Shown here piece by piece: positions 1-64,000 of a stretch of DNA of 64,000 nt. The notes under the pieces were generated by a model. It searched no databases, was not told the DNA's origin, and worked only from the letters and a program-made list of their open reading frames with translations. The stretch is taken from positions 62,001 through 126,000 of the forward strand of contig CANIZL010000001.1 in NCBI GenBank assembly GCA_947471985.1. The letters run 5' to 3'. Position numbers and translations under genes: made by a program. This DNA is from Verrucomicrobiota bacterium (GTDB lineage Bacteria > Verrucomicrobiota > Verrucomicrobiia > Limisphaerales > UBA9464). Each line of letters opens with the position of its first letter. The stretch's first letter is position 1.

Positions 1-1580
1 ATCCTGGATGAAACCAAGACCAAATACGTCTTGTTCGCCGATGTCCGCGGTGAGGGAGGCTGGCACTACAACCGCAAGATCGGTGAGGATGGCGACGTTC
101 CGACCGGAGGCGGCAATAACATCGCCGTCTTTGACGGAGCGGCCTTTGACGACGGCGGGAACCACCGGATGAGCCTGCTGGCGGACGGAAAGACGGTTAA
201 ACTGATGCTCGACGGGCAGGTCGGGGCAGAGGTGAAATTCCCCTTTACGAAGATTCAGTTCCAATTTGGTAGTTATGCGCGGGCCAACAACGATACGGCC
301 GACACCACTTGGGATAATCTCAAGATCGAGACCAACCTGAAAACCGCGGTTGTCTTCTCGGATGACTTTTCCTCAAACACGGTAAATCCTGCCAAATTTC
401 AGCCGGATGCGCCCTTTTTTGAAGGCGGAACCGGGGACATCCATGCGGAGGCCAGCGGGGGTGTGATGAAGTTTGTCGGTGCGACCACCCAGCAGTGGTG
501 GTCCGGCGGCACCCTGCGGGCGTTGCCGATCTTTGACGCCTCGGAAGCTACGCCGGTGGCGGTGAGCGTGGATCGCGTCGCCGAAGTGGGCGTCGGGTCC
601 GCCTCGCGCAGCGCGCTGTGGATCCTGGATGAAACCAAGACCAAGTATGTGCTCTTCGCGGACGTCCGCAACGAGGGGGGTTGGCGCTATAATCGGAAGA
701 TTGGTGAGAATGGCGATGTGCCGACCGGCAGCGGAACGGACATCGGGCTGTTTAACGGCGCTTCCTATGACGATGGCGGAATCCACAAGATGCAAATCAT
801 TGCAGACGGCAAGACCGTCAAGTTGGTGCTGGACGGTCAGGTTGGGACAGAGGTGAAATTCCCGTTTTCCAAGGTGCAGTTTCAATTTGGCTCGTACGCC
901 CGGGCCAACAATGACACCGCGGATACGACCTGGGACAATTTCAAGGTCGAAACGGTATTGAAGGCCACCAGCGTCGTGTTTCAGGACGACTTTTCGGCGA
1001 ACACCATTGATCCCGCCAAGTACCAGGCGGACGCCCCGTTCTTTGAGGGCGGTGTGGGGGATATCCATGCCCAAGCGGACGGCGGAGTCATGAAATTTGT
1101 CGGCACCACGACCACCCAGTGGTGGTCCGGTGGTACTTTGGGCATCGTGCCGCAATTCGCGCCGTCCGAGGCCGAGAAAATCACCATCTCCATTGATCGT
1201 GTGGCGGAAGCCGGAGTCGGTTCAGCATCCCGTAGCGCGTTGTGGATTCTGGATGCCACCAAGACCAAATACGTTCTGTTTGCCGACGTCCGCGGCGAAG
1301 GTGGCTGGCATTACAATCGGAAGATCGGCCAGGCTGGCGACGTTCCGACCGGCGGGGGTAACAACATCGCCCTCTTCGACGGAGCGGCCTTTGACGACGG
1401 CGGCCTGCACCGGATGAGCATGGTGGCGGATGGCAAGACGGTGAAACTCCTCCTCGATGGCGTCCAGGGTGCCGAGGTTAACTTCCCATTTTCCCCGGTC
1501 GTATTTCAGTTTGGCAGCTATGCGCGGGCCAACAACGACACGGCGGACACCACTTGGGACAACCTGAAAATCGAGACGGC
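1..1580 (+). repeat. Tandem in-gene repeat, units start at 1, 622 and 1246 (periods 621 and 624 bp)
   Basis: ATCCTGGATGAAACCAAGACCAAATACGTC (1), ATCCTGGATGAAACCAAGACCAAGTATGTG (622) and ATTCTGGATGCCACCAAGACCAAATACGTT (1246), with long similarity downstream of each. More diverged units follow around 1900-2490 and 2815-3450. Confidence 0.85.
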
Positions 1581-3663
1581 CGGCGGAGCCACGTTCCTGC
1601 AAACGGCGTCGTCGGTGCGAGTGGGAGCCAACAGCCCGGAGATCACGGTACGCATCCCGGCGGGATTGAATTCACAGAATGCGGTGCATCTCAAGGTCGT
1701 GAGCAGTGACCCGTCGATCGCCATTCCGGTGGGCGGGACGGGCGGTTCCTTGGATCTGACATTCCCGGCCGGGGGTGCCAATACGTTGACCTTCCGTACC
1801 CGTGGGGTTGCCTTGGGTGGAGCCCAATTCACTCTCGAGGGTGATTTTCCTGGTGCCAACAAGCTCGGCGTCGCCGTGATTTCCGGCCCGGGAATCGCGC
1901 TGGACGACCCGTTCACTGGAAACACTCTCGACGCGGCCAAATGGCAGAAGTCGACACAGGGGTTTGAAACCACCGGTGTGGGCACCTTCGACGTTTCCCA
2001 AACGGGCGGCACGTTGGTGGTCAGCGGGACCACGGACACCTCCTTTTGGGCCGGCGCCGGAGTTAAATCCACCAAGAGCTTTGTAGCTACCAAGGAGCTG
2101 AATCTGGTTTTTGATGTCGACCGCGTTTCCCTCGACCAGAGCGGCTCGGCGGGACGTACGGGCGTTTACCTTACCACGGCGGACCGTTCGAAGTTCGTTT
2201 TCTTCGGTCAGAATGTCGGGGAAAATAACTGGGAAGTTAATATCAATCCGGGCAATCCGACGGGCAGCGGCACGACCTTGGCCGTCTTCAGTGCGAAAAC
2301 CGAGACCGGGAAGAATCGCATCCGCTTGGTGGCTGATGGCTCTACCGTGGAGGTCTTCCTCGACGACGTGTCGGGTGGTCGCTTTCCGTTCGAAGTGAGC
2401 TCCGGCATCTTCTTCGAATTGGGTGCGTACGCCCGGGCCGAGACCGATACGGTCACCGGTGTCTTCGACAACGCCAAAGTCCAGTACGTGCTTCCCTGTA
2501 CCTCGGTGACACCGGCCGGGGTCTCGATGACCACGGCGGAGTCGGGTAAAACGGTCACGATCACCGTTCCGCAACTGCTGAATGATGCCGCACCGGTTAC
2601 TGTGACGGTCGCCAGCCTCAATCCCAACGTGGCGGTGCCAGCGGGTGCCGTTAATGGTTCGCTGACCCTGACGTTTGCGGCGGGCGCGGCGAATTCCCAA
2701 GTCATCACCGTGGTGCCGGTCGGTAAAGGTGCCACTCAGTTCAGCATCGTCAGTTCACCTGCCAATTGCGTGGTCGGAAACCTCGACGTCGAGGTGGTGG
2801 TGGTCCCGAAGGTGCTACTCACGGACAACTTCTCCGGCAACTCGGTGGATACCACCAAGTGGCGCGTGGATACGACCTCCTTTGATTCGGGTACGGCCAC
2901 GCCGGAATCCGAGCTGACGCTGGTGAATGGCGCGGTGAAGATCTCCGTAACTGCCGAAACCTCGCTCTGGCCGGGTATCGCCCTGTTTACCGCCAACTCC
3001 TTCGATGCCGCGGCCACCGCGCCGCTGACGTTTGAAGTCGACCGCACTCTGGTGGAATACCAGTTGACCACCGGCACCGGCGCCGAGGAACGCTCGGGCG
3101 TTTGGGTTCGGGACGGCGCGGGGAACTTCGTGTTCCTCTCGGATTATATCGCCCACGACGGCCGTAATTTTGGCTGGCGCTACAACAAGGCCACCGGTCA
3201 GGCCGACGATAATCCTACCAACGAGGGCACCAATCTTGGCGCTTTTGATGGCGGAAATTTCGACGACGAAAAGAGCCATCACGTCAAATTGGTGGCCAAC
3301 GGATCGACCGTGAAATTCTATGTCGATGGCGTGTTGGGCGGTTCGGTTCCGTTCCCCTTCAGCCAAGGTCTCTCGTTTGGTTTCGGTGCCTACGTGGATG
3401 AGACCGGCAACGTCGTTCGCGGATACTTCGACAACGCCGTGCTTTCGGGTGGCGAAGACACGACGGTGGTACCCTCCAAATTGTCCGCCTCCCTTCAAGG
3501 GGCGAATGTCGTGATCAGCTGGACCGGCACCGGTGCATTGCAGGAAGCGGATGCCCTGGCCGTCCCGACGGTCTGGAAGAATGTGACGCCCGCTCCGGCC
3601 GGCAATTCCTACACAACTTCCGCCGCTTCAGCGGCGCGGAAGTACTATCGCACGTCGCGCTAG
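1..3663 (+). CDS. Large secreted LamG/concanavalin-like repeat protein, 5' truncated by the window edge
   Basis: Frame is open from base 1. The ORF track starts at an internal TTG (31) inside a repeat. Repeated units contain VLFADVR.EGGW.YNRKIG...GDVPTG; the C-terminus ends in a short LQEAD..W..V..KYYR module. Confidence 0.8.
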   Translation: MLDETKTKYVLFADVRGEGGWHYNRKIGEDGDVPTGGGNNIAVFDGAAFDDGGNHRMSLLADGKTVKLMLDGQVGAEVKFPFTKIQFQFGSYARANNDTADTTWDNLKIETNLKTAVVFSDDFSSNTVNPAKFQPDAPFFEGGTGDIHAEASGGVMKFVGATTQQWWSGGTLRALPIFDASEATPVAVSVDRVAEVGVGSASRSALWILDETKTKYVLFADVRNEGGWRYNRKIGENGDVPTGSGTDIGLFNGASYDDGGIHKMQIIADGKTVKLVLDGQVGTEVKFPFSKVQFQFGSYARANNDTADTTWDNFKVETVLKATSVVFQDDFSANTIDPAKYQADAPFFEGGVGDIHAQADGGVMKFVGTTTTQWWSGGTLGIVPQFAPSEAEKITISIDRVAEAGVGSASRSALWILDATKTKYVLFADVRGEGGWHYNRKIGQAGDVPTGGGNNIALFDGAAFDDGGLHRMSMVADGKTVKLLLDGVQGAEVNFPFSPVVFQFGSYARANNDTADTTWDNLKIETAGGATFLQTASSVRVGANSPEITVRIPAGLNSQNAVHLKVVSSDPSIAIPVGGTGGSLDLTFPAGGANTLTFRTRGVALGGAQFTLEGDFPGANKLGVAVISGPGIALDDPFTGNTLDAAKWQKSTQGFETTGVGTFDVSQTGGTLVVSGTTDTSFWAGAGVKSTKSFVATKELNLVFDVDRVSLDQSGSAGRTGVYLTTADRSKFVFFGQNVGENNWEVNINPGNPTGSGTTLAVFSAKTETGKNRIRLVADGSTVEVFLDDVSGGRFPFEVSSGIFFELGAYARAETDTVTGVFDNAKVQYVLPCTSVTPAGVSMTTAESGKTVTITVPQLLNDAAPVTVTVASLNPNVAVPAGAVNGSLTLTFAAGAANSQVITVVPVGKGATQFSIVSSPANCVVGNLDVEVVVVPKVLLTDNFSGNSVDTTKWRVDTTSFDSGTATPESELTLVNGAVKISVTAETSLWPGIALFTANSFDAAATAPLTFEVDRTLVEYQLTTGTGAEERSGVWVRDGAGNFVFLSDYIAHDGRNFGWRYNKATGQADDNPTNEGTNLGAFDGGNFDDEKSHHVKLVANGSTVKFYVDGVLGGSVPFPFSQGLSFGFGAYVDETGNVVRGYFDNAVLSGGEDTTVVPSKLSASLQGANVVISWTGTGALQEADALAVPTVWKNVTPAPAGNSYTTSAASAARKYYRTSR

Positions 3664-3703
3664 TCGATTGCGCCGGGACCAAGTACCCCGCATACCGAAT
3701 CAG

Positions 3704-3733
3704 CCCCGCGGCCGCCATGGTCGCGGGGTTTTC
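3704..3733 (+). terminator. Rho-independent terminator of the repeat protein gene
   Basis: CCCCGCG...CGCGGGG stem followed by TTTTC, about 40 bp after the stop. Confidence 0.65.
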
Positions 3734-3915
3734 TCATTCCCGGGTCCGAATGGCGGTAGGGATGCTGCGGCGTCCCCTGGGATCGCGACTTCGGACAGCC
3801 TGTCGAGTCAACGAACCCTAACCGCACCGAAACCCCACCGTGCTAATTTTACCAACTGGCCCCGGGAACCCTGACCGCTCTTTGCCTTGGGCTGAATTCA
3901 TCGGAAGCTTTCCGG

Positions 3916-5871
3916 GTGCACACCCAGTTTCAGTTGGCCCGATGGCTTCGGCGTTCCGCCTCCGTCCCGGCTGTAGTCTGCTCGCTCGGCCTCGTCTGGC
4001 TTGGGGCGGGGGCGAAGGTTCACGCGCAAGGTGGGATCGATACCGCCACGACGTTACGGCAGTTGGAGACACGGCGGCGGCAACAGATCGTCGCCGCCCA
4101 ACGCTGTCGCGCCTTTCACGGTTTTCAGTTCAGCGATCAGTTGGTGGAAAGCGGTATCAAATTTCAACATCACACGGTTGAAGACGCCGGGCGGACTTAC
4201 CAGGCCGCCCATTACGACCACGGCAATGGAGTGGTTGCCGCGGATGTTAATAACGATGGACGACTGGATCTCTACTTCACCACGCAATTGGGAACCAACC
4301 AGCTTTGGCTGAATGTAGGAGGGGGAAAGTTTGTGGACGGCACCGCTCGGGCAGGGGTGGGATTGGTGGACCAGATTTCCGTCGGTGCCGCGTTTGCCGA
4401 TATCGACAATGACGGGGATGCGGATCTGTTTGTGACCACGGTCCGTCATGGGAATCATCTTTTTGAAAATCTGGGTGAAGGCCGCTTCCGGGATATCACC
4501 GGGGAGGCGGGATTGGCCTACTCGGGACATTCCTCGGGTGCGGTCTTTTGTGACGTGGATCAGGATGGATTGCTTGACCTATTGGTGGTGAACGTGGGGC
4601 GGTATACCAACGACGAAAAAGGTCCAGGCGGTTTTTATCACGCGTTGCCAGATGCTTTTCAGGGACACTTGTTTCCGGACCGCACGGAAACCTGCCGGTT
4701 GTACCGCAATCTCGGCGGGCACCGATTTGTGGATGTGTCGGATAAGATGGGCCTGCCCGGGCTTGGGTGGAGCGGGGACGCCACATTTACCGACCTGAAC
4801 CATGATGGCTTTCCTGACCTTTATGTTGTCAATATGCAGGGCGACGATCACTACCTGGAGAACCAGGCTGGCAAGGGGTTTCTCGACCGGACCGCCGCCC
4901 TTTTTCCGAAGACGCCCTGGGGTGCCATGGGGGTGAAGTTTTTTGACTTCAATCAGGATGGACACCCCGACTTGCTGGTGACCGACATGCACTCGGACAT
5001 GACCCGTCTGCAGACGGAGCAGGGACTGGGCTTTCGAGCGGAGCTGGAAAAGGGCAAAAGTGAGCCGTTTTGTTCGGCGCAATGGTCGGAAGCCTACCTG
5101 CAGGGATCCTCCAATAATATTTTTGGCAATGCTTTCTATGAGGGCCGGCCGAACGGTTCGTTTGCGGAGGTTTCCGACACGCAGGGCGTCGAGACTTATT
5201 GGCCCTGGGGCGTCAGCGCCGGTGATTTGAATGCCGATGGCTTCGACGATCTCTTCATCACTGCCGGGATGGGCTATCCCTTCCGATACGCCGTCAATTC
5301 CGTGCTGCTGAACGATGCCGGCAAACGCTTTTTTGACATGGAATTTGTTGTTGGAGTCGAGCCCCGCCGCGACCGGCGGATTGAAAAGCCTTGGTTTAGT
5401 CTGGATTGTTCCGGTGCCGACCGGACCAATTCACTCTGTGCTGGAGTCACCGGCCAAACCAATATCATGGGGTCGCTGAGTAGTCGTTCGTCCGTGATGC
5501 TGGACCTAGATGATGATGGTGACCTGGATATCGTCACCAGTGAGTTCAATGACGCTCCCCAAGTCCTGATCAGCAATCTCTCCGAGCAGCAGCCGATCCA
5601 CTACCTAAAAGTGGTGCTCCACGGGACCCGATCCAATCGCAACGGATTGGGCGCCACGGTGCGGGTGACGGCTGGGGGAAGACGATACGCGCTATATCAC
5701 GATGGAAAATCCGGGTACCTGGGACAGAGCGTGCTGCCCTTGTACTTTGGCCTGGGATCCGCCGCCAAAATTGAACGGGTGGAAGTGATCTGGCCGGGTG
5801 GGGACGCTCAGGTGGTTCAGGAGTCCGTCCCCGTGAACTCTACCCTGACCGTCCGGCAAAACGGGCCGTAG
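3916..5871 (+). CDS. FG-GAP/VCBS repeat CRTAC1-like protein with C-terminal ASPIC/UnbV-type region
   Basis: Repeated D.N.DG..DL motifs (DVNNDGRLDLYFT, DIDNDGDADLFVT, DLNHDGFPDLYVV). C-terminal GLGATVRVTAGGRRY....YLGQSVLPLYFGLG.A..IERVEVIWPGG is typical of ASPIC/UnbV. Confidence 0.85.
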   Translation: MHTQFQLARWLRRSASVPAVVCSLGLVWLGAGAKVHAQGGIDTATTLRQLETRRRQQIVAAQRCRAFHGFQFSDQLVESGIKFQHHTVEDAGRTYQAAHYDHGNGVVAADVNNDGRLDLYFTTQLGTNQLWLNVGGGKFVDGTARAGVGLVDQISVGAAFADIDNDGDADLFVTTVRHGNHLFENLGEGRFRDITGEAGLAYSGHSSGAVFCDVDQDGLLDLLVVNVGRYTNDEKGPGGFYHALPDAFQGHLFPDRTETCRLYRNLGGHRFVDVSDKMGLPGLGWSGDATFTDLNHDGFPDLYVVNMQGDDHYLENQAGKGFLDRTAALFPKTPWGAMGVKFFDFNQDGHPDLLVTDMHSDMTRLQTEQGLGFRAELEKGKSEPFCSAQWSEAYLQGSSNNIFGNAFYEGRPNGSFAEVSDTQGVETYWPWGVSAGDLNADGFDDLFITAGMGYPFRYAVNSVLLNDAGKRFFDMEFVVGVEPRRDRRIEKPWFSLDCSGADRTNSLCAGVTGQTNIMGSLSSRSSVMLDLDDDGDLDIVTSEFNDAPQVLISNLSEQQPIHYLKVVLHGTRSNRNGLGATVRVTAGGRRYALYHDGKSGYLGQSVLPLYFGLGSAAKIERVEVIWPGGDAQVVQESVPVNSTLTVRQNGP

Positions 5872-5890
5872 TGGATCGCATAGTCGGTCT

Positions 5891-7294
5891 TTACCGGCCC
5901 ACCCCGGGGAATTCAAAATACGCTTCGGCGTTCCGGTAGCAGACGTTGCGGATCAACGGCGCCAAAAGTTCGTTGTCGTCCGGCAGTTCGCCATTTTCCA
6001 CGTCGCGCCCGATAAGATTGCAGAGAACCCGGCGGAAATATTCGTGCCGGGGATACGACATGAAGGAGCGGGAGTCGGTCACCATGCCCACAAAGCGTGA
6101 CAGCAGTCCGAGATTGGATAGGGCGTTTAGCTGCGCTTCCATTCCCTCTTTTTGATCGAGGAACCACCAGCCCGAACCGTATTGCATCTTCCCCGGGATG
6201 GAACCGTCTTGGAAGTTTCCGGCCATCGCGGCAAAGACGTAGTTGTCCGCCGGGTTTAGGTTGTAGAGAATGGTTTTCGGCAGGCAGTTTTCCTGATCCA
6301 ATCGGTCGAGGAAGGCGCTGAGGGCGGTGGCTTGCGGCCAGTCACCGATTGAATCGAAGCCGGTGTCCGGGCCAATTTCGCGGAGCAGGCGGGTGTTGTT
6401 GTTCCGCAGGGGCGTGAGGTGCAGCTGCATCGCCCACTGCTTCTCCGCGTAAAGGCGACCGAGATGCAGCATGACCACGGAGGCGAAGCGCTGGTGCTCG
6501 ACCGGTGAGGCGGCCTGGCCGGCCCGGGCTCGTGCAAAGATGGCCGCGGCTTCCGATTCCGGGCAGTCGTCCGCGGGGCAGTAACTCAGTCCGTGATCCG
6601 ACAGCCGACAGCCGACTTCATGGAAGGCGTCCCGGCGTTGTTGCAGCGCCGCGAGAAAATCGGAAAAATTGGTGATCGCCCGATCGCTGGCCTGGGTGAG
6701 CCGATCCACCCAAGCATTAAATCCCGCGGGTTGGTGCACCGTGAGCGCCCGGTCCGGGCGAAAAGCTGGCAGCACGCGGGTGATCAGGCTTTGCCCGGCC
6801 AAGGCCCGATGGTAACGTAGATCATCCGTGGGATCATCGGTGGTGCCAATGGCGCGGACGGCGAATTTCTCCAGGATGGCGTGGGTGGTAAGGCCCGCGA
6901 GTTGTTCGTTGGCGCACTGCCAGATGCGGGCAGCACTGGCTTCGTTCAGCAGTTCGGTGATTCCGAAATACCGGCGGAGTTCCAGGTGCGTCCAGTGGTA
7001 GAGCGGATTCCGCAAGGTGTGCGGCACGGTGGCCGCCCAGGCTTGGAATTTCTCCCAGGGCGAGGCATCGCCGGTAATGTATCGCTCGGCCACACCGTTG
7101 GCCCGCATGGCCCGCCACTTGTAGTGGTCGCCCTCCAGCCAGATGGCGTGGAGGTTTTCGAAACGGCGATTCTCCGCCAGATCCTGCGGTGAAAGATGGC
7201 AGTGATAGTCGAAAATCGGCTGCGGTGCGGCAACTTCGTGAAACAGCCGACGCGCCGTTCCGGTTCCCAGCAGGAAATCGTCGTGGATGAACAT
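5891..7294 (-). CDS. uxaC: Glucuronate (uronate) isomerase
   Basis: MFIHDDFLL...FDYHCHLSPQDLAENRRFENLHAIWLEGDHYKWRAMRANGV and MVTDSRSFMSYPRHEYFRRVLCNLIG are characteristic UxaC motifs. Start set at the internal ATG instead of the ORF-track start at 7336. Confidence 0.95.
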   Translation of the reverse strand: MFIHDDFLLGTGTARRLFHEVAAPQPIFDYHCHLSPQDLAENRRFENLHAIWLEGDHYKWRAMRANGVAERYITGDASPWEKFQAWAATVPHTLRNPLYHWTHLELRRYFGITELLNEASAARIWQCANEQLAGLTTHAILEKFAVRAIGTTDDPTDDLRYHRALAGQSLITRVLPAFRPDRALTVHQPAGFNAWVDRLTQASDRAITNFSDFLAALQQRRDAFHEVGCRLSDHGLSYCPADDCPESEAAAIFARARAGQAASPVEHQRFASVVMLHLGRLYAEKQWAMQLHLTPLRNNNTRLLREIGPDTGFDSIGDWPQATALSAFLDRLDQENCLPKTILYNLNPADNYVFAAMAGNFQDGSIPGKMQYGSGWWFLDQKEGMEAQLNALSNLGLLSRFVGMVTDSRSFMSYPRHEYFRRVLCNLIGRDVENGELPDDNELLAPLIRNVCYRNAEAYFEFPGVGR

Positions 7295-7402
7295 AGGATC
7301 CAGGATTCTTGTGCCGGGCCGCGGTGCGGCGATCAAGCAAAAGGCCCGGCTCTTTCGGCGGGCACGCCATTGCCATCCGGGATCCCTCTTTCATTTTATT
7401 CT

Positions 7403-8290
7403 ATGGATTACGTACTCGGTCTGGACCTGGGTGGCTCCAGCATCAAGGCGGTCACGGTGACGCCGGAAGGCCATCTTCTGGCGGAGGCGAATGTGCCTTT
7501 CGTGGATCGCGATCGCGAGTGGGCGCACAAGTTGCGGGCGTTGGTGGCTGATTTTGCCGCGCAACATAACGGCCCGGCCCGAGCCATTGGGATAGCGGCA
7601 CCGGGCTTGGTGGGGCGCAATGCGCGTAGTGTCGCTCACTTGCCGGGGCGTTTGATTGGCATTGAAGGGCTCGATTGGACCGAATGGCTGGGCGTCGCGC
7701 GTCCAATTCCGGTGTTGAACGATGCGCATGCGGCACTTTTGGGGGAGCGCTGGCAGGGGGCTGCCCGGGGGTTACAGGATGTCTTCCTCCTGACCCTGGG
7801 TACGGGCGTTGGGGGCGCTGCCGTGGTGGATGGCCGATTGCTGCTGGGCAATCTTGGGCGGGCCGGGCATTTGGGGCACACCGTGTTGGATTTCCTCGGG
7901 CCGCTGGACGATGTCGGCACGCCCGGATCGTTGGAACATGAAATCGGTAATAAAAACATCCAGACCCGCACCGGCGGACGCTTTCCGACGACCAAGGCCC
8001 TGGTGTCGGCCCATCTGGCGGGCGACGCCGAAGCGACCCGGGTCTGGCTGCGCAGCGTGAAAGCCCTGGCGGCGGGCATTGGATCTTTGATCAACGTGCT
8101 GGACCCCGAAGCGGTGATTGTCGGGGGCGGCGTGGCGGACGCAGGGGAAGCGTTGATGGGGCCGCTGCGGCGCGAACTGGAACGGGTCGAATGGCGTCCC
8201 GGGGGCGCGGCGGTCCGGCTGCTGCCCGCGCAATTGGGTGGGCTGGCGGGGGCTTATGGCGCTGCCTGGAACGCGTTGCAGGCTCCCTAA
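7403..8290 (+). CDS. ROK-family sugar kinase
   Basis: MDYVLGLDLGGSSIKAVTV N-terminal phosphate-binding motif; LTLGTGVGGAAVVDGRLLLGNLGRAGHLGH. Confidence 0.88.
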   Translation: MDYVLGLDLGGSSIKAVTVTPEGHLLAEANVPFVDRDREWAHKLRALVADFAAQHNGPARAIGIAAPGLVGRNARSVAHLPGRLIGIEGLDWTEWLGVARPIPVLNDAHAALLGERWQGAARGLQDVFLLTLGTGVGGAAVVDGRLLLGNLGRAGHLGHTVLDFLGPLDDVGTPGSLEHEIGNKNIQTRTGGRFPTTKALVSAHLAGDAEATRVWLRSVKALAAGIGSLINVLDPEAVIVGGGVADAGEALMGPLRRELERVEWRPGGAAVRLLPAQLGGLAGAYGAAWNALQAP

Positions 8291-8320
8291 CGCCGGGCGG
8301 GAGATCACCGGGGGAGCACG

Positions 8321-8345
8321 AAAAAGGGCCGGCAAAGCCGGCCCT
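8321..8345 (-). terminator. Rho-independent terminator of the FKBP isomerase gene
   Basis: On the minus strand: AGGGCCGGC-TTT-GCCGGCCCT-TTTT, a perfect 9-bp stem with U-tract. Confidence 0.8.
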
Positions 8346-8386
8346 GAATGTTCTACGGGAAGCGACGGCGCCCATCGGCGCCGGGA

Positions 8387-9304
8387 TCACTTCGTCGGCG
8401 CGGGCGTCTTGGGGGCAGTGGCCTTCTTGGCCGCTTCCTGTTGCAGACGTTCCACATCACCCGCCTTGATCACTTCGATCTTGGCGCCTTTGTCCATCTC
8501 GGCCTTGCTGGGCACTTTGATGATATCGCTGGTCACCACGGGTTGCGGGCTGCCGGCGGCGGCCGCGCCCGGGGCCCCGGCCGTCTTGGCCACGGCCTCC
8601 TTGATTCCGATCAGCTCGATATCAAAAACCAACGTGGAGTTGGCTCCGATCTTGGGCCGTCCATTGGCGCCATAAGCGAGTTCGCTGGGAACCACCAGTT
8701 GCCACTTGGAACCGACCGGCATGAGCTGCAGGGCTTCGGTCCAGCCTTTGATCACCCCGGTCACGGCGAAGTTCGCCGGCTCACCCTTGGTGTACGAGCT
8801 GTCGAATTCGGTGCCATCAATCAGCGTGCCGCGATAGTGGCAGGTGACGGTATCGGTGGTCGTCGGCTTGGGGCCGGTACCGGCTTTGAGGATCTTGTAC
8901 TGCAGGCCGCTGGGGAGGACGACCACGCCGTCCTTGGTCTTGTTGGCGGCGAGATAAGCTTCGCCTTCGGACTTGTTTTTCGCGGCCGCCTTTTCGCTGA
9001 CCGCCTTGTTGTGTTCGCGGAAATAGCCGCTGGCCTGCTGATCCGAGAGCAACGGCGAATTGGTGGTGAACGAGGCGCGGAAGCCTTCGGCAACCAGTTC
9101 TGGCTTGGTTTCAAAACCGGCCCGGGCCAGATTGCGACGCATGTCGGCAGCGATCATGACGCCGACGGCGTAGCTGTAACGTTCCTCTTCCGTGGAGTAC
9201 TTGGCGGCCAGCGCGGGTGTCAGATTGGTGCTGGTCTGGGCGTGAAGCAGGTTGGCGGCGCCGGTGGTGGCGACGCAGAGAGCGGCGAAAATGTGTCGTT
9301 TCAT
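8387..9304 (-). CDS. FKBP-type peptidyl-prolyl cis-trans isomerase with signal peptide
   Basis: KTKDGVVVLPSGLQYKILKAGTGPKPTTTDTVTCHYRGTLIDGTEFDSSY...GWTEALQLMPVGSKWQLVVPSELAYG: Mip/FklB-type FKBP domain. Confidence 0.93.
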   Translation of the reverse strand: MKRHIFAALCVATTGAANLLHAQTSTNLTPALAAKYSTEEERYSYAVGVMIAADMRRNLARAGFETKPELVAEGFRASFTTNSPLLSDQQASGYFREHNKAVSEKAAAKNKSEGEAYLAANKTKDGVVVLPSGLQYKILKAGTGPKPTTTDTVTCHYRGTLIDGTEFDSSYTKGEPANFAVTGVIKGWTEALQLMPVGSKWQLVVPSELAYGANGRPKIGANSTLVFDIELIGIKEAVAKTAGAPGAAAAGSPQPVVTSDIIKVPSKAEMDKGAKIEVIKAGDVERLQQEAAKKATAPKTPAPTK

Positions 9305-9505
9305 GCGTGTGATAACTCGATTTCGGGGGGTGATTTAGCCGTCCCGGTGACCTTGAACAACTAAGAAACGAAGGCCGCCCGCGGGTGGCGCCGACCGGGT
9401 TCGGAGGCGGTCCGGGCTGGCCGGGGAGGACGTGCGATTCGTAAACCCGCGGACAAACCTCTTTCGCAATCGGCTCGACCGGATAAGTTGCGGCTTTCAT
9501 CCGTC

Positions 9506-10834
9506 ATGCACACCGAGAGTTCTGATTTGAATCGTCGCGACTTCGTCCGGGCGGGTTCCGTAGCCGCCTTCATCGCCGCGCTGGGCGGGGTGCCGGTGAC
9601 CGCCCAGGAGGCCGCCAAGGCGGAGGCGGCGGCCGACAAAACTCTGCCGGTGCCCAAGGCGGATCCTAATTACGCCGAAAAACCGCCGGGACCGCCGGTC
9701 AATTTTGGGATCATCGGCATCGGCACGCAGGGTCGGGATATCATCACCCAGCTCGCCAAGCTGCCCAACGCTCCGGTGGTGGCGATTTGCGATACCTACA
9801 AGGCGGCCTTTCGGCGCGGTGCGGAAGGGGCTCCCAAGGCCAAGCAATACTCCGACGCTGCGGAACTCATTGCCGATCCCGATGTGAAGGCGGTGGTCAT
9901 CGCGACGCCCACGCACCAGCACCGCGCCCTCGCGCTCGCGGCTCTGGCGTCCGGCAAGCACGTTTACCTCGAAGCCCCGATCGCCCATACCCTCGAGGAC
10001 GCCCGCGCCATCGCCGCGGCGGGCAAGGCGATCCGTGATCCCAAGAAGCAGATCTTCCAGGTGGGGTTGCAACTCCGGGAAAACCCCCAGAATCATCACG
10101 TCGCCAAGTTCATTCGCTCCGGGGCCACCGGCCGTCTGGCGATGAGCCGCGGGCAATGGAACAAGAAGATCAGCTGGCGCCGGACCTCCCCGAACCCCGA
10201 ACGGGAACAAGCCCTGAACTGGCGGTTGTATCGCGCCACGTCGCTTGGCCTTCCCGGCGAAGTGGCGATTCATTCCTTCGACGTCGCCCGGTGGTATTAT
10301 GACAAACTGCCCACGGCCGTGACGGCCTTCGGTGGAATCGTGCAATGGGCGGATGACCGTGAAATGGCGGACACGGTGACGGTCGTGGCGGAATACGCGG
10401 GCGGCCTGCGGCATACCTGGACGGGCACGCTGGCGAACTCGTTTGAAGGGGAGCATGACGTGTTCTTTGGCTCGGATGCCGCCGTGCTGATCCGGGACAA
10501 CAAGGCGTGGATGTTCAAGGAATCGGATGCGCCGCTGCTGGGCTGGGAAGTCTATGCCCGGAAAGATGAGTTCCTGAACGAGTCCGGCATCGCCCTGGTG
10601 GCGAACGCGACCAAGATCCTGGCCCAGGGCAAGAAACCCGCGGAGGCGGCCAGTGAATCGGAGTCCCCGCTGAAGTACGCCCTGGAGCGTTTTGTGAACC
10701 ATATCAACGACAGCACGAAGGCGGAGGCGGACTGGCGGGCCGGCTACGAGAGCGCGGTCTGGGCGATCAAGACCGCGGAGGCCATGGCCCGGGGCGGGCG
10801 CGTGGAGCTGGGAGCCGAGCTTTGGACGGTGTGA
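9506..10834 (+). CDS. Gfo/Idh/MocA-family oxidoreductase with Tat-like signal
   Basis: NRRDFVRAGSVAAFIAALGG twin-arginine-like N-terminus; NFGIIGIGTQGRDII and VVIATPTHQHRALALAALASGKHVYLEAPIAHTLEDARAI. Confidence 0.9.
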   Translation: MHTESSDLNRRDFVRAGSVAAFIAALGGVPVTAQEAAKAEAAADKTLPVPKADPNYAEKPPGPPVNFGIIGIGTQGRDIITQLAKLPNAPVVAICDTYKAAFRRGAEGAPKAKQYSDAAELIADPDVKAVVIATPTHQHRALALAALASGKHVYLEAPIAHTLEDARAIAAAGKAIRDPKKQIFQVGLQLRENPQNHHVAKFIRSGATGRLAMSRGQWNKKISWRRTSPNPEREQALNWRLYRATSLGLPGEVAIHSFDVARWYYDKLPTAVTAFGGIVQWADDREMADTVTVVAEYAGGLRHTWTGTLANSFEGEHDVFFGSDAAVLIRDNKAWMFKESDAPLLGWEVYARKDEFLNESGIALVANATKILAQGKKPAEAASESESPLKYALERFVNHINDSTKAEADWRAGYESAVWAIKTAEAMARGGRVELGAELWTV

Positions 10835-10985
10835 GCGGGTTCCGGGTCCAGGGCGCCGCCCGGGCGGTGATTCCTGTGCACCGGCGGTTGCTCCATTCGC
10901 CGAGTCCGGCTAGCCTGCACCGGTTCAATCGGACAACGCAACTTCCGGCCGTATCCGGGGTTGGTTGTCTGTCGACATTTTTGAA

Positions 10986-11402
10986 ATGAAACTGCAAATG
11001 CCTTCCGTCCGAGCCGCGCTGCGACGCCCCACCTCGTTGCGCCGGGCCGGCTTTACGCTGGTCGAGATTATGATCGTGGTGCTCATCATCGGCCTGCTGG
11101 CGATGATTGCGATCCCCAACGTCAAACGTTCCCTCGACAAGGCCCGGTTGGAAAGCATCAAGGCCAATCTCCGAACCATCGACAACGTCAAAACGATGTG
11201 GGCGGCGGAGAACAAAAAGGGCGGCGACTCGAGCCCCAGCCAGGAGGAACTGGCGCCGTACTTCAACATGAAGACCTTCCCCCAACCGGTCGTGGGCGAA
11301 ACCTACAATGTCGGTCGGGTGGATGATGCGCCCACCGCGACGCTGGGATCCAAGCTGCTGGAGCAGCCCGCGGGCAGTACGATCACGCTCGACGGCAAGT
11401 AA
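10986..11402 (+). CDS. Type II secretion/type IV pilin-like prepilin (pseudopilin)
   Basis: RRAGFTLVEIMIVVLIIGLLAMIAIPNVKRSLDKAR prepilin N-methylation motif. Confidence 0.88.
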   Translation: MKLQMPSVRAALRRPTSLRRAGFTLVEIMIVVLIIGLLAMIAIPNVKRSLDKARLESIKANLRTIDNVKTMWAAENKKGGDSSPSQEELAPYFNMKTFPQPVVGETYNVGRVDDAPTATLGSKLLEQPAGSTITLDGK

Positions 11403-11422
11403 CGAGCCGTTGGGGCGGACAC

Positions 11423-11470
11423 CGGGCAGGCACGGCGATTTCAGGCCGTGGCCTGCCCGTTCCATTTTCC
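11423..11470 (+). terminator. Probable terminator after the pseudopilin gene
   Basis: CGGGCAGGCACGGC-loop-GCCGTGGCCTGCCCG stem with one bulge, then TTCCATTTT. Confidence 0.5.
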
Positions 11471-11485
11471 GGGATCAAGTAGGCC

Positions 11486-12586
11486 TCAGATGCCCTCGGC
11501 AAAATTCGGCGCCTGATGGGCCTGGGCCACCTCCGTGCCCAGCGCCGCCCCGTCACGCGCCAGCACGCGGTATTCCCGGATGTTGAAGCTGACGGGTTGA
11601 TCCTCCACCAGACCGAGGCGTTGAAATTCCTCCTTCGTCATCCGGGTTCGGATGATCAGACCGGCGGGGGTGACCAATTCCAGGCGCAGCAGCACCCCCA
11701 GAAAGAACACGTGCCGAAGCGTGGCGGGATAGCGGAATTCTCCGGGGTGCGCCGAGACCTGCACGGCGTAGGGGCGGAAGCCGATGCGCAGAGTTTGTCC
11801 GTCGGCGACGCCGTGGGTGGGGAAACTCAGTTCGTGCAACCGGGCGGCCCCGTCGCGGACCAGGAGTTCGAGCACGTTCATCACCCCGATGAACCGGGCC
11901 ACGGTTTCGTTCACCGGCTCCTCGTAGACTTCGCGGGGGGTGCCCATTTGTTCCAGCCGGCCGCGGCTGAAGACCACGATTCGATGCGCCACTTCCATGG
12001 CCTCCTCCTGGTCATGGGTGACGAAAATCGTCGTGAGATTGAGCTCGTCATGCAGTCGCACCAGCCACTCCCGCAGTTCCTGCCGGATCTTGGCGTCGAC
12101 CGCAGCAAACGGCTCATCGAGTAGCAATACGTCCGGCTTCGGCGCCAGCGCGCGGGCGATGGCGACGCGTTGACGTTGTCCCCCGGAAAGTTGGTGCGGA
12201 TATCGATCCCCGAATTCCCCGAGCCCAAAAACTCCGAGCAATTCGGCGACGCGGGCGGCGATGGCGGCGGCAGACCATTTTTTGACCTTGAGCCCGAACG
12301 CGATGTTTTCGGTCACCGTCATGCTGGGGAACAGCGCGTAGCCCTGGAAGACAAAACCGATATTGCGGCGCTGCACCGGGACGTCGTTGACCCGGCGATC
12401 CTTGATGAGGACGTCGCCGCTGGTGGGAAACTCCAGCCCGGCGATCATCCGCAGCACGGTGGTCTTGCCGCTGCCGCTCGGTCCCAACAGGGCAATCAAT
12501 TCACCGGCGCCCACGGTGAAACTGATTCGTTCGACTGCGGGGACGTCCCCAAAAACTTTGGTGAGGGCGCGTACTTCAATACTCAT
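11486..12586 (-). CDS. cysA: Sulfate/thiosulfate ABC transporter ATP-binding protein
   Basis: Walker A GPSGSGKTT, signature LSGGQRQRVAIARALA, Walker B DVLLLDEPFAAVDAKIRQELREWL; last gene of an operon with two permeases and a sulfate-binding protein. Confidence 0.92.
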   Translation of the reverse strand: MSIEVRALTKVFGDVPAVERISFTVGAGELIALLGPSGSGKTTVLRMIAGLEFPTSGDVLIKDRRVNDVPVQRRNIGFVFQGYALFPSMTVTENIAFGLKVKKWSAAAIAARVAELLGVFGLGEFGDRYPHQLSGGQRQRVAIARALAPKPDVLLLDEPFAAVDAKIRQELREWLVRLHDELNLTTIFVTHDQEEAMEVAHRIVVFSRGRLEQMGTPREVYEEPVNETVARFIGVMNVLELLVRDGAARLHELSFPTHGVADGQTLRIGFRPYAVQVSAHPGEFRYPATLRHVFFLGVLLRLELVTPAGLIIRTRMTKEEFQRLGLVEDQPVSFNIREYRVLARDGAALGTEVAQAHQAPNFAEGI

Positions 12587-12644
12587 GGAGAACGGGTGAG
12601 CGGTGGAGCGGGTTGGGTTGCCGGGGCGTTGGGGATTTGGGCGG

Positions 12645-13496
12645 TCATTTGCGCTGGCGATGTTCCAAGGCGCTCTTGAAGGCCAGGGTGAGCAGGGCGA
12701 GCAGGACCAGCAGGCTGGCGACCGCGAAGGCCTGCTGGCCCTTGTGCTCGGAATTCAGGGTATCGACCCAGAGGGGCAGGGGAATCTCCCCGGGGATGGG
12801 ACGGCTGACGACATAGACCGCACCGAATTCCCCCATCGCCCGCGCATTGGCCAGGATCACGCCGTAGAGAACGCCCCATTTTACGCTGGGCAGAGTCACC
12901 TGCGCGAAGGTCTGCCAGCCGTTGGCACCGAGGGTCAGGGCGGCTTGTTCCGGATCCGTTCCCTGCTGTTGCATCACGGGAATCAATTCCCGCGCCACCA
13001 GTGGGAAAGTTACGAAGAGCGTGGCCAACACCATGCCCGGAAAGGCGAAAACAATCCGGATATCATGATCCCGCAACCACGGACCGAAAAATCCCTGGGC
13101 GCCGAACAGGACGAGCAACATCACCCCCACCACGACCGGAGATACGGCAAACGGCAAATCGATCAGCGTCAGAATCAGGGTCTTGGCGCGAAATTCAAAC
13201 TTGGTCAGGGCCCAGGCGGCGACCACGCCGAAGAGGCAGTTCAGTGGCACGACGATGGCGGCCAGCGTGAAGGTAATCCAGATCGCGGCAACGGTCGCGG
13301 GCTGGCTCAACGCGCTCCAGTACGCCCGCCAACCGTGACTGAAAGCTTCGGCGAAAACGCTGACCAGCGGCAGCACCAGCAGCAAGCCCACCCATACCAG
13401 CGCCAGGCCGATCAGACACCACTTCACGATGCCGGATTCGTCGCTGGCGTGGACCCGCACGAATCGGGTGGTGGAGGTGGAAGTTTGATCCGACAT
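12645..13496 (-). CDS. cysW: Sulfate ABC transporter permease CysW
   Basis: CysW-like permease with NARAMGEFGAVYVVSRPIPGEIPLPLWVDTLNSEH, between cysA and cysT. Confidence 0.9.
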   Translation of the reverse strand: MSDQTSTSTTRFVRVHASDESGIVKWCLIGLALVWVGLLLVLPLVSVFAEAFSHGWRAYWSALSQPATVAAIWITFTLAAIVVPLNCLFGVVAAWALTKFEFRAKTLILTLIDLPFAVSPVVVGVMLLVLFGAQGFFGPWLRDHDIRIVFAFPGMVLATLFVTFPLVARELIPVMQQQGTDPEQAALTLGANGWQTFAQVTLPSVKWGVLYGVILANARAMGEFGAVYVVSRPIPGEIPLPLWVDTLNSEHKGQQAFAVASLLVLLALLTLAFKSALEHRQRK

Positions 13497-13520
13497 GGTG
13501 GTCGTAAGGGGTATCCCAGC

Positions 13521-14378
13521 TCAGGCCGCTTGAAACCGGCGGGCCCGGGCTTCCAACAGATTGATCACGCCGAGCAGCACGAACGAGACCATCAACAGGA
13601 AGATGGCAATCGACAGGGCCGCTTCAATTTCGTAGGCGTCGAGATGTTCGATGATCAACTGGGGGGCGATCTGCGTTTCGTAAGGCAGGTTGCTGGACAT
13701 GTATTGGATGCTGCCGAACTCCCCAATGCAGCGCGCAAAGGCGAGCGCGAAGCCGGTCAACAAACTGGGCAGCAGCGTCGGCAGGATCACCTGCACGAAC
13801 GTTCGCAGGCGCCCGGCACCCAGGGTGGCAGCGGCCTCCTCCAGACCCTTGTCCAACATCTGAATGACCGGTTGAACCGTGCGGACGACGAAGGGGAAAC
13901 TGACAAAGACCAGAGCGATGACGACCCCGGTGCGACTGTAGGCGAGTTTGACGCCCTCGGGACCGAAGAAAGTGCCCACTACGGAACCGGGCGCCACCCA
14001 GCGGCCGATCCAGCCATTGGGCGCATAAACGCTGGCCAAGGCCAGGCCGCCAACGGCCGTGGGCAGGGCGAAGGGAACATCCACCAAGGCATCCACGAGC
14101 CGACGGCCGGGAAATTCATAGCGGGACAGGATCCAGGCGAGCAGCAAGCCCCCGGCGACGTTCAGGCTCGCGGCGATGAACGAGGCCAGGAAGGTCAACC
14201 GATACGCCGCAACCGCGCGGGGTGCGGCGACGTACCGCCAGAATTCGCTCCAGCCGACGCCACTGGTTTTCAAGAGCAGGAAGCCCAGCGGCAGCAGCAC
14301 GACGAGGCTCAGGTAGGAGATCGTGAATCCGAGGGTCAGCCCGTACCCCGGCAGCGGCGATGGTTGGCGGCGAAACAT
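13521..14378 (-). CDS. cysT: Sulfate ABC transporter permease CysT (CysU)
   Basis: PGYGLTLGFTISYLSLVVLLPLGFLLLK...FALAFARCIGEFGSIQYMSSNLPYETQIAPQLIIEHLDAY. Start set at the ATG (14376-14378), 5 bp after the stop of the upstream gene. Confidence 0.9.
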   Translation of the reverse strand: MFRRQPSPLPGYGLTLGFTISYLSLVVLLPLGFLLLKTSGVGWSEFWRYVAAPRAVAAYRLTFLASFIAASLNVAGGLLLAWILSRYEFPGRRLVDALVDVPFALPTAVGGLALASVYAPNGWIGRWVAPGSVVGTFFGPEGVKLAYSRTGVVIALVFVSFPFVVRTVQPVIQMLDKGLEEAAATLGAGRLRTFVQVILPTLLPSLLTGFALAFARCIGEFGSIQYMSSNLPYETQIAPQLIIEHLDAYEIEAALSIAIFLLMVSFVLLGVINLLEARARRFQAA

Positions 14379-14382
14379 GAGG

Positions 14383-15465
14383 TCAACGCTGGCGGCCGTA
14401 AGCCTGATCAAAAACACCACCCTCGGCAAAATGCTTCACCATGACGGCATCCCAGCCGCCGAGATCGCGGTCGATATCGACCAGGTCCACGTTCGGGAAT
14501 TGGGCGGTGAACTGTTGGCGCACTCCCGGATCGCGGGGGCGAAAGTGATTGCGGGCGATGATTTCCTGAGCCCGGGGCGTGTAGAGAAAATCGAGGTAGG
14601 CGTTGGCGGTTTCCAGTGAGCCGTGCTTTCGTGCCACCCGTTCCACGACGGCCACCGGCATTTCCACGTCGACGCTGAGGCCGGGATAAATCACCTCAAA
14701 ACCGGCGTTCTTGTACTCCTGGGCCACGATGCGCTGTTCTGCCTCCAAGGTGATCAGGGCGTCGCCCATCCGGCGTTGGACGAAGGTGATCGTTGCGCCG
14801 CGCGAGCCGGTGTCCAGGACCGGGGCCCGGGCGTAGAGATCCGCCACAAAGGCGCGGGCGCGGGATTCATCACCGCCGGAGGACTTCAAAGCACTGGCCC
14901 ACGCACTCAAATGCACCATCCGCGCCGTGCCGCTGGTCTTGGGATTCGCCATCGCCAGGCGCACGCCCGGCTGAACGAGGTCCGCCCAGTCGTGAATTTT
15001 GCGCGGGTTTCCCGACCGGACTACGAAGACGATGACGCTCGAATACGGGGCGGAATGATACGGTTTCAACGACCGCCAGTTCGTGGACATGAGGTGACCG
15101 CGCCGGGCGATGTTGTCGATGTCACTGACGGTGTTGAGTGTGACGACGTCGGCGTCCACGCCGTCGATCACCGAGCGGGCCTGTTTGCTGGCACCGGCGT
15201 GGGATTGGGAGATCTCCACTTTACGGCCGAATTGCTGCTGAAGCGCCGGGCGGGCGGCGGCGTTCACCTCCGCAAAAAGCTCCCGGCTCACGTCGAAGGA
15301 CACATTCAACAGCGGGGGAGGTTCAGACGGATGGCCGTTGGCCGGTCGGCAGCCCGACAGCAGTGCCAGGGCGGCGCCCGTCACCAAAGGGATCGCCCAA
15401 TGCCGCAGGCGCCGCGCCGCGATGGCGCGAGGGATCCTTGCGAGCACTGCCCGTGGTAAAAGCAT
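14383..15465 (-). CDS. Sulfate ABC transporter substrate-binding protein
   Basis: LLNVSFDVSRELFAEVNAAARPALQQQFGRKVEISQSHAGASKQARSVIDGVDADVVTLNTVSDID: Sbp/CysP family. Confidence 0.92.
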   Translation of the reverse strand: MLLPRAVLARIPRAIAARRLRHWAIPLVTGAALALLSGCRPANGHPSEPPPLLNVSFDVSRELFAEVNAAARPALQQQFGRKVEISQSHAGASKQARSVIDGVDADVVTLNTVSDIDNIARRGHLMSTNWRSLKPYHSAPYSSVIVFVVRSGNPRKIHDWADLVQPGVRLAMANPKTSGTARMVHLSAWASALKSSGGDESRARAFVADLYARAPVLDTGSRGATITFVQRRMGDALITLEAEQRIVAQEYKNAGFEVIYPGLSVDVEMPVAVVERVARKHGSLETANAYLDFLYTPRAQEIIARNHFRPRDPGVRQQFTAQFPNVDLVDIDRDLGGWDAVMVKHFAEGGVFDQAYGRQR

Positions 15466-15492
15466 GTAACTTAGGTAGGCAACCTTTGATTG

Positions 15493-15517
15493 AAATCCTA
15501 CTGAGTCAATGGGATTT
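15493..15517. promoter_or_regulatory. 25-bp dyad operator candidate between the sulfate transport operon and the Rrf2 gene
   Basis: AAATCCTACTGAGTCAATGGGATTT is close to AAATCCYAYTGASTCARTRGGATTT: 20 of 25 positions match the reverse complement. It lies in the divergent intergenic region. Confidence 0.6.
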
Positions 15518-15548
15518 AATTGAATTGGCGATCGACGGGAGCAAGCTG

Positions 15549-16019
15549 ATGAGGCTGATGAAGCTTTCTGTGCGAGGTGAATACGCGTTGCGGGCGCTGC
15601 TGGTCTTGGGCCGGCTTCGCACGGGAGCCGTGGTCTCCATTCAAGCCATGGCCGCGGAGCAGCACTTGCCGCGGAAATTCCTGGAGCAGATTCTGAACGA
15701 TCTGCGGCGCGCCGGAATTGTCGAGAGCCGTCGGGGCGCGGCCGGTGGTTATCGCCTTTCCCGGTCGGCCAACGATATCTCGCTGGCCGAAGTGATCCGT
15801 CGCGTGGACGGCGCCTTGGCGCCGGTCAGTTGTGTGAGTGAGCGGTTCTACGAGAAGTGCACGTGTCCGGACGAAACCCGGTGTCCCCTGCGGTCGATCA
15901 TGAAAGAGGTGCGCGACTCCGTGGCGGTGCAGATGGAGCGGACCAGTGTGGCGGATCTGGTGGCCCGGGAGCGCCTATTGCAGACCTCACCGATGCCGTC
16001 GTTGGATTACGAGATCTAG
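15549..16019 (+). CDS. Rrf2-family transcriptional regulator
   Basis: MRLMKLSVRGEYALRALLVLGRL...VVSIQAMAAEQHLPRKFLEQILNDLRRAGIVESRRGAAGGYRLSRSANDISLAEVIRRVDG; C-terminal Cys cluster CVSERFYEKCTCPDETRCPL. Confidence 0.93.
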   Translation: MRLMKLSVRGEYALRALLVLGRLRTGAVVSIQAMAAEQHLPRKFLEQILNDLRRAGIVESRRGAAGGYRLSRSANDISLAEVIRRVDGALAPVSCVSERFYEKCTCPDETRCPLRSIMKEVRDSVAVQMERTSVADLVARERLLQTSPMPSLDYEI

Positions 16020-16160
16020 CCCCCGGCGTTCCCCCTGGGGCGACGTCGTCGTTGGGACCGACCAAATTCGTTTGGCCCGATCCAAAACTCCATCGACGGT
16101 CGCTCACCGGTTGGCCGGAAATCAGGATGGTACCGGCAGTTCAATGATGATCATGGCTCC

Positions 16161-17237
16161 ATGGCAGCGAACGGTGAGGCGGCATTCGTGAATCCGGTGC
16201 CTTCGGTGCCGCCGGCGGCGGAAGGCACCCGGTCCCGTCGGGTAGCCGGTCTGGATCCGATCCGCGGTGTGCTGGCGCTGATCGTGATGCTCCATCACGG
16301 CGCACTGCCGCCGGTCATGTACGGCTACGACGCCACCCATGCGGTGCTGCGAAAGTTGAATATCCTCTTCGCTTGGTCGTGGAATGGGCAATTGGCGGTG
16401 GTGGGGTTCTTTCTGATCTCGGGTTTTTGCATTCATTATCCCTACATCCGACGGCCGTTGCCGTTGGCCGCCTTCTACCTCAACCGGATCATCCGTCTCG
16501 CGTTGCCGGCCGCGGTGGCGATCGTAATTACCTGGCTGGCGCGGCAGCGGCAGCCCTTTCAGTTGGACGGCATTCCCATCTGGTCGCTGTGGTCGGAGCT
16601 GATTTACTACGCCATCTATCCATTCGTTTTGCCGTTGCTGCGTCAGGGCCGCTGGAAGCTCGTGCTCACGGTGGCTTACGTGCTGGCGGGATGCGTCCTC
16701 CTGCGGACCGCGGTTCACATTCGATATACCGATTTTGGAGTCATCGGCACGGCGATCGTGGGATTCCCCGTCTGGTTGCTGGGGGCGCGATTGGCCGAGG
16801 AAATTTTTCATCACCGCGACAAGTTTAGGTTCCCCATCAAAATCAGCCTTCTCCGCGGCGCGCTTTTCGGCGTCGGTGGCGTCACTCTGGCCATCGCTTA
16901 TTGGGGCCTGGTCGGATTGGGTTGGACGCTCACCGCGGTGTCGCCGCTGATCTACTTTTGGGTGCGGGAGGAAATTGTCCGTTACGGCACCCTCCCGGAA
17001 CCGCGGTGGTTGGCGGTAGTTGGCCAGTTCAGTTACTCCATTTACCTGATGCATCTGGTAATCCTGGGTTGCCTGGAGCGTTTCCCCTTGGAGATGCTGG
17101 GCGGCAATCTGGCTTGGGCGATCCAGGTGGCGGCTGTGTTGGGGGGCTCCTATCTCTTTTATTGCCTCGTTGAACGTCCGTCGCATCAGTTGAGCCGGCG
17201 GGCCATGGCCTGGATTGGACCTGCGGAAAAGCGGTAA
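16161..17237 (+). CDS. Acyltransferase family 3 (OafA/YrhL-like) membrane protein
   Basis: GLDPIRGVLALIVMLHHGALPP, multiple TM segments, FSYSIYLMHLVILG. Confidence 0.85.
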   Translation: MAANGEAAFVNPVPSVPPAAEGTRSRRVAGLDPIRGVLALIVMLHHGALPPVMYGYDATHAVLRKLNILFAWSWNGQLAVVGFFLISGFCIHYPYIRRPLPLAAFYLNRIIRLALPAAVAIVITWLARQRQPFQLDGIPIWSLWSELIYYAIYPFVLPLLRQGRWKLVLTVAYVLAGCVLLRTAVHIRYTDFGVIGTAIVGFPVWLLGARLAEEIFHHRDKFRFPIKISLLRGALFGVGGVTLAIAYWGLVGLGWTLTAVSPLIYFWVREEIVRYGTLPEPRWLAVVGQFSYSIYLMHLVILGCLERFPLEMLGGNLAWAIQVAAVLGGSYLFYCLVERPSHQLSRRAMAWIGPAEKR

Positions 17238-17373
17238 GGTGCGCCCCCGCCTGGCTTGGGATCCCTCTGACTCGGGGGGCGGAAGGCAGAAGTGCCGGGC
17301 CCCGGGGAGCCCCGCGGGCAACGGCCGGGTGGTTCCTGCTGGCGTCCCGGGCCGGACGCCGCACACTCCGGGC

Positions 17374-18549
17374 ATGAAGCTGAATCATGGGCTGCACCTG
17401 GCCTACTGTACCAACGTCCACCGGGGTGAGACCTGGGCCGAGACGTTCGCCGCGCTGGAGAAACATACTTTGGCGGTGCGGCGGCGGGTGGCTCCAGACC
17501 AGCCGTATGCCATCGGCCTGCGCTTGGGCGACACGGCTTCGCGCGAACTGGCCGACCCGGCGCGGTTGCGCGCCTTCCAAAGCTGGCTCCGTCTCCACGG
17601 CTGCTATGTCTTCACCATCAACGGCTTTCCCTACGGCCATTTTCATGGGCGGCGCGTCAAGGAGCAGGTGTTTCAACCCGACTGGACCACACCGGAGCGG
17701 TTGGAGTACACGAATCGGCTTTTCGATCTGCTGGCGGAATTGCTGCCCGAGGGGATGACGGGTTCGGTCAGTACGGTGCCAATCTCGCACAAACTTTTCC
17801 GACTGACCGCGTCGCAGGCCGCCGCGGCCCGGGCGAATATCTGGCGGTGTGTGGACCATCTCGAAAAGCTCACCCGGCGCACCGGTCGGGATTTTCATCT
17901 GGGCCTCGAACCGGAACCGCTCGGCTACGTGGAGAACACCGGCGAGGTGGTCAGTCTCTTTGAACAACTGCGGGCGGATCGGCCGGGTGATCAACGGCTC
18001 CGCGAGCACCTCGGGGTCAACTACGACACCTGCCATCTGGCGATCGAATACGAAGCGCCCCAGCAGGCCTTTGCGCGCCTGCGCAAGGCGGGCATCCGGA
18101 TCAGCAAGATTCATCTCAGTAACGCGCTGCGCGTGCACCCGACGGCGCAGGTGCGCGAGGCGTTAAAGGCGTTTGCGGAAGACGTCTATTTTCATCAGGT
18201 GATCGAGCGCCGGGCCGATGGGGAATTGGTGCGGTACGCCGACCTGGACGAAGCGTTGGTGACGGAAATGGCGGACGGACCCCAGCTGGATCGGGAATGG
18301 CGGATTCATTTTCACATTCCGCTCCATGCCGCGCCCACTCCTTTGTTTGGCAACACGGCCGATCATCTGCTCGGAACGTTGGATGAAGTGCGGAGTCATC
18401 CGGGGATGTGCTCGCATTTCGAAATGGAAACCTACACCTGGGAGGTGCTGCCGGGCGCCCTCAAACAATCGTCCGTCGTGGAGCAGCTGGTTGCGGAATA
18501 CGAATGGACGCTTGCCGAGTTTGCGCACCGGGGGATCCGGCGGGTGTGA
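17374..18549 (+). CDS. eboE: EboE-like metabolite traffic protein (TIM-barrel fold)
   Basis: HLAYCTNVHRGETWAETFAALEKHTLAVRRRVAPDQPYAIGLRLGDTAS...YVFTINGFPYGHFHGRRVKEQVFQPDWTTPERLEYTNRLFDLLAELLPEG matches the EboE signature as I know it. Confidence 0.8.
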   Translation: MKLNHGLHLAYCTNVHRGETWAETFAALEKHTLAVRRRVAPDQPYAIGLRLGDTASRELADPARLRAFQSWLRLHGCYVFTINGFPYGHFHGRRVKEQVFQPDWTTPERLEYTNRLFDLLAELLPEGMTGSVSTVPISHKLFRLTASQAAAARANIWRCVDHLEKLTRRTGRDFHLGLEPEPLGYVENTGEVVSLFEQLRADRPGDQRLREHLGVNYDTCHLAIEYEAPQQAFARLRKAGIRISKIHLSNALRVHPTAQVREALKAFAEDVYFHQVIERRADGELVRYADLDEALVTEMADGPQLDREWRIHFHIPLHAAPTPLFGNTADHLLGTLDEVRSHPGMCSHFEMETYTWEVLPGALKQSSVVEQLVAEYEWTLAEFAHRGIRRV

Positions 18550-18617
18550 TCGCGGGTGAAAACCAAGCGTAGCTGTATCGATAGAAGAGCGAATTGAGGC
18601 GGTGGAAGTCCTGACGG

Positions 18618-19826
18618 ATGAATCATTTTGATGTGTTGGTCATTGGCGGCGGCGCGGCCGGGTTGTTTTGCGCGGCGACGGCGGGGAAGCGCGGCCGCCG
18701 GGTGGCTGTATTGGAACAGAACGTTCGTCCCGGAAACAAGGTGCTGATTTCCGGCGGCGGTCGGTGCAATTTCACCAACGTCGGGGCTACCTCGGCGAAT
18801 TACGTGACCCACGGCAGCCCGCACTTTTCGAAATCCGCTTTGGCGCGGTATCGGCCGGCGGATTTTGTCGCGCTGGTGGAGCGCCACGGCATTGCGTGGA
18901 ACGAACGGAAATTGGGCCAACTCTTCTGCGACCACAGCTCCAAGGACATTCTGCGGTTGTTGGAAACGGAATGCAGTGACGCCGGAGTCAGCGTCAAGGT
19001 GCAGTGTCGGGTGGGGGCGGTGCGTCGGGCAGAAGCCGGCGACGGCGGGAAGGCGGGCTGGGTCGTGTCCACCGCCCAGGGGGATCTGACGTCGGACTCG
19101 CTGGTGATCGCCTGCGGTGCCTTGTCCTTTCCCAAACTGGGAGCGAATCCCTTTGGCTATCGGATTGCGGAACAGTTCGGTGTGCCGGTCATCCCCCCCC
19201 GTCCCGGACTGGTGCCACTCACGTTCGCACCGGCGGAACTGGCGGCGTTTGGATCGCTGAGCGGCATTGCGTTCATGAGCATCAGCTCGGTGGCGGATCC
19301 CGCTGCCCGCGATGTTCCCTCGTTCCGAGAGAACCTGCTCTTCACCCACCGGGGACTAAGCGGTCCGTCGGTCTTGCAGATTTCGTCCTACTTGAAACCG
19401 GGGGAACGGGTGCGGTTTAATCTCCTGCCGGACCACGATCTCCGGGCCATTTTTGCCGAGAACCGGGTGGGGGGCCGGGAGCTGCGCCCGCTGTTGCGAC
19501 AGCATTTTCCCGACCGGTTGGTTTCGCTGTTGGATGCGGAAATTCCGTTGGGTCCGATTGCGCAGGTACCGGGCGTGGCTTTGGAACGGCTGGCGCGCCG
19601 GCTGCATGCCTGGGAGTTCACTCCGGCGGGGGATGAAGGGTACGCCAAGGCCGAGGTGACGGTCGGAGGCGTCGCCACAGAGGCTTTGAGTTCGAAAACC
19701 ATGGAGGCCCGCGCGGTGCCAGGATTGTACTTCATTGGTGAAGTGGTGGACGTCACGGGCTGGCTGGGGGGCTATAACTTTCAGTGGGCCTGGGCGAGCG
19801 GCTTCGCGGCGGGACAGGCGGCCTGA
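18618..19826 (+). CDS. HI0933/BaiN-family NAD(P)/FAD-dependent oxidoreductase
   Basis: FDVLVIGGGAAGLFCAATAGKRGRRVAVLEQN..PGNKVLISGGGRCNFTN...C-terminal FIGEVVDVTGWLGGYNFQWAWASGFAAG. Confidence 0.93.
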   Translation: MNHFDVLVIGGGAAGLFCAATAGKRGRRVAVLEQNVRPGNKVLISGGGRCNFTNVGATSANYVTHGSPHFSKSALARYRPADFVALVERHGIAWNERKLGQLFCDHSSKDILRLLETECSDAGVSVKVQCRVGAVRRAEAGDGGKAGWVVSTAQGDLTSDSLVIACGALSFPKLGANPFGYRIAEQFGVPVIPPRPGLVPLTFAPAELAAFGSLSGIAFMSISSVADPAARDVPSFRENLLFTHRGLSGPSVLQISSYLKPGERVRFNLLPDHDLRAIFAENRVGGRELRPLLRQHFPDRLVSLLDAEIPLGPIAQVPGVALERLARRLHAWEFTPAGDEGYAKAEVTVGGVATEALSSKTMEARAVPGLYFIGEVVDVTGWLGGYNFQWAWASGFAAGQAA

Positions 19827-19886
19827 GGTGATGGCGCCCCCATCCGGTTTTGTCCATCGGCTTCGGTTGGATCTAGGCTGGACAAC

Positions 19887-20513
19887 GTGAACGACATCGC
19901 GCTTGAGCATCTGGGTAAGGTGGATCCGGTGATGCGCCGGGTGATCCGCGAAATTGGTCCCTGCACGCTGGAGCCCGAGGCGCGCCGTTCTCCCTTTGAA
20001 TCCCTGATCCGGGCCGTGGCCCACCAGCAACTCCACGGCAAGGCGGCGGAAACTATTCTGGGCCGTTTTCTCGCCCATTTTCCCGGGCGCCGCTTTCCGC
20101 GCCCGGCCGATCTGACGGCCGTTCCGGATGAAGCCATTCGCGCCGCGGGGTTTTCTGGTGCCAAGCTGCGCGCGATTCGGGACATTGCCGACAAGGCGCT
20201 GACCGGAGCGGTGCCCACGGCGCGGCGGATCCAGCGACTTTCGGACGAGGAAATTATCGAGTGTCTGACGGAATGCCGGGGGGTGGGGCGCTGGACGGTG
20301 GAGATGCTGCTGATTTTTCAATTGGGTCGGCCGGATGTCCTGCCGGCGGACGATTTCGGAGTGCGCGAAGGCTTCAAGCACGCGTTTAAATTGCCGGCCC
20401 AACCTCGGCCCAAGGAATTACTGGCGTACGGGGAACGCTGGGCCCCGCATCGGACCACCGCTGCTTGGTACCTCTGGCGCGTGGCGGACCGGGCGAAGGC
20501 CGGCCCGAAGTGA
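19887..20513 (+). CDS. DNA-3-methyladenine glycosylase II-like (AlkA family, HhH-GPD)
   Basis: PFESLIRAVAHQQLHGKAAETILGRF...LTECRGVGRWTVEMLLIFQLGRPDVLPADDFGVREG: HhH-GPD motif with catalytic Asp. Confidence 0.9.
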   Translation: MNDIALEHLGKVDPVMRRVIREIGPCTLEPEARRSPFESLIRAVAHQQLHGKAAETILGRFLAHFPGRRFPRPADLTAVPDEAIRAAGFSGAKLRAIRDIADKALTGAVPTARRIQRLSDEEIIECLTECRGVGRWTVEMLLIFQLGRPDVLPADDFGVREGFKHAFKLPAQPRPKELLAYGERWAPHRTTAAWYLWRVADRAKAGPK

Positions 20514-20595
20514 GGACCATCTGGCGGGTGCAATTCCGTCCGCGTTCACTTTGCCAGAACCGGTGGATTGCGGCACGGTGATCCCGCGCGATCGC

Positions 20596-21720
20596 ATGAC
20601 GTTACCCTGGACCACGGAACCGGAACGGCGTTGGTGGCAATTGCCGGTGTTCTGGACTCTGGCGTTGTCGTTGCTGCTGCATGCCCTGAGCCTGCTGCTC
20701 TGGACGGCGCTGCCCGCGTTCCTGGCGCATCCCCCCGACTGGATGCCGCGGTGGTTGGTGGACGCCGCCCGCTCGGTCCCGGCTCTGGCCCAAGTCCCGG
20801 AGCCGCCGAAACCGAAAACACCGGAATTGCCCCGACCCGAGGAGTTTGAGATCCCGCTCTCCTTCATCGAAGTGGATCCGGCTTTGGCGGTGGCTGAGAA
20901 GCCCAAGGGTGCACAGTTCCAAAGCACGGCCAACACGCTGGCGCAAAACGAAGCCGCCCCGAAGCCGGAGCTGAAGCAGCCCTTCATTGCGGGGAATCAG
21001 GAGAAGTATCCCAAAACCTTCGACACAGAAAAGGTGAAGCCCAAGGCCGAGCCCAAGCCGAAGGAAGCGCCCGAGGTGGAGCTGGCCGAGGCGGATCGCG
21101 TTCGGCAGGAACCCAAGCCGGTTCAACCTAAGCAGGAACCGATACCGGCCCAACCGCCGGCGACGCAGCCCAAGGGGGAACTGGAACTGGCCATGGTTGC
21201 CAAGCCCGGTCCGCCGACCCCGCCGCGACCGGTGACTCCACCGCCGCGGGAGGCCCAAGCCGCCCAGGCGCCGCAGGAGGAACAGCGGCCCACCCGGCGC
21301 AGGGCCCTGAAGAACTTGGCCCAGGCCCGTCAGGACAAGGGGATCATCGTGGGGGAGAAAATGAAACAGGACGGCGGGGTCCAGCGTCGGGGCATTGCGT
21401 CTTTCAATGCGGAACGCGGTCCCATGGGCGACTACGGCTCCCGGATGTGGGCGGCCGTTCAGGAGCGCTGGTTTGCCACGCTGGAGGCCCAGAAGTTCGC
21501 CGGCGAATTCCGGGGTAAAGTGGTCATCGACTTTAAACTTCACCCGGACGGGGCGGTCACCGAAGTCACGGTAAAAAACGAAGGCTCGGACGACGCGATC
21601 TATTCCATGTATTGCGTCGCTTCGATCCAGCTCTCCGCGAGCTTTGGGCTCTGGTCGAACGAAATGAAAACGACCTACGGACTCAAGCCCATCGATTGCG
21701 AGTGCGTCTTCTGGTATTGA
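20596..21720 (+). CDS. TonB-like energy transducer with Pro/Lys/Glu-rich linker
   Basis: N-terminal TM (WTLALSLLLHALSLLLWTALPAF), long PKP/PEP-rich linker, C-terminal FRGKVVIDFKLHPDGAVTEVTVKNEGSDD. Confidence 0.65.
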   Translation: MTLPWTTEPERRWWQLPVFWTLALSLLLHALSLLLWTALPAFLAHPPDWMPRWLVDAARSVPALAQVPEPPKPKTPELPRPEEFEIPLSFIEVDPALAVAEKPKGAQFQSTANTLAQNEAAPKPELKQPFIAGNQEKYPKTFDTEKVKPKAEPKPKEAPEVELAEADRVRQEPKPVQPKQEPIPAQPPATQPKGELELAMVAKPGPPTPPRPVTPPPREAQAAQAPQEEQRPTRRRALKNLAQARQDKGIIVGEKMKQDGGVQRRGIASFNAERGPMGDYGSRMWAAVQERWFATLEAQKFAGEFRGKVVIDFKLHPDGAVTEVTVKNEGSDDAIYSMYCVASIQLSASFGLWSNEMKTTYGLKPIDCECVFWY

Positions 21721-21851
21721 CGCTGAACGCAGAAGTGCGCGGGAGGCGATAATCCTCCATCACTGCGGCACACCGATCGGCGGCGCGATCCTCCGGCCGT
21801 TCTTCCCTCTAGTGTTTAGCGGTAGCCGGTTCCGGGCAGATCCGGAGCAGG

Positions 21852-22067
21852 TTAGCCGAGGCGGTAGGTGATTCGCGCCTTGTTCATGTCGTAGGGCGAC
21901 ATTTCCAAGCGCACGCGATCACCCACGGTGAGGCGGATGAAGCGTTTGCGCATCTTTCCGGAGATATGTGCCAGCACGATGTGCTGGCTGTTGTCCAATT
22001 GGATGCGAAACATCGTCCCGGCGAGTACGGTGACAACGGTGCCTTCTGTCTGAATCGGTTCTTCCAC
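21852..22067 (-). CDS. infA: Translation initiation factor IF-1
   Basis: 71 aa: [64 protein letters not shown]. Confidence 0.95.
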
Positions 22068-22243
22068 AAGTACTAAATGGCCCTTCCGGCGACTGGCAGT
22101 TCCTGGAACCGTCCAACCAACGAAATAAGCCGAGCGGGCAGGTTGGCGGGCACTCGGGTCAACGCAAGGCTCAGTTGGCGTGGGAAACCGGTTTGCGGTC
22201 GTCCGTTTCCCGGGGTACGCCCGGTCAGGAGGCGGACCGCCGG

Positions 22244-23077
22244 CTACCGAACGGCGTCCTGAATTCGGCAGAGTTGGGCCAGTAAACGGGGCATTTCGGC
22301 CAGGGGAATCATGTTCGGCCCGTCACTCAGTGCCTGTTCGGGATTCGGATGGGTCTCGATGAAGAGCCCCTGCGCGCCGGCGACCAGCGCACATTTGGCG
22401 AGTAGCGGGGCAAATTCGCGATCCCCCCCGGTGCGATCCCCGAGCCCTCCTGGCTGCTGCACGGAATGAGTGGCATCGAAGACGATCGGAAACCCGAGTT
22501 TGGCCATGATGGGGAGCGAGCGGAAATCGGAAACCAGATTGTGGTACCCGAAGGTCGTCCCGCGTTCGCAGAGCATCAAATACCGCCCCCCGGCGGCGAC
22601 CGCCTTCTTGACGACGTTGCCCATGTCTTGGGGCGCCAGGAATTGCCCCTTCTTGATGTTGACGATCCGTCCCGTGCTGACCGCGGCGAGGATCAGATCC
22701 GTCTGGCGGCACAGAAAGGCGGGAATCTGCAGCACGTCGCAGACTTTGCCGGCCGCCAGCGCCTGTTCCTCCGTATGCACGTCCGTGACCACGGGGACGC
22801 CGGTTTCGGCGCGGATCCGGGCGAGGATTTCCAGGCCGTCCGCGATGCCCGGTCCGCGGAACGAGGCGCCGGAGGATCGGTTGGCCTTGTCGAAGCTTGC
22901 CTTGAAGACGTAGGGAATCCCCAGCCGGGCGCACGTGGACTTCATCTGACGGGCAATTTGCCGGCACAGTGCCTCGCTTTCGATGACGCAGGGGCCGGAC
23001 AGCAGGAAGAAACGGCGGGACCGGCTCAGCGTGCGCCAGAGTTGGGCCGGAGTGGGTGGGACGGAAGTTTTGGGCAT
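22244..23077 (-). CDS. kdsA: 3-deoxy-8-phosphooctulonate synthase
   Basis: [16 protein letters not shown]...[49 protein letters not shown]...[13 protein letters not shown]. Confidence 0.95.
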
Positions 23078-23273
23078 GGGAAACGCGGGCGGAAATTTTA
23101 ATGCCGAAGGGCGTGATCGAGGTCCCGCAACAGCCAGAAAACTCCCGATATTTTCATCTGCCGGCTAATCACGACGGCGCGTGCTCCGGGGCAAGTGAAA
23201 GTGCGGCGGATCAACTCGGCCACGGACTGCACATTGACGCCCGGGAGGTCTCCGCCAATCTGCGCCCTCATTT

Positions 23274-24821
23274 ATGGCAAAATTGCAGCGGGCGCTTCTT
23301 TCGGTTTCGGATAAGACCGGTTTGGTGGATCTCGCCCGGGGGCTGGTGGCCGCCGGGGTGGAGCTGCTTTCCACGGGTGGCACGGCCAAGGCCATCCGGG
23401 ACGCGGGCCTGCCGGTGAAGGACATTTCGGAGCACACGGGTTTTCCCGAGATGCTCGACGGCCGGGTCAAGACCCTGCACCCGCTGGTTCACGGCGGCCT
23501 GCTGTATCTCCGGGGTAATGCGGAACATGAGGCCACGGTCCAGGCGCACGGGATTCGGCCGATTGATCTGGTGGTGGTGAATCTGTATCCGTTCGAGGCC
23601 ACCGTGGCCCGTCCCGGTGTGAGCCTGCATGATGCGATCGAAAACATCGATATCGGCGGACCCTCGATGTTGCGGAGTGCCGCCAAGAACCATGAATCGG
23701 TGACCGTGGTGGTGGATCCGTCGGATTACTCCCGGGTCCTGGAGCAGATCCAGGCCGGCGGCGATACGACCTTGGAATTGCGGCGGCAGCTCGCCGCCAA
23801 GGTGTATGCCCGCACGGCGGCCTATGATGCGGCGATTGCCGCTCATTTGACCCGCGAGTTTTCCGACGGCACGCAGCCGTTGCCGGCGCTGGCGGTCAGT
23901 GCGCCGCTCGTACAGACGCTCCGCTACGGCGAAAATCCGCACCAGAAGGCCGCCTTGTACGGCCGGTTTCCCGAGTACTTCACCCAACTGCATGGGAAGG
24001 AGCTTTCCTATAACAACATTCTCGATCTCACCGCCGCTGCGGCGCTGATCACGGAATTCGCGGGAGATCCGCCGACGCTGGCAATTCTCAAGCACACGAA
24101 TCCGTGCGGCGTGGGGCAGGGGGCCGATCTGCGGTCCGCTTGGGACAAGGCGTATGCCACCGACCGTCAGGCCCCGTTCGGCGGGATCATCGCGGTCAAC
24201 GGCACGCTGGATCTCGCCTGCGCTCAGGCGATCGCGGAGATCTTCAGCGAGGTGATCATCGCGCCGGATTTTGCGCCGGACGCTCTCGCCCTGCTGCAGC
24301 AGAAGAAGAATCTGCGCCTGCTCCGCATCCGGCGGAATCCGGTCTCCACCGCACCCTACGACCTGCGCAGCGTGGGAGCGGAATCGTATCTGCTCCAGGC
24401 GCGGGATTTGAAGCTGACGTCAGCGGCGGAGTTGAAGGTCGTTACGGAACGGGCGCCGTCGCCCGCGGAACTGCAGGCGATGCTTTTCGGCTGGCGGGTG
24501 GTGAAACATCTCAAGTCCAACGCGATTCTGTATTGCGGCCTGGATCGGACATTGGGCGTCGGTGCCGGCCAGATGAGCCGGGTGGACTCCAGCCGGATCG
24601 CGGTCTGGAAGGCGGGTGAGGCGAAGCTTTCGTTAACCGGCAGCGTGGTTTGTTCGGATGCGTTCTTCCCGTTCCCCGACGGTTTGATCGCCGCCGGAGA
24701 AGCGGGCGCCACCGCGGCGATCCAGCCTGGTGGATCGATGCGGGATGCTGAAGTGATCGCGGCGGCCAATGCCCGCGGCATGGCGATGGTCTTCACCGGC
24801 CACCGCCATTTCCGGCACTGA
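23274..24821 (+). CDS. purH: Bifunctional AICAR formyltransferase / IMP cyclohydrolase
   Basis: [43 protein letters not shown]...[38 protein letters not shown]. Confidence 0.97.
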
Positions 24822-24864
24822 GTTCGTCCCGGTCGATTCGGGGACCCGAATCGACCTTTCGGCC

Positions 24865-27800
24865 TTAATGGTGGGTGGTGCTCGCCGAATGCGCGGCGGG
24901 CGACGCCACCTGCGGTCCCCGCCAGCGGGCCATGAGCTTCATGATGACCACATAGAAGACCGGCGTGAGGAACAGGCCGAAGAAGGTCACACCGATCATT
25001 CCAGAAAACACCGCCACACCCATCGCCTGGCGCATTTCCGCCCCGGCTCCGTGGGACGTCACGAGCGGATAGACGCCGGCGATAAAGGCGATGGAAGTCA
25101 TCAGAATCGGGCGCAGGCGCAAACGGCAGGCGGTCAGCGCCGCCTCCACGATGCTGAGCCCGCCGAGTTGCTTTTCCCGGGCGAATTCGACGATCAAAAT
25201 TGCGTTCTTGCAGGCCAGACCCACCAGCACGATCAGACCGATCTGGGTGAAGATGTTATTGTCCGAGCCCTTGATGATGACGCCCACCATCGCGCTGAGC
25301 ACACTGAGTGGAACGATCAGGATGATGGTGAGCGGCAGGGCGAAACTCTCGTACTGCGCCGCCAGCACGAAGAACACCAGCAGGAGGCACAACGGGAAAA
25401 TTAGGATGGCGGTGTTGCCGGCGAGGCGCTGCTGGAAGGTCAGTTCGGTCCAGGAATAGCCCATGCCCGGCGGGAGGTTCCGTTTCACCAGATCCTCCAT
25501 GAAGGCTTCCGCCTGCCCGGAGCTATAGCCGGGCGCCGGAGCCCCGTTGATTTCCGCCGCGGGATAACCGTTGTAGCGCATCACGCGGTCCGGTCCGTAA
25601 CCCTCGGTGACGGTCACCAGCGTCTTCAACGGCACCATTTCTCCCCGGCCGTTGCGGACGCGCAGTTGATCGATATCGCTGGCCTGTCCCCGAAACCGGG
25701 CGTCCGCCTGGGCGACGACCTGGTAGGTGCGGCCGAAACGATTGAAATCATTCACGTACAGCGAGCCGAGGTAGATCTGCATGGTTTCGAAGATCCCCTG
25801 AACCGGCACACCCATGGATTTGGCCTTCACCCGGTCCACGTCCGCGGCCAATTGCGGCACGTTGATCTGGTAGGTGGAATAGACGGCCTGCAGCACGTTG
25901 GTGGCATAGGCCTGGTAGATGGTGCCCCAAGTGGAATTATAGAGCGCCTCCTGACCCAGATTGGCCCGGTCTTCGATGTACAGCTTGAACCCGCCGCCGG
26001 TGCTCAAACCGTTGACGGGCGGAGCATTGATCACCAGGCAGCGCGCCTCCTTGATCTGACTGAAGAGGCCCATCAGGCGGGCCTGAATGGCCTTCGCAGA
26101 AAGGTCCTCTGTCCGGCGTTCCTCGAACGGTTTGAGGGAAATAAAGGTAATGCCGGAATTGGGGCTCGCGGTGAAGCCGTTCGGGGACAATCCGGGAAAC
26201 GCAATCGACGCCTCCACTCCCGGCACGCTGAGCGCCAGTTCGGTCATTCGTTTCACGACGGCATCGGTGCGGTCGAGCGAGGCGGCGTCGGGCAGTTGCG
26301 CGGCGCAGATTAGATATTGTTTATCCTGATCGGGAATGAAACCGGTGGGCACCGAGTTAAACACGCGGCCGGTCAGCCAGACGAGCCCGGCGTACACCAG
26401 CAGGGCGATCAAACTGCCGCGGATCACCCGAGTGACCCCGGCCGAATAGCGATCGGCGGACCAGGCGAAGAAGCGATTGAACCCGCGGAAGAACCAGCCG
26501 AAAACGTAATCCAATCCGCGAGTGAGGGCATCCTTGGGTTCATGGTGGCCCCGCAGCAGTACAGCGGCGAGCGCCGGGGAAAGGGTGAGTGAGTTGAATG
26601 CCGAGATCACCGTGGAGATGGCGATGGTCAGAGCGAACTGCTTGTAGAACTGACCGGTCAGTCCGCTGATGAAGGCGGTGGGGATGAAGACGGCGCACAG
26701 CACCAGGGCCGTGGCCACGATGGGCCCTGTGACTTCCTCCATCGCCCGCTGAGTGGCCTTCACCGGACTGAGTCCCAGCGCAATGTTCCGTTCCACGTTT
26801 TCGACGACCACGATCGCGTCGTCGACGACAATTCCGATGGCGAGGACCAAGCCGAACAGGGACAGCGCGTTGATGGAGAATCCCATCATCGACATGACGG
26901 CGAACGTGCCGACCAGCGACACGGGTACGGCGGCGAGCGGGATGATCGAGGCCCGCCAGGTTTGCAGGAAGACAAGGACGACCAGCACTACGAGCAACAC
27001 TGCTTCAAAGAGGGTATGCACCACGGCATCGATGGATTTGGCGACGAAGACGGTGGGATCATAGGCCACCCGAAAATCGAGACCGGCGGGGAAATTCTTC
27101 TTCAGCTCGGCCATCGTCTGCCGGACGTTCCGCGAAAGCTCCAGGGCATTGCTGCCGGGTTGCTGAAAAATCGGCAGGGCCACCGCTGACTTATTGTTGA
27201 GCTGGGAGCGCAGGGCAAAATCCCCGGCGCCGAGTTCGATGCGGGCAACATCCCGCAGGCGGACGATCTCTCCGTAGGATCCGGCTTTGATGACGATTTC
27301 CCCAAACTCCGCTTCGCTGATCAGGCGTCCCTTGGCATTGACCTGCAATTCAAAATCGGTCGTGGCGGCCATGGGCTGTTTGCCGACGGCGCCGGCGGCG
27401 ACCTGGACGTTTTGCTCCCGGATGGCATTGACGACGTCGCTGGCGGTGAGGCCTTTGGCCGCAACCTTGGCCGGGTTCAGCCAGACGCGCATGGCGTAAT
27501 CACCCGACCCGAACACCTGCACCTGACCAACTCCGGGGATCCGCGCCAGCGTGTCCTTTACCTGGAGCGTGGCGTAGTTGCGTACGTAAATATCGTCATA
27601 GGTGCCATCGGAGATGAGATGAACCACCATCGTCAGGTCCGGAGAAGACTTGATCGTGAGCACCCCCAAACGCCGCACTTCTTCGGGGAGTTTTGGCAGG
27701 GCCTGGGAAACCCGGTTCTGCACCAGCACCTGAGCTTTGTCGATGTCCGTTCCCAACTTGAACGTCACGGTCAGGGTCATCACCCCGTCGCTGGTGGATT

Positions 27801-28047
27801 GGGAAAAGATGTAGAGGGAATTTTCCACCCCGTTGAGCTGTTGTTCCAGCGGGACGGCGACGGTTTCCGAAATGGTGTTGGGGTTGGCGCCGGGGTAAAC
27901 CGCCCGTACGACGACCTGGGGTGGCACGACCTCGGGGTATTCGCTGATGGGCAGGCGCACCATCGCCAGCAGTCCGACCAGCAGGATCGTTAACGATAAA
28001 ACGCCGGCAAAGATCGGGCGTTTGATGAAGAAATGGGAGAAATTCAT
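24865..28047 (-). CDS. RND (HAE1/AcrB-type) multidrug efflux transporter permease
   Basis: MNFSHFFIKRPIFAGVLSLTILLVGLLAMVRLPISEYPEVVPPQVVVRAVYPGANP...FALAIGIVVDDAIVVVENVERNI; 1060 aa. Confidence 0.95.
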   Translation of the reverse strand: MNFSHFFIKRPIFAGVLSLTILLVGLLAMVRLPISEYPEVVPPQVVVRAVYPGANPNTISETVAVPLEQQLNGVENSLYIFSQSTSDGVMTLTVTFKLGTDIDKAQVLVQNRVSQALPKLPEEVRRLGVLTIKSSPDLTMVVHLISDGTYDDIYVRNYATLQVKDTLARIPGVGQVQVFGSGDYAMRVWLNPAKVAAKGLTASDVVNAIREQNVQVAAGAVGKQPMAATTDFELQVNAKGRLISEAEFGEIVIKAGSYGEIVRLRDVARIELGAGDFALRSQLNNKSAVALPIFQQPGSNALELSRNVRQTMAELKKNFPAGLDFRVAYDPTVFVAKSIDAVVHTLFEAVLLVVLVVLVFLQTWRASIIPLAAVPVSLVGTFAVMSMMGFSINALSLFGLVLAIGIVVDDAIVVVENVERNIALGLSPVKATQRAMEEVTGPIVATALVLCAVFIPTAFISGLTGQFYKQFALTIAISTVISAFNSLTLSPALAAVLLRGHHEPKDALTRGLDYVFGWFFRGFNRFFAWSADRYSAGVTRVIRGSLIALLVYAGLVWLTGRVFNSVPTGFIPDQDKQYLICAAQLPDAASLDRTDAVVKRMTELALSVPGVEASIAFPGLSPNGFTASPNSGITFISLKPFEERRTEDLSAKAIQARLMGLFSQIKEARCLVINAPPVNGLSTGGGFKLYIEDRANLGQEALYNSTWGTIYQAYATNVLQAVYSTYQINVPQLAADVDRVKAKSMGVPVQGIFETMQIYLGSLYVNDFNRFGRTYQVVAQADARFRGQASDIDQLRVRNGRGEMVPLKTLVTVTEGYGPDRVMRYNGYPAAEINGAPAPGYSSGQAEAFMEDLVKRNLPPGMGYSWTELTFQQRLAGNTAILIFPLCLLLVFFVLAAQYESFALPLTIILIVPLSVLSAMVGVIIKGSDNNIFTQIGLIVLVGLACKNAILIVEFAREKQLGGLSIVEAALTACRLRLRPILMTSIAFIAGVYPLVTSHGAGAEMRQAMGVAVFSGMIGVTFFGLFLTPVFYVVIMKLMARWRGPQVASPAAHSASTTHH

Positions 28048-28074
28048 GACCCGCGTACGCTCGAGGCTGCGGTT

Positions 28075-29229
28075 TTACGGCGTTTTGACCGTGGCGGGGG
28101 GCTCGGGCGCCAGCGGCATGCCGGGAGCCATGATCCGCTGCAGGCCGTTGATGACGATCCGGTCGCCGGAGTTCAAGCCACGTTCCACGATGCGTTTGCC
28201 GTCGACAAAAGTGCCCAGGGTCACGAAGGATTTCTGGGCGGTGTTGGAGGCGGAAAGGGTCCACACGTAGCGGAGACTTTGTTCGGTGCCCACGGCGAGG
28301 TCCGGGATGAGGATCACGGGTTTCCGGGCGCTGCTGGGGACGCGCAAGCGGGCGTAGAGTCCCGGCACCAACACCCCGCCCGCATTGGGAAAGGTGCTGC
28401 GGACCACCATCGTACCCGTATTCGGATCCAAGCGATTGTCGAAATGCTCAATAGTGCCGTGGTGGGCGAAACCGGCGCCATCGGCGATCTGCAACGCCAC
28501 GGATACCAGGCCCTCCGCGGTCTTTTCCAGTTTCCCCTCCCGCTCGAGCTTGCGGTAGTTCAGCAGGGCGCCTTCCTCCATGGCGGCGTAGACGTGAACC
28601 GGATCCACGCTGACCACGGTGGCCAGCAGGGTGGTGAAGCCGTCCACGCCCGAGACATTGTTGCCGGCGGTGACGAGGGCGCGGCTGACCCGGCCCGCGA
28701 TGGGGGATTTCACCTGACAATAGTCCAAATTGATCTGGGCACTATGACGCGTGGCTTCGGCGGCCAGGACGGCGGCGGCCGATTCCCGGGCCTTCCATTT
28801 CCGCGTATCGTTCTCCTCGGTGGAAATGGTTTTATCGGCCAGGAGCTGGGCACCGCGGGCGGCTTCCCGGGCGCTGATTTCGGCGGTGGCTTGGGCCCGT
28901 TGCAGATTGGCATCCGCCAGTTGCAGCGCGGTCTCCAGCGGGCGCGGATTGATGACAAATAGGACCTCTCCCGCGCGGACCATTTGTCCGGGCTGAAACC
29001 GGACCTCCGTAATATAGCCGGAAACCCGGGGCCGGATTTCGACGGTCTCGGTGGCTTCGACGCGGGCGGAGAAATCCTCCGTCAGGGTCAGCTCACGGAC
29101 CTCCACGGGTGCGACGGTGACGGGCGTAGGCCCCGGCGGTGGGCCGGCAGCGGGCGGTGCGGCGCGGTGGCAGCCGGTCAATCCGGCGAGCAGGAACGGG
29201 ACCGCGGCAATAAAACGAAGTGGGGTCAT
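28075..29229 (-). CDS. RND efflux periplasmic adaptor (membrane fusion) lipoprotein
   Basis: Lipobox FLLAGLTGCH; VEIRPRVSGYITEVRFQPGQMVRAGEVLFVINPRPLETAL; immediately upstream of the RND permease. ORF-track start at 29868 is an over-extension. Confidence 0.9.
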   Translation of the reverse strand: MTPLRFIAAVPFLLAGLTGCHRAAPPAAGPPPGPTPVTVAPVEVRELTLTEDFSARVEATETVEIRPRVSGYITEVRFQPGQMVRAGEVLFVINPRPLETALQLADANLQRAQATAEISAREAARGAQLLADKTISTEENDTRKWKARESAAAVLAAEATRHSAQINLDYCQVKSPIAGRVSRALVTAGNNVSGVDGFTTLLATVVSVDPVHVYAAMEEGALLNYRKLEREGKLEKTAEGLVSVALQIADGAGFAHHGTIEHFDNRLDPNTGTMVVRSTFPNAGGVLVPGLYARLRVPSSARKPVILIPDLAVGTEQSLRYVWTLSASNTAQKSFVTLGTFVDGKRIVERGLNSGDRIVINGLQRIMAPGMPLAPEPPATVKTP

Positions 29230-29324
29230 GGTGATGCCCATGGGCGGTCGCAAGACTTCCACGGTCTGGCGCGGCGGCAACCAGAATTCGTTTAGGGGGA
29301 AAATGAACTGGCTATTGGCCGTGT

Positions 29325-29834
29325 TTACCGCTTCAGGGTGCGCACGGCCGTCACCCGGGCGAGCTGCCATCGGCCTTCCTGGTTCCGGCGCAGGCGCACC
29401 TCGAATTCCTGGGCCGCAAACTCCATTCCAGGACGACTGGTCGCGACGCTCGCCGTAAAAGCCGCGCGGGCCTCCCGACCGTCCGGTGAAACGGGCTCCA
29501 CGATCACGTCGTGCAGCGTCACATCGCAGCGGCTCAATAAGGTGAAGGTCGCCTGAACAGCCGCTTGCAATTCCTCCCGTCCCTTGAGCGGCGGAACCTG
29601 GGGCACGACCTGATCCAGACTGATCGTGATGTCGTCGGTAAAGAGACCCATCACATGGTTGAACCGCGCCACCTTGGCGATGTTGCCAGTGCCGGTTGGA
29701 AAATTGAAGTCCGACAGAAGCGACCGGAGCGTGCGTCGGATTCGCGCCTCCTCGGTGAAATAGGTGGCGCGCACCCACCAGAGCGCCGCCACAATCCCGA
29801 TCAGCACCAACCCCCGGCCGAGCGCGCGCTTCAT
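29325..29834 (-). CDS. Hypothetical membrane-anchored protein, possibly NTF2/SnoaL-like
   Basis: N-terminal TM (GLVLIGIVAALWWV), then an alpha/beta domain of about 140 aa. Fold assignment is tentative. Confidence 0.5.
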   Translation of the reverse strand: MKRALGRGLVLIGIVAALWWVRATYFTEEARIRRTLRSLLSDFNFPTGTGNIAKVARFNHVMGLFTDDITISLDQVVPQVPPLKGREELQAAVQATFTLLSRCDVTLHDVIVEPVSPDGREARAAFTASVATSRPGMEFAAQEFEVRLRRNQEGRWQLARVTAVRTLKR

Positions 29835-29868
29835 GGTGATTTTTCGGGGGACGGTCGAGAGCGTACAA

Positions 29869-30393
29869 TCAGCGGACGATGCGGCCGAGAATACGTTCCC
29901 GCTTCACGCGGCCGAATTCGTGATCCTTCATGGGCATTTCCCGATTGTCACCGATCACCAGGTATTCGTCGGGATCGAGTTTGATCTCCGGATAGATCCA
30001 CTTGGCTTTTGGACGCTGCACATAGGGTTCTTCCAATTCCTCGCCGTCGATGAAGACATGCCCGCCGATGATGCTGAAGCGCTCCCCGGGCAATCCCACG
30101 ATGCGTTTGAGCAGCAGGACGCTCTCCCCGGTGGTTTTGACGGCGACGATATCCCCGCGGAGGGGTTGCCCGAAACGATAGGCCAGCCGGTTGACCCAAA
30201 GTTTCTGCCCCTCCTTGTAGGTCGGTTCCATGCTGACGCGTTGGACCACGATGCGGCGGATGGAGACCTGGTACAGGAAAAGGACCAGAACCACGGTGAG
30301 CAGGAGCCGGATGGCGGTGACGGCCGGGTTCCGGCCGATGAGCATCACGCGCCACCACGGAGGTGGGGTTTCGAAGTTGGACATGTTTTCCAT
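29869..30393 (-). CDS. lepB: Signal peptidase I
   Basis: VQRVSMEPTYKEGQKLWVNRL (Ser box), GDIVAVKTTGESVLLLKRIVGLPGERF (Lys box), EYLVIGDNREMPMKDHEFGRV. Confidence 0.92.
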   Translation of the reverse strand: MENMSNFETPPPWWRVMLIGRNPAVTAIRLLLTVVLVLFLYQVSIRRIVVQRVSMEPTYKEGQKLWVNRLAYRFGQPLRGDIVAVKTTGESVLLLKRIVGLPGERFSIIGGHVFIDGEELEEPYVQRPKAKWIYPEIKLDPDEYLVIGDNREMPMKDHEFGRVKRERILGRIVR

Positions 30394-30551
30394 GAGGGCA
30401 CCGAGAGCCGGCGGAGCCTCGCCTTTGACGCGGGGCTCGGAAAGGCGAAAGCGCCGGGATCGGGAATCCCGGTCAGCGCCGGAAAAGTGCGGGGCTGGAA
30501 AACCGTTTGGCCGAGTCGGGTTCACCTGCGTAGGCTCCCAACTTCACGCTC

Positions 30552-32432
30552 ATGTGGAGTCGAAAAACTACAGACACTTATCTGCAACGCGCCGCGCTGG
30601 TGGTCGTGCTGTTGCTCGTGGCCGTGGCAGCTGTGTCCTTTGGTGGGCAGACGCCGCGTGAATTCGCCGGGGTGGTGGGACTGGGCGTGCTGGCGGGCCT
30701 CCTTTGGGTCATGCGCTTGTGGACCTCGGATCGACCCCGGCTTTTTCTGCACCCGATTCTGGCCGTAGTGCTGGGCTTCCTCGCTTATGCGGGCTGGCGT
30801 TCCACCCAGGTGGTCGTGCCGTATTTGGCGGTGGGCGAGCTCCTGCAATTGGGGCTTTACGCGCTGGTCTTTGTGGTGGTGCTCCACACTCTGGGCGGTC
30901 GGGAGGAAAGTTCCTGGCTGGCCCACGCCCTGGTCACTCTGGGGGCGGGGTTGTCGGTCTACGCGCTGATTCAGTATCTCAATCACAGTGATTACATCCT
31001 GGGATGGAAACAGCCGGTGGTTTATTCCGGGCGCGCCGGGGCGACCTTCGTCAATCCCAACCACTTTGCCGCGTTTCTGGTCCCCATTGTGCCCTTGGCC
31101 CTGGCTCAGGCCTTGATCAGCCGTCAGGACGCGTGGCTGCGGGTGAGCCACGGGTTGGCCGCGGTGCTTCTCTATGTGGGCATCGGGGTTTCCATGTCCC
31201 GCGGCGGTTGGTTCGCTTCGGGAATCGTTACCCTGGCATTTCTCGTGTGGATGATGGCCCGCCGGCCCCAATTGCGCCGGGTGGCCATTGGGGTCTTGGG
31301 CCTGTTCGTGATCGCCACGGCGATGTTTGTCAGTCTCAACGCCAAGGCGCGGGCCCGGATTGAGGGCGTGAATACGGAGGGCAATGTGGAATCCGGTTTG
31401 CGCCGCTACATCTGGCAGCCCGCGTGGCGCGAGTTTGGCGCCCATCGGGTGTGGGGTGTCGGTCCCGCGCAGTTCCGGGTGCATTTTCCCCAGTTTCGGA
31501 CGCCCTTGATGCAGTCGGATCCCGGGTGGTGTCACAATGAGTACCTGAACCTGTTGTGCGACTATGGGCTGGTGGGCGCCGGGCTCGTGCTGCTGGGGAT
31601 CGTCATCATGGCGCTCAATCTTTATCGGGTGCGGAAATATGTCGATCGCGGCGGCAGCGAACTTGGATCCAAGGGGAGTGATCGGACGGCCATGTTCGTG
31701 GGCGTGAATCTGGGTTTGCTGGGCTTGGCGCTGCACAGCTTCGGCGACTTCATCCTGCACACTCCGGCGGTGGCGCTGCTGGCGACCATTTTTGCCGCTT
31801 TGAGTGCGGCGAGTTTGCGCCATGCCAGCGATCGGTTCCGGGTCTCGGTTCCGGCGTGGTTGCCGGTGATTTTATTGGCGGGCGTGGTGGGCGCCGGGGC
31901 TTGGTTGCTGCCGCGGGCGTATCGGCGGGCGCGCGAAGGTTCCCTGCTGGCCCAGGCCGAGCAGGCGACGACCGTCAGTACCAACCTGTTCAATACCCTG
32001 ATCGCAGCGGCGCGCCTCGAACCGCTCAATCCGCGCACCGCCTACGAACTGGGAGAGAATTACCGGCGCCTCAGCTTTGCCGGCGACCCCGGCTGGCGGT
32101 CGCAGGGTGAACAGGCCGTCAAATGGCTGGAACGGGCCAGTGCGCTGAATCCTCTCGACCCTTTTCCCCATCTGAAGCTCGGACTTACGTGGCACTGGCT
32201 GGGCGACGCGGCGAAAGCAAAGCGGAGTATCGAACGGGCGGTCGATCTGGGCCCCAACCAGGTGGAGATTGCCAATCACTACGCGTGGAACCTTTTGTTG
32301 CAGGGCCGTCCGCGGAAAGCGCGGGTGGTGCTCAATGATTCGGTCACCTGGAATTGGTGGGACAATTGGATGGCCCGGAAATACCTCGCCGAAATTGACG
32401 CCGGCAAATGGCCCGATCGGGAGCCGCATTAG
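30552..32432 (+). CDS. O-antigen ligase/polymerase-like membrane protein with C-terminal TPR-like region
   Basis: Multiple TM helices; GRAGATFVNPNHFAAFLVPIVPLA and HNEYLNLLCDYGLVGAGLVLLG Wzy/WaaL motifs; C-terminal ALNPLDPFPHLKLGLTWHWLGDAAKAKRSIERAVDLGPNQ. Confidence 0.85.
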   Translation: MWSRKTTDTYLQRAALVVVLLLVAVAAVSFGGQTPREFAGVVGLGVLAGLLWVMRLWTSDRPRLFLHPILAVVLGFLAYAGWRSTQVVVPYLAVGELLQLGLYALVFVVVLHTLGGREESSWLAHALVTLGAGLSVYALIQYLNHSDYILGWKQPVVYSGRAGATFVNPNHFAAFLVPIVPLALAQALISRQDAWLRVSHGLAAVLLYVGIGVSMSRGGWFASGIVTLAFLVWMMARRPQLRRVAIGVLGLFVIATAMFVSLNAKARARIEGVNTEGNVESGLRRYIWQPAWREFGAHRVWGVGPAQFRVHFPQFRTPLMQSDPGWCHNEYLNLLCDYGLVGAGLVLLGIVIMALNLYRVRKYVDRGGSELGSKGSDRTAMFVGVNLGLLGLALHSFGDFILHTPAVALLATIFAALSAASLRHASDRFRVSVPAWLPVILLAGVVGAGAWLLPRAYRRAREGSLLAQAEQATTVSTNLFNTLIAAARLEPLNPRTAYELGENYRRLSFAGDPGWRSQGEQAVKWLERASALNPLDPFPHLKLGLTWHWLGDAAKAKRSIERAVDLGPNQVEIANHYAWNLLLQGRPRKARVVLNDSVTWNWWDNWMARKYLAEIDAGKWPDREPH

Positions 32433-32490
32433 CCGGGGACCTCCCGATTTTACCCCTGCCGTGGCGTCGGGCCGCCCTAAGTTTCTCGCC

Positions 32491-33183
32491 GTGAAGTTTT
32501 GGTCAGGCTGGCCGCGGCCGGGGTGGTTGCTGCTGTTCGGAGGATTCTCCGCCCCGTCCGCTGTCGACGTTCCCGGACATCCCTGGGTACGCACGTGGTC
32601 GTCCCACGAAATGGGCGGCAATCCGCAGGTGGGCGCCGTGGCCGTCGATCCCGATGGCCGTATCTGGCTCGGTGCCGCCAGCCGTCTCGCCGCGTGGGAC
32701 GGGGGCGACTGGGTGGGACACGACACCGAGGGCGCCAATGTCACTTGAACTCTGGCGGTCAACGGGGCCATGACTTCCGCTCCTGACGTTCAGTGCTTTG
32801 GACTTCAGTTTTGGCCAGGCGGATGCGGTGCGCGTGGGGTGTGATGATTTCCTGCTCAAACCGTTTCGCGAATCGGAATTGACGGACGCAGTGGGTCGCC
32901 TCTTGCGGCTGAAATGGCGTACGGAGTCACGGGCGCCCCAGCCGCGAGGAGATTCGGTGGCGGCGCCGTCGCCCGGGACACCGGAATGCCTTCCGCTGCG
33001 GTGCTCCGCGAGCTGCGGGGGCGGCCAATCGCGGCGATATCGCCGAGGTCCAGCGGCAATTGGCAGGCTTAGGTCGTCAGCACCCCTTATGGATCCCGGT
33101 ACTGGACCGCCTTGCGTCCCGTTTCCTGATGCAGGCTCTGCGGGAGCGAATCGTTGCCGCTGGAGCGCCTACGGAAGCATGAA
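32491..33183 (+). pseudogene. Relic of a hybrid histidine kinase: N-terminal propeller start plus C-terminal REC end, core deleted, frameshifted
   Basis: 32491-32748 encodes VPGHPWVRTWSSHEMGGNPQVGAVAVDPDGRIWLGAASRLAAWDGGDWV (two-component-regulator-propeller-like). 32798 onward encodes AVRVGCDDFLLKPFRESELTDAVGRLLRL (REC C-terminus). A second frame then gives AANRGDIAEVQRQLAGLGRQHPLWIPVLDRLASRFLMQALRERIVAAGAPTEA*. Confidence 0.7.
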
Positions 33184-33284
33184 AATATTTTGGGACCGCC
33201 GCCGAGGCGGGTAACTTCAAAAATTCGTAACTAATTGATAATGAATGATGCATATGCGGGAAAAGCTTAGCTAATCCCTGGTGT

Positions 33285-33300
33285 GGTCCGATATCGGACC
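33285..33300. promoter_or_regulatory. Inverted repeat GGTCCG-ATAT-CGGACC upstream of the first protease
   Basis: GTGGTCCGATATCGGACCGAA; the same motif with the same spacer lies at 39519-39534 upstream of the paralogous protease. Confidence 0.6.
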
Positions 33301-33424
33301 GAATAAAGTTGGGAATTTTCCGTGACACGATTCTAGGGGAACGGATTATTTGTGTAGAGAGCCCTCCGTTGATTCGGAAGGCCCGAAAAGTCCGAGAAGT
33401 AGTTAATCTTCAAGAATCTAACCT

Positions 33425-35668
33425 ATGAAACCTCCTAATGTGAACGGCCGCTGGTGCCGGACGGGTGCGGTTATCGCGAGTCTGTTGTCCGCCGTTGCCT
33501 TGGCCGGGCCTGATCGGGGGCCCGATCATCGTGATTTTCCGAGTTTGAAGTTTTCGGGATCCGCGCACGGCGCCGCGGCCGTGAGCGCCTTGGGCAGCCG
33601 GCTGCCGGAGTTGGCCAACGCCTATGGTTTCGACGCCTTTGCCTTGCGCCGGATGTTTGATGCGGATTCCACGTTGGGCATCGATGACACCGGCCGTTTG
33701 CACTACACCGAGCCGGCGTTCGCTGCGGCTGGTGCGGTGCAAGCGGCGCCGCAGATTCAAGCCCTGGTGCCGCTGGTCGATACCTTCAAGTTGCACAGCC
33801 GCCCCTCGGCCAAGCGCATCATCTATCTGGATTTCGATGGCCACGTGATGTCCGGCAACGGTTGGACCGCGGCTTACAATGCAGGGAATCCCATCACGGC
33901 GCCGGCCTGGAGTATTGACGCGGATCCGGCCTTCAACGATGCGGAGCGGACCACCATCCAATACATCTGGCAACGGGTGGCGGAAGATTATGCCCCGTTC
34001 GATGTTGATGTCACCACGGAGCTGACGAGTGAGGACCAAATCACCCGTACCGATCTGAATGACCAGTTCTACGGAACCCGGGCCCTGATCAGTCCCATCA
34101 GCTCCTATATCGGTTACTATGGCGGTATCGCCTATGTGGGTGTCTTCGACAGCGTGGGGGACTATTACAAGCCCGCCTTGGTTTTTCCGGAGAATCTGGG
34201 TCCCAATGGTGAAAGCTATATCGCCGAGGCCATTTCCCACGAGGTGGGTCACAATTTCAACCTTAACCACGACGGCACCAGCACGACCGGCTATTACTCA
34301 GGGCAGGGGAACTGGGCTCCGATCATGGGTGTGGGATACTATGTGACGCTCGTCCAATGGAGCAAAGGGGAGTACACCGATGCCAACCAAAAGCAGGACG
34401 ATCTGGCCATCATCGCGGGCTATGTCGGTTATCGGCCCGATGACCACGGGAATACCTCGGCGACGGCGACCCAGTTGCCAGCGGGGACCAGTTTGTCGGC
34501 CTCCGGCGTGATCACCAGCAGCACGGATGTGGATGTATTCGCCTTCGTCACCGGTGCCGGCAATGTCGTGATCAATCTCAATCCCGACGATCGTTCGGCA
34601 AACCTGGATATCTCCGCGGAGCTGCGTAATTCCGCGGGCACGCTGGTGGCGGCGAGCAATCCGCTCGGTGCGCTCAACGCCAGCTTCAGCCTCAATCTGG
34701 CCGCGGGCACGTACTTCGTGCACGTGCGGGGCACGGGTGAGGGAAGTCCAACCGCAACGGGCTATAGCTCCTACGCTTCGCTGGGTCAGTACAAGCTCAC
34801 CGGCACGGTCCTGCCGTCCGGTCCACAACCGCCGGTGTCGGCGCCGACTGCCAGTCTGTCGCTCGTGGCGCCCGGTCAAGCCATTACGTTCAGCGGCAGT
34901 GGATCGTTTGATCCGGATGGAGGTTCCATTGTGACCTATAGCTGGGCGTTTAGTGACGTCACCACGGCCTCCGGGGTCTCGGTGTCCAAGTCGTTCGCCA
35001 ACCCGGGCACCTATACCGCCACCCTGACGGTGACGGATGACGAGGGGGCCACGAATGCGAAGGCCATCTCCGTGGTGGTCAATCGGCCGCCGGTGGCCGC
35101 CATCGCGGTGACTCCCGGGACGTCCGGGTTCGCCCCGTTTGCCGTGAATTTCAGCGGCGCGGGTTCGACCGATACGGATGGATCCATCGCGAGTTATGCT
35201 TGGACCTTTGGGGACGGTACCACCGGGACGGGCGTGTCGGTGGCGAAGACTTACAGCAACATTGGTACCTATACCGCCACGTTGACGGTCAAGGACAACA
35301 ACGGCGCCTCCGGGACGAAGACGGCCAGCATTGCGGTCACCCAAAACCCGGCCTCGGTCCTGCGGGTGCAATCCATCGCCTTGCTGGTTCAAACCAGCAA
35401 TCGGGACAAGACCGTCCGCTCGACGGTCAAGGTGACCAATCCGAGTGGTGGGGCGATCTCGGGCGTTACGGTTCGGGGTACCTGGTCGGGCTTGGTGTCC
35501 GGCACGGTCTCCGGTACGACGGATAGCACGGGAACGGTGGTATTCACCAGTTCCCGGACGCGGAGCACCGGGAACGAGACCTTTGCCATCACGGGATTGA
35601 GTCGTACCGGGTACGTTTACGATTCCACCAAGAATGTGGTTACGAGCGCGACGATTGCCGTGCCTTAA
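33425..35668 (+). CDS. Secreted metzincin-like zinc metalloprotease with PPC-like domain, two PKD domains and C-terminal Ig-like domain
   Basis: Zinc motif HEVGHNFNLNHDG; PPC-like DVDVFAFVTGAGNVVINLNPDDRSANLDISAEL; two PKD domains (FDPDGGSIVTYSWAFSD, TDTDGSIASYAWTFGDGTTGTG). Confidence 0.85.
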   Translation: MKPPNVNGRWCRTGAVIASLLSAVALAGPDRGPDHRDFPSLKFSGSAHGAAAVSALGSRLPELANAYGFDAFALRRMFDADSTLGIDDTGRLHYTEPAFAAAGAVQAAPQIQALVPLVDTFKLHSRPSAKRIIYLDFDGHVMSGNGWTAAYNAGNPITAPAWSIDADPAFNDAERTTIQYIWQRVAEDYAPFDVDVTTELTSEDQITRTDLNDQFYGTRALISPISSYIGYYGGIAYVGVFDSVGDYYKPALVFPENLGPNGESYIAEAISHEVGHNFNLNHDGTSTTGYYSGQGNWAPIMGVGYYVTLVQWSKGEYTDANQKQDDLAIIAGYVGYRPDDHGNTSATATQLPAGTSLSASGVITSSTDVDVFAFVTGAGNVVINLNPDDRSANLDISAELRNSAGTLVAASNPLGALNASFSLNLAAGTYFVHVRGTGEGSPTATGYSSYASLGQYKLTGTVLPSGPQPPVSAPTASLSLVAPGQAITFSGSGSFDPDGGSIVTYSWAFSDVTTASGVSVSKSFANPGTYTATLTVTDDEGATNAKAISVVVNRPPVAAIAVTPGTSGFAPFAVNFSGAGSTDTDGSIASYAWTFGDGTTGTGVSVAKTYSNIGTYTATLTVKDNNGASGTKTASIAVTQNPASVLRVQSIALLVQTSNRDKTVRSTVKVTNPSGGAISGVTVRGTWSGLVSGTVSGTTDSTGTVVFTSSRTRSTGNETFAITGLSRTGYVYDSTKNVVTSATIAVP

Positions 35669-35691
35669 GGTCGGCAGTTGGCGGGATTTGG

Positions 35692-35731
35692 GCGGCGGAG
35701 GCTGAAGAGCTTCCGCCGCTCTTTGCTTTTT
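35692..35731 (+). terminator. Rho-independent terminator
   Basis: GCGGCGGAGGCT-GAAG-AGCTTCCGCCGC then TCTTTGCTTTTT. Confidence 0.7.
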
Positions 35732-35945
35732 GGGGATTCCGTGCTTCCGACAAGTTCGCCCTAAAAGTTGCCGGCGATCGGTCCCGGAAGAACCCGCTCG
35801 GACTCCATCAGGCCGGCTGCCGATCACCGCGCGGAGGCGTGGAAATGGCCGAAAAACGAGAAAACAGTGGACGTAATGGCGGTGCCGGGAGTAACCATTA
35901 CCGCGCCATGGCGTCGGCGATGTCGTGGCTTGAATCACTCAAAAA

Positions 35946-38900
35946 ATGAAAATAAATTGCCCGTCAATCTGGTCGGCCCTGCTGGGTGCCGCAGCCATGA
36001 GCCAGGTGGAAGGTGCCACCACGGCACTCCCCCCCAGCTCGCAGCTACCGCTTGGTTTTTTCACGAACCGCGGTTTCCAAGTTCGCGTTCGACAGGCGGC
36101 TCCCACACCCCTGTTGGACAACAATCAACTGCGCGCCATGCGCCAGTTGAATGACACCCTGCTCCTGGCGGACGGGAATTCGGTCACCAACATCGTCGAA
36201 GCCGGGACCCTGGCTCGCGGCGCCTACGCGGCAGATCTCATCAGCTTCGAGCGGGACGGCGCCCCGGTTGATCTCGTCGATGCCGACGGCAATCCGTTGA
36301 TCGAGTTTAACACGACGGGATTTCCGGGCGTGCCGACGGACGTCGGTGCTGAGCCCAACCTGGCGGTCGAGGTCATCGCGTATCTCGAATTACCCGCCGG
36401 GGTTACCACGTTTGGTGTCAGTGTCTCGACGGACCGCACCGATGTGAACGACGATGACGGGTACGTGGTGTACACGGCGTCGAATCCCAATGATTACTTC
36501 GGCCTGAAAATTGGTGAGTACGAGCGCAGTGTTTTTGCCAAACCGTTCGGCACTGGGCAGCGAAACGAAAACCAGTGGTCCGTCTCCGCGGCGACCAAGG
36601 CGATTTTTCCGGTCCGCATCCTTTACTGGCAGACTGATCGGGGCGCCAACCTCCAGTTCTACACCGTGGCCGACGATGGCACGCGGACCCTGGTGAATGA
36701 CACCGGTGGGATCAAAGCCTACCGGTCCAGCAGCCTTTCGGTAGTTACCGGGCCGTATGTTGGGGAAGCCTCCCCGTCGGCCGGCTCGGACGGTGTTCCG
36801 GCCAACACGCCCATCACGGCTCTTATCGTGGACGGGGCCAAGACGGTTTCGACCAGCGGGGTGAAACTCTTCGTGAACAACACGCAGGTGACGCCGCAGT
36901 CCCTCGTCAAGACGGGGGATCACATCGCCCTCAAGTACGATCCGAACGCCTCCCGCACGGAAGCCAAAACGGCGGTGCGGTTGGAATACGCCGATTCCGG
37001 CGGGACGGTCCGCACGAATGAGTGGAGCTTCGGGATTGTGGCGGCCGGTGTTTCGTCGACGAAGGTGACCGGCCAGTGGGATTTTGATGGGGGCAACCTC
37101 AACGCAACCGTCGGAACGCCGTTGGCGTACCTCGATGGTCCGGCTGGTTTGACCGCCACCGGGACACAATTCGGTACCTGCTCGCAGCTCGGTGTGCCGT
37201 TGATTGGCGACGTGGATGCGAAAATCATGCGGGTTCCGGGCGATCTCAAACGGGAGATCGGCTACGTGATGACCCACGGCATCGCCCCGAATGGCGGTGG
37301 TACGAAGGTCAACCAGTTCACCATCATCTATGATCTTTATGTCGGTACCACCGGACCGGGAGCCGCGTCGCTCCTGCAGATCAGTTCGCTGAACAACACC
37401 GACGACGGTGACCTGTTCTGGCAGGGTAACAACTTCGGTCAGGGCACCGCCGGCTACAACGGTCGGGGCACCTTTACGGCCGGCGCCTGGCATCGGGTGG
37501 TCGCGGCTTACGATCTGAAGGCAACGCCCCCCGTGGTGACCAAGTACGTGGACGGTATCAAGCAGGATGACTGGACCACCGGCCAGGGGCTGGACCTGGC
37601 ACGCCGGGCCCTTCAGCCGACGGCGATTCTGTTTGGCGACGGCGATCAGGACGAGCGCCGTGAAATGTTCGTGAATTCCATTCAGATCCGCAACGGCAAG
37701 TTGTCCGACGCGGAGTGTTTCGCCCTGGGTGGACCGACGGCGGACGGCATTCCCGCGGTGATTCCGCAAAGCACGGTCACCGGCCAGTGGGATTTCAATT
37801 TCAAGGACCTGGGCGCCAGCATCGGTTCGCCCTTGCAATACTTTGATGGCCCCGATGGCCTGACCAAGGCGGGTACTGAGTTCGGCACGTGCTCGGAACT
37901 CGGAGTGGCCCTCATCGGTGGCGCAGACGCCCAAATTATGAAGGTCCCCGGCGATCTCAAGCGGGAGATCGGCTATATCATGGATCACCGCATCGCTCCC
38001 AACGGCGGCGGCACGAAGGTGAATCAGTACACCATTGTGTTTGACGTCCTGGTTGGCACGACGGGCCCGGGAGCCGCGTCCCTCCTCAACCTCAGTTCGC
38101 TGAACAACACCGATGACGGTGATCTGTTCTGGCAGGGCAGCAATTTCGGTCAGGGCACCGGCGGTTACAACGGCCGCGGCACGTTTACCGCGGGTGATTG
38201 GCACCGCGTGGTGGCCGCCTATGACGAAGCAGCCTCGACGCCCGTGGTGGTGAAATATGTCGACGGCATCAAGCAGGATGAATGGACCGCCGGTCAGGGT
38301 CTGGATCTGCCGCGCCGGGCGATGCAAGCCACGGCCATTCTCTTCGGCGATGGCGATCAGGATGAACGCCGTGAGATGTGGGTGAACTCCATTCAGATCC
38401 GCAAGGGACGCTTGAGCGATGCGGAGATCGTCTTGCTCGGTGGACCTGGTGCTGCGGGCATCCCCGTCGCGCTGCCGAAGAGCACGGTCACGGGTCAATG
38501 GGACTTCAACTCCAAGGATTTGGGCGCCACGATCGGCGCCAACCTGGAGTACCTGGACGGTGCCGATGGCCTGACCAAGGCGGGTACCGTGTTCGGTAAG
38601 TGCTCGGAACTCGATGTGCCGCTCATCAATGGCAAGGACGCCGACATCATGAAGGTTCCCGGCGATCTCGATCGGAAGATCGGTTACCTCATGACCCATC
38701 GGATTGCCCCGAACGGCGGCGGAACCAAGGTCAATCAATACACGATCGCCTTCGACATCCTCGTCGGCACCACGGGACCGGGGGCTGCCTCGCTGCTGCA
38801 GTTGAGCTCCGTGGCCAACACTGATGACGGTGACCTGTTCTGGCAGGGCAGCAACTTCGGTCAGGGGACCGGAGGCTACAATGGCACGGGCGCCTTCACG

Positions 38901-39392
38901 GCGGGTGAATGGCATCGCGTCGTGGCCGCTTACGACGAGGCGGCGAATCCTCCGGTCGTTACGAAGTTTGTGGACGGCATCAAACAGGACGATTGGACCG
39001 CCGGCCAGGGCTTGGATCTGCCCCGCCGGGCCATGCAGCCGCAGGCGGTGCTGTTCGGCGACGGTGATCAGGATGAGCGCCGCGAAATGTGGGTGAACTC
39101 CATCCAGGTGCGGGTGGGTAAACTGTCCGACGCCGAGATGACGGCGCTGGGTGCGCCGACGGGCGATCCCCTGCCGGTGAGCATCGCGGTGTTGGCGCCG
39201 GTTGTTCGTCCGACGCTCACGGCGAGCCGTGACGCCAACGGGGCTTTGGTCCTGACCTGGACGGGCGGGGCGGGCTTCGTTCTGGAGTCCAAGTCGGCCT
39301 TGGACGCCGCTCAATGGGTTGCGGTTCCGGGCGGCAGCCCGGCCACGATCGCGCCGGCTCAAGCCGCGGCGTTCTATCGGTTGCGGTTCTAA
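35946..39392 (+). CDS. Large secreted LamG-like protein with three tandem 237-aa domains
   Basis: Three copies of VTGQWDF...DGxxGLT..GT.FG.CSEL.VPLI...GDL.R.IGY.M.H.IAPNGGGTKVNQ.TI.FD..VGTTGPGAASLL; C-terminal FVLESKSALDAAQWVAVPGG...AAAFYRLRF. Confidence 0.82.
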   Translation: MKINCPSIWSALLGAAAMSQVEGATTALPPSSQLPLGFFTNRGFQVRVRQAAPTPLLDNNQLRAMRQLNDTLLLADGNSVTNIVEAGTLARGAYAADLISFERDGAPVDLVDADGNPLIEFNTTGFPGVPTDVGAEPNLAVEVIAYLELPAGVTTFGVSVSTDRTDVNDDDGYVVYTASNPNDYFGLKIGEYERSVFAKPFGTGQRNENQWSVSAATKAIFPVRILYWQTDRGANLQFYTVADDGTRTLVNDTGGIKAYRSSSLSVVTGPYVGEASPSAGSDGVPANTPITALIVDGAKTVSTSGVKLFVNNTQVTPQSLVKTGDHIALKYDPNASRTEAKTAVRLEYADSGGTVRTNEWSFGIVAAGVSSTKVTGQWDFDGGNLNATVGTPLAYLDGPAGLTATGTQFGTCSQLGVPLIGDVDAKIMRVPGDLKREIGYVMTHGIAPNGGGTKVNQFTIIYDLYVGTTGPGAASLLQISSLNNTDDGDLFWQGNNFGQGTAGYNGRGTFTAGAWHRVVAAYDLKATPPVVTKYVDGIKQDDWTTGQGLDLARRALQPTAILFGDGDQDERREMFVNSIQIRNGKLSDAECFALGGPTADGIPAVIPQSTVTGQWDFNFKDLGASIGSPLQYFDGPDGLTKAGTEFGTCSELGVALIGGADAQIMKVPGDLKREIGYIMDHRIAPNGGGTKVNQYTIVFDVLVGTTGPGAASLLNLSSLNNTDDGDLFWQGSNFGQGTGGYNGRGTFTAGDWHRVVAAYDEAASTPVVVKYVDGIKQDEWTAGQGLDLPRRAMQATAILFGDGDQDERREMWVNSIQIRKGRLSDAEIVLLGGPGAAGIPVALPKSTVTGQWDFNSKDLGATIGANLEYLDGADGLTKAGTVFGKCSELDVPLINGKDADIMKVPGDLDRKIGYLMTHRIAPNGGGTKVNQYTIAFDILVGTTGPGAASLLQLSSVANTDDGDLFWQGSNFGQGTGGYNGTGAFTAGEWHRVVAAYDEAANPPVVTKFVDGIKQDDWTAGQGLDLPRRAMQPQAVLFGDGDQDERREMWVNSIQVRVGKLSDAEMTALGAPTGDPLPVSIAVLAPVVRPTLTASRDANGALVLTWTGGAGFVLESKSALDAAQWVAVPGGSPATIAPAQAAAFYRLRF
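37064..39196 (+). repeat. Three tandem in-gene repeat units, exact 711-bp period
   Basis: GGT(G/C)AC(C/G)GG(C/T)CA(G/A)TGGGA starts at 37064, 37775 and 38486; both intervals are 711 bp. Confidence 0.88.
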
Positions 39393-39436
39393 GTGACGCT
39401 TCCGGGTGCCGCGCAAAGGCAGCGGACCAAAACACA

Positions 39437-39470
39437 CGGCGGGCTCCGAAAGGAGTCCGCCGTTTTCGTT
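39437..39470 (+). terminator. Rho-independent terminator of the LamG-like gene
   Basis: CGGCGGGCTCC-GAAA-GGAGTCCGCCG-TTTTCGTTT. Confidence 0.8.
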
Positions 39471-39518
39471 TAAAAATCAGGGGTTTTAAACGGCTTTGGA
39501 AAGTTTCAAAAAACGAGT

Positions 39519-39534
39519 GGTCCGTTTGCGGACC
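39519..39534. promoter_or_regulatory. Inverted repeat GGTCCG-TTTG-CGGACC upstream of the second protease
   Basis: GTGGTCCGTTTGCGGACCGAA; matches 33285-33300 in arms, spacer length and flanking GTG...GAA. Confidence 0.6.
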
Positions 39535-39688
39535 GAAAATCAAGTTAATTTCATCGTGACTTTTATTCCCCAATATTCTTCATTCTTTCCAGAACCCGTC
39601 GAGCGCTGGACGGGGGCGGTGTGAGTGCAGGTACAAGCGTTTCAACCTTAAACGGTGATAGTTAGTCGGTTAAAAATCCTACTGTTAT

Positions 39689-42241
39689 ATGAAAACCCCG
39701 TCGATCCTTACCCGATGGGATTTGGTCAGTGTGGCAGTGGCGAGCTTGCTCGCACCTGCAGCCTTGGCTGGACCTAACCGCGGCCCCGATAGCCGCAATT
39801 TCCCTCACCTCAATCTTTCCCGCCACCAACACGGGCAGGAAGCTGTGGATCACTTGGGTACCGGCCTGCCCGCCGTTGCCCGAGCTTATGGATTGGATCC
39901 CTTCGCGCTCCGGGTCATGCTGACCGGTGACTCGACGCTGGCCGTCGATGGTACGGGCCGTCTCCACTATTGGGAGCCGGCGGTGGGAGCTGCCGGTGCG
40001 GTGACTGCCGCCCCGCGCGTTCAGGCGCTCGCGCCGTTGACCGAAACATTCAAATTGCACAGCCGTCCCACGGCCAAGCGGATCATCTATCTGGATTTCG
40101 ATGGCCAGGATCTGAGCAATACCGCCTGGAGCGCCGCCTACAATGGCGGAAATCCCATCATCGCCCCGGCTTGGAGTCTGGACGCGGATCCGGCTTTCAA
40201 TGACCAGGAGCGCACTACGATTCAATACATCTGGCAACGCGTCGCGGAGGACTACGCCCCGTTTGACGTCGATGTGACCACGGAATTGGTCAGCGAAGAC
40301 CAGATCACTCGCACGGATGCCAATGATGAGTTCTACGGCACCCGCGCCCTGATCAGCCCAATCAGCTCGTATTTCGGACTCTACGGCGGCATCGCCTATG
40401 TCGGGGCCTTTGATACCTTGGGCGATTTCTATAAGCCGGCGTTGATTTTTCCGGAAAACCTGGGTCCGAATGGTGAAAGCTATATCGCCGAGGCCATCTC
40501 CCACGAGGTGGGACATAACTTCGGTCTGAGTCATGACGGCAGCACCACGGGCTGTGGTGCCACCGGGACCAGCCCGTGTGGCTACTATTCCGGTCAAGGT
40601 AACTGGGCGCCCATCATGGGCGTCGGTTACTACGTGTCGATCGTCCAGTGGAGCAAGGGCGAATACGCCAACGCGAACAATCTGGAGGACGATCTGGCCA
40701 CCATCGCCAGCTATGTCGGCTATCGGGCGGACGATCATGGTGACACCGCGGCCACGGCCACCGTGCTGCCCATCGGATCCCAGCTGTCGGTCTCGGGGGT
40801 GATTTCGAGCAGCAGCGACGTCGATGTCTTTTCCTTCTCTACGGGCTCCAGTGGTCCGGGAGGTACTGGCGCGGTGGCGCTGCAAATCGACCCGGACAGC
40901 CGTTCCGCCAACCTGGACGTTCTGGCCGAACTGCGGGATGCCGCCGGCAATTTGGTGGCCGTAAGCAATCCGGTCGGCGCGCTGAATGCCAGCTTCAATC
41001 TGACCCTGCCCGCCGGGACCTATTTTGTGCACGTCTGGGGCACGGGCGAGGGGAGTGCGTCCCTGACGGGATACAGTGCCTACGCCTCCGTGGGTCAGTA
41101 CACCCTGACCGGCACGGTGGTGAGCCCGGGTCCGCAACCGCCGGTGGCCGTCGCCACGGCGACACCTTTGAAAGTGGCCCCGGGTCAGTCCGTGACCTTT
41201 GACGGCAACGGTTCGTTTGACCCGGATGGCGGCGCCCTGGTCAGTTACGCCTGGAGCTTCAGCGATGGCGCTTCGGGCACGGGGGCGATCGTGGGCAAAG
41301 TGTTCACCCTGCCGGGTGTCTATACGGCCACCTTGACGGTGACGGACAATGAGCTGGTGACCGCCTCCACGACCGTCTCGGTGCAGGTCAACAATCCGCC
41401 GGTCGCGGGCATCACGGTGACTCCGGGTACCTCGGGCAAGACGCCGTACGCCGTGAGTTTCAGCGGGGCGACTTCCTCGGACTCCGACGGTACCATCGTC
41501 AGCTACGCTTGGAATTTCGGCAACGGCACCACCGGGACCGGAGTCAACGTTTCCAAGACCTACACCACGGCGGGAACCTACAATGTGGTTTTGACCGTGA
41601 CCGACAACAACGGCGCGACGGCCTCCAAAACCGTGGTCATCACGGTGGTCGCCAACAAGGCACCCGTCGCGGCGGTTGCGGTGAGTCCGGGTACCACCGG
41701 AACGGCGCCCTTCGCGGTGAGCTTCAGCGGAGCCGGTTCCTCGGATTCCGATGGCACCATCACTTCCTACGCTTGGAGTTTCGGCGATGGAACGACGGGT
41801 TCCGGAGTCAATGTCTCCAAGACCTACACCACGGCGGGGACCTTTAGCGCGAAATTGACCGTGACGGACAACAACGGCGCGACGGGAACCAAGACGGTGA
41901 CGATCACCGTGAATCCGAATCCGAGCACCGTGTTGCATGTGCAGACCATTGGCCTGACTGTGCAGACGACGGCGGGAAGCAAGACGGTGACCTCGACGGT
42001 CACGGTATTTAATTCCAACGGGCTGCCCGTATCCGGCGTCACCGTAAGCGGCCGGTGGAGCGGCATTGTGAGCGGTCCTGACTCGGCGGTGACCGACGTC
42101 AATGGGCGAGCGGTAATGGTCAGTCCCAAGACCAAATCCACCGGCACGGAGACGTTCTCGGTAACCGGAGTGAGCCGCAGCGGCTATACCTACAATTCCG
42201 CCCTCAATGTGGTTTCGAGCGCATCCATCGCGGTGCCTTGA
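39689..42241 (+). CDS. Second secreted metzincin-like zinc metalloprotease, paralog of 33425-35668, with three PKD domains
   Basis: HEVGHNFGLSHDG zinc motif, near-identical order of segments to 33425-35668, extra PKD domain, same C-terminal domain (STVTVFNSNGLPVSGVTVSGRWSGIVSG...SASIAVP). Confidence 0.86.
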   Translation: MKTPSILTRWDLVSVAVASLLAPAALAGPNRGPDSRNFPHLNLSRHQHGQEAVDHLGTGLPAVARAYGLDPFALRVMLTGDSTLAVDGTGRLHYWEPAVGAAGAVTAAPRVQALAPLTETFKLHSRPTAKRIIYLDFDGQDLSNTAWSAAYNGGNPIIAPAWSLDADPAFNDQERTTIQYIWQRVAEDYAPFDVDVTTELVSEDQITRTDANDEFYGTRALISPISSYFGLYGGIAYVGAFDTLGDFYKPALIFPENLGPNGESYIAEAISHEVGHNFGLSHDGSTTGCGATGTSPCGYYSGQGNWAPIMGVGYYVSIVQWSKGEYANANNLEDDLATIASYVGYRADDHGDTAATATVLPIGSQLSVSGVISSSSDVDVFSFSTGSSGPGGTGAVALQIDPDSRSANLDVLAELRDAAGNLVAVSNPVGALNASFNLTLPAGTYFVHVWGTGEGSASLTGYSAYASVGQYTLTGTVVSPGPQPPVAVATATPLKVAPGQSVTFDGNGSFDPDGGALVSYAWSFSDGASGTGAIVGKVFTLPGVYTATLTVTDNELVTASTTVSVQVNNPPVAGITVTPGTSGKTPYAVSFSGATSSDSDGTIVSYAWNFGNGTTGTGVNVSKTYTTAGTYNVVLTVTDNNGATASKTVVITVVANKAPVAAVAVSPGTTGTAPFAVSFSGAGSSDSDGTITSYAWSFGDGTTGSGVNVSKTYTTAGTFSAKLTVTDNNGATGTKTVTITVNPNPSTVLHVQTIGLTVQTTAGSKTVTSTVTVFNSNGLPVSGVTVSGRWSGIVSGPDSAVTDVNGRAVMVSPKTKSTGTETFSVTGVSRSGYTYNSALNVVSSASIAVP

Positions 42242-42263
42242 TTTCTTGACTGCCTAACTGCAA

Positions 42264-42296
42264 GGGGCGGAGACTTCCGGGTCTCCGCCCCTTTTT
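42264..42296 (+). terminator. Rho-independent terminator
   Basis: GGGGCGGAGAC-TTCCGG-GTCTCCGCCCC-TTTTT, a perfect 11-bp stem. Confidence 0.85.
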
Positions 42297-42515
42297 CGCG
42301 CTCCAGGGTCTCGACTCGGGATCCAACCGGCGCCGATTATTTTTGGGCTCCAGCGAAAGCCTGAGTTGTTCTTACCACCGGACACGCCGGGAACGAACGA
42401 TCCGTGATCGGCTTAGACGAGATCGCTCCGGGGCTTTTCGTGGAAGGAAAGCCATCCCGACGACCGTACTCCTTAGTTTCCTTCCTTCGGCGAAAGGGAA
42501 TTCGCGCGGCCGGCC

Positions 42516-43271
42516 TCAATCATCCACCCGGGCCAGTGAGGCGCGGAAGGCGCTTCCGGTGCCCCGCACTTGCAGGCAGCGATGGGGGGCGGTTGCCGGC
42601 GTCATTTCCAAGGCCACCACCCGAAGACGCGCCCAGATCGCCAGGGCGCCGGCCGGAATCAGGAATGCCGGTCCAAACAGCCAATCTGCCGGCACGGGGT
42701 GTCCACGAAAGCGAATCACAGCAAATCCGATTCCCAGAACTCCGAGGCCGATGACGACAGATGCCCAGAACAGCCAAAGTCGCCGGGCACGATGGTGACT
42801 CCGGCAGAGTGGCACGTCGACGTGGACCGGCGGTCGCGGTGTGCACAGCGGGTGCAGAATCACCGCTCCGACCAAAATTAGCAATCCGACGGTCCCACCC
42901 GTGAGTCCGATCTGGGGCGCCCAGCGGCGCAAACTCAGACCGAGGAACGGGGCGAGCGTGAGCGGAAGCAGCCACAAGGGGAAGGTGGGGCTGAAACGAT
43001 GCCGAAGCTGCACCCCGGCGGGGGCGTTGCAGAGAACGCAACGGTTCGGCAGTACCGTTCCCTCCGGCAAGCGGACCCGATCCCGGTGCACATGTGGCTG
43101 GATTCGATGGGCGCCGCCGAGGGGAGCCCCTTCACGTATTTTGGAGACAGCCCGGGGCTTGCAATGCCCGCAGATCAACGTGGATCCGAGGTGGACCAAT
43201 TCATCCAGGGGAGTTGCGGTTCCGCATTCTCCGCACGGGCGCTTTTCAGATTGCAGGGCGGCGCGTTGCAT
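42516..43271 (-). CDS. Hypothetical membrane protein with N-terminal zinc-ribbon-like motif
   Basis: CGECGTATPLDELVHLGSTLICGHCKP (CxxC...CxxC) and several TM segments. Confidence 0.6.
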   Translation of the reverse strand: MQRAALQSEKRPCGECGTATPLDELVHLGSTLICGHCKPRAVSKIREGAPLGGAHRIQPHVHRDRVRLPEGTVLPNRCVLCNAPAGVQLRHRFSPTFPLWLLPLTLAPFLGLSLRRWAPQIGLTGGTVGLLILVGAVILHPLCTPRPPVHVDVPLCRSHHRARRLWLFWASVVIGLGVLGIGFAVIRFRGHPVPADWLFGPAFLIPAGALAIWARLRVVALEMTPATAPHRCLQVRGTGSAFRASLARVDD

Positions 43272-43554
43272 AGCGCTTTAGGGACACCTACCTGGCGGGT
43301 TGAGCGGGCCAGAGTTGCCCGGCGGAGTCGGCGTTTCCCGGGATCCAAACCAATACCTGAAGGCCAGCCAGCCGAACGTGTCGTCCCGCGCCGATCAGGA
43401 CACGCCAGTGAATGGCGCGAAGTTCGGGAGCGTTTTTTCCAGGGACGACTTCCATGATCTTGATTCAGCGTCGTGCCCGGCGGATGGGGGGCAAAGATTC
43501 CGCCCGGGTTTTGATTTTTGGGACATCGAACCGCCACAGATTTGCCGTTGAGCG

Positions 43555-44877
43555 ATGTTCCGCGAAAAGAAGGGCATGCCCGCCTATCAGTGTCGCTCTC
43601 TTGTCGTCGGATTCCTGAGTCTCCTGGGAATGTCGACCAGTTTGGCCGGGGCCTCGGAGGACTGGCCCCAATGGCGCGGACCCGAAAGGACGGGACACTT
43701 GGCCGTCGGTCAGCAGCTGCCGGCCAAACTCTCCGTGGAGCCACGGATCCGGTGGCGGGTGAAGTGCGGCGAGGGTTTTGCGTCGCCGGTCGCGGCGGGC
43801 GGGAACGTGGTTCTGGCCGATAACCAGGGTGGGCGCGAAACGGTGCGGAGTTTTTCGGTCGTCGACGGTCGGGAAGTCTGGCGGGCGGATGTGGACGAAA
43901 CCTTTCTGGACACCCAAGGGCCCCGCGGGCCGCGCTGTACGCCGCTGATCGATGAGGATCGCGTCTACGCGCAATCCTGCCGGGGCGAACTGAAATGTCT
44001 CGATCTGGCGTCCGGCCGATTGCTCTGGCGGACGCATTACGGAACCAATTACGGCGCGATCTTCGTCGGCGAAAAAGGGGCCACCCCGGGAGCCGGGCGC
44101 CACGGCAACAATGGGGCGCCGGTGGTGGCGGGGGATTGGTTGTACGCCAGCGTCGGCGGCACCAATGGGGCCGGCATGGTGTGTTTTCAAAAGCGCACCG
44201 GCGCCGAGCGCTGGCGCTCCGGGAACGAGGTGGCGGCGTATGCCGCTCCCGTGGTGGCCACGATTGCCGGACGCAGTCAGGTCGTGAACTTCATGGCCGA
44301 AGCCCTGACGGCGTTTGATGCCGCGACCGGGCGACAGTTGTGGCGGTTTCCGGTAAAGACGGCGTTCGCCCGGCATGTCACCACCCCGATCATCCAGGGA
44401 GATTTGATCGTGGTTGGGTCGCACCAATACGGATTGTTTGCGGTGCGCGTGGAAGTGGATGCGGCGGCCCCCACGGGATTCCGGGTTACCGAGGTATGGA
44501 AGAGTCGGGAGGCCGCGATGAATTTTTCGTGTCCGATAGCCGTGGACGGATGGATCTATGGTTTGGGGCCGGCGAAGGATGTCGTGTGTGTGGAGTTGGC
44601 GACCGGCCAAGTGCGGTGGCGGCAGGAAGGTTGGATCACGAGCAGTGCGGACAAGGCGCACGCGGGTTTTCTTACCGATGGGAAAGCGATCCTGATGCTG
44701 GTCGATGACGGGATGCTTTTTCATTTTGCCGCCGACGGCGCGGCCGCGCGGGAATTGGGACGGATGCAATTGTGCCGGGCCAACTGGTGCAATCCGGCGC
44801 TCGCGGGGAACCGCTTGTATCTGCGCGATAATCTCAAGGGTCCGGGCGAACTGCTGGCGGTGGATCTCAGTCCGTGA
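43555..44877 (+). CDS. Secreted PQQ-like beta-propeller protein
   Basis: GASEDWPQWRGPERTGHL, repeated LLWR/LWRFPVKT propeller blades, signal-peptide-like N-terminus. The ATG at 43573 is an alternative start. Confidence 0.8.
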   Translation: MFREKKGMPAYQCRSLVVGFLSLLGMSTSLAGASEDWPQWRGPERTGHLAVGQQLPAKLSVEPRIRWRVKCGEGFASPVAAGGNVVLADNQGGRETVRSFSVVDGREVWRADVDETFLDTQGPRGPRCTPLIDEDRVYAQSCRGELKCLDLASGRLLWRTHYGTNYGAIFVGEKGATPGAGRHGNNGAPVVAGDWLYASVGGTNGAGMVCFQKRTGAERWRSGNEVAAYAAPVVATIAGRSQVVNFMAEALTAFDAATGRQLWRFPVKTAFARHVTTPIIQGDLIVVGSHQYGLFAVRVEVDAAAPTGFRVTEVWKSREAAMNFSCPIAVDGWIYGLGPAKDVVCVELATGQVRWRQEGWITSSADKAHAGFLTDGKAILMLVDDGMLFHFAADGAAARELGRMQLCRANWCNPALAGNRLYLRDNLKGPGELLAVDLSP

Positions 44878-44918
44878 GTGGCTCGCCTGGTTGAGATATT
44901 TGTTTCTTCACTCGGACC

Positions 44919-46439
44919 ATGAAATCACTCGCGCTGCCCGCGGCTTCGGTTGCACCGACGTCGGCGGAAGATCATTGGAGCCATTCCGGCAACGCCTCCA
45001 CCGGGTCCCCGGTGAACGCGCCGGAGGTGGATGTGCCTTGGTGGCACGCCGTGATTTTGACGGCGATGGCCGGTGGTTTGGGATGGGGCATTCGGGGGCA
45101 ATTTGGGCACGAATCCGGAGCCATGATCGCCGGGCTCCTGGTCAGCCTGGTACTGGCCCGGTTGTTTTGTCCGCGAGCTGAGGCGGCGGTGGTCATCCGG
45201 GCGGTGGCGTGGGGGACGATCGCCATCGGGTTTGGCGGCTCGATGACGTACGGTCAGACGGTCGGGCTGACCCACGATGCACCGCTGGTGGGGAATTGGG
45301 CCGCGCTGCGTTGGGGACTGCTGGGGTTGGCGATCAAAGGGGGAATTTGGATTGGTTTTGCCGGCACGTTTCTCGGCATGGGGCTCGGTGGCGTGGTTTA
45401 CCGGGCGCGTTGGATGGTCCCGCTCTGGCTGGGTGTGCTGGGCCTGGTGTCGATCGGCATCCGGTGGATCAATGAGCCCTTTGATCCCGCTCAGCACATC
45501 CTGCCGCGGATTTATTTTTCCGACGATTGGTTGTGGGAGCCTGGGGCCGCGCTCAAGCCGCGACGAGAAGTCTGGGGTGGGATGCTTCTGGGCTTGCTGG
45601 GCTTGCTGGCCTTCATTCGAGTGCGGTTGGGCGACGTGCTGGGGTTTCGTCTGGGACTCTGGGGTTTCCTCGGAGGCGCCCTGGGTTTTCCGCTCGGTCA
45701 GTGTTTGCAGGCCTACCACGCTTGGAATCCGCCGATTTTTCACTCCGGCCCGTGGGTCACGATCGATCCGCTGATCAATTGGTGGAACTTCATGGAGACC
45801 ACCTTCGGTCTCGTCCTGGGTGCCGGCTTGGGATTGGGAGTGTGGAGCAATCGCCGCCGCATCGTGCTGCCGCCCCGCGGGAATACCCGGGAAATTCCGA
45901 CGTGGATCGAAGTGATCCTGCTCGTGGTGCACTCGGGGCTCCTGGTGACCTCGGAATTTTTCGGCGTGGGCTGGGTGGATCGGATTTATGATTTCGGCAT
46001 GCTGCTGGCTTTCATCCCGCTGGTGGCGGTGGCGGGCGGGCGGTGGTGGCCGTATTTCCTGATACTACCCGTGACTGCCGTGCCGATCCTGGGCAAGACC
46101 GTGCGACAGTTGGTTTATCAGGAACCTTCGGTGCCGGCGTGGCTGGGGTGGGTGCTCTATGGCGTGATCCCCCTCATCGGTGTGACCTTCCTCGCGGTGC
46201 GGTGGGCGCAGGCCGATCGTCGCGCCCGCCCCGCCGCTGAAGTGCTAAGGCCATGCCTGTTGGTTGCCACGTGGTTGTACTTTTCGCTGAATTTTGCGTT
46301 CTTCCATTTTCCCTGGCCCTGGTCGGCATGGACCAGCCGGACGCCCAATTCCCTCGTGTACTGGATCTGCGCCTTCGGCCTGAGCTGGTGCGCGGGGCGA
46401 CGGTCGGCCGGGGAGGTCACCGGCATCCGTGCGAAGTAG
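44919..46439 (+). CDS. Conserved-looking polytopic membrane protein of unknown function
   Basis: About 12 hydrophobic segments; GLGWGIRGQFGHESGAMIAGLLVSLVLARL; 41 bp downstream of the PQQ-like gene on the same strand. Confidence 0.6.
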   Translation: MKSLALPAASVAPTSAEDHWSHSGNASTGSPVNAPEVDVPWWHAVILTAMAGGLGWGIRGQFGHESGAMIAGLLVSLVLARLFCPRAEAAVVIRAVAWGTIAIGFGGSMTYGQTVGLTHDAPLVGNWAALRWGLLGLAIKGGIWIGFAGTFLGMGLGGVVYRARWMVPLWLGVLGLVSIGIRWINEPFDPAQHILPRIYFSDDWLWEPGAALKPRREVWGGMLLGLLGLLAFIRVRLGDVLGFRLGLWGFLGGALGFPLGQCLQAYHAWNPPIFHSGPWVTIDPLINWWNFMETTFGLVLGAGLGLGVWSNRRRIVLPPRGNTREIPTWIEVILLVVHSGLLVTSEFFGVGWVDRIYDFGMLLAFIPLVAVAGGRWWPYFLILPVTAVPILGKTVRQLVYQEPSVPAWLGWVLYGVIPLIGVTFLAVRWAQADRRARPAAEVLRPCLLVATWLYFSLNFAFFHFPWPWSAWTSRTPNSLVYWICAFGLSWCAGRRSAGEVTGIRAK

Positions 46440-46533
46440 GAGCGCGCCCGATGGATCTGGTGGGTGGGGGCGCTGGCGAGCCAATGAAAAATCGTGGTTG
46501 CCGCGGGGGGATCCGAGGTCAGTTTGACGTTCT

Positions 46534-49500
46534 GTGAGTACCCTGTTTCTGCGTCCAAACGGATGGCTGCTGGCTTTGGGCCTGGCAGCGGGGCCGGTTT
46601 TTTCTGCGGCAGTCCCGGCGACCGCGCTGCCTCCGGCGGGTACCGCGGCGGTGGATTTCGCGCGCGACGTCCAACCGCTCCTGGAACAAAACTGCTGGAA
46701 ATGTCACGGGCCCAGCCGCACCGAAAACGGGCTCCGGCTGGATCGGCGCGAGGAACTGCTCAAGGGTGGGGAACACGGTCCCGCCATCGTGGTTGGGCAG
46801 AGCGCCAGCTCGCTGCTGATTCAGGTCGTCAGTGGCGCCCACCCGGAACTCGGCCGGATGCCCAAGAAGGGCGAGGCCCTGACTCCCCCGCAGATCGGCC
46901 TTTTGCGGGCATGGATCGATCAGGGAGCAAACTGGCCGGCTGAGACCAGTGCCACCGAGGAAAAGAAACTGAATCATTGGGCCTGGAAACCGCCGCTCCG
47001 TCCCCCTGTTCCGTCAGCGGGAGCGGGCACTTGGGCGCGGACCCCCGTTGACTCGTTCATTCACGCCCGGCTGAACACCGAGCGTTTAAAGCCCTCGCCG
47101 GAAGCGGATCGCATCACCCTTTTGCGGCGGTTGCATTTTGATCTCACCGGCCTGCCGCCCACGCCGGAGGAGGTGGACCGTTTTGTCGCGGATACTTCGC
47201 CCAACGCCTATTCAAAGCGGGTCGAAGAACTCCTGGCCAGTCCGCACTATGGCGAACGCTGGGGACGGCACTGGTTGGATGCAGCGCGATATGCGGATTC
47301 CGACGGGTACGAAAAGGACAAACCGCGTTTTGTCTGGGCGTATCGGGACTGGGTGGTGGGAGCGTTGAACCGCGATCTGCCGTATGACCGTTTTGTCGTC
47401 GAACAGATCGCCGGTGATTTGTTGCCGGGTGCGACTCCGGAAAGCGCGGTGGCGACCGGCTTCCTGCGCAATTCGATGCTGAACGAGGAGGGCGGGGTGG
47501 ATCCGGAACAGTTCCGGACCGACGGCCTGATCGATCGCATGGATTGCATCGGCAAAAGTGTCCTCGGCATCACGATCCAATGCGCCCAGTGCCACAATCA
47601 CAAATTCGATCCCATCTCGCAGGAGGAATATTACCGGTTGTTCGCCTTCCTGAACAACGACCACGAGGCGTCCCGCGTTTACTACACCCCGGATCAATCG
47701 CGCTTGGTGGGCAATTTGACCCGCCAGATGCGCGACTTCGAGGAGGGGCTTCGGCATACCACGACGGATTGGGAACCGCGCATGGCGGCGTGGGAGGCGA
47801 GCGTCGTGTCCAATCAACCGCCCTGGGAGGTGGTGCGCTCCGTCAATGTCAGCGATAACGGCGAACGTTTTTATTACTACGAGGACGGTTCGATCCGGGC
47901 CGCCAGTTATGCCCCGACCTTTTGGACGGCCCATTTCAAGGGGACCAATCATCTCGCCTCGATCGGTGCGTTTCGTCTGGAACAACTAACAGACTCCAAT
48001 CTCCCCTGTGGCGGTCCGGGACGATCGATCCACGGAATGTCGGCCCTCAGCGGGTTCAAGGTCACCGCGGAGGAATTGGGGACCACCAACCGGGTGGAGG
48101 TCAAATTCGTCCGGGTGACGGCGGATTTTGCCAATGCGGAGAAGCCGCTGGAACCGGAATTTCAATCGGAAAGCCGCAATCGCGAAAAAGGAGACAAGCG
48201 GACGTATGGTCCGGTGCGGTTGGCCATCGATGACGTGGACGACACGGCCTGGGGCATTGATGCCGGTCCGGGACGGAGAAACGTCGCCCGCCAGGCGGTG
48301 TTTGTTCCCGATCGCCCGATCACCTTCACCAACGGAGTGGCATTGACCTTTGGCCTGCAGCAGATGCACGGCGGCGATAATTCGGACGACAACCAGAATC
48401 ACAATCTCGGCCGCTGGCGCATCAGTGTGACGGGCGATACCAATGCGGTGGCGGACGTGGTGCCGGCCAACGTGCGGGAGATCTTCCGTGTCCCGCGCGA
48501 ACAGCGCACGCCCAACCAGGTTGCCGCGATCTTCACGTATTGGCGGACGACGGTACCGGAATTCCGGGACGTGAATGAACGGATCGAGGGTCTGTGGCGG
48601 CAATGGCCGGAAGGCGCGCCCACGCAGACGCTGGCGGCGCGTCGCGGTGAGGGACCAGGTGAAGCGATGCGGCCCACTCACATGTTTAAGCGCGGGGATT
48701 GGTTAAAGCCGGGCCGGGAAGTCACCTTTGGTACGCCGGCTTTCCTCAATGCGCTGCCGGCCGGCGCCGAGGCCACCCGGCTGACGTTGGCGAAGTGGTT
48801 GGTGGATCGGAATGCGCCGACGACGGCACGGGTGGCGGTGAATCGGGTGTGGCAGCAGCTTTTCGGCACCGGCCTGCTCGAAACACCGGAGGATTTCGGG
48901 ACGCAAAGCCCGGCAGTTTCGCATCCGGATTTGCTGGACTGGCTGGCGGTGGAATTCATGGAACCCACCGTGCCGCTCGGAGCGGAGCTTCAGGCAGCCT
49001 CGACGCCGTGGAGCTTGAAACACCTGCTGCGGGTGTGTGTGAACAGTGCCGTGTATCGCCAAGCGTCGCGGGTGACTCCCGACGCGTACGAACGGGATCC
49101 CTATAACCGCCTGCTCGCCCGTGGCCCCCGGTTCCGGGTGGATGCGGAAGTGGTGCGGGATACCGCGCTGGCCGCCGCCGGTTTGTTGAATCCCGCGATG
49201 GGTGGTCGGGCCGTTTATCCGCCGGCGCCGGATTTCCTGTTCAAGCCGCCGGCCAGCTACGGACCCAAGGTCTGGAATGAGGAGACCGGACCGGACCGCT
49301 ACCGGCGCAGTCTCTACACCTTCCGTTTCCGCAGTGCGCCGTATCCGGTGCTGCAGGCTTTTGATGCACCCAATGGCGACTTTTCCTGCGTTCGACGTCT
49401 CCGCTCCAACACCCCGTTGCAGGCGCTGACGGCGCTGAATGAACCGCTGTTTGTCGAGGCCGCACAGGCCCTGGCCCGGCGGACGGTGACCTCGGGTGGA

Positions 49501-49767
49501 GCCACGGATGACGAGCGATTGACCTACGCGTTTCGTCGCGTGCTGCAGCGTTCGCCGCAGGAATCCGAGCGGGTAACGCTGCGGAAATTGCTGGCCAGCC
49601 AGATGGCCCGCCTGGGCGAAGGTTGGGTAAATCCCGCGGAACTGGCGACCGGCCGGAGTGAGATTCCGAAGGACCTGCCGCCGGGGATTACCCCGACGCA
49701 ACTCGCCGCTTATACCTCGGTGAGCCGCGCCTTGTTGAATCTCGACGAAACGGTGACCAAAGAATAA
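46534..49767 (+). CDS. PSCyt1 / DUF1549 / DUF1553 (PSD1) planctomycete-type cytochrome c domain protein
   Basis: FARDVQPLLEQNCWKCHGPSRTENGLRLDRREELLKGGEHGPAIV; LLRRLHFDLTGLPPTPEEVDRFVAD; LANWLVDR-like TLAKWLVDRNAPTTARVAVNRVWQQLFGTGLLETPEDFGTQ. Confidence 0.93.
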   Translation: MSTLFLRPNGWLLALGLAAGPVFSAAVPATALPPAGTAAVDFARDVQPLLEQNCWKCHGPSRTENGLRLDRREELLKGGEHGPAIVVGQSASSLLIQVVSGAHPELGRMPKKGEALTPPQIGLLRAWIDQGANWPAETSATEEKKLNHWAWKPPLRPPVPSAGAGTWARTPVDSFIHARLNTERLKPSPEADRITLLRRLHFDLTGLPPTPEEVDRFVADTSPNAYSKRVEELLASPHYGERWGRHWLDAARYADSDGYEKDKPRFVWAYRDWVVGALNRDLPYDRFVVEQIAGDLLPGATPESAVATGFLRNSMLNEEGGVDPEQFRTDGLIDRMDCIGKSVLGITIQCAQCHNHKFDPISQEEYYRLFAFLNNDHEASRVYYTPDQSRLVGNLTRQMRDFEEGLRHTTTDWEPRMAAWEASVVSNQPPWEVVRSVNVSDNGERFYYYEDGSIRAASYAPTFWTAHFKGTNHLASIGAFRLEQLTDSNLPCGGPGRSIHGMSALSGFKVTAEELGTTNRVEVKFVRVTADFANAEKPLEPEFQSESRNREKGDKRTYGPVRLAIDDVDDTAWGIDAGPGRRNVARQAVFVPDRPITFTNGVALTFGLQQMHGGDNSDDNQNHNLGRWRISVTGDTNAVADVVPANVREIFRVPREQRTPNQVAAIFTYWRTTVPEFRDVNERIEGLWRQWPEGAPTQTLAARRGEGPGEAMRPTHMFKRGDWLKPGREVTFGTPAFLNALPAGAEATRLTLAKWLVDRNAPTTARVAVNRVWQQLFGTGLLETPEDFGTQSPAVSHPDLLDWLAVEFMEPTVPLGAELQAASTPWSLKHLLRVCVNSAVYRQASRVTPDAYERDPYNRLLARGPRFRVDAEVVRDTALAAAGLLNPAMGGRAVYPPAPDFLFKPPASYGPKVWNEETGPDRYRRSLYTFRFRSAPYPVLQAFDAPNGDFSCVRRLRSNTPLQALTALNEPLFVEAAQALARRTVTSGGATDDERLTYAFRRVLQRSPQESERVTLRKLLASQMARLGEGWVNPAELATGRSEIPKDLPPGITPTQLAAYTSVSRALLNLDETVTKE

Positions 49768-49805
49768 ACCGCGCGCGAGGGCTGGGCCTCGTCGCGGGGT
49801 GGGTC

Positions 49806-49825
49806 AAAAAGGCCCCAACGGGGCC
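49806..49825 (-). terminator. Rho-independent terminator of the downstream minus-strand oxidoreductase
   Basis: On the minus strand: GGCCCC-GTT-GGGGCC-TTTTT. Confidence 0.7.
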
Positions 49826-49849
49826 GCCGATTGCCGTCTGGCTTGGGGG

Positions 49850-51169
49850 TTAGAGCTTCCAGCCCTGGCGGTATTTGTGGTGGATGAATTCATCCGCTTC
49901 CGGGGTGCCGATGGCCCGCAACTTCTTGGCGTCCCACGTCAGTTTCCGTTGCGACCGGAAGGCCACATTTCCCAGCAGCACGGCTTCGGTCAACGCGCCG
50001 GAGTAATCGAAGTTACAGGTCGTCGATCCGCCCGTCTTGCACGCCTCGATCCATTCTTTGTGATGACCGATTGAATTGGGAATGGACGGTGCCGGCGCCT
50101 TGAAGTCGGCGAACTTTGCCTCCGGCAACAGGACGTGTTTGTCATAGCCGGCGAGCAGCATCCGACCGCCTTCGCCCACGAAGAGGGTGCCATCGCCCCA
50201 CTTGGGCAGATTGTGCTCCTGGAAATGCGGCGGACGCTTGCCGCCGTGATACCAGGTCAGCACCACGGCTGGCCGGCCGGGCCGGGCGGCGTACGTGTAG
50301 CGGACGATGAGATAATGCGGCGCGCTGTACGGGTGCGGTTTGGGCCCATCGATCACTTCCACGGTCTCGGGCGTCGTGAGTCCCAGGGACCAGTGGGAAA
50401 GATCAATGTGATGGCAGCCGATATCGGCGAGGGTGCCGCCGCCGAACGGCCAGTAATTGCGCCAGCTGAACGGGATGTACTCCGGGCTGTACGGTTGGTA
50501 TTCCACCGGGCCCAGCCACTCTTCGTAGTGCAGGTGGGCGGGAACCGGCGGGGTTTCGGAGGGCTTTTCCTTGTTGCCGAATCCGCCACCGGACCAGACG
50601 TGTACTTCCTGAACCTTCCCCAGCGCGCCGCTCTGCACGAGTTCCACGACGCGGCGATAATTGTTTCCCGCGTGGATCTGGGTGCCCATCTGGGTCACGC
50701 GCTTCATTTTCTTCGCCAATTCACGGACGGCCCGGCACTCGGAAATGGTCCGGGTCAGGGGCTTCTCACAATACACATGCCGCCCGGAACGTAGCGCCGT
50801 GGCCGTGATGATGGCGTGGGTATGATCCGGCGTGGCCACGACGACGGCATCGAGATCGTTCCGATCCAGGGCGCGTCGGAAATCGGTGTAGGTCTTGGCG
50901 CCGGGAAACTTCTGGGACGCTGCGGCCAGCAGGCGATCATCGATGTCGCAGAGCGCCACGATGTTTTCGCTCGCCACATTGCCCAGATTGTACGCGGCCT
51001 GATTGGCGGTACCGATCATCGCAATGTTGAGTTTATCGTTGGCCGAGAGGCGGCGGGCCGCCTGGAGCAACGGCGAGCCGGCCAGGCCAAATGCGGCGGC
51101 AGTGGCGGTGCCGTGGCGGAGGAAATCGCGACGTGAGAAGGAGGAATTCATGGTGTGACGCGGCCGCAA
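49850..51169 (-). CDS. Gfo/Idh/MocA-family oxidoreductase with Tat-like signal
   Basis: SRRDFLRHGTATAAAFGLAG; LNIAMIGTANQAAYNLGNVASENIVALCDIDDRLLAAAS; VVVATPDHTHAIITATALRSGRHVYCEKPLTRTI. Confidence 0.93.
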   Translation of the reverse strand: MRPRHTMNSSFSRRDFLRHGTATAAAFGLAGSPLLQAARRLSANDKLNIAMIGTANQAAYNLGNVASENIVALCDIDDRLLAAASQKFPGAKTYTDFRRALDRNDLDAVVVATPDHTHAIITATALRSGRHVYCEKPLTRTISECRAVRELAKKMKRVTQMGTQIHAGNNYRRVVELVQSGALGKVQEVHVWSGGGFGNKEKPSETPPVPAHLHYEEWLGPVEYQPYSPEYIPFSWRNYWPFGGGTLADIGCHHIDLSHWSLGLTTPETVEVIDGPKPHPYSAPHYLIVRYTYAARPGRPAVVLTWYHGGKRPPHFQEHNLPKWGDGTLFVGEGGRMLLAGYDKHVLLPEAKFADFKAPAPSIPNSIGHHKEWIEACKTGGSTTCNFDYSGALTEAVLLGNVAFRSQRKLTWDAKKLRAIGTPEADEFIHHKYRQGWKL

Positions 51170-51316
51170 TTACCGTCGTGCCGCTCGCAGTGGCAAGCGT
51201 GTTTGCCGAAAAAGCCGTGATTTGCCGGCGTGCGGGGCGCGGTGGATTGCGGACCGCGGCCGAAACTCATTTCGCCGTTGACACCCCGGGTTCTGTCCGG
51301 TGGTATGTGCGGACAC

Positions 51317-52177
51317 ATGAAACGACTCCTCGCCTCTCTACTGCTCACGGCCTGTACCATGGGCGTTTTTGCCGCGCCGATCCCGGAAGATGCCCGGGTG
51401 GGCGGCTTCGCCATCGGATGCCAGGCCTACAGCTTTAACCGCTTTTCCGTGTTTGAAGCGATCGAGAAGACCGAACAGACCGGTGGCAAGATCATTGAGT
51501 TCTATCCCGGACAGCGGCTTTCCAAGGAGGACGCCACCAAGTGGGATCACAATGCCACCGATGAGCTGATCGCACGGGTGAAGGAGAAGCTCGTCAAGCA
51601 TGGAATCCGCGCGGTGAACTACGGTGTGGTGGGCGTTCCCAAGGACGAGGCGCAGGCGCGGCCGATCTTCGAGTTTGCCAAGAAGATGGGGATGTACGGC
51701 GTGACGACGGAATCCACGGATGCCATCGACACACTGGAAAAACTCGCCAAGGAGTATGACCTCAAGGTCTGCTTCCACGAGCACGCCCGGCAGCCCAATA
51801 ATCCGAATTACCAGATCTGGAATCCCACCTGGCTGCGCGATTTTCTGAAGGGCCGGGATGCGCGTCTCGGGGCCTGCGCGGACATTGGTCACTGGCAAAC
51901 CTCCGGATTAACCGCGTTGGAAGGCGTTAAGACTTTGGCGGGTCGGATTCATTCCCTGCACATGAAGGATCGCATGGCCTTGGGTACGGGTCAGCACGAC
52001 TGCATTTTCGGCACGGGGAAGAGTGACATCGGCGCGGTTCTGGCGGAACTGCGTCAGCAGGGATTCCAAGGCAACATCGCCATCGAGTACGAGTACAACT
52101 GGGATCAGTCCGTACCCGACATTGCCCAATGCATCGGATTTGTCCGCGGTTGGTCCGTGGGGCAGGGCGCGAAGTAA
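51317..52177 (+). CDS. Secreted sugar phosphate isomerase/epimerase-like TIM-barrel protein
   Basis: Signal peptide MKRLLASLLLTACTMGVFAAP; GCQAYSFNRFSVFEAIEKTEQTGGKIIEFYPGQ; GACADIGHWQTSGL; IAIEYEYNWDQS. Confidence 0.87.
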   Translation: MKRLLASLLLTACTMGVFAAPIPEDARVGGFAIGCQAYSFNRFSVFEAIEKTEQTGGKIIEFYPGQRLSKEDATKWDHNATDELIARVKEKLVKHGIRAVNYGVVGVPKDEAQARPIFEFAKKMGMYGVTTESTDAIDTLEKLAKEYDLKVCFHEHARQPNNPNYQIWNPTWLRDFLKGRDARLGACADIGHWQTSGLTALEGVKTLAGRIHSLHMKDRMALGTGQHDCIFGTGKSDIGAVLAELRQQGFQGNIAIEYEYNWDQSVPDIAQCIGFVRGWSVGQGAK

Positions 52178-52211
52178 TCTCGCGATCGTTCCGTTGAGCG
52201 GCGGTTGGCGC

Positions 52212-52243
52212 GGCGCGGCATAGTTGCCGCGCCTTTTGCTTTT
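52212..52243 (+). terminator. Rho-independent terminator
   Basis: GGCGCGGC-ATAGTT-GCCGCGCC-TTTTGCTTTT. Confidence 0.75.
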
Positions 52244-52322
52244 ACCCGGTGGCGACGTCTGCACCGGTGACGAGGCGCTGGCGGCCTGGCTCCTCGAGGT
52301 TCACTAATGTTCCCGGGTCTGG

Positions 52323-55300
52323 GTGCCCTGGAAGGGCGGCCGGAGTTGCGGGTTTAAGCAGGCCCGGCGGCGCAACAGCCGGGAGATCCGACTTTGGTCT
52401 GAGGTGGGCAGTTTGGGGTGGCCGGGCGTTGTTTGGAGCCTTAAACCGAAGGAAGTGGTTGCTGAACCCGCTGCGCAAAAAACGATTTCGACGACGAGTC
52501 CCCCGGCGTCAACGCCGGGGCCGCAAGGACGTCGCGAGGCGCTGCGTCGTCGCTTGTTGCGAGCGAACTGGCTGGTTGTGGCGGCGCTGGGTTTGGTACT
52601 GCTGCTGGCGTTGGGTGTCTTGTGGCAAAGCTTTCGGGCTTCGCGATTGCAGGTTCAGGCGCTGAGTGAGCAACATCGGGCGGAACAGGCGGAATCGGGC
52701 GCCCGGGTGGAATTGTGGAAGAGCTTGCTCGCGGAGGCCCGCGCCACGCGATTGAGCCAGCGCTTGGATCGCCGCAATCTCAGCCTGACGAGCATCCGGC
52801 GCGCGGCCGAGATTGCCACCACGGAGGAATTGCGACATGAGGCCATCGCGACCTTGGCGCTTCCCGAACAGAACGTCGATTCGTCGGTGACTTTGGATCC
52901 GCAATCCACCGCGAACGAGATGGATCAGGAGTTGCGCCTGTTCGCCGAAGGATTGCCCAATGGGGACGTGCGCATTCGCCGACTGAGCGATGGCGTCGAA
53001 GTAAAACGGCTGCGGATGGCCGATGGGCCGATCCCGGCGGAGCAGGGACGGCCGGTGGGGATGCTGTTCAGCCCGCAGGCGAAACGGATCTCCGTCCGCC
53101 ACGCCTATGGAGCCCTGGCGGTGTGGGATCTCGAGACCGGGCGCCTGCTGTTCGTACGCGACGCGGATGCCCTGCGGCGGCCGGCGAGTGGGGCGGAGTT
53201 TACCGCGGACGGCGAGTTCCTTGTCGCTCCGATTTTCACTCCCGATGGTTTCGCCGTCCTCGAGGCCTCGTCCGGCAGGATGATCGCCCATTTTCCGCAG
53301 ATTAATTCCTTTCATCATGCAACCGTCCGTCCGGGAAGACATCAGTTTGCCGCCTATTCCGATGGGCGGGTCTATCTGCTGGACTGGGATCGGCGGGCTG
53401 AGGTCGACCAATTTCCCTTTCCGGCGGGCGCCCGATATCTGGCGTGGAGTGCGGACGGGCGCCGATTGGCCATCGCCGGGAGTTCTCTGACGGTCGATGT
53501 CTGGGATTTGGATTCCCGGCAAAAAATGCTCCTCCCGGGGCATCAGGACGATGTCAAATCGGCGAACTTCGACCCCGCCGGAAGCCTTCTGGCGACGTAC
53601 ACGCTCGATAAGGTCTCGCGCATCTGGAACGTGCGCACCGGCCGACTTCTGGAAACAACTCAAGACGGATGGCTGCGGAAATTCAGCGTGGAGCACCGCA
53701 CGGGGTGGTGGACCAAAAAGACTCAACTCGAGGTGCGGCATGCGTCGGCGAGTCGGGTCTATGATACGGGCGAGCGGGATTTGGGGCCGTTTGATGGGGC
53801 GACACTCGACACCAGTTTCGACGGTCAATGGGCGGTGGCCCGGACCGACAGCGGTGAGCTTTGGGCCTGGCGATTGGCGCAGCCGACCGTGATCCAGAAA
53901 CTGCCCTTGGTGGAGGTTGATTCGGTGATGTTTCATCCCCGGGAACCGCGATTGTTGCTGGCCCGCGGAATGGGTCTGGATGAAGTGGGGTATACGACGA
54001 TTACCAACCAAGGCGTGCCCTGGCTGCGCTTGGGCACCGCCAGTCGGCGGGCCATGTCCCACGAAACCCGGGGAGTCCAGATGTCGGCCGACGGCGGAAC
54101 CTTGATTGGACGGAACGAAACGTATGGCCGGGTTTGGGTTGAGGGTAAAAAGCCCGGCTCTGACGCCATCCCATTCACCAATATTTTGCACCTGAGCATG
54201 GACCACCGGCTTTGCGGCGCCCGGGGGGCCAGTTCCGTCAGTTTAAGTCCGGACGGGCGCTGGATGGCGACGGGGGCTGACAGTACCGGCACCAAGGTTT
54301 TCGACTGTGCCAGCGGCCAGATGATCCGCCAGCTGGATAGCGGACCCGGGGGTGTTCAATTCAGCCCGGATGGCCGCTGGCTGGTCCTCGCAAATTTCGA
54401 GGGATGCCATTTGTTTCGCACGGGGGATTGGGGCTTGGCATGGAGCCTGCCGATGACCGCGTCACGGCCATCCAGGTCGGGTGCCGCAGCGTTTTCACCC
54501 GACGGAAAGCAACTCGTGATCGCGTGGTCGACGCGGAGTGCCGTGTTGTTGGATACCGCCAGCGGCCGCCACTTGGCCGAATTGGAGTCACCGCAGGGTT
54601 CACCCATCCGCCAGCTTTCGTGGACGGCGGACGGCGAGCGGATTGTGGCGTTGACGCGGGCGGAAACTCTCGATATCTGGCGGCCCCAAGCCTTGCAGGA
54701 AGAGTTGTCGAAATTGGGTTTGTCGTGGCAGCAAACGGAAAGGCCCCTGGCCGCAGAGCCGGCACTTTGGAAGCTTCCGCGCGTCGGACTGCCGCGGTGG
54801 GTTTTACTCCTGGTGCTGGCGGCGGCCGGGGTTGTCGCGTTGGTGGCACTGGGTTCGCTCCAGCGGCATCGTCGAATGGTGGAGGATTACGCCCGGACGG
54901 AGGAATTGGCCTCACGACAGGAACAGGAGCTGGCGGTTGAGCGGGAGGTGAATGAACTCAAGAGTCGCTTCGTTTCCACGGTGTCCCATGAGTTTCGGAC
55001 CCCGCTCGGGATCACCATGAGTGCGGTGGAACTGCTCCGGAACTATCTCGATCGACTGTCGCCGCAGAAGCTCAAAGAACTGCTCGACGACATTTACCAC
55101 TCGACCCTGCGCATGTCGGGCTTGATGGAGCAGGTGCTCTTGTTGGGCCGGGTGGAATCCGGTCGGTTCGGATGCCAGATCGCTCCTTTGGATGTGCCGA
55201 CGCTTTTGGCCCGCCTGTTGGATGAGACCCGCTCGGCGACGTCGCAGCGCTGTGAATTGGCCTTGCAAGCGGATTCGACACCCTGGGCCGGGGCGCAGGG

Positions 55301-55655
55301 CGATGAAGCGCTCCTGCGCCATATCTTCAGCAATTTGGTTTCCAATGCCGTGAAGTATTCCCCGGCCGGGGGCCGCGTGGAAATTACGGCGCGACGGGAG
55401 GGTGTGCTGGCGCACATTTCGGTGCGGGACCACGGGATCGGCATTCCGGTCGCCGATCAGGAACATCTTTTCGAGGCGTTTCACCGCGGCACCAATGTCG
55501 GCGAGACTCCCGGTACCGGACTGGGATTGTTGATCGTGAAGCGATGCGTCGATTTGCACCAGGGACGCATCGAATGCCGTTCCGTCGTAGGGCAGGGGAC
55601 GACGTTCACTGTGTCACTGCCATTATTCTTGAAGGTGCCCGTGAAGCCGAGCTGA
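52323..55655 (+). CDS. WD40/beta-propeller sensor histidine kinase (start uncertain; GTG at 52455 is an alternative)
   Basis: TM LVVAALGLVLLLALGVLWQSF, helical LLAEARATRLSQRLDRRNLSLTSIRRAAEIATTEELRHEAIATLALP, propeller blades (LSPDGRWMATGADSTGTKVFD), second TM, H-box FVSTVSHEFRTPLG, N-box IFSNLVSNAVKYSP, DHGIGIP, GTGLGLLIVK. Confidence 0.85.
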   Translation: MPWKGGRSCGFKQARRRNSREIRLWSEVGSLGWPGVVWSLKPKEVVAEPAAQKTISTTSPPASTPGPQGRREALRRRLLRANWLVVAALGLVLLLALGVLWQSFRASRLQVQALSEQHRAEQAESGARVELWKSLLAEARATRLSQRLDRRNLSLTSIRRAAEIATTEELRHEAIATLALPEQNVDSSVTLDPQSTANEMDQELRLFAEGLPNGDVRIRRLSDGVEVKRLRMADGPIPAEQGRPVGMLFSPQAKRISVRHAYGALAVWDLETGRLLFVRDADALRRPASGAEFTADGEFLVAPIFTPDGFAVLEASSGRMIAHFPQINSFHHATVRPGRHQFAAYSDGRVYLLDWDRRAEVDQFPFPAGARYLAWSADGRRLAIAGSSLTVDVWDLDSRQKMLLPGHQDDVKSANFDPAGSLLATYTLDKVSRIWNVRTGRLLETTQDGWLRKFSVEHRTGWWTKKTQLEVRHASASRVYDTGERDLGPFDGATLDTSFDGQWAVARTDSGELWAWRLAQPTVIQKLPLVEVDSVMFHPREPRLLLARGMGLDEVGYTTITNQGVPWLRLGTASRRAMSHETRGVQMSADGGTLIGRNETYGRVWVEGKKPGSDAIPFTNILHLSMDHRLCGARGASSVSLSPDGRWMATGADSTGTKVFDCASGQMIRQLDSGPGGVQFSPDGRWLVLANFEGCHLFRTGDWGLAWSLPMTASRPSRSGAAAFSPDGKQLVIAWSTRSAVLLDTASGRHLAELESPQGSPIRQLSWTADGERIVALTRAETLDIWRPQALQEELSKLGLSWQQTERPLAAEPALWKLPRVGLPRWVLLLVLAAAGVVALVALGSLQRHRRMVEDYARTEELASRQEQELAVEREVNELKSRFVSTVSHEFRTPLGITMSAVELLRNYLDRLSPQKLKELLDDIYHSTLRMSGLMEQVLLLGRVESGRFGCQIAPLDVPTLLARLLDETRSATSQRCELALQADSTPWAGAQGDEALLRHIFSNLVSNAVKYSPAGGRVEITARREGVLAHISVRDHGIGIPVADQEHLFEAFHRGTNVGETPGTGLGLLIVKRCVDLHQGRIECRSVVGQGTTFTVSLPLFLKVPVKPS

Positions 55656-56088
55656 GCATCGCGGTGCCGGTGGCGCGGCGGGCTTTCGTCGCACCCGTCA
55701 GCATGGTGCTCGCGAGGGTTCCGTACAATTCGGTCCAGGCGCTGCGCACCTCGGGAGTAAACCCCTGGCCAAGCGCCTCCTGCAACATGCCGAGGAGCGC
55801 CTGACCGACGGTGTCATAGTCCTGGTCGCGTACTCCGTAGCTCACGTGCCGAGCCCCAAGATCCACCAGGACCGCGGTCAATTGCGTTGGTCGCTCCAGC
55901 AACTCCAGCGCCTGGCCCAGAAGATTCAGCAGCTTTTGGGATTGCACCTCGATGTCCTCCCGGAAGAGCGGCCGCAGTGCCGGGTCGAGGGCGAACAAGC
56001 GACGGTAAAAGATCAGGGCCGGCACCATTCCCTGTTGCCGGAGTCGCTGAAAGCTGGATCGCAAGGACTCAATTTCGCTGCCGCTCAT
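55606..56088 (-). CDS. Bacterial globin (single-domain hemoglobin-like)
   Basis: MSGSEIESLRSSFQRLRQQGMVPALIFYRRLFALDPALRPLFREDIEVQSQKLLNLLGQAL...VLVDLGARHVSYGVRDQDYDTVGQALLGMLQEALGQGFTPEVRSAWTELYGTLASTML; candidate proximal His in ARHVSYGV. Confidence 0.85.
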   Translation of the reverse strand: MSGSEIESLRSSFQRLRQQGMVPALIFYRRLFALDPALRPLFREDIEVQSQKLLNLLGQALELLERPTQLTAVLVDLGARHVSYGVRDQDYDTVGQALLGMLQEALGQGFTPEVRSAWTELYGTLASTMLTGATKARRATGTAMLSSASRAPSRIMAVTQ

Positions 56089-56181
56089 CAACGCAATTTG
56101 TGATGGCGGTGCCCGGACCGCACTCGGACTTAAGTCGGATGGCTCCGGACGACAGCGTGCGACATGCTGCGCGCGCCCGTT

Positions 56182-56631
56182 ATGAAACGAATTCTCGTCA
56201 TTGAAGATCAGGCCCCCATGCGGCGCAATCTGGCGCTTCTGTTGGAATTGGAGGGCTACACGGTGTTGACCGCACCGGATGGGCGGGCGGGCGTGGAGAC
56301 GGCGCGGCGGGAGAAACCGGATCTGGTGATCTGCGACATCATGATGCCGGAGTTGGATGGCCATGGGGTGGTGCGGGCACTGCGGTCGGAGCGGGAGACG
56401 GCCCTGCTGCCGTTTATTTTTCTTACGGCCAAGGGCGAGAAGGATGACGTCCGCGCCGGGATGCAGTATGGCGCGGATGATTACCTGACGAAGCCGGTAA
56501 TCCGTGAAGATTTGCTGGTGGCGGTGAAGACCCGGCTGGCCCGGGCGGAAGTGGCGCAAGAACTCGTGGCGGCTGCCGCTGCGCTGGGCGGCTTTCACCC
56601 GGACTTCAGCGCCCCGGAACCCCTGCGGTAA
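56182..56631 (+). CDS. Response regulator receiver domain, terminated by TAA just before an in-frame LuxR HTH
   Basis: MKRILVIEDQAPMRRNLALLLELEGYTVLTAPDGRAGVETARREKPDLVICDIMMPELDGHGVVRALR...FIFLTAKGEKDD...GADDYLTKPV. TAA at 56629-56631. Confidence 0.9.
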   Translation: MKRILVIEDQAPMRRNLALLLELEGYTVLTAPDGRAGVETARREKPDLVICDIMMPELDGHGVVRALRSERETALLPFIFLTAKGEKDDVRAGMQYGADDYLTKPVIREDLLVAVKTRLARAEVAQELVAAAAALGGFHPDFSAPEPLR

Positions 56632-56634
56632 AGT

Positions 56635-56856
56635 TTGGGTATCACCGCCCGCGAGGCGGAAGTGCTCCTGTGGGCGACCCAGGGCAAGAGCAATGGTGAC
56701 TTTGCGGCGATCCTCCAAATGTCCGAAAAGACCGTCAAACAGCACCTCGGCAGTGTGTTTGAGAAGTTGGGCGTCGAAAGCCGTACGGCAGCATCCTTGC
56801 GGGCCTTGGAGGTCCTGGCCAATGGCCCGGCCCACAAGTCGTCGTCGAATCAGTAG
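56635..56856 (+). CDS. LuxR/GerE-type HTH domain in frame with the preceding receiver domain
   Basis: GITAREAEVLLWATQGKSNGDFAAILQMSEKTVKQHLGSVFEKLGVESRTAASLRALEVL; TTG is the only nearby start; 56635 is in frame with 56182. Confidence 0.75.
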   Translation: MGITAREAEVLLWATQGKSNGDFAAILQMSEKTVKQHLGSVFEKLGVESRTAASLRALEVLANGPAHKSSSNQ

Positions 56857-56974
56857 GGGACTTCCTTTTTTTTGGGGGGGCGGGAGGAACTGGGAAAGGG
56901 GCGCATGCCGAAGCCCGTCCAAACGATTTATCGTATCCGTCCGGTGGAGTGCTCTTGAGGTTGCCTTGATAAAA

Positions 56975-57725
56975 TGGACAGAGAAAAGAGATGGATTGGT
57001 TAGATATTTTTGGTTTCGAATTGGTTTGGGGAAAGGAAGTCGAGAGCGCGGTGGAGGCGCTGGCGATTGTAGCAGGCCTCAATGTAATCAAAGATGGCGG
57101 ATTGGGCTTGGGAGTGAGAGGCGAAGTCACGTCGGTAGACGAGTTCGATTTTGAGGGTGCTCCAGAAGCTTTCCATGGCGGCGTTGTCGTAGCAGTTGCC
57201 CTTCCGGCGCATGGAAGAAAGGAGCTGGGCTTGGGCCAGAGCGGCTCGAAAATCAGCGGAGGCGTATTGGACACCGCGATCGGAGTGGAAGAGCAGCTGG
57301 GCAGTTGGTTGGCGGTGTTGGAGCGCCATGTTGAGCGCGGCCACGACCAGCGGGGTGTCGATCCATTCGCTCATGGACCAACCGACGATCTTTCGGCTGT
57401 AAAGGTCAAGGACGCCGGCGAGGTAAAGCCAACCTTCCTGGGTCTCGATGTAGGTGATGTCGGCGACCCAGATCTGATTGGGTGCCGTGGGCGTTGGAGC
57501 CTCCGCCAGGCGATTGGGCACGATGGGGTGGTCGTGGTTGCTGTCGGTGGTTTGGACGCGGTAGCGGCCCTTCTGGCGGCCGCAGAAGCCAGCCTGACGC
57601 ATGAGGCGGGCGATTCGTTGACGTCCATGACGATGCCCGCGGGTCCGCAATTCCCGGACGATTCGGGGACTGCTATAGGTCTGGCATGCTTGGTGTCCGG
57701 GGGGACGGACTCGCCGACTAGAAAG
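56975..57725 (-). mobile_element. IS3-family insertion sequence relic, 5' part including orfA missing
   Basis: Transposase OrfB C-terminal part present; upstream frame reads VRPPGHQACQTYSSPRIVRELRTRGHRHGRQRIARLM then is lost. No orfA. Possible right terminal repeat TGGACAGAGAAAAGAGATGG at 56975; no matching left end seen. Confidence 0.65.
57000..57650 (-). CDS. IS3-family transposase OrfB fragment (rve/DDE integrase core)
   Basis: QIWVADITYIETQEGWLYLAGVLDLYSRKIVGWSMS...LLFHSDRGVQYASADFRAAL...GNCYDNAAMESFWSTLKIELVY: DDE triad present. Confidence 0.9.
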   Translation of the reverse strand: MRTRGHRHGRQRIARLMRQAGFCGRQKGRYRVQTTDSNHDHPIVPNRLAEAPTPTAPNQIWVADITYIETQEGWLYLAGVLDLYSRKIVGWSMSEWIDTPLVVAALNMALQHRQPTAQLLFHSDRGVQYASADFRAALAQAQLLSSMRRKGNCYDNAAMESFWSTLKIELVYRRDFASHSQAQSAIFDYIEACYNRQRLHRALDFLSPNQFETKNI

Positions 57726-57903
57726 TCAGCGGTACCGGGGGCGCCGGTTTTTCAACCGGCGGGGGGTGGGTATTGCGGGCGCGAGGGGAACGGCGGGTGT
57801 GGCCGGACCATTCGCTCACTCGGGGGAATCTGATTTGCGAAGAAGTTTGTAATCGGGTGCCCGGAATTCCCCAGAAGGAGGGAGAAGTCGGTTCAGGGTG
57901 GGC

Positions 57904-59344
57904 AATGACGTCCAACTGGATCGACGACCCGTACGTCATGAACACATCGCTAAAATCTTCCGCCGTTACCTGGCAGCGTTGGGTCGGGATTGGGGCCCTG
58001 ACCGTCGCTTCCGCCACCGCACTCCACCTCCCGCAGGTCCATGCCGACGACGCATCAGCTCCGCGGCCGGTTGGCCCGCCAGGCCTCGTTTCGCCGGGCC
58101 AGGCGCAATCCGGGGCCGTGGGGGCAGCTCCCAGATCGGCTCAGAGTCGGCGCGTGTCCGGCGGGTTGATCTTCGTTTTTGCCATTTCCCTGATCGGGTG
58201 CCTCGGATCGGTCCAGGCGGCGGCGGGGTACTCGTGGATTTGTCGCGAGCCGGGCGGCAAACGGCTCGTGCGCATCGATAACACGGGGATCGGAATGGAG
58301 TCCGACCACAAAACCCTACTGACCATCGATCCGAACAACTTCATCCTGGATAAGGCCGGCAAACGGCTCTTCATCGTGGATGACAACGATGTGCGTCCCG
58401 GCGCCACGCCCGGCGGTGTTCGGCTGGCGATTTTCGACGGCGAGGACATCCGCCATGGCGGCGTCGCCAGTGGCAAGGTCCTGATCAATTATCGGCATCC
58501 GGATCTATCGCCGACCTCCGCGGGCAACCGGATTTATTCCATCGAAGGACCCGCCCTGAGCAAGGCGCAATTGGTGGCCGGCTTGTACCTGCTCAAGCCC
58601 GAGATGTTTCGGCTGACCGACGAGGAAACGGCGGCACAGTTGGCCGAGTTTAAGAAAAACGCGGCGGAACAGCATCAACGGGACATCGCTGACCAGGTAG
58701 CCGGCAAGTGGACAATGCTGAATTCCAGCGGCATCCGCGAGGACGTCGGCAAAGGGTTGATCACCGCCAAAGCCAAGAAGGGTGAGGCCTATCCCATGAC
58801 GTTTGATTTTACCCCGGATGGCGGGCCTCAGTGGAGCGGCGTCGGCGTCTACAAATATACGAATGGGGACAAGCTGTTTTGGACGGCCTACGGGACGCCA
58901 AAAACCGTGGGACTCTGCGTTTATGAGATCAAAGACGGGGGCGTGCTCGAAGGGAAATGGTACCCGTGGTACGTCGACGGCGACCCCAAGAACGTGGGCA
59001 CGGAGAATCTGAAGGGACCGGGCACGCTGGACGGCGAGTTCACCATCGTTTCGGCCAAGGCGCCGAACACCGGCGCAGCGTACGCCGGGACCGTCACCAT
59101 CAAACCCCAAACCATCGTGGGAACCTCCGACAACGCGAAGCCTTACCTCATCACTTGGAAACTGGGTACGTTGGTGATCCGCGGGATCGGCATTCGCAGC
59201 GACAACTTCCTTTACGTCGCCTCGGGAACCGGCGCGGATGTGAACGTGGCTAAATTCAACATCGGGAACGGCACCATGAATAGCGAGTGGTTCAAACTGG
59301 GCTCGGAGGACATGGGCCGGTCCGCCGCCATGAGCGGAGAATAA
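57904..59344 (+). CDS. Hypothetical protein with two N-terminal hydrophobic/signal-like segments (start uncertain)
   Basis: First segment WVGIGALTVASATALHLPQVHADD; second SGGLIFVFAISLIGCLGSVQAAAG; remaining region not recognised. Confidence 0.55.
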
Positions 59345-59585
59345 CGCCGGGGAAGGGCAGACAGGATTGGACCGGGGCCACGCTGCGGTGGCCGGTCCCG
59401 TCGGTCCGTCAAACCCCACGCCGCTGAACCCGAAAACGGAAGGTGTCGAGCAATTGAGCCGCGGTCACTTGGTGCTTTTCGATTAACCCGCGAAGTCCGC
59501 CTTTCCGTGGCAAAAGTGATACCAATGACCGCCCGGCTTCATTTCCTTGGTTGCCTTCTTCGAGATGAATTCCGCGTTTCCCAGC

Positions 59586-62500
59586 TTACCGCTTGAGCGA
59601 CCCGTCCCGTCCGCGCCAGAGCCGCAATCCGCGCGAACTGATGGTCACGAGCGCGTCGTGCTCGGGGTTGAAAGCCATCATCAGGGCCGGAATGGGCTCC
59701 TCCAAAAGTCGCACCACTTCGCGTTCCGCTACCACGTCCCACAGGACGATTTCTCCGCTATCCAACGCCACGGCGAGCCGTTCGCCATCCGGAAAATAGC
59801 AGGTCGACCAAATCCCCGTGTCCGGCGCCGCCAAGTGGCGCGGCGGCAATTCCACATGGCGGGTGTCCCAAATCCGGGTCCCCCCCACAAAACTCACCAC
59901 CGCCACGTGATATCCGTCCGGGGACAACATCGAGTCCGTGACCGAATCGGAATGGCCGTTGAACGGTCCGTGCCAGCGTCCGGTCGGCCAGTCCAGCACC
60001 GCACTGCCGGCCTGGTTGTCTTCCTGGGTGAGCGATTGACCGTCGAAGGAAAACCGCGGCAGTCCCGGCCGCTTCAGTTTGGTGAAACCCGGAACTCGTT
60101 TCAACAACGTCCCGGTCGCCACGTCCCAGATCGCCAGCGACTCGTCTGCGCCCACGCTGGCCAGGTACCGGTTTTTCTGCGAATAGGCCAGCGACTTCAC
60201 GCCGTTCGGATGCGCCGCGAGTCGGCGGCCCACGAGGTAAGTTCCGTTCGTTCGCACCCAGTGCTCCACCGAACCGTCGTCGCGGGCGAGGGCGAAGCAT
60301 TCCTGGCGGTCCCCGCCCACGCCGGACACCACGTGCGGGTCGTTCCCTTCGGCCAAGGTCTTCATCGCCGAAAACGGGTCGCTGATCTTCCAGTCACGTC
60401 GGGCCGTTCCATGCCAGACCAGGGAGCCATCCGGCGACAGGAGAAATTCGCTGCTATCGCCCAGACTGCGAATGGGCTCACGGGTGCGGGAAGGCTTGGT
60501 CAGATCCCAGATTCGCACCGTGCCATCCCGGCTGCCGGAGGCGAGTTGGCCACCGTCCGGGAAGAAAGCCACGGCGGTCACGGCCGCGCGGTGGCCCTGC
60601 AACAGGCCGATCTGGGCCCCGGACTCGATCTCCCACAAGCCGATCACCTGATCCGTGCCCGCCGTCGCCAGAAGGCGGCTGTCCGGCGAGAAGGCCGTGC
60701 GGAAAACCAGGGCTTTGTGGTCGTGCAACTCGTGTTGGACCACGCCCGTGCGGAAATCCCAAACCCACACGGCGTTGTCGTTATACGTCGCCGCGGCATA
60801 GCGTCCGTCGGGGGAGAGACTCAACGAGACTTGATAGCGGGTCCCCAAGTCGGGCTGTCGGTTGGTCGTCCCCGTGAGCGAGGGCAGTTCGAGAAAGCAG
60901 CCGGCTCCATTCCATAATAACATGGCGAAGTGCCGGGCAAACGCGTCGAACGCCAGCGACGCCAGCCCGGGCAGGTCCACCGAACGGACGGTTTTTCCGT
61001 CCGCCAGATCGTGGACGGATAATTGGCCGCGCGCCCCCAGATGCAGCTGACGACTGTCTTCCGAAAACGCCGCCGTCGCGGTTTTGGGCGAGTGGAAGGT
61101 GAAATCGACGCCCCAATTCGTGGTGTTCAACAGGCGGGTGGAGCCTTCCCGGGTACTGCAGGCCAGCCAGTGTTGATCGGGCGAGAAGACGAGTTGATCC
61201 ACCAGGACGGGGCCGGGCAGGCGCTGCAGTTGCGCCCGTGTCCCGGAGTTCCAGACGGTGATCCAGCCATCACTTTCCCCCGCGGCCACGAGGCGACCAT
61301 CCGGGGAAACGGCCAGCGCGCTGATCCGATTGGAGCAGACGCCCAGGGTGAAGAGTTCATCCGACGGCAGCCGGCTTTGAAAATGACGCCACTCCCAATT
61401 CCGAAAATCGCCACCGCGGGCCCCACCGTCCGGGAGTTCCGCCGAACCCGGATTGTGACGCTCCAAAAGTCCGGCGACGTAACCGAAATTCCGATCCTTC
61501 ATGGCCCGATCGATCAGCAACATGTCGGCGGCGTACGCGTTGCGATCGGCCAACCGGCGCTGCTGGGACTCGCGGTGCGCCAGCGCTTCTGCCCGCTGCC
61601 ATTGCCAAAGAACTCCGGCCACGCCAACCCCGAGGGCGAGGCCCAAGGCCAGCAGAGCCGAGGCCAGCGCGGGCTTCCGCCGGCACCAGCGCACCAGTCG
61701 TTCCAACATCGATACCGGCCGGGCGGAGATCGGTCGACCCTCGAGATACGCCGCCAAATCCGCCGCCAAATCCCGGGCGGACGTGTAGCGCCGGGCGGGA
61801 TCCTTGGTGAGACACTTGAGGCAGATCGTTTCCAGGTCCCGCGGCACCCCCGGATTCAGGCGGGTCGGCGACACCGGATCCGTCTCGACCACCAACCGCA
61901 ATGTTCGCACCGGCGTGGACGCCTGGAACGGCGGACGGCCCGTCAGCAGTTCGTAGAGGACCGCGCCGAGCGAATAGACGTCGCTTCGACTGTCAATCAC
62001 CCCGGCACTCGCCTGTTCCGGCGACATATAGCTAGGCGATCCCAGGATGCCGTCGGTGCGGGTCAATTCCGAATCCCGTTGGGCAAACTTGGCGAGGCCA
62101 AAATCCGTCACCCGCGGCTGGTCGCCGGGCGCCAGCAGGATGTTGGAGGGTTTGAGATCCCGATGCAGGATGCCGTGGTCGTGCGCGTGTTGGACCGCGT
62201 CGGCGACGGATTTCAGCAGCCGCGCTGCGCGTTCCGGTGCCAGGGGCCCTTCGCGAACCACCTTCGCCAGGCTCGGCCCGGCGACGTATTCCATGGAGAA
62301 CCACGGCTGCCCATCGTGTTCTCCCACCTCGTAAACGGCCACCAGGTTGGGATGCTGAAACCGCGCGGATGCCTCGGCTTCGTGACGGAAGCGGACCAGT
62401 TCCTCCGCCTTCGCGAGTTGACCCGCCGCGATCATCTTCAACGCCACGATCCGGTTCAATCCGCGGTGGCGGGCTTTGAAAACAATGCCCATGCCGCCGC

Positions 62501-62726
62501 GCGCGATTTCCTCCAGGAACTCGTAGTTGGCAAACCCCGAAAGATGCGGCACGAGGTTGGTTTCCGCTTCCAGCGCCGCGAACAGATCCCCGACCCCGGG
62601 CGTTGGTGTGGAGCCATCAATCTTCAGGGTGGTTTGCAGCAGGCACTGTTGGCACAACCCTCCCAACCCGCTGTCGACTCCGGACAGCGGGTGACCGCAC
62701 GTGGGACAAGGATTGGGGGGCGTCAT
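59586..62726 (-). CDS. Ser/Thr protein kinase with C-terminal WD40 propeller and N-terminal zinc ribbon
   Basis: CPTCGHPLSG...CQQC; FLEEIARGGMGIVFKARHRGLNRIVALKMI; ILHRDLKPSNILLAPGDQPRVTDFGLAKF; SYMSPEQA; many WD40 blades (LAVSPDGRLVAAGESDGWITVWN). Confidence 0.94.
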   Translation of the reverse strand: MTPPNPCPTCGHPLSGVDSGLGGLCQQCLLQTTLKIDGSTPTPGVGDLFAALEAETNLVPHLSGFANYEFLEEIARGGMGIVFKARHRGLNRIVALKMIAAGQLAKAEELVRFRHEAEASARFQHPNLVAVYEVGEHDGQPWFSMEYVAGPSLAKVVREGPLAPERAARLLKSVADAVQHAHDHGILHRDLKPSNILLAPGDQPRVTDFGLAKFAQRDSELTRTDGILGSPSYMSPEQASAGVIDSRSDVYSLGAVLYELLTGRPPFQASTPVRTLRLVVETDPVSPTRLNPGVPRDLETICLKCLTKDPARRYTSARDLAADLAAYLEGRPISARPVSMLERLVRWCRRKPALASALLALGLALGVGVAGVLWQWQRAEALAHRESQQRRLADRNAYAADMLLIDRAMKDRNFGYVAGLLERHNPGSAELPDGGARGGDFRNWEWRHFQSRLPSDELFTLGVCSNRISALAVSPDGRLVAAGESDGWITVWNSGTRAQLQRLPGPVLVDQLVFSPDQHWLACSTREGSTRLLNTTNWGVDFTFHSPKTATAAFSEDSRQLHLGARGQLSVHDLADGKTVRSVDLPGLASLAFDAFARHFAMLLWNGAGCFLELPSLTGTTNRQPDLGTRYQVSLSLSPDGRYAAATYNDNAVWVWDFRTGVVQHELHDHKALVFRTAFSPDSRLLATAGTDQVIGLWEIESGAQIGLLQGHRAAVTAVAFFPDGGQLASGSRDGTVRIWDLTKPSRTREPIRSLGDSSEFLLSPDGSLVWHGTARRDWKISDPFSAMKTLAEGNDPHVVSGVGGDRQECFALARDDGSVEHWVRTNGTYLVGRRLAAHPNGVKSLAYSQKNRYLASVGADESLAIWDVATGTLLKRVPGFTKLKRPGLPRFSFDGQSLTQEDNQAGSAVLDWPTGRWHGPFNGHSDSVTDSMLSPDGYHVAVVSFVGGTRIWDTRHVELPPRHLAAPDTGIWSTCYFPDGERLAVALDSGEIVLWDVVAEREVVRLLEEPIPALMMAFNPEHDALVTISSRGLRLWRGRDGSLKR

Positions 62727-62769
62727 CCGGAGTTCCTCGGCGACGCACTTCCCGGTGGCCCGCCGATAA

Positions 62770-63108
62770 TTAGACGAGCGTCCAATGAGGAACTCCCCGG
62801 AGCCATAATAAAATTCCTGTGACCACCGCCAACGCCAGCACGCCCGGAATCAAGTACCCCAAGGCCGATCCCGTGCCGGTTTTCCACCAGATCCATCCGG
62901 CAATCCCGCCGCCCAGCCCCAAAATCAGGACCAGCAGCATCCCCGTCAGCACGGCGAATCCTTCTAAATCCGAGGCCATTCGGCTTCGCGTCAGACTTCC
63001 GTCTTTGAGCATGGCGCCGGCCATCCCGAACAGAAATGCCCAGACCAAGAAACCAACGAACGGAAAACTGACCGCCCAAACCAGGGAATGAAGGATCCGA
63101 GAAAACAT
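62770..63108 (-). CDS. Small hypothetical membrane protein between the kinase and the sigma factor
   Basis: MFSRILHSLVWAVSFPFVGFLVWAFLFGMAGAMLKDG... with three to four hydrophobic stretches. Confidence 0.55.
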   Translation of the reverse strand: MFSRILHSLVWAVSFPFVGFLVWAFLFGMAGAMLKDGSLTRSRMASDLEGFAVLTGMLLVLILGLGGGIAGWIWWKTGTGSALGYLIPGVLALAVVTGILLWLRGVPHWTLV

Positions 63109-63220
63109 AGTAAGCGCTCGCCTTCCCCTTCTGAGGAAATCCGTTCCCGAAATTACCGGCACCGCTCCGAATTTTTATCAACTTGTCGCCGCAGCGCCGT
63201 TTTACCGCCACATCGCTGGC

Positions 63221-63967
63221 TCACCCCCCGAGGAACAACGCGCGAAACTCGTCGTCCACATCCTTCGGATCGGCCACGGTCTCCGCCACCTGGGCCCGCA
63301 GCAGCTCCCGATAGCGGCTGCGCATCCGGTGCACCGTCACGGCCACCGTACCGGGCTGCAATCGCAGTTCCGCCGCCACCGCGTCGTAACCGCCCGGTCC
63401 CGCCTCCTGCGTCAGAAACCGCTTTAACTGCCCAAAAACCGCTACTTTTCCCGCCGCGCGGAACTCGGATTCCAGTTGGGCAAAGGCCTGTTCGAGCAGG
63501 GTCGTGGCCCAACGTTGATCGTAGGCCCGCTCCGGGGTGGCTTCCGTGGCGGGTTCGGCCAGATAACGCCCTTCGGCGTCGGTTTCATCCAGGGAAATCG
63601 GGGCCACGCCGCCGCCGCGTTTCTGGGCCCCGGCGCGGTCGCGTTCATCCGACAAAAAATGCTGCAGGGCGCCCAGCAAATAGGTGCGAAACCGGCCCTT
63701 TGCCTGATCGGCTGCCGCGAAATCGTTGCGGCGCAGGAGCGCGGCAAAGAAGCCCTGGGTGGCGTCCTGCGCGTCGTGCGGATTCAGCCCTTTGCGACGG
63801 AGAAAGCCGTAGATGGGCCGCCAATACGCCCGACACAGTCGTTCCAAGGCCTCGGCGGAATCCGGCGAAGTCCCCGCGCCCGCTTGCAGCACCATGCTCC
63901 AGCGGGTGCGCGTAAAATGCTCACCCCCGGACCGGTTCGCTGGTTGCGAATCTTCGATTGGACTCAC
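63221..63967 (-). CDS. ECF-type RNA polymerase sigma factor of the kind found beside Ser/Thr kinases
   Basis: FTRTRWSMVLQAGAG...ALERLCRAYWRPIYGFLRRKGLNPHDAQDATQGFFAALLRR..FAAADQAKGRFRTYLLGALQHFLSDERDRAGAQKRGG; C-terminal region 4-like YDAVAAELRLQPGTVAVTVHRMRSRYRELLRAQVAETV. Confidence 0.88.
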   Translation of the reverse strand: MSPIEDSQPANRSGGEHFTRTRWSMVLQAGAGTSPDSAEALERLCRAYWRPIYGFLRRKGLNPHDAQDATQGFFAALLRRNDFAAADQAKGRFRTYLLGALQHFLSDERDRAGAQKRGGGVAPISLDETDAEGRYLAEPATEATPERAYDQRWATTLLEQAFAQLESEFRAAGKVAVFGQLKRFLTQEAGPGGYDAVAAELRLQPGTVAVTVHRMRSRYRELLRAQVAETVADPKDVDDEFRALFLGG

Positions 63968-64000
63968 CGCTGCCCAACGTGCCGAACCGGATCGGTTGCC

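Follow-up and report, generated by a model that had tools for sequence, protein, structure and literature searches.

The two genes for paralogous secreted metalloproteases in the window (the whole stretch of 64,000 nucleotides analysed here, numbered from its first letter) are each preceded by the same palindrome with 4-nt spacing, which likely serves an NtrC-type response regulator as its upstream activating site, with both proteases belonging to the predicted regulon. The proteases were probably added to the targets of this regulator in this species, as suggested by comparison with related genomes, in which the sites precede a different secreted-protein gene.

Palindromes upstream of the two protease genes

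The motif search of the window located the palindromes with their immediate flanks at 33283-33303 (GTGGTCCGatatCGGACCGAA) and 39517-39537 (GTGGTCCGtttgCGGACCGAA). Most of the arrangement described in the sequence-only reading is borne out: the arms (GTGGTCCG/CGGACCGAA) are the same at both sites and the spacers differ, the flanking GTG and GAA are common to both, CGTGAC ends 23 nt past GAA at both loci, 124 and 154 nt separate the palindromes from the protease start codons, and the region upstream of the intervening LamG gene contains no exact or 1-mismatch copy (Table 1). The AAGTT/AATTT core that was also claimed is present in both loci, but its register is off by 3 nt, and the similarity between the loci across the palindrome-to-CGTGAC stretch, taken by itself, is marginal (p = 0.05). 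Palindrome 1 has one mismatch to the consensus TGGTCCG-N4-CGGACCA.

Table 1 Features of the two protease loci (positions in the window)
Feature	Position	Strand	Remark
Palindrome 1, TGGTCCG-ATAT-CGGACCG	33284..33301	no strand	proposed regulator site of protease 1
CGTGAC before protease 1	33321..33326	+	common to both loci; overlaps -35 of the sigma-70-like promoter
Promoter-like GTGACA-N16-GATTAT, before protease 1	33322..33349	+	9/12 consensus match only
Protease 1, secreted reprolysin-like metalloprotease	33425..35668	+	747 aa; PPC-like and PKD domains
Terminator-like hairpin after protease 1	35690..35721	+	
LamG-like repeat protein gene	35946..39392	+	1148 aa; palindrome-free upstream
Terminator-like hairpin between LamG gene and palindrome 2	39436..39463	+	12 pairs
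Palindrome 2, TGGTCCG-TTTG-CGGACCG	39518..39535	no strand	proposed regulator site of protease 2
CGTGAC before protease 2	39555..39560	+	equal distance; no promoter called there
Protease 2, paralogous metalloprotease	39689..42241	+	850 aa

The promoter scan before protease 1 yielded 2 matches, against a shuffle mean of 0.2. Given that terminator-like hairpins flank the LamG gene, this gene and the proteases look like separate transcription units, and because one of these hairpins precedes palindrome 2, protease 2 is expected to be transcribed from a separate promoter. Between palindrome and gene, no sigma-54 promoter with up to two mismatches was found at either protease, so that the protease promoters were not filed as sigma-54 promoters. 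A search of solved structures with the protease gave no match.

Genome-wide placement of the motif and its conservation in the family

In the genome as a whole (6.38 Mb, 180 contigs), which by its homologs and gene content is probably from Verrucomicrobiota, GGTCCG-N4-CGGACC is found in seven exact copies, compared to none for the reversed control, and the extended form with GTG and GAA is exact only at the two protease sites. Genes were called in 1.61 Mb of the genome, with an intergenic share of 11.4%; six of the seven exact sites are intergenic (p = 1.4e-5), as are nine of the 11 sites that deviate from TGGTCCG-N4-CGGACCA at no more than one position (p = 1.4e-7). Equal frequency in coding DNA, which the sequence-only reading had named as the result that would speak against a regulatory role, is thus not what the genome-wide check found. 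Short palindromes with any arm and this spacing are also somewhat enriched between genes (about 17%), and this general excess weakens the intergenic bias of the motif without abolishing it. In the six exact copies between genes, 20 of the 24 spacer bases are A or T, against 39% expected (p = 9e-6).

Taken alone, the motif count stands out only mildly: seven copies here compare with 0-6 in related genomes, with the count in relatives near background and the order-wide number near the control, and for this reason we set the counts aside as evidence. The significance is carried by the intergenic placement, the AT-rich spacers and the divergence of the protease paralogs detailed below. In the relatives, 39 of 49 matches to the 6-4-6 pattern are coding; the half-site TTGGTCCGA, with 25 of 30 genome-wide occurrences in coding DNA, is uninformative.

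Reading the intergenic sites in related genomes provided a lead: in genome G023, the gene that follows a perfect site encodes a secreted protein related to the one encoded downstream of a cluster of five palindromes on contig C39 of the genome studied here.

A secreted Ig/PPC-domain gene is preceded by clusters of TGGTCCG-N4-CGGACCA in most genera of the family. Among the 13 upstream regions of this gene group that we examined for GGTCCG-N4-CGGACC with up to one mismatch, eight contain sites, 15 altogether, compared to 0.12 on average and never more than 1 for 59 arm permutations; with the own genome excluded, 11 sites are found in 7 of 11 regions. The gene group was chosen with the help of G000, G023, and G072; G071, G027, G010, G029, and G014, which had no part in the choice, contain six sites with at most one mismatch, and the orthologous loci of G015 and G003 have no site within two mismatches. 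Conservation in other species, the further point on which the sequence-only reading turned, therefore holds in part: the motif is kept in other genera, but before this different gene, whereas the palindrome is absent upstream of protease homologs in other genera of the family.

The five C39 palindromes upstream of the secreted gene follow each other at intervals of 32, 125, 21, and 21 bp and are in helical phase to within about 1 bp (R = 0.97; p = 0.0006, or 0.03 with the 21-bp triplet counted once). The triplet could alternatively come from local duplication; a tandem repeat finder run on the cluster reported nothing. Nine of the 13 regions contain sigma-54-like elements (TGGCAC-N5-TTGC with up to two mismatches, GG and GC fixed), compared to 2.2 on average for shuffled sequences (maximum 8); where both are present, the elements always lie 3' of the palindromes. 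At this conserved target, the palindromes are usually located 60-140 bp 5' of the sigma-54-like -24/-12 element, and a prepilin-type gene (C16:15328) has such an element about 115 bp from its palindrome.

A candidate regulator with matching recognition helices

An NtrC-type response regulator adjoins the secreted gene in all nine fetched loci of relatives that are uncut by a contig end, and likewise at both C16 and C39 in the own genome. The C39 and C16 regulators match PF00072 (receiver), PF00158 (Sigma54_activat), and PF02954 (Fis-type HTH) above cut-off and contain GAYTGA, a sigma-54 contact loop of the GAFTGA type, of which some relatives have variants, for example, GSYTGA; in the profile comparison, they fit no named equivalog.

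The recognition helices are of two kinds. The first, THQALLRRLQKW, is found in G071, G023, G027, and G020 (with SHQ in G014), where the sites read TGGTCCG; the second, SPQALLRRLEKW, is found in the own C16 regulator, G011, and G015, with TGTTCCG sites at C16 and G011 and none found at G015. Thus, helix and site co-vary, THQ..Q with TGGTCCG and SPQ..E with TGTTCCG, and the SPQ regulators form a supported clade. From this co-variation, a genome with TGGTCCG sites is predicted to hold a THQ-type regulator, and such a regulator was found directly 3' of the C39 secreted gene (C39:32563-34003; helix ITHQTLLRRIQKW), so that the own genome holds both the THQ (C39) and the SPQ (C16) regulators.

Upstream of the C39 palindrome cluster is a gene for a CHASE2-PAS-kinase-receiver protein with a homolog in the C16 locus; the C39 locus brings together this CHASE2 sensor kinase, five palindromes, the secreted protein and the THQ regulator. 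A FecR gene is present at C16 and in the relatives' loci, and a palindrome on contig C94 precedes a gene for a FecR-TPR protein that shares 47% identity with the FecR protein encoded at C16.

Alternative explanations, the proposed regulon and known systems

Of the two kinds of selection considered in the sequence-only reading, that on a dimer-binding DNA site is supported by the intergenic bias, the paralog divergence and the conservation in other genera, whereas an RNA hairpin in the 5' leaders of both protease mRNAs, controlling their stability or translation, is extremely unlikely. The arms can indeed pair into a stem of 6-7 bp closed by a tetraloop (-10.8 to -11.4 kcal/mol), but among 11 distinct intergenic sites there are no compensatory pairs, with unpaired combinations at most of the seven pairs; because the arms vary without compensatory changes, we prefer a DNA dyad. 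With this stem set aside, the putative leaders fold like shuffles (z of -1.3 and -0.8), Rfam gave no match, the sites occur in clusters and up to about 650 bp away from the genes downstream, and transcription from the sigma-70-like promoter of protease 1 would begin past the palindrome, on its 3' side. We give no more credence to a functionless passive remnant of the protease duplication. Neither protease has a paralog in the genome other than its partner, with which it shares 73% identity over the first 463 aa, and only their loci carry the full GTG...GAA form, as such a remnant would have it; however, the paralogs have strongly diverged (58-61% of fourfold sites differ; dS about 1.55), and their upstream DNA beyond the palindrome-to-CGTGAC block is unalignable, so that the retention of 17 of 17 arm and flank bases is not what passive carry-over, the other refuting outcome named in the sequence-only reading, would lead one to expect, and the motif is also found before unrelated genes in the own and other genera.

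The intergenic placement would also suit a small dispersed repeat of the REP or MITE type, or else a terminator hairpin, and other palindrome families do recur between genes in this genome. Nevertheless, this explanation is highly improbable: there are just seven exact copies, those on different contigs have no flank similarity, the stem is not followed by a T-run on the coding strand, and family-wide the motif is linked to one gene and its regulator. Alternatively, the palindromes at the proteases might be bound by a dimeric regulator of an unrelated type, such as a repressor overlapping the promoter region, with the match to the NtrC-type sites coincidental; this would fit the protease promoters without a sigma-54 element and the site on contig C69 located 16 bp upstream of a LysR-type gene, a position that would suit a repressor. 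We consider it unlikely, given that the 14 arm bases and the 4-bp spacer are conserved in identical form beside an NtrC-type regulator in other genera, that the genome itself encodes the matching NtrC-type regulator, and that the LysR orthologs across the family have no site upstream. The LysR protein beside the C69 site was itself tried as the cognate regulator and rejected because its orthologs in 29 loci of relatives have no palindrome upstream. FadR-like and CsnR-like operators were dismissed as well, the respective papers presenting other spacing or a GGTCCG match only in an oligonucleotide.

Under the NtrC-type regulator reading, the CHASE2 kinase would phosphorylate the C39 regulator, and the phosphorylated regulator would bind the palindromes as a dimer and presumably switch on the genes for secreted proteins. 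Its regulon would have expanded in this species to include both secreted proteases and, probably, the FecR-TPR protein and the prepilin-type protein. Activation at the protease promoters is the weakest step, with no sigma-54 promoter visible there and, at protease 1, a sigma-70-like match instead; the C69 sites (deacetylase/yggS and LysR) are also unlike sigma-54 targets. Should the -35 that CGTGAC overlaps be genuine, the centre of the palindrome would fall near -64, where activators of sigma-70 promoters are commonly located. A regulator of the NtrC type whose sigma-54 loop is intact might have gained control of sigma-70-transcribed protease genes via its usual dyad, placed about 64 bp upstream of the start, while the paralogous regulator would be insulated by two substitutions in the recognition helix (H to P, Q to E), with a corresponding single-base difference in each half-site; in this complete form, the scenario is rather doubtful.

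If this reading is correct, a family of uncultured bacteria gains a regulator, its operator sequence and a list of secreted-protein targets, all derived from sequence alone. The paralogous regulators, with their different helices and half-sites, would then be a natural experiment in the separation of targets after duplication, and the proteases would be an example of a regulon gaining members.

Among known systems, the closest likeness is to the NtrC family of bacterial enhancer-binding proteins, with which the regulators share the receiver, the AAA domain with its GAYTGA loop and the Fis-type HTH, and the conserved target shares the phased clusters of dyads before a -24/-12 element. The differences are the recognition sequence, TGGTCCG-N4-CGGACCA or TGTTCCG-N4-CGGAACA, of which we found no description in the openly accessible literature, and the protease promoters that lack a recognisable sigma-54 element. 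In PEP-CTERM bacteria, the NtrC-type regulator of the PrsK/PrsR pair has been proposed to drive sigma-54-dependent genes for secreted proteins, with a predicted enhancer upstream (PMC1569441, PMC9850573). An NtrC-type regulator, proposed secreted-protein targets and a predicted upstream enhancer are common to both systems, but the kinase in the present one is a CHASE2 hybrid and the C16 regulator scores 247 bits against the PEP_resp_reg (TIGR02915) cut-off of 502.6. The BiofilmReg operon of Burkholderia contaminans combines a CHASE2 histidine kinase, a FecR-domain protein with LysM and a CreB/OmpR-like response regulator (REC and trans_reg_C) (PMC5192318). The CHASE2 histidine kinase (at C39, with the homolog at C16) and the FecR protein (at C16 and in the relatives' loci) are shared with that operon, whereas here the regulator is of the NtrC rather than the OmpR/CreB type, the FecR protein has TPR repeats, and there is, in addition, the Ig/PPC secreted protein. 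The predicted system is thus a member of the NtrC/sigma-54 kind that is distinct from PrsR.

Sequences around the protease 1 gene

Immediately 5' of protease 1, the secreted reprolysin-like metalloprotease, lies the remnant of a hybrid sensor protein, which looks like a two-component gene that is either decayed or internally deleted, or else like an assembly fault. Translation of the LamG-like gene between the two paralogous proteases shows that most of the protein is made up of three repeats in tandem, each about 230 amino acids long and all very similar to one another.

Coordinates and composition of the features discussed
Feature	Position	Strand	Description
Hybrid sensor remnant	window 32480-33182	+	Reg_prop-like N-terminal piece, then receiver domain C-terminal end in a different frame (weak Pfam matches)
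LamG-like protein	window 35946-39392	+
TGTTCCG-CAAT-CGGAACA and second variant palindrome	L126:3249-3298 = G000 C16:43249-43298		5' of C16 secreted Ig/PPC gene

Palindromes in the genome of the window (G000)

The TGTTCCG version of the site on contig C16, one base different from the main palindrome, pairs with the SPQ-type regulator. Two other palindromes, GGACTGC-N-GCAGTCC (8-9 copies) and CCGGAT-NN-ATCCGG (7 copies), recur between genes in a 1.6 Mb sample of G000 and may be REP-like elements or terminators.

Sigma-54-like element in relatives

Close to the start of the gene, the upstream regions of three close relatives, G072, G023, and G027 (loci L392, L375, and L396), have TTGGCAYG-N4-STGAT in common. 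This element is sigma-54-like, with GA rather than GC at the -12 position.
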